A stretch of 9,958 nt of DNA from Candidatus Fermentibacterales bacterium (GTDB lineage Bacteria > Fermentibacterota > Fermentibacteria > Fermentibacterales > JAFGKQ01), in NCBI GenBank assembly GCA_016928495.1, contig JAFGKQ010000197.1, positions 1-9,958 on the forward strand, read 5' to 3'. The notes beneath the pieces were generated by a model. It was given only the letters and a program-made list of their open reading frames with translations. It searched no databases and was not told where the DNA came from. Below are positions 1 to 9,958 of the stretch, one piece after another; position 1 is the stretch's first letter; every line of letters begins with the position of its first letter. The position numbers and the translations under genes are program-made.

Positions 1-379
1 AGACCTGGTGGTCCAGGGCGGTTTTCTATCTCTCTGGGAGGTGCCCGGCCGCTACCTTGGCAGGGTCATGAACATCCACCCTGCGCTGCTCCCGGGCTTT
101 GGCGGCAAGGGCATGTACGGCATTCGCGTTCACCGGGCCGTGCTGGAGGCTGGCTGCAAGGTGTCCGGCTGCACCGTGCATTTCGTGGATAACCACTACG
201 ATACCGGTCCGATAATAGTCCAGCGCTGCGTTCCGGTAATGGAGGAAGACACGCCCCAGTCTCTGGCGGACAGGGTATTCGAGCAGGAGTGCGAGGCCTA
301 TCCGGAGGCGATAGACCTGTTCGCCGGAGACAGGCTGAGGATCACGCCCGAAGGCAGGGTGGAGGTCCTGGCAGGCTAG
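1..379 (+). CDS. purN: Phosphoribosylglycinamide formyltransferase, C-terminal part (5' end outside window)
   Basis: PurN transfers a formyl group from 10-formyl-tetrahydrofolate to GAR, the third step of de novo purine synthesis in the cytoplasm. The frame is open from base 2 at the window edge, so the N-terminal GAR-binding half is missing. The visible part contains NIHPALLPGFGGKGMYG, matching the family segment NIHPSLLP with the catalytic Asn and His. It is followed by HRAVLEAG, GCTVHFVD, and DTGPIIVQ, whose Asp is the family's catalytic Asp. The C-terminal helix is EQECEAYPEAI. About 125 residues are visible, out of roughly 190-210 in complete enzymes. The family usually has a short PG loop after LLP; here it reads FGGKGMYG, as in some non-proteobacterial PurN proteins. 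The stop TAG at 377-379 overlaps the stop of the convergent lipoprotein gene. Family assignment is firm. Confidence 0.93.
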   Translation, partial: DLVVQGGFLSLWEVPGRYLGRVMNIHPALLPGFGGKGMYGIRVHRAVLEAGCKVSGCTVHFVDNHYDTGPIIVQRCVPVMEEDTPQSLADRVFEQECEAYPEAIDLFAGDRLRITPEGRVEVLAG

Positions 380-1224
380 GGCTCGGGCCCTTCTTCGACG
401 ACCTCCCGCCTTATGGTGAGAAGCCCGTACTGGTGGCACTGGATCATGCACTGACCACACTGGACGCACAGGTCGTGGTCGATGTGCACCCGCCCGGGGT
501 GCTCTCCCGTGCTGTCCTCGAACCACACCGCATCCACTGGGCACCCGGGCCCGCACGAGTCGAGCAGTATGTAGCAGGCCTCGGCGCAGTCACCGCAGTA
601 CTGCTCCCAGTTGGTGTAGCGCATGTAGTAGCGGGAGGACGTGCACACGGGGTCCGAATAGGCCCCGCCCGGGGAGACGGCGCAGACTCCGAAGTAGTAG
701 GGCTGCCCATACGAGTTGTCGGATATGGCATCGAACGGGCAGGTCCTGAAGCACTCCCCGCACTGGGTGCAGAGGGCCGGATCGATGACGGCCTTGCCCG
801 ACGCGGATACCGTTATGGCATCATGGGGGCAGGCGGCTTCGCAGAGGCCGCAGCCGACGCAGGTGTTCTCGAAGACCTCGGGCTGGACGAAGACCGGTAC
901 GGCATCCGTGGGGGATCCGGCGGGCAGTGAGGCGACCACGACCGCGTCATCCCAGTTGGAGGCGCTCATGGGCATCGGATAGACTCTCACCTCGTAGCTG
1001 CTGGCTCCTTCGACGGGCTGCCATGAGAGCGTGAACGGCACGGGATCCGGTGGTACGACCGGTGGAGGGCTGAAGAAGCTGGAGTCGGTGTAGCCCGTTT
1101 CCACGCTCACGGCGCCTACGGGGGGAGGAGGGCTTCCCGAGGGGGAGTGCTCGCTGAGACACGCCGCAGTGACGGCAAGAACACAACACGCCGAAACCAG
1201 CAGGTGCTGCTTCAAGTCTGTCAT
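376..1224 (-). CDS. Exported, probably lipid-anchored, protein with ferredoxin motifs apparently inserted in an Fn3-like domain
   Basis: 282 residues. Residues 1-22 form a short signal with hydrophobic core LVSACCVLAVTAAC. Cys22 is a possible lipobox Cys, although Thr at -3 is atypical. A Pro-rich linker follows (about 28-63). Residues 64-82 (FTLSWQPVEGASSYEVRVY) read like the first strands of a fibronectin type III domain. A bacterial-type ferredoxin module follows at 122-167, with Cys122/125/128/132-Pro and Cys152/155/158/162-Pro, each a CxxCxxCxxxCP motif. Residues 176-195 (YYFGVCAVSPGGAYSDPVC) resemble the closing Fn3 strands. A second ferredoxin-like part has an irregular set, Cys210/213/224/228-Pro with a 10-residue gap and an extra Cys217, then Cys253/256/259/263. 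I infer electron transfer or Fe-S binding at the cell envelope; partner and substrate are unknown. The ATG follows GGAAGG with no spacer, so the ribosome site is unusual. No operon partner is visible. Confidence 0.85.
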   Translation of the reverse strand: MTDLKQHLLVSACCVLAVTAACLSEHSPSGSPPPPVGAVSVETGYTDSSFFSPPPVVPPDPVPFTLSWQPVEGASSYEVRVYPMPMSASNWDDAVVVASLPAGSPTDAVPVFVQPEVFENTCVGCGLCEAACPHDAITVSASGKAVIDPALCTQCGECFRTCPFDAISDNSYGQPYYFGVCAVSPGGAYSDPVCTSSRYYMRYTNWEQYCGDCAEACYILLDSCGPGCPVDAVWFEDSTGEHPGRVHIDHDLCVQCGQCMIQCHQYGLLTIRREVVEEGPEP

Positions 1225-1521
1225 CCTTCCGCTCGGCTGACTGGGCTCCGAGCGCCCAGGGACCCAGCCGTATATATCTGCCTTCCCCGTCCCGCTGTCA
1301 GCCCCGGGAGGCGCGGTTCTGGCCTGTGGTCATGGGAAGCGACCTGTCCCGCGATCCAAGCAACCCGGGTGCGCTGCCTTCGGTTCCGTTGCGTGGGCTG
1401 TCGCTCTGTGCCTGGAGGCATGGCTTGCCCCCATGCCGCCCGCACAGTCATTGTCTGTCTGATTCGAGCAGTATTGGCGAGCCTGCCGTTCGCCCCGCGC
1501 GCGGCGAGGAGTGAGACCTGC
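1225..1521. other. Divergent intergenic region between the lipoprotein and cyclase genes
   Basis: This gap of 297 bases separates two divergent genes. The cyclase frame stays open across it, back to 1147 inside the lipoprotein gene. The translated stretch has no recognisable domain, is rich in Arg, Pro and Cys, and overlaps the opposite gene, so I treat it as non-coding. It holds the candidate minus-strand promoter at 1271-1301 and an AGGAG ribosome site at 1507-1511, 10 nt before the ATG at 1522. I see no convincing plus-strand promoter; TTGTCT at 1451-1456 has no matching -10 at normal spacing. Confidence 0.6.
1271..1301 (-). promoter_or_regulatory. Possible sigma70-type promoter of the ferredoxin lipoprotein gene
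   Basis: Read on the minus strand, CTGACA (1301-1296) matches 5 of 6 bases of the -35 consensus. An AT tract GATATATA lies 17-19 bp downstream (1278-1271), the only AT-rich patch in this GC-rich gap. The best -10 register is uncertain because none has both the conserved A and the final T. The implied leader to the ATG at 1224 would be about 40 nt. This is motif matching only. Confidence 0.35.
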
Positions 1522-4500
1522 ATGTCGGATTACCTGGCGTCTCTGATCAGAGAGGATCTCGAGAAGCTCTCGGAGATCGTCGTCGACCGCGCCCCGGCAT
1601 CCGGCAAGCTCCTGCCTGGCGAGAGACGCAGGGTAGCCATTCTGTTCCTCGATCTCAGCGGCTTCACCGCTCTGTCGGAGCGTCTGGATCACGAGGTCCT
1701 TCACCGCCTCACGGGCGGGCTGATGAAGGCTCTGGCCAGGGTGGTCGAAGCGCATGGCGGCTACGTGGACAAGTTCGAGGGCGACAGGATCATGGCGCTC
1801 TTCGGGGCCCGGGCCGCCTTCGAGAACGACTGCTCGAGGGCGGTCGCGTCCGGGCTTCGGATGCTGGAGACCATCGAGGAGATCAATGGCATACTGCAGT
1901 CCTGCTCCCCTGGCGGTGCTCCGACCAGGCTCTCGGCCAGGGTGGGGATCAGCTTCGGGTCCGTCACGGTGGGTCCCGACCCTTCCGGGCATCTCACGGC
2001 GATGGGCGAGGAAGTGAGCATGGCCTCGAGGCTCGAGGAAACGGCCCGGGTGGGAACGGTCCAGGTGGCCTCCAGGGTCCGTCGGGAGTGTGGCGACCTC
2101 TTCGAATGGCTGGACCTGGGGGACATGGCCATCGATGGCATAAGCAAGCCCGTGCGGACCTTCAGACCCCTCGGCCCGGGGTCGGTCCGAAGGGACAGGT
2201 GGGAGAGGGCGTCGCGCGTGGCCAGGTCACCCCTGGTCGGCCGGCGGCGCGAGACGCTGAGGCTCTACGAGCTATGGGACAAGCAGAGAGCGGGAGTGGG
2301 TCGCAACCGCAGGGGCGGGGCAGTTCACGTGCTGCTGGAGATCGTGGGTGATGCCGGCATAGGCAAGTCACGGCTCGTGGAGGAGTTCCTGGATGCCCGG
2401 AGCGGGGAAGAGGCGGGGATTTCGGTGCTCCGGGGCCAGGCGCAATCGTTCGCTCAGCCTCCCTACCGCGTCTGGACCAGCCTTATCAAGGAGCATCTGG
2501 GTATCGGCCCCGCTGACGGTGACCCGGTCAGCAGGCTCTGCTCCTGGGCTTCGGGGGTCCCCGAGGATCTGGATGGCTCCATGCCCTTCCTCTCGGCCCT
2601 CCTGTCCAGTGACTTCGAGGATCAGCGCCTCAGGCAGCTCGACGGAGAGGCTCGCCACCAGGAGACTCTGGCCGCGATCCGCGACTTCGTCAGGGCGGCG
2701 GCCGGAAACAGCCCGGGGAGAGTGGTCCTGGTGCTCGAAGACCTGCAGTGGATGGACGCGGCCTCGCGCGAGGCGCTGGAGTTCGTGCTCGGCAACTGCG
2801 ATACGGCGAGACCGATTCTGTTCCTGTGCCTCAGCAGGCCGGCAGATCAGGAGGGCTGGGCCGGCCCCGCGGCCATCCCACCCGGATACGTCCGGAACAG
2901 GCGTATCAGACTGGAGTCCCTCAACGAGGAGTACATGGCCACGATCGCCGGCTACGTACTGAGACCGGATAGCGCAGACTCCGTAGACCAGTACCTTCCG
3001 GCGGGAGTCGGGCGATTCCTGCTCGACCGGGCGCAGGGCAATCCCTTCTTCCTGGAGGAGCTGATCCTCCACCTGCTCGAGATGGGCATCCTCGAGCCTT
3101 CGGACGATGGATGGAGAGTCGACGGCTGCCTCGAGGATGTCCAGGTGCCGGCATCCGTGAGCGGAATCGTGTGCGCGAGGCTCGACGGTCTGCCCAGGGA
3201 GCTCAGGGCCACGCTCCAGTGCGCCTCCGTTCTCGGCCCCTCGTTCGGAGAGCGGCTGTTCGGGGCGGTGAGCACCGTCATGGAGCTGGATCAGGAACCG
3301 GCGCAACTGGCCCGGGACCTGGTCAGCCGTGGCTTCCTGACCGACGCGGGTCCCGATTCGGGCGCCTTCTCGTTCGTGCACGAGCTCGTGAGGGAGTCGG
3401 CCTACGAGACCATGCTGGTGCACAACAGGAAGGTAATACACTCCAGGACGGCTCGAGTGCTCGAGCAGGACTACCCGGACTTCTCGGCTGCCAACCCCGA
3501 CGTGGTGGCGGAGCACTTCCTGAAGGCGGGCGACATGGATGGGGCCATCAGGTGGGGCATGGCTGCCCTTTCCAGATGCGTCAGCGACTACCGCAACGAG
3601 GAGGGTCTGGAATGGGCGGCGAGGCTCCAGGGCTGGATCGTGAGCAGCGTGACTGATCGCGGAGAGGCGCGCGAGCTGGAGTTCCAGGCCCTCACGAGCA
3701 AGCTCTCGATCCTGGAGGTACTCGGCAGGACGGGGGAGGCCGGGTCCGTGCTGGAACGCATGGAGGAGCTGGCCCGCGAGCAGTCCTCGAACCTCTGGAT
3801 GGCATGGGTGATGCGGCACCGCGCCTCCCTTCTCCACCTGATGGGCAAGGTCAGCGAGGCCGCTGAGCTCGTGACCAGGGCTCTGGCGACAGCCAGGGAG
3901 CAGGGGGATGTGAAGCTCCAGATGGACTGCTACCAGATCATGGGCCGTCTGCACTGGCTCCGAGGGCACTTCGAGGAAGCCCTGGAGAGCTACGCGGCCT
4001 CGCGCGTTCTAAGCGACGGCAGCGAGGACAGGACATCCGGCTTCGCGGGCCAGCGGGTCAACATCGGCTCGATACTGATACAGCAGGGACGATACGAGGA
4101 TGCGAAGCGCGACTACGACGAGGCTCTCGACATCTATCGCGATGCCGGGGACAGGCGTGGTGAGGCGCGTGTTCTTTCCTCGCTCGGAGTCCTTCACGGG
4201 ATGAAATCGGATATGGGACGGGCTCTTGCCTGCATGGAGGAGGCGCTGCGCATCTACGTGGAGATCGGGAACAGGAGAGGCGAGGGCGTGGTCCTGGGCA
4301 ACCTCGCTGTCTGCCGCTTCGAGGCGGGGGATGTCGAGAGCGCGCTGGAGACTGCCAGGCGGTCGCTCGACATCCACCGGGAGATCGGCAACCGCAAGAG
4401 CCAGGGCGTCGCACTGAACAACGTCGGGGACTTCAGCCGGACTCTCGGGCGGAGCAGGGAGGCGCGGGAGGCCTACGAGCAGGCGCTGGTCATAGCGCTG

Positions 4501-4740
4501 GAGGTGGGCAACCCGGCCAGCGAGGCGAGCGTCAGGAGCGGAATGGGCCTGCTGGAGCTCTCGGAAGGGGAGATCGAGCTGGCCGCACAGCACTACGAGC
4601 GGGCAAGCAGTATTGCGGAGGAGCTGCACCTGACGGAGAGCATGCTTCCCAGGCTGAGGGAGCTGGGCATGAGGCTTCTCGAGACCGGGAAGGTCGGGGA
4701 ACAGCGGCTCTCACTGCCCTCGGCCTGGGAGGAGGAATAG
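1522..4740 (+). CDS. Class III adenylate cyclase - AAA/STAND-like ATPase - TPR signalling protein
   Basis: 1072 residues, cytoplasmic (no signal or membrane segment). The family would convert ATP to cAMP under control of a nucleotide-binding and protein-interaction module, like human soluble adenylyl cyclase and many bacterial homologues. Cyclase domain about 34-215: metal-binding Asp44 in FLDLSGFTALSE and Asp88 in DKFEGDRIMALFG. Lys84 and Thr159 fit adenine selection, and Arg170 is kept in GEEVSMASRLE. The usual transition-state Asn is Ser166. ATPase about 236-530: VGRRRE entry, Walker A GDAGIGKS (276-283), Walker B VVLVLEDLQWMD (401-412), and the NPFFLEEL segment common in this family. A helical region with FVHELVRESAYE follows, then TPRs (about 660-1035) with a clear 40-residue period at the end. 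Only one cyclase domain is present, so a homodimer is expected. The start at 1522 is chosen from AGGAG at 1507-1511 and the absence of domain homology upstream. Confidence 0.92.
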   Translation: MSDYLASLIREDLEKLSEIVVDRAPASGKLLPGERRRVAILFLDLSGFTALSERLDHEVLHRLTGGLMKALARVVEAHGGYVDKFEGDRIMALFGARAAFENDCSRAVASGLRMLETIEEINGILQSCSPGGAPTRLSARVGISFGSVTVGPDPSGHLTAMGEEVSMASRLEETARVGTVQVASRVRRECGDLFEWLDLGDMAIDGISKPVRTFRPLGPGSVRRDRWERASRVARSPLVGRRRETLRLYELWDKQRAGVGRNRRGGAVHVLLEIVGDAGIGKSRLVEEFLDARSGEEAGISVLRGQAQSFAQPPYRVWTSLIKEHLGIGPADGDPVSRLCSWASGVPEDLDGSMPFLSALLSSDFEDQRLRQLDGEARHQETLAAIRDFVRAAAGNSPGRVVLVLEDLQWMDAASREALEFVLGNCDTARPILFLCLSRPADQEGWAGPAAIPPGYVRNRRIRLESLNEEYMATIAGYVLRPDSADSVDQYLPAGVGRFLLDRAQGNPFFLEELILHLLEMGILEPSDDGWRVDGCLEDVQVPASVSGIVCARLDGLPRELRATLQCASVLGPSFGERLFGAVSTVMELDQEPAQLARDLVSRGFLTDAGPDSGAFSFVHELVRESAYETMLVHNRKVIHSRTARVLEQDYPDFSAANPDVVAEHFLKAGDMDGAIRWGMAALSRCVSDYRNEEGLEWAARLQGWIVSSVTDRGEARELEFQALTSKLSILEVLGRTGEAGSVLERMEELAREQSSNLWMAWVMRHRASLLHLMGKVSEAAELVTRALATAREQGDVKLQMDCYQIMGRLHWLRGHFEEALESYAASRVLSDGSEDRTSGFAGQRVNIGSILIQQGRYEDAKRDYDEALDIYRDAGDRRGEARVLSSLGVLHGMKSDMGRALACMEEALRIYVEIGNRRGEGVVLGNLAVCRFEAGDVESALETARRSLDIHREIGNRKSQGVALNNVGDFSRTLGRSREAREAYEQALVIALEVGNPASEASVRSGMGLLELSEGEIELAAQHYERASSIAEELHLTESMLPRLRELGMRLLETGKVGEQRLSLPSAWEEE
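4141..4620 (+). repeat. Four in-gene 120-bp repeats encoding 40-residue TPR units
   Basis: Units start at 4141, 4261, 4381 and 4501, exactly 120 bp apart and in frame. Their first residues are DAGDRRGEAR, EIGNRRGEGV, EIGNRKSQGV and EVGNPASEAS (residues 874, 914, 954 and 994). DNA similarity is clearest between units two and three (GAGATCGG-AAC-...-AGGGCGT). The 40-residue spacing with a G(D/N)R start is the extended TPR type seen in LGN-like and Rap-like peptide- or protein-binding scaffolds. This supports a ligand- or partner-sensing C-terminus for the cyclase. Confidence 0.8.
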
Positions 4741-4757
4741 CGGAGGACGGGGAGAGA

Positions 4758-5462
4758 TCAGTCCTTCGCGAGCTGCTTCCGCACCAGCTCGAGCATTGCC
4801 GCTCTGAGCTCCTCGTCGACGCCGGGGTCCAGATCGATCTGAATGGTGATCCTGCATGAGCCTCCGGTCTCCCCCCGGGGAGCTGCTGAGGAGGCTTGGG
4901 CCCTTGAATCAGCCTGGCCGGTGGCGGCTTCCTCTGCGAAGGCCCGCTCGAGGCCGACATCCGGCTCCGGGGCTGCCGGCGATTCGCTCTTCGCCGCCTT
5001 CGACCTCCTGGCAGGCTCTTCCTGCTTCCTCTCCTGCTTCTGGACCTCTCCCAGCTTCGCGAGGTCGCAGAGCACCTTGAAGGTCAGGATCATGTAGGCG
5101 GCTTCCTGGTCGCCGGTCCTGGTCTCCTTCTTGAAGAAGTCCATCAGTGGCCTGCCGTCGGCGGACTGGGCTTCCGGGACCGCCTTGAAGAGCTTCCAGT
5201 AGCCTGCCTTCACGGCCTCTCCAAGCAGCTTCGGCCCCCGGCCCTTGTGCCTGACGCCGCTCCAGAGCTCGGTGGGGAGGCCATCGGGGTCGGTGAAGCC
5301 CAGGAAGGTCAGGAGCATCTCGAGGCTCTCGTCCGTCTCCCTGCGGAAGCCTGCCGCGACCAGGTAGTCCTCGCTCACCTTCTCCGGCGGATCGTTGGTC
5401 CGTATGTGGTTGAGGAGAAGCTCTATGCTGCCGGGGTCTCTGACCGCGGGGAAGTCAGCCAT
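4758..5462 (-). CDS. DUF5343-type protein of unknown function
   Basis: 234 residues, soluble, no signal peptide. Residues 10-140 match the DUF5343 pattern as I remember it. There is an N-terminal winged-helix-like part (GSIELLLNHI...DYLVAAGFR), LEMLLTFLGFTDPDGLPTEL (48-67), and GEAVKAGYWKLF (81-92), the family's aL..ai..gY..LF block. Residues 140-200 form a charged, Ala/Pro/Glu-rich, probably disordered linker. Residues 203-231 (CRITIQIDLDPGVDEELRAA and onward) match the short C-terminal IQIxL segment often found in these proteins. Such proteins are often found near defence or accessory genes, but no reaction is known to me and none is claimed. The ATG has a good ribosome site (GAGAGGAG, about 6 nt upstream). 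The 3' end lies 17 bp from the convergent cyclase stop. It is the last gene of the minus-strand run, 92 bp after the deaminase. Confidence 0.78.
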   Translation of the reverse strand: MADFPAVRDPGSIELLLNHIRTNDPPEKVSEDYLVAAGFRRETDESLEMLLTFLGFTDPDGLPTELWSGVRHKGRGPKLLGEAVKAGYWKLFKAVPEAQSADGRPLMDFFKKETRTGDQEAAYMILTFKVLCDLAKLGEVQKQERKQEEPARRSKAAKSESPAAPEPDVGLERAFAEEAATGQADSRAQASSAAPRGETGGSCRITIQIDLDPGVDEELRAAMLELVRKQLAKD

Positions 5463-5554
5463 CGGGTGCTCCTCTCAATATCTGATGCGCGATTCTCCAC
5501 ATCCATTGTCCGGATACTAACACCCGTGCGCTCGGCGCGCCCAGCCCGGAGGAG

Positions 5555-6031
5555 TCAGTCGCGCCTCCTGGCGGAAGGGTAGGAATCGAGGTCGTAGTTG
5601 ATTGTCAGGCCAGGCATGGGGATTCTGGACAGCTCGACCCCCGATTCCCCGAAGAACCTCTCCGCCAGGGTGTCGTGGTAGTCAGAGAAGACGACCACGC
5701 GCTCGATTCCGGCAGCAATCAGGGCCTTGGCGCAGGTGGTGCAGGGAAGGTTGGTGACGTAGGCCGTGGCGCCCCTGAGGCTCACGCCGTGCCGTGCGGC
5801 CTGGCATATGGCGTTCATCTCCGCATGGTTGGTCCGGACGCAATGGTTGTCCACGACCAGGCAGCCCTCGTCCTCGCAGTGGGGCGAGCCCGGGAGCGAG
5901 CCGTTGTAGCCCGTCGAGAGGACGTACTTGTCCTTGACCAGCACGCACCCGCAGTGCATGCGGGGGCAGGTAGCCCTCTCCGATGCCAGCATGGCGAGCT
6001 TCAGGAAGTACTGGTCCCAGGATGGTCTCAG
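5555..6031 (-). CDS. comEB: dCMP deaminase (ComEB family), apparent CTG start
   Basis: 158 residues counted from a CTG at 6031. The family deaminates dCMP to dUMP for thymidylate synthesis, using a catalytic zinc, in the cytoplasm. The zinc site is HAE (69-71, catalytic Glu71) and PCTTC (96-100). Other conserved blocks are ERATCPR (18-24), GYNGSLPGSPHC (41-52), GAxAYVT near 88-93, and a C-terminal NYDLDSY. The first ATG in frame (5992) would remove RPSWDQYFLKLA, the conserved first helix of the family (RPSWDEYF). That helix is encoded immediately upstream, after a CTG at 6031-6029 preceded by AAAGGAG (6044-6038) with a 6-nt spacer. The frame closes with TGA at 6046-6044. The preceding gene ends at 6112. 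Residues Cys22, Cys27, Cys29, His51 and Cys52 could include a structural zinc site. The family is certain; the start codon is an inference. Confidence 0.9.
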   Translation of the reverse strand: MRPSWDQYFLKLAMLASERATCPRMHCGCVLVKDKYVLSTGYNGSLPGSPHCEDEGCLVVDNHCVRTNHAEMNAICQAARHGVSLRGATAYVTNLPCTTCAKALIAAGIERVVVFSDYHDTLAERFFGESGVELSRIPMPGLTINYDLDSYPSARRRD

Positions 6032-6037
6032 GACGCT

Positions 6038-6044
6038 CTCCTTT
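6038..6044 (-). promoter_or_regulatory. Shine-Dalgarno AAAGGAG supporting the CTG start of the dCMP deaminase
   Basis: Read on the minus strand the bases are AAAGGAG, followed by six bases (AGCGTC) and then CTG at 6031-6029. The site is near-optimal for position and complementarity to 16S rRNA. It lies 45 bases or more upstream of the first ATG (5992), too far to serve that codon. It also overlaps the in-frame TGA (6046-6044), which limits any further N-terminal extension. Confidence 0.75.
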
Positions 6045-6063
6045 CAGGCGGGCATGGTCCGAC

Positions 6064-6098
6064 AGACTATTCTCGCTCGAATGCGGCTCGGGGTAAAG
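6064..6098 (-). promoter_or_regulatory. Weak candidate promoter before the dCMP deaminase
   Basis: In the 80-bp gap after the barrel gene, the minus strand reads TTTACC, 17 bases, then GAGAAT. Each hexamer matches four of six sigma70 consensus bases, including the conserved A and T of the -10. If real, the deaminase has its own promoter with a leader of about 35-40 nt. The deaminase could equally be read from upstream genes. Confidence 0.3.
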
Positions 6099-6111
6099 GA
6101 CCGGCCGATGC

Positions 6112-7632
6112 TCAGATGCTCCAGTCGAGCTGAAGGCCTACCTCGGTGCGATGGGGTCCTCGGGTCTCCTCGTAGCCGGAGCCCATGGACTCCGCGCCCT
6201 CTCTCGCCAGATGACCGATCCTTGCCCTGACAGTGGCCGCCTCGCTCATCCGGACCCTCAGGCCGACCTGCAGCAGGAAGCCCCTGCCCTGGACCGGGAG
6301 GCTTCCGAACTGCCCCGGGAAGCACACCTCGTAGAGGTAGATCCTGGTCTCGTAGTCGTCGGTACTGTAGCCCGCGCCGGCCACGGTCAGCTCCAGCCGG
6401 TGTGCCGGGCAGAGCTTCAGGCGGACCTCGAGGGCGGCTCCAACCGTTGTGCTGTCATGGCCGGACGGCTCGAAGCTGCAGGCATGCGCCTTCGCGCTCA
6501 CCCTCACGTCTCGGTCGAGCTGCCAGTCGAGCCCGAGCGACCCTCCCAGGTAGCGCTCCCCGGGCTGGTCGCTGGAGACCCTGAGCTTGGCGCTCGCGGC
6601 CAGGCCCGGCGCTAGCCTCTGCTCTATCGAGAGCCGCGCCTGAGCGGAGCCGGGGCTGGAGGCGCCCTCGTCGGCAAGCTCCAGCAGTGCGCCGATCGCG
6701 GTGCAGGACAGAGGCCTGAGCCTGACTCCCCAGGCGAGACCCGTCTCGCCGGGAGCTCCGGGAGGGCAGGACCTGCCTACCGGGAAGCCGGGGGAGGTGT
6801 GGTGGAGAGAGACGGCGGTCCGGACCGTTCCGGCGTCCAGGGCGGGGCACAGCAGCACGGAGAAGGCCGCCTTGGTCGAGTCTGACCAGCCTGCCGCTGC
6901 TTCCGCGGTGATCGATACGGGGCCATCCCTGCCGACCAGCCAGTCCATGCCCCCCCTGAGCCAACTGCCCTGCCGTGCTCCCGCCTCCGTGCCGGTGGCC
7001 ACGCTGCAGGCGATGTCGCCGGCCTCAGCCCTGATGGCGGAGAGCACTTCCCTCACGCCGGCCCTCGAGTCGATCTCGAGCTCGGTGCGGTGGAGTCCGT
7101 CCTGAGAGGTGTCGAGCCAGGACAGGCCCTGGATCAGAGAGAGGCTCACTCCTCCCAGCCGCATTCCGGCGGCAACGGCGGTGAGGGGCTCGCCCTCGGA
7201 GGCGCCGGCACTGGTCGAGAGAGAGGCCTCTGCACGGCGAGCGGGCGGCTTCGCGGAAGCATCGACAGGACCGGTCCCCCATCCCCCGCTCTGGTCCAGG
7301 ACGAGGCCGGTTCCGAGAGTCGCCCTCAGCCAGCCGGCACGAAGGTAGGAGAGAAGCCCGGCGTCCGGAATCCAGCCCACGCCTCCGGAGACCAGATCGC
7401 ACCAGCGCTCGCCCCGGTCCTTCTCGAGAAGCAGAAGGGCCTCGAAGCGGGGGGCGCGGAGCTGCGACCTGTGCAGGAAGACGAGCTCGTCTCCCGCGTA
7501 GATGCTCTCCAGCGTGCCCCTGCAGGGAGGCCAGCGGCGCTCCAGCCTGGTCCTCGACTCGAAGGCCGAGGCCCAACCTGGAGCGATGATGCCCGAGCCG
7601 GCGAGCAGAGACACCAGAAGCAGGAGCCTCAC
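6112..7632 (-). CDS. Outer-membrane beta-barrel-like protein of the HhH-associated family
   Basis: 506 residues from a GTG at 7632-7630. Residues 1-24 (MRLLLLVSLLAGSGIIAPGW then ASAF) are a clear signal peptide with a probable ASA|F cleavage near 23. The rest is rich in alternating hydrophobic/polar stretches with Gly and Ser, typical of barrel strands. The C-terminal ~78 residues hold RIYLYE (430-435), a PG-F-S-LP-Q-GRGF block, then MGSGYEE, RTEVGLQL and DWSI. This resembles the C-terminus of Bacteroidota proteins that carry HhH domains before a barrel. Role unknown; transport or DNA/envelope contact would be guesses. The GTG overlaps the TGA of the HhH gene in GTGA, which implies translational coupling. 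The frame is open upstream to 7905, but that part overlaps the HhH gene and has no exported character. About nine cysteines are scattered through the exported part. Confidence 0.75.
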   Translation of the reverse strand: MRLLLLVSLLAGSGIIAPGWASAFESRTRLERRWPPCRGTLESIYAGDELVFLHRSQLRAPRFEALLLLEKDRGERWCDLVSGGVGWIPDAGLLSYLRAGWLRATLGTGLVLDQSGGWGTGPVDASAKPPARRAEASLSTSAGASEGEPLTAVAAGMRLGGVSLSLIQGLSWLDTSQDGLHRTELEIDSRAGVREVLSAIRAEAGDIACSVATGTEAGARQGSWLRGGMDWLVGRDGPVSITAEAAAGWSDSTKAAFSVLLCPALDAGTVRTAVSLHHTSPGFPVGRSCPPGAPGETGLAWGVRLRPLSCTAIGALLELADEGASSPGSAQARLSIEQRLAPGLAASAKLRVSSDQPGERYLGGSLGLDWQLDRDVRVSAKAHACSFEPSGHDSTTVGAALEVRLKLCPAHRLELTVAGAGYSTDDYETRIYLYEVCFPGQFGSLPVQGRGFLLQVGLRVRMSEAATVRARIGHLAREGAESMGSGYEETRGPHRTEVGLQLDWSI

Positions 7633-8705
7633 GGGCAGGAGCCGATGGTGATGAACGCCCTCATTCCTTCCAGCATCGCCGGGCCGATGCCGGGAACCAG
7701 GCACAGATCCTCCAGGGTTTCGAAGGGACCATGCAGCTCGCGGAACGAGACGATCGCCGCAGCTCTCGCCGGGCCGATGCCCGGGACAAGCTCGAGTGTC
7801 CTCGCATCCGCCGTGTTGATGTCCACCGGCAGGCTCGCTTCCGGGGAATCGGGCTCGCTGGCCCAGACGATAGGCTCGGGACGGAAGCGGCAGCTTCCCC
7901 AGCATCCGCAGACGCTATGGGTGGCCGGAAGCTCGGAATGCTGCGAGCAGGCGTAGCAGAGGCCTGCCGGCCCTATGCTCACGGACAGGACTGCACAGAA
8001 CCGCAGCGGGCCGGTCCTGATGCCAATCCCCGCGGTGAGCCTTCGATCCGGGGTGAAGGCAGACAGAAGCGACAGCTCCGGATCGAGATGCTCCTCGCGG
8101 TGGAGCCCCAGGCTGACCTCCACGCCTTCGGCCGGGCACGCTCCCGCGCAGATCTCGATGCTCCTGGGGCAGCAGGGATCGCCGGACCGCCCGATGTCAG
8201 TCCTCAGGGCTCCTCGAAGAGAGGCCCCGAAGTAGAGCCCTCGAACCGGGCGGGAGACCATGCCCAGGTCGGCCGAGCAGCCCAGCCCGGTGCCGTACCC
8301 GCTTATCCCGAGGCGGCGCAGGCAGACGGAGCCCCCGGCCACCAGCCCCCTCCGGACGCGCCAGGCGAGGGCCCCTCCGAACGAGAGCTCGCAATAGGTC
8401 CTGTCACCGCTCGCCGCCATCACTGCCCCCGCCGTTCCGAAGCCCATGGGAAGGCAGGCCCCGAGGGCGGCCCTGTCCAGCTCGCGAAGCCCGAAAGGCC
8501 TGGCGGCCGAGCCCGCGATGGCGGCGGATTCCATGAGACCCAGACAGGCCGGGTTCTGAACCAGCACGAGAGGGGTTGAGGGCCACAGCGCCGCCGCGGC
8601 GCCCGCTTCCTGCCACGGGTCCTCCGCTACCAGCTCGAACGCTGCTCGCAGCGGCGGCGCCAGGAGAAGCAACGTCAGCAGGAGCGGAAGGCTCTGGATC
8701 CTCAT
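7629..8705 (-). CDS. Exported beta-strand-rich protein with C-terminal ComEA-like helix-hairpin-helix domain
   Basis: 358 residues. The signal peptide is MRIQSLPLLLTLLLLAPPLRA (cleavage after about 21-22). Residues 45-250 contain NPACLGL and repeated Gly-rich amphipathic strands, similar in style to PorV/UPF0164-type barrel proteins, where NPAGL is common. A Cys-rich stretch (about 247-276: CYAC...VCGCWGSC) leads to a ComEA-type double HhH domain at 293-350. That domain reads PVDINTADARTLELVPGIGP, then ARAAAIVSFR, then LCLVPGIGPAMLEGMRAF. HhH domains of this kind bind DNA non-specifically in ComEA, the periplasmic DNA-uptake receptor; that function here is inference. There are 17 cysteines in total, high for an exported protein. 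The TGA is shared with the GTG start of the next gene. The start has only a weak ribosome site. Confidence 0.82.
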   Translation of the reverse strand: MRIQSLPLLLTLLLLAPPLRAAFELVAEDPWQEAGAAAALWPSTPLVLVQNPACLGLMESAAIAGSAARPFGLRELDRAALGACLPMGFGTAGAVMAASGDRTYCELSFGGALAWRVRRGLVAGGSVCLRRLGISGYGTGLGCSADLGMVSRPVRGLYFGASLRGALRTDIGRSGDPCCPRSIEICAGACPAEGVEVSLGLHREEHLDPELSLLSAFTPDRRLTAGIGIRTGPLRFCAVLSVSIGPAGLCYACSQHSELPATHSVCGCWGSCRFRPEPIVWASEPDSPEASLPVDINTADARTLELVPGIGPARAAAIVSFRELHGPFETLEDLCLVPGIGPAMLEGMRAFITIGSCP

Positions 8706-8727
8706 GACCGGAGTGTAGGCTTCCGGG

Positions 8728-8749
8728 CCGGGGGGTTCAACCCCTCCGG
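8728..8749. other. GC hairpin between the permease and HhH genes
   Basis: CCGGGGGG-TTCAA-CCCC-T-CCGG can fold into an 8-bp stem with a five-base loop and one bulged T. It begins about 11 bases after the permease stop on the minus strand. No T-run follows on either strand, so it is not a typical intrinsic terminator. It could still pause transcription or protect the 3' end of the permease message. Confidence 0.35.
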
Positions 8750-8759
8750 CAGGCGTCTC

Positions 8760-9584
8760 TCAGATTGCCTTCAGGGCCTTGAGCAGCGTCAGGATGCCGA
8801 GGAGGGTGGTGGCGATGCCGACGAAGAGCGTTAGCCGGCCCAGGCTGATCCTCTTCACGGTCCAGGCGGAGAAGGGCACCGAGAGCATCGCACCCACCAC
8901 GAGGCAGGGCGCAAGGCTCCAGTCCGCCTGAGTGCGGAGTGCGAGATAGGTCAGCACACCCACGAGGCAGGTGAAGCCCTCCGCCAGAGAGGTTATCGCG
9001 ACCGAGCTCCTGCTCTCGACGCCGGAGAGGATCTGGCCGGAGGTCACGAGCGGGCCGTAGCCGCCTCCGGAGAGACCCTTGTTGAAGGCCGCGAGAACGC
9101 CAAGCCCGACGATCCTTCCCCAGGAGAACCTGAGACCCTTGCGGTGCCTGAGAAGGATCAGCACCCCCATGGACAGGACCACTCCCCCTATGAAGAGCCT
9201 GAGCGCAAGTCCGGAGATGTTGATGGCAAGGAGGACTGCGCCCACCGCGCCGACCAGGCTGCACGCACCGAGCACCATGGCGATCCTCGAGTCCCTGCTC
9301 TTGGGCACGTAGCCTAGCCTGCCCATCTTCTTCGCTATCCAGTGCTCGCTGTCATGCGAGAAATCGAAGAACACGTTGCCCGCCCTGTGATGCATCACTG
9401 CCGCGAAGGTGCCCGTGAACAGCTCGGACAGCAGTATGGCCGGCACCACTGCCAGAGGGCTCCAGCCCATCAGCAGCAACAGAGGGGTCAGGGCGGTCCC
9501 GTAGCCCATCCCCAGTGTGGAGTCGACGTACTCGCAAGCGAAGGCGAGTCCCGCAAGCGAAGCGCAGGAGAGCAGGGAGTCCAC
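8760..9584 (-). CDS. TauE/SafE family permease (putative sulfite/organosulfonate or other anion exporter)
   Basis: 274 residues, inner membrane. The family exports sulfite, sulfoacetate or similar anions, but substrate cannot be read from this sequence. Hydrophobic segments lie at about 8-20, 29-60, 101-121, 125-145, 156-170, 196-217, 224-242 and 250-270, near the usual eight helices. Family signatures are DSTLGMGYGTALTPLLLLMG in the first repeat and NKGLSGGGYGPLVTSGQ (168-183 region) in the second, marking the typical inverted-repeat fold. Residues 70-100 (FDFSHDSEHWIAKKMGRLGY and on) form a hydrophilic, charged loop. The start is a GTG at 9584-9582 preceded by GGAGG with about five spacer bases. 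The upstream 119-bp gap carries a TTGACA and two palindromes, next to an AbrB-like regulator gene, suggesting local regulation. Confidence 0.88.
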   Translation of the reverse strand: MDSLLSCASLAGLAFACEYVDSTLGMGYGTALTPLLLLMGWSPLAVVPAILLSELFTGTFAAVMHHRAGNVFFDFSHDSEHWIAKKMGRLGYVPKSRDSRIAMVLGACSLVGAVGAVLLAINISGLALRLFIGGVVLSMGVLILLRHRKGLRFSWGRIVGLGVLAAFNKGLSGGGYGPLVTSGQILSGVESRSSVAITSLAEGFTCLVGVLTYLALRTQADWSLAPCLVVGAMLSVPFSAWTVKRISLGRLTLFVGIATTLLGILTLLKALKAI

Positions 9585-9638
9585 CGGTTCCTCCGATCCC
9601 GGGCCGGGACGCGAGCCCCGGACGACTGGAGAGCACGG

Positions 9639-9667
9639 AAGATGACGCCAATGAGTATTGGTGTCAA
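9639..9667 (-). promoter_or_regulatory. Probable promoter of the TauE/SafE gene
   Basis: The minus strand has a perfect -35 TTGACA (9667-9662), then 17 bases, then CATCTT (9644-9639). CATCTT keeps the key second A and last T of the -10 consensus. The 17-bp spacer contains the whole of one CCAAT-N4-ATTGG palindrome (9661-9648), so a protein bound there would block RNA polymerase. The leader to the GTG at 9584 would be about 50 nt. Confidence 0.55.
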
Positions 9668-9684
9668 GCCAATGTATATTGGTG
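9648..9684. promoter_or_regulatory. Tandem palindromic operators, CCAAT-N4-ATTGG twice, 21 bp apart
   Basis: CCAATGAGTATTGGTG (9648-9663) and CCAATGTATATTGGTG (9669-9684) are the same on 14 of 16 bases. Each contains an inverted pair CCAAT/ATTGG with a 4-base centre. Their starts are exactly 21 bp apart, two helical turns, so two dimers would bind on the same face. They flank the -35 of the permease promoter. The adjacent AbrB-like protein is the natural candidate to bind them, which is inference. Confidence 0.6.
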
Positions 9685-9691
9685 GAACCCT

Positions 9692-9703
9692 GCCCGGCCG
9701 GGC
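9692..9703. other. 12-bp perfect palindrome abutting the AbrB stop codon
   Basis: GCCCGGCCGGGC is a perfect palindrome lying directly after the TGA of the AbrB-like gene. It could form a small 4-bp stem with a GGCC loop, but it lacks a T-run, so a terminator role is doubtful. It may be chance in GC-rich DNA. Confidence 0.25.
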
Positions 9704-9910
9704 TCAGGCTTCCGAGACCGGAGGCGCCTCACCCGCTGGCTTGCCGAGAATCACGGTTCTGTCGCCGAGCACAACCCAGCGGATCCTGGAGCCGTCCCGC
9801 AGGTCCAGCAGCTCCGCTATCCGCTTGGGTACCGTGGTCCTCCTTCTGCTGCCCCTGATGGTAACGGATGTCTCCGTGACGTAGCGAACCTCGTCGAGTT
9901 CGACCTTCAT
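9704..9910 (-). CDS. AbrB/MazE/SpoVT-type DNA-binding regulator
   Basis: 68 residues. The core at about 13-57 has the swapped-hairpin pattern: TSVTIRGSRRRTTVPKRIAE, then LLDLRDGSRIRWVV, then DRTVILGK. The TVPKRI segment corresponds to the family's (I/V)P..IR...L motif, and L.L.DGS.I.W to its second half. Proteins of this size act as homodimeric transcription factors or as antitoxin-like regulators. No toxin-like gene follows; the next gene downstream is the TauE/SafE permease, 119 bp away. The basic patch RGSRRR (19-24) would face DNA. The ATG at 9910 is preceded by a G-rich run (GGGGGG about 9 nt upstream) as a weak ribosome site. Autoregulation is suggested by a TATATTGG half-site at its promoter. 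Confidence 0.85.
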   Translation of the reverse strand: MKVELDEVRYVTETSVTIRGSRRRTTVPKRIAELLDLRDGSRIRWVVLGDRTVILGKPAGEAPPVSEA

Positions 9911-9937
9911 TGCGGTAACCCCCCATCGGATGCGGAA

Positions 9938-9947
9938 CCAATATATG
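9938..9947 (-). promoter_or_regulatory. -10 element TATATT of the AbrB-like gene overlapping an ATTGG half-site
   Basis: The minus strand reads CATATATTGG at 9947-9938. TATATT (9945-9940) matches five of six bases of the -10 consensus, and transcription would start about 23 nt before the ATG. The matching -35 would lie beyond the window edge. ATTGG repeats the half-site of the two palindromes at 9648-9684, with TATATTGGT identical to the right half of the second one. This fits binding by the same protein. Confidence 0.45.
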
Positions 9948-9958
9948 CGAGGGTCAGG

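Follow-up and report, generated by a model that had tools for sequence, protein, structure and literature searches.

The window, i.e., the whole stretch of 9,958 nucleotides analysed here, corresponds to the entire contig C291 of a fragmented, 81% complete genome (MAG) of 2.3 Mb from the order Fermentibacterales. It harbours, on the minus strand, a gene designated hereafter as gene 1 (Table 1), located alone between a convergent formyltransferase gene (2-379, plus strand), the stop codon of which overlaps that of gene 1, and a divergent gene coding for a large adenylate-cyclase/AAA_16/TPR protein (1147-4740, plus strand). The other open reading frames of the window include a 597-aa ORF (6112-7905, minus strand) devoid of any Pfam match, apparently exported and strand-rich, and a ComEA-like helix-hairpin-helix protein that bears a long extension at its N-terminus (7629-8705, minus strand), which overlaps the start of the 597-aa ORF.

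Table 1. Gene 1 of the window with the parts of its product, and the genes accompanying it in related genomes (positions are those of the window).
Feature	Length or residues	Position	Strand	Basis or character
Gene 1, Fn3/ferredoxin lipoprotein	282 aa	376..1224	-	ORF; alignment of 33 rows
Signal peptide and lipobox Cys22 (VTAAC)	1-21 and 22	1159..1224	-	Sequence; C22 conservation
N-terminal part of Fn3-like sandwich; strands A, B 64-67, C 76-82, C' 95-101, E 109-111	28-113	886..1143	-	AlphaFold2, VIA-align (predicted)
2[4Fe-4S] ferredoxin module 1, in the E-F connection	114-171	712..885	-	Fer4 match, invariant Cys, superposition on 9g03_E
C-terminal part of Fn3-like sandwich; strands F 176-183, G 199-205	172-205	610..711	-	AlphaFold2, VIA-align (predicted)
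Divergent ferredoxin module 2	206-270	415..609	-	Eight invariant Cys (33 rows); low-confidence model
Gene 2	138-164 aa			Signal peptide, probable Fn3-split ferredoxin
Gene 3	~77 aa			Signal peptide, minimal 2[4Fe-4S] ferredoxin
Gene 4	~82 aa			Lipobox, minimal 2[4Fe-4S] ferredoxin
Gene 5	~400 aa			Predicted outer-membrane β-barrel
Gene 6	~375 aa			DsbD_2-type membrane protein

In a Pfam search, three stretches of the intact window protein matched Fer4-type families, and fn3 gave no match at E<1. A previous sequence-only reading had seen likely opening strands of an Fn3 domain in FTLSWQPVEGASSYEVRVY (residues 64-82) and likely closing strands in YYFGVCAVSPGGAYSDPVC (residues 176-194), with two CxxCxxCxxxCP motifs between them, in what was considered an exported, probable lipoprotein. 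Both motifs occur between these two stretches, at C122-C132 and C152-C162, and all of their cysteines (C122, C125, C128, C132 and C152, C155, C158, C162) are invariant in an alignment of 33 rows, consisting of the window protein and 32 homologues sharing 36-51% identity with it. A signal peptide followed by a lipobox-like motif was found in 32 of the 33 rows, the exception being a row truncated by its contig, and the lipobox residue C22 is at least 90% conserved, in agreement with the proposed lipid anchor. That reading had considered only these first eight cysteines and had missed the second ferredoxin module and the operon context. The second module contributes eight more invariant cysteines (C210, C213, C217, C228 followed by Pro, and C253, C256, C259, C263); it is divergent, the spacing of its first motif being longer than the canonical one. 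The sixteen cysteines are sufficient for four [4Fe-4S] clusters and the window protein is most likely an exported lipoprotein carrying four such clusters, cluster binding and location both being inferred.

The AlphaFold2 model of the window protein, built from the 33-sequence alignment, has a mean pLDDT of 74 and a pTM of 0.66. Block pLDDT values amount to 84-93 for residues 61-110 and to 82-93 for residues 171-200, while the confidence is fair for the first ferredoxin and poor for the second module and the linker 49-60. Residues 115-168 superpose on the clostridial ferredoxin 9g03_E over 52 of 52 residues with an rmsd of 0.9 A (VIA-align), so that Pfam, the alignment and the modelled fold all point to module 1 as a ferredoxin with two CxxCxxCxxxC(P) motifs. 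With its eight cysteines in canonical spacing, it closely resembles the clostridial-type 2[4Fe-4S] ferredoxins (1fdn, 9g03_E), but differs from them in being nested, exported, lipid-anchored and followed by a divergent second module.

The residues flanking the ferredoxin are modelled as β-strands, four preceding and two following it, and the complete FnIII domain I110 of titin (8bw6) aligns with residues 28-202 of the model over 92 of 99 residues (Z 9.4, rmsd 2.7). Since residues 28-113 account for only 86 residues, both halves are necessary for such an alignment. Similarly, 89 of the 90 residues of FN3tt (7jgu) are aligned across both flanks. The two flanks consequently belong, in a structure which is predicted and not solved, to one seven-strand sandwich, and no complete Fn3 domain occurs on one side alone. 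The strand order B, C, C', E, insert, F, G places the insert in the E-F connection, where it had been supposed to lie. In this respect, the full strand set and the core Trp/Tyr positions of Fn3 domains are retained, whereas the E-F connection is broken by a ferredoxin of 58 residues and the sequence falls below Pfam detection.

This last point leaves room for another explanation, namely that the flanks are two unrelated β segments surrounding an ordinary exported ferredoxin. Even after excision of the ferredoxin, the fn3 family was found in only one of ten single sequences, with a non-significant E-value of 0.02. However, a profile of 20 ferredoxin-excised sequences, compared with all PDB sequences, retrieved Fn3 domains as its three best matches, albeit weak ones (E 0.03, 0.34 and 0.39), and the weak alignment with 3mpc spans the splice point. 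W68 and Y77 are at least 90% conserved, Y176 and A182 are invariant, and these four residues occupy what we take to be the expected core positions of Fn3. Together with the matching of both flanks by complete FnIII domains, this makes unrelated flanks very improbable. Owing to the lack of a significant Pfam match, the Fn3 assignment rests on the model, the core residues and the weak profile matches; the evidence from sequence, weak as it is, agrees in direction with the model. The nesting of one 2[4Fe-4S] ferredoxin in the E-F connection of an Fn3-like sandwich is accordingly supported, as a predicted structure. The surface adhesion fold evoked previously is retained insofar as the modelled fold is Fn3-like, without implying any adhesion function. 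A ferredoxin nested in Fn3 is an unusual design for fixing a redox centre in place. Neither Pfam nor NCBIfam has a curated family with this arrangement, and its sequence relatives in the PDB are limited to the ferredoxin part.

Full-length homologues of gene 1 were found throughout the order in a search of 60 related genomes. The same architecture is kept by the 32 homologues in spite of their limited identity, and thus cannot be attributed to chance. Among 385 genomes searched, the gene-1 profile matches 34 of the 42 genomes of the order at E<=1e-18; in two of them (G038 and G040) the match is restricted to the shorter gene-2 paralogue, leaving 32 of 42 genomes with gene 1. No homologue was detected in the ~343 genomes sampled outside the order, the single profile match obtained there (1/~343) being confined to the ferredoxin stretch. 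Duplicate copies, stand-alone or in tandem, occur in G006 (C3), G009 (C21, 6113-9020), G022, G028 and G041. This conservation gives good support to the suggestion of a possible extracytoplasmic redox family, which even appears understated, the role of electron carrier remaining inferred.

Gene 1 is, in most genomes, the first gene of a compact operon of overlapping genes. Genes 1-4 overlap or almost abut (overlaps of 4, 4 and 17 bp in G009), and all 18 operon loci compared contain the ferredoxins, gene 5 and gene 6, followed downstream by a CitE/HpcH-like gene in 13 of them. The products of genes 3 and 4 consist almost entirely of a signal and a 2[4Fe-4S] ferredoxin. Two of the four ferredoxins of the operon are lipoproteins and, according to the motif count, up to ten clusters would be distributed over the four. 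The ferredoxin-excised profiles of genes 1 and 2 match each other (hhalign prob 86.8, P 4e-6; column-shuffled controls gave 0.1-0.3) and, as this match does not involve the ferredoxin, the operon probably contains the nested design twice. None of the operon ferredoxins, nor the barrel or the DsbD-like protein, attains a curated NCBIfam cutoff. In the genome of the window, genes 2-6 are located on another contig (C299, locus L012), from 7016 down to 3601 on the minus strand, behind a different gene; this reflects either a separation of gene 1 from the operon in this lineage or a break in the assembly.

The product of gene 5 is predicted as an outer-membrane β-barrel of ~20 strands, with a mean pLDDT of 84. 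Foldseek gives MtrB of the Mtr complex (6r2q_B, E 4.9e-8) as the best PDB match, with porins, ushers and TonB receptors scoring only slightly worse. In VIA-align the top places are taken by generic barrels and TonB receptors and MtrB is missing from the best matches, and the Foldseek rank was set aside as a proof of relation. The structural matches thus support gene 5 as a predicted barrel but not its homology with MtrB. Of the 42 genomes of the order, 36 are matched by the barrel profile, against none outside it. The six genomes lacking the barrel also lack gene 1, the whole system being missing there, whereas four others (G027, G029, G038 and G040) possess the barrel without a detected gene 1, which assembly gaps may explain.

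Gene 6 belongs to the DsbD_2 family (PF13386, E 4.5e-22). It shares with the DsbD/CcdA thiol shuttles a transmembrane core with invariant cysteines in the TM1 and TM4 regions (the invariant residues of gene 6 being C19, C23, C101, C104 and C128), but differs from them by its own C-terminal CxxC domain (C371xxC374), its linkage to ferredoxins and its occurrence in genomes without detected cytochrome c maturation. The TauE/SafE-type transporter encoded in the window (8760-9584, minus strand) belongs to a distinct family.

The way in which these ferredoxins would be exported and loaded deserves particular attention. TatC is present in most genomes of the order, including that of the window, and the idea that export must proceed through Sec because the Tat system is missing was rejected. 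A twin-arginine pair occurs in 1 of 33 gene-1 signals, 0 of 18 gene-2 signals, 6 of 29 gene-3 signals and 0 of 28 gene-4 signals, and is absent from the signal of the window protein. These counts render the Tat route unlikely for genes 1, 2 and 4 and possible for gene 3. Judging from their sequences, the operon signals look mostly Sec-type, and Sec normally exports unfolded protein, which raises the question of how the clusters are loaded. CcdA/DsbD is known to keep thiols reduced before haem attachment and, by analogy, a DsbD-like partner could keep the ferredoxin thiols reduced. The exported four-cluster ferredoxins HybA, FdoH and FdnH are reported to be secreted in a folded state via Tat (PMC7232013), as are the other periplasmic Fe-S proteins found described in the literature. 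A literature search for exported or periplasmic ferredoxins associated with outer-membrane proteins yielded only Tat-exported subunits of the HybA type or chance matches.

The mostly Sec-type signals and the thiol shuttle encoded in the operon are also what would be expected if the Cys-rich modules had lost their clusters and acted in the periplasm as disulfide-bonded structural domains or, with the DsbD_2 protein as partner, in thiol-disulfide exchange. Such an interpretation is improbable, since the full CxxCxxCxxxCP spacing and the cluster-packing residues are found in every member. In addition, four of the 18 gene-2 proteins (from G001, G003, G012 and G030; L044, L045, L058 and L060) exhibit a CxxDxxC sequence, with an Asp at the second Cys of the first motif of this exported ferredoxin. 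The same Asp-for-Cys ligand change is known in the ferredoxin of Pyrococcus furiosus. The resulting odd number of cysteines is hard to explain by disulfides and corresponds to a known cluster ligand set, which fits with iron-sulfur clusters.

Taking the proteins as cluster-bearing ferredoxins, the cytochrome background of the order has to be considered. PF01578 (CcmC/CcmF/CcsA) was found in the controls but in none of the 42 genomes of the order, of which 24 have a completeness of 90% or more and a contamination not exceeding 5%; it is inferred that c-type cytochromes are not made there by the known systems I and II. To our knowledge, the known trans-outer-membrane electron conduits depend on multihaem cytochromes. 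Those conduits, MtrCAB, PioAB and Geobacter Pcc, resemble the operon in associating exported multi-centre electron carriers with an outer-membrane barrel (gene 5, by prediction, on another contig in the genome of the window), but the operon is devoid of haem or CXXCH carriers, its barrel comprises ~20 strands versus 26-28 in theirs, and no sequence relationship was detected. No multihaem c-type cytochrome, the defining feature of the MtrCAB family, occurs among the operon carriers, all of which are Fer4 proteins, and the operon is therefore not classed in that family; the MtrCAB porin-cytochrome conduit (PMC7096707) offers a functional analogy.

The invariant set of 16 cysteines, the nested fold, the conserved overlapping operon, the joint absence of barrel and gene 1, and the lack of PF01578 all count in favour of a haem-free system, and we incline, with some reserve, to consider the four-cluster lipoprotein, the three exported ferredoxins, the barrel and the DsbD_2 protein as a haem-free electron-transfer set of the envelope. 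Most likely, the operon proteins would form an extracytoplasmic iron-sulfur relay, in which the Fn3 shell would probably fix both the place and the orientation of the ferredoxin within the envelope, and the DsbD-like protein would keep the many cysteines reduced for cluster insertion and/or supply electrons; the electrons would most likely be exchanged, without haem, between the inner membrane on one side and the outer membrane or cell surface on the other. Several points stand against such a set. The evidence for clusters, location and electron flow is entirely non-experimental, the MtrB match is barely better than those of ushers and ordinary porins, and neither a terminal oxidoreductase nor an inner-membrane quinol/ferredoxin donor was found within the operon. 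Dithiol potentials are high for the reduction of low-potential clusters. Gene 1 lies off the operon in the genome of the window, and the system is missing from six genomes of the order. Finally, no conserved twin-arginine motif is found, unlike in the Tat-using four-cluster ferredoxins (PMC7232013).

The comparison with these ferredoxins can be extended. HybA, FdnH and FdoH are likewise extracytoplasmic four-cluster ferredoxins involved in anaerobic electron transfer, and the 16 cysteines of the HybA/FdnH-type set are present in gene 1, with a different spacing in the third motif. However, they possess a Tat signal and a transmembrane helix and function in hydrogenase or formate dehydrogenase complexes (PMC7232013), whereas gene 1 has a lipid anchor, an Fn3 shell and no enzyme partner. 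Their mode of action suggests that the exported ferredoxins might equally form a chain confined to the periplasm, linking the inner membrane (through DsbD_2 or Rnf/RnfG) to a periplasmic reductase encoded elsewhere, with the barrel as a substrate porin and no electron crossing the outer membrane. The DsbD_2 protein of the operon, the FMN_bind (RnfG-type) proteins present in 36 of the 42 genomes of the order, the resemblance of the barrel to generic porins and the precedent of HybA (PMC7232013) make this chain possible, though rather unlikely in view of the absence of any reductase or hydrogenase gene linked to the operon, the lipoprotein nature of two of the four ferredoxins and the constant association of the barrel with them. 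The more ambitious proposal of a "porin-ferredoxin" conduit, in which exported lipid-anchored and soluble ferredoxins, some of them in Fn3 shells, would build a [4Fe-4S] wire through the outer-membrane barrel in an order without detected c-type cytochrome maturation, the insertion or maintenance of the clusters taking place outside the cytoplasm, is put forward only tentatively. The crossing of the outer membrane is itself an inference, and the data do not decide between a relay ending in the periplasm and one that crosses the outer membrane.

A role in the envelope in sensing or storing iron, sulfide or oxygen, with sacrificial or regulatory clusters and no conduit, would account for the presence of several small ferredoxins lacking an enzyme partner and for the absence of the system from some close relatives. 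It deserves little credence, as no signal-transduction gene occurs in the operon at the loci compared, and ten clusters spread over four proteins, plus a barrel, would be unusual for a sensor.

Should the haem-free electron-transfer set be confirmed, it would show iron-sulfur clusters to be a possible basis of envelope electron transfer, and surveys of electroactive bacteria limited to CXXCH would overlook such organisms. The operon makes in this respect a specific and testable claim on haem-free envelope electron transfer, and the entry of clusters into proteins with mostly Sec-type signals is another testable question that it poses.

Two further candidates (L010 and L011) turned out by inspection to be ordinary NapG/NapH-like and Mrp-like Fe-S proteins. 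The nearest match outside the order (L009, contig JAOZSR010000107.1, 1378-6705) belongs to the Neomarinimicrobiota. Its 271-aa protein was rejected as an orthologue, since it carries a twin-arginine signal (RRKFIK), consists of successive ferredoxin-like repeats and lacks Fn3-like flanks. The locus nevertheless encodes twin-arginine polyferredoxin lipoprotein-like proteins of 99 and 271 aa beside a NapH-like Fer4_5 membrane protein, together with two exported, strand-rich ORFs (1378-2559 and 4523-5833), and possibly represents an analogous ferredoxin and barrel cluster in another phylum.
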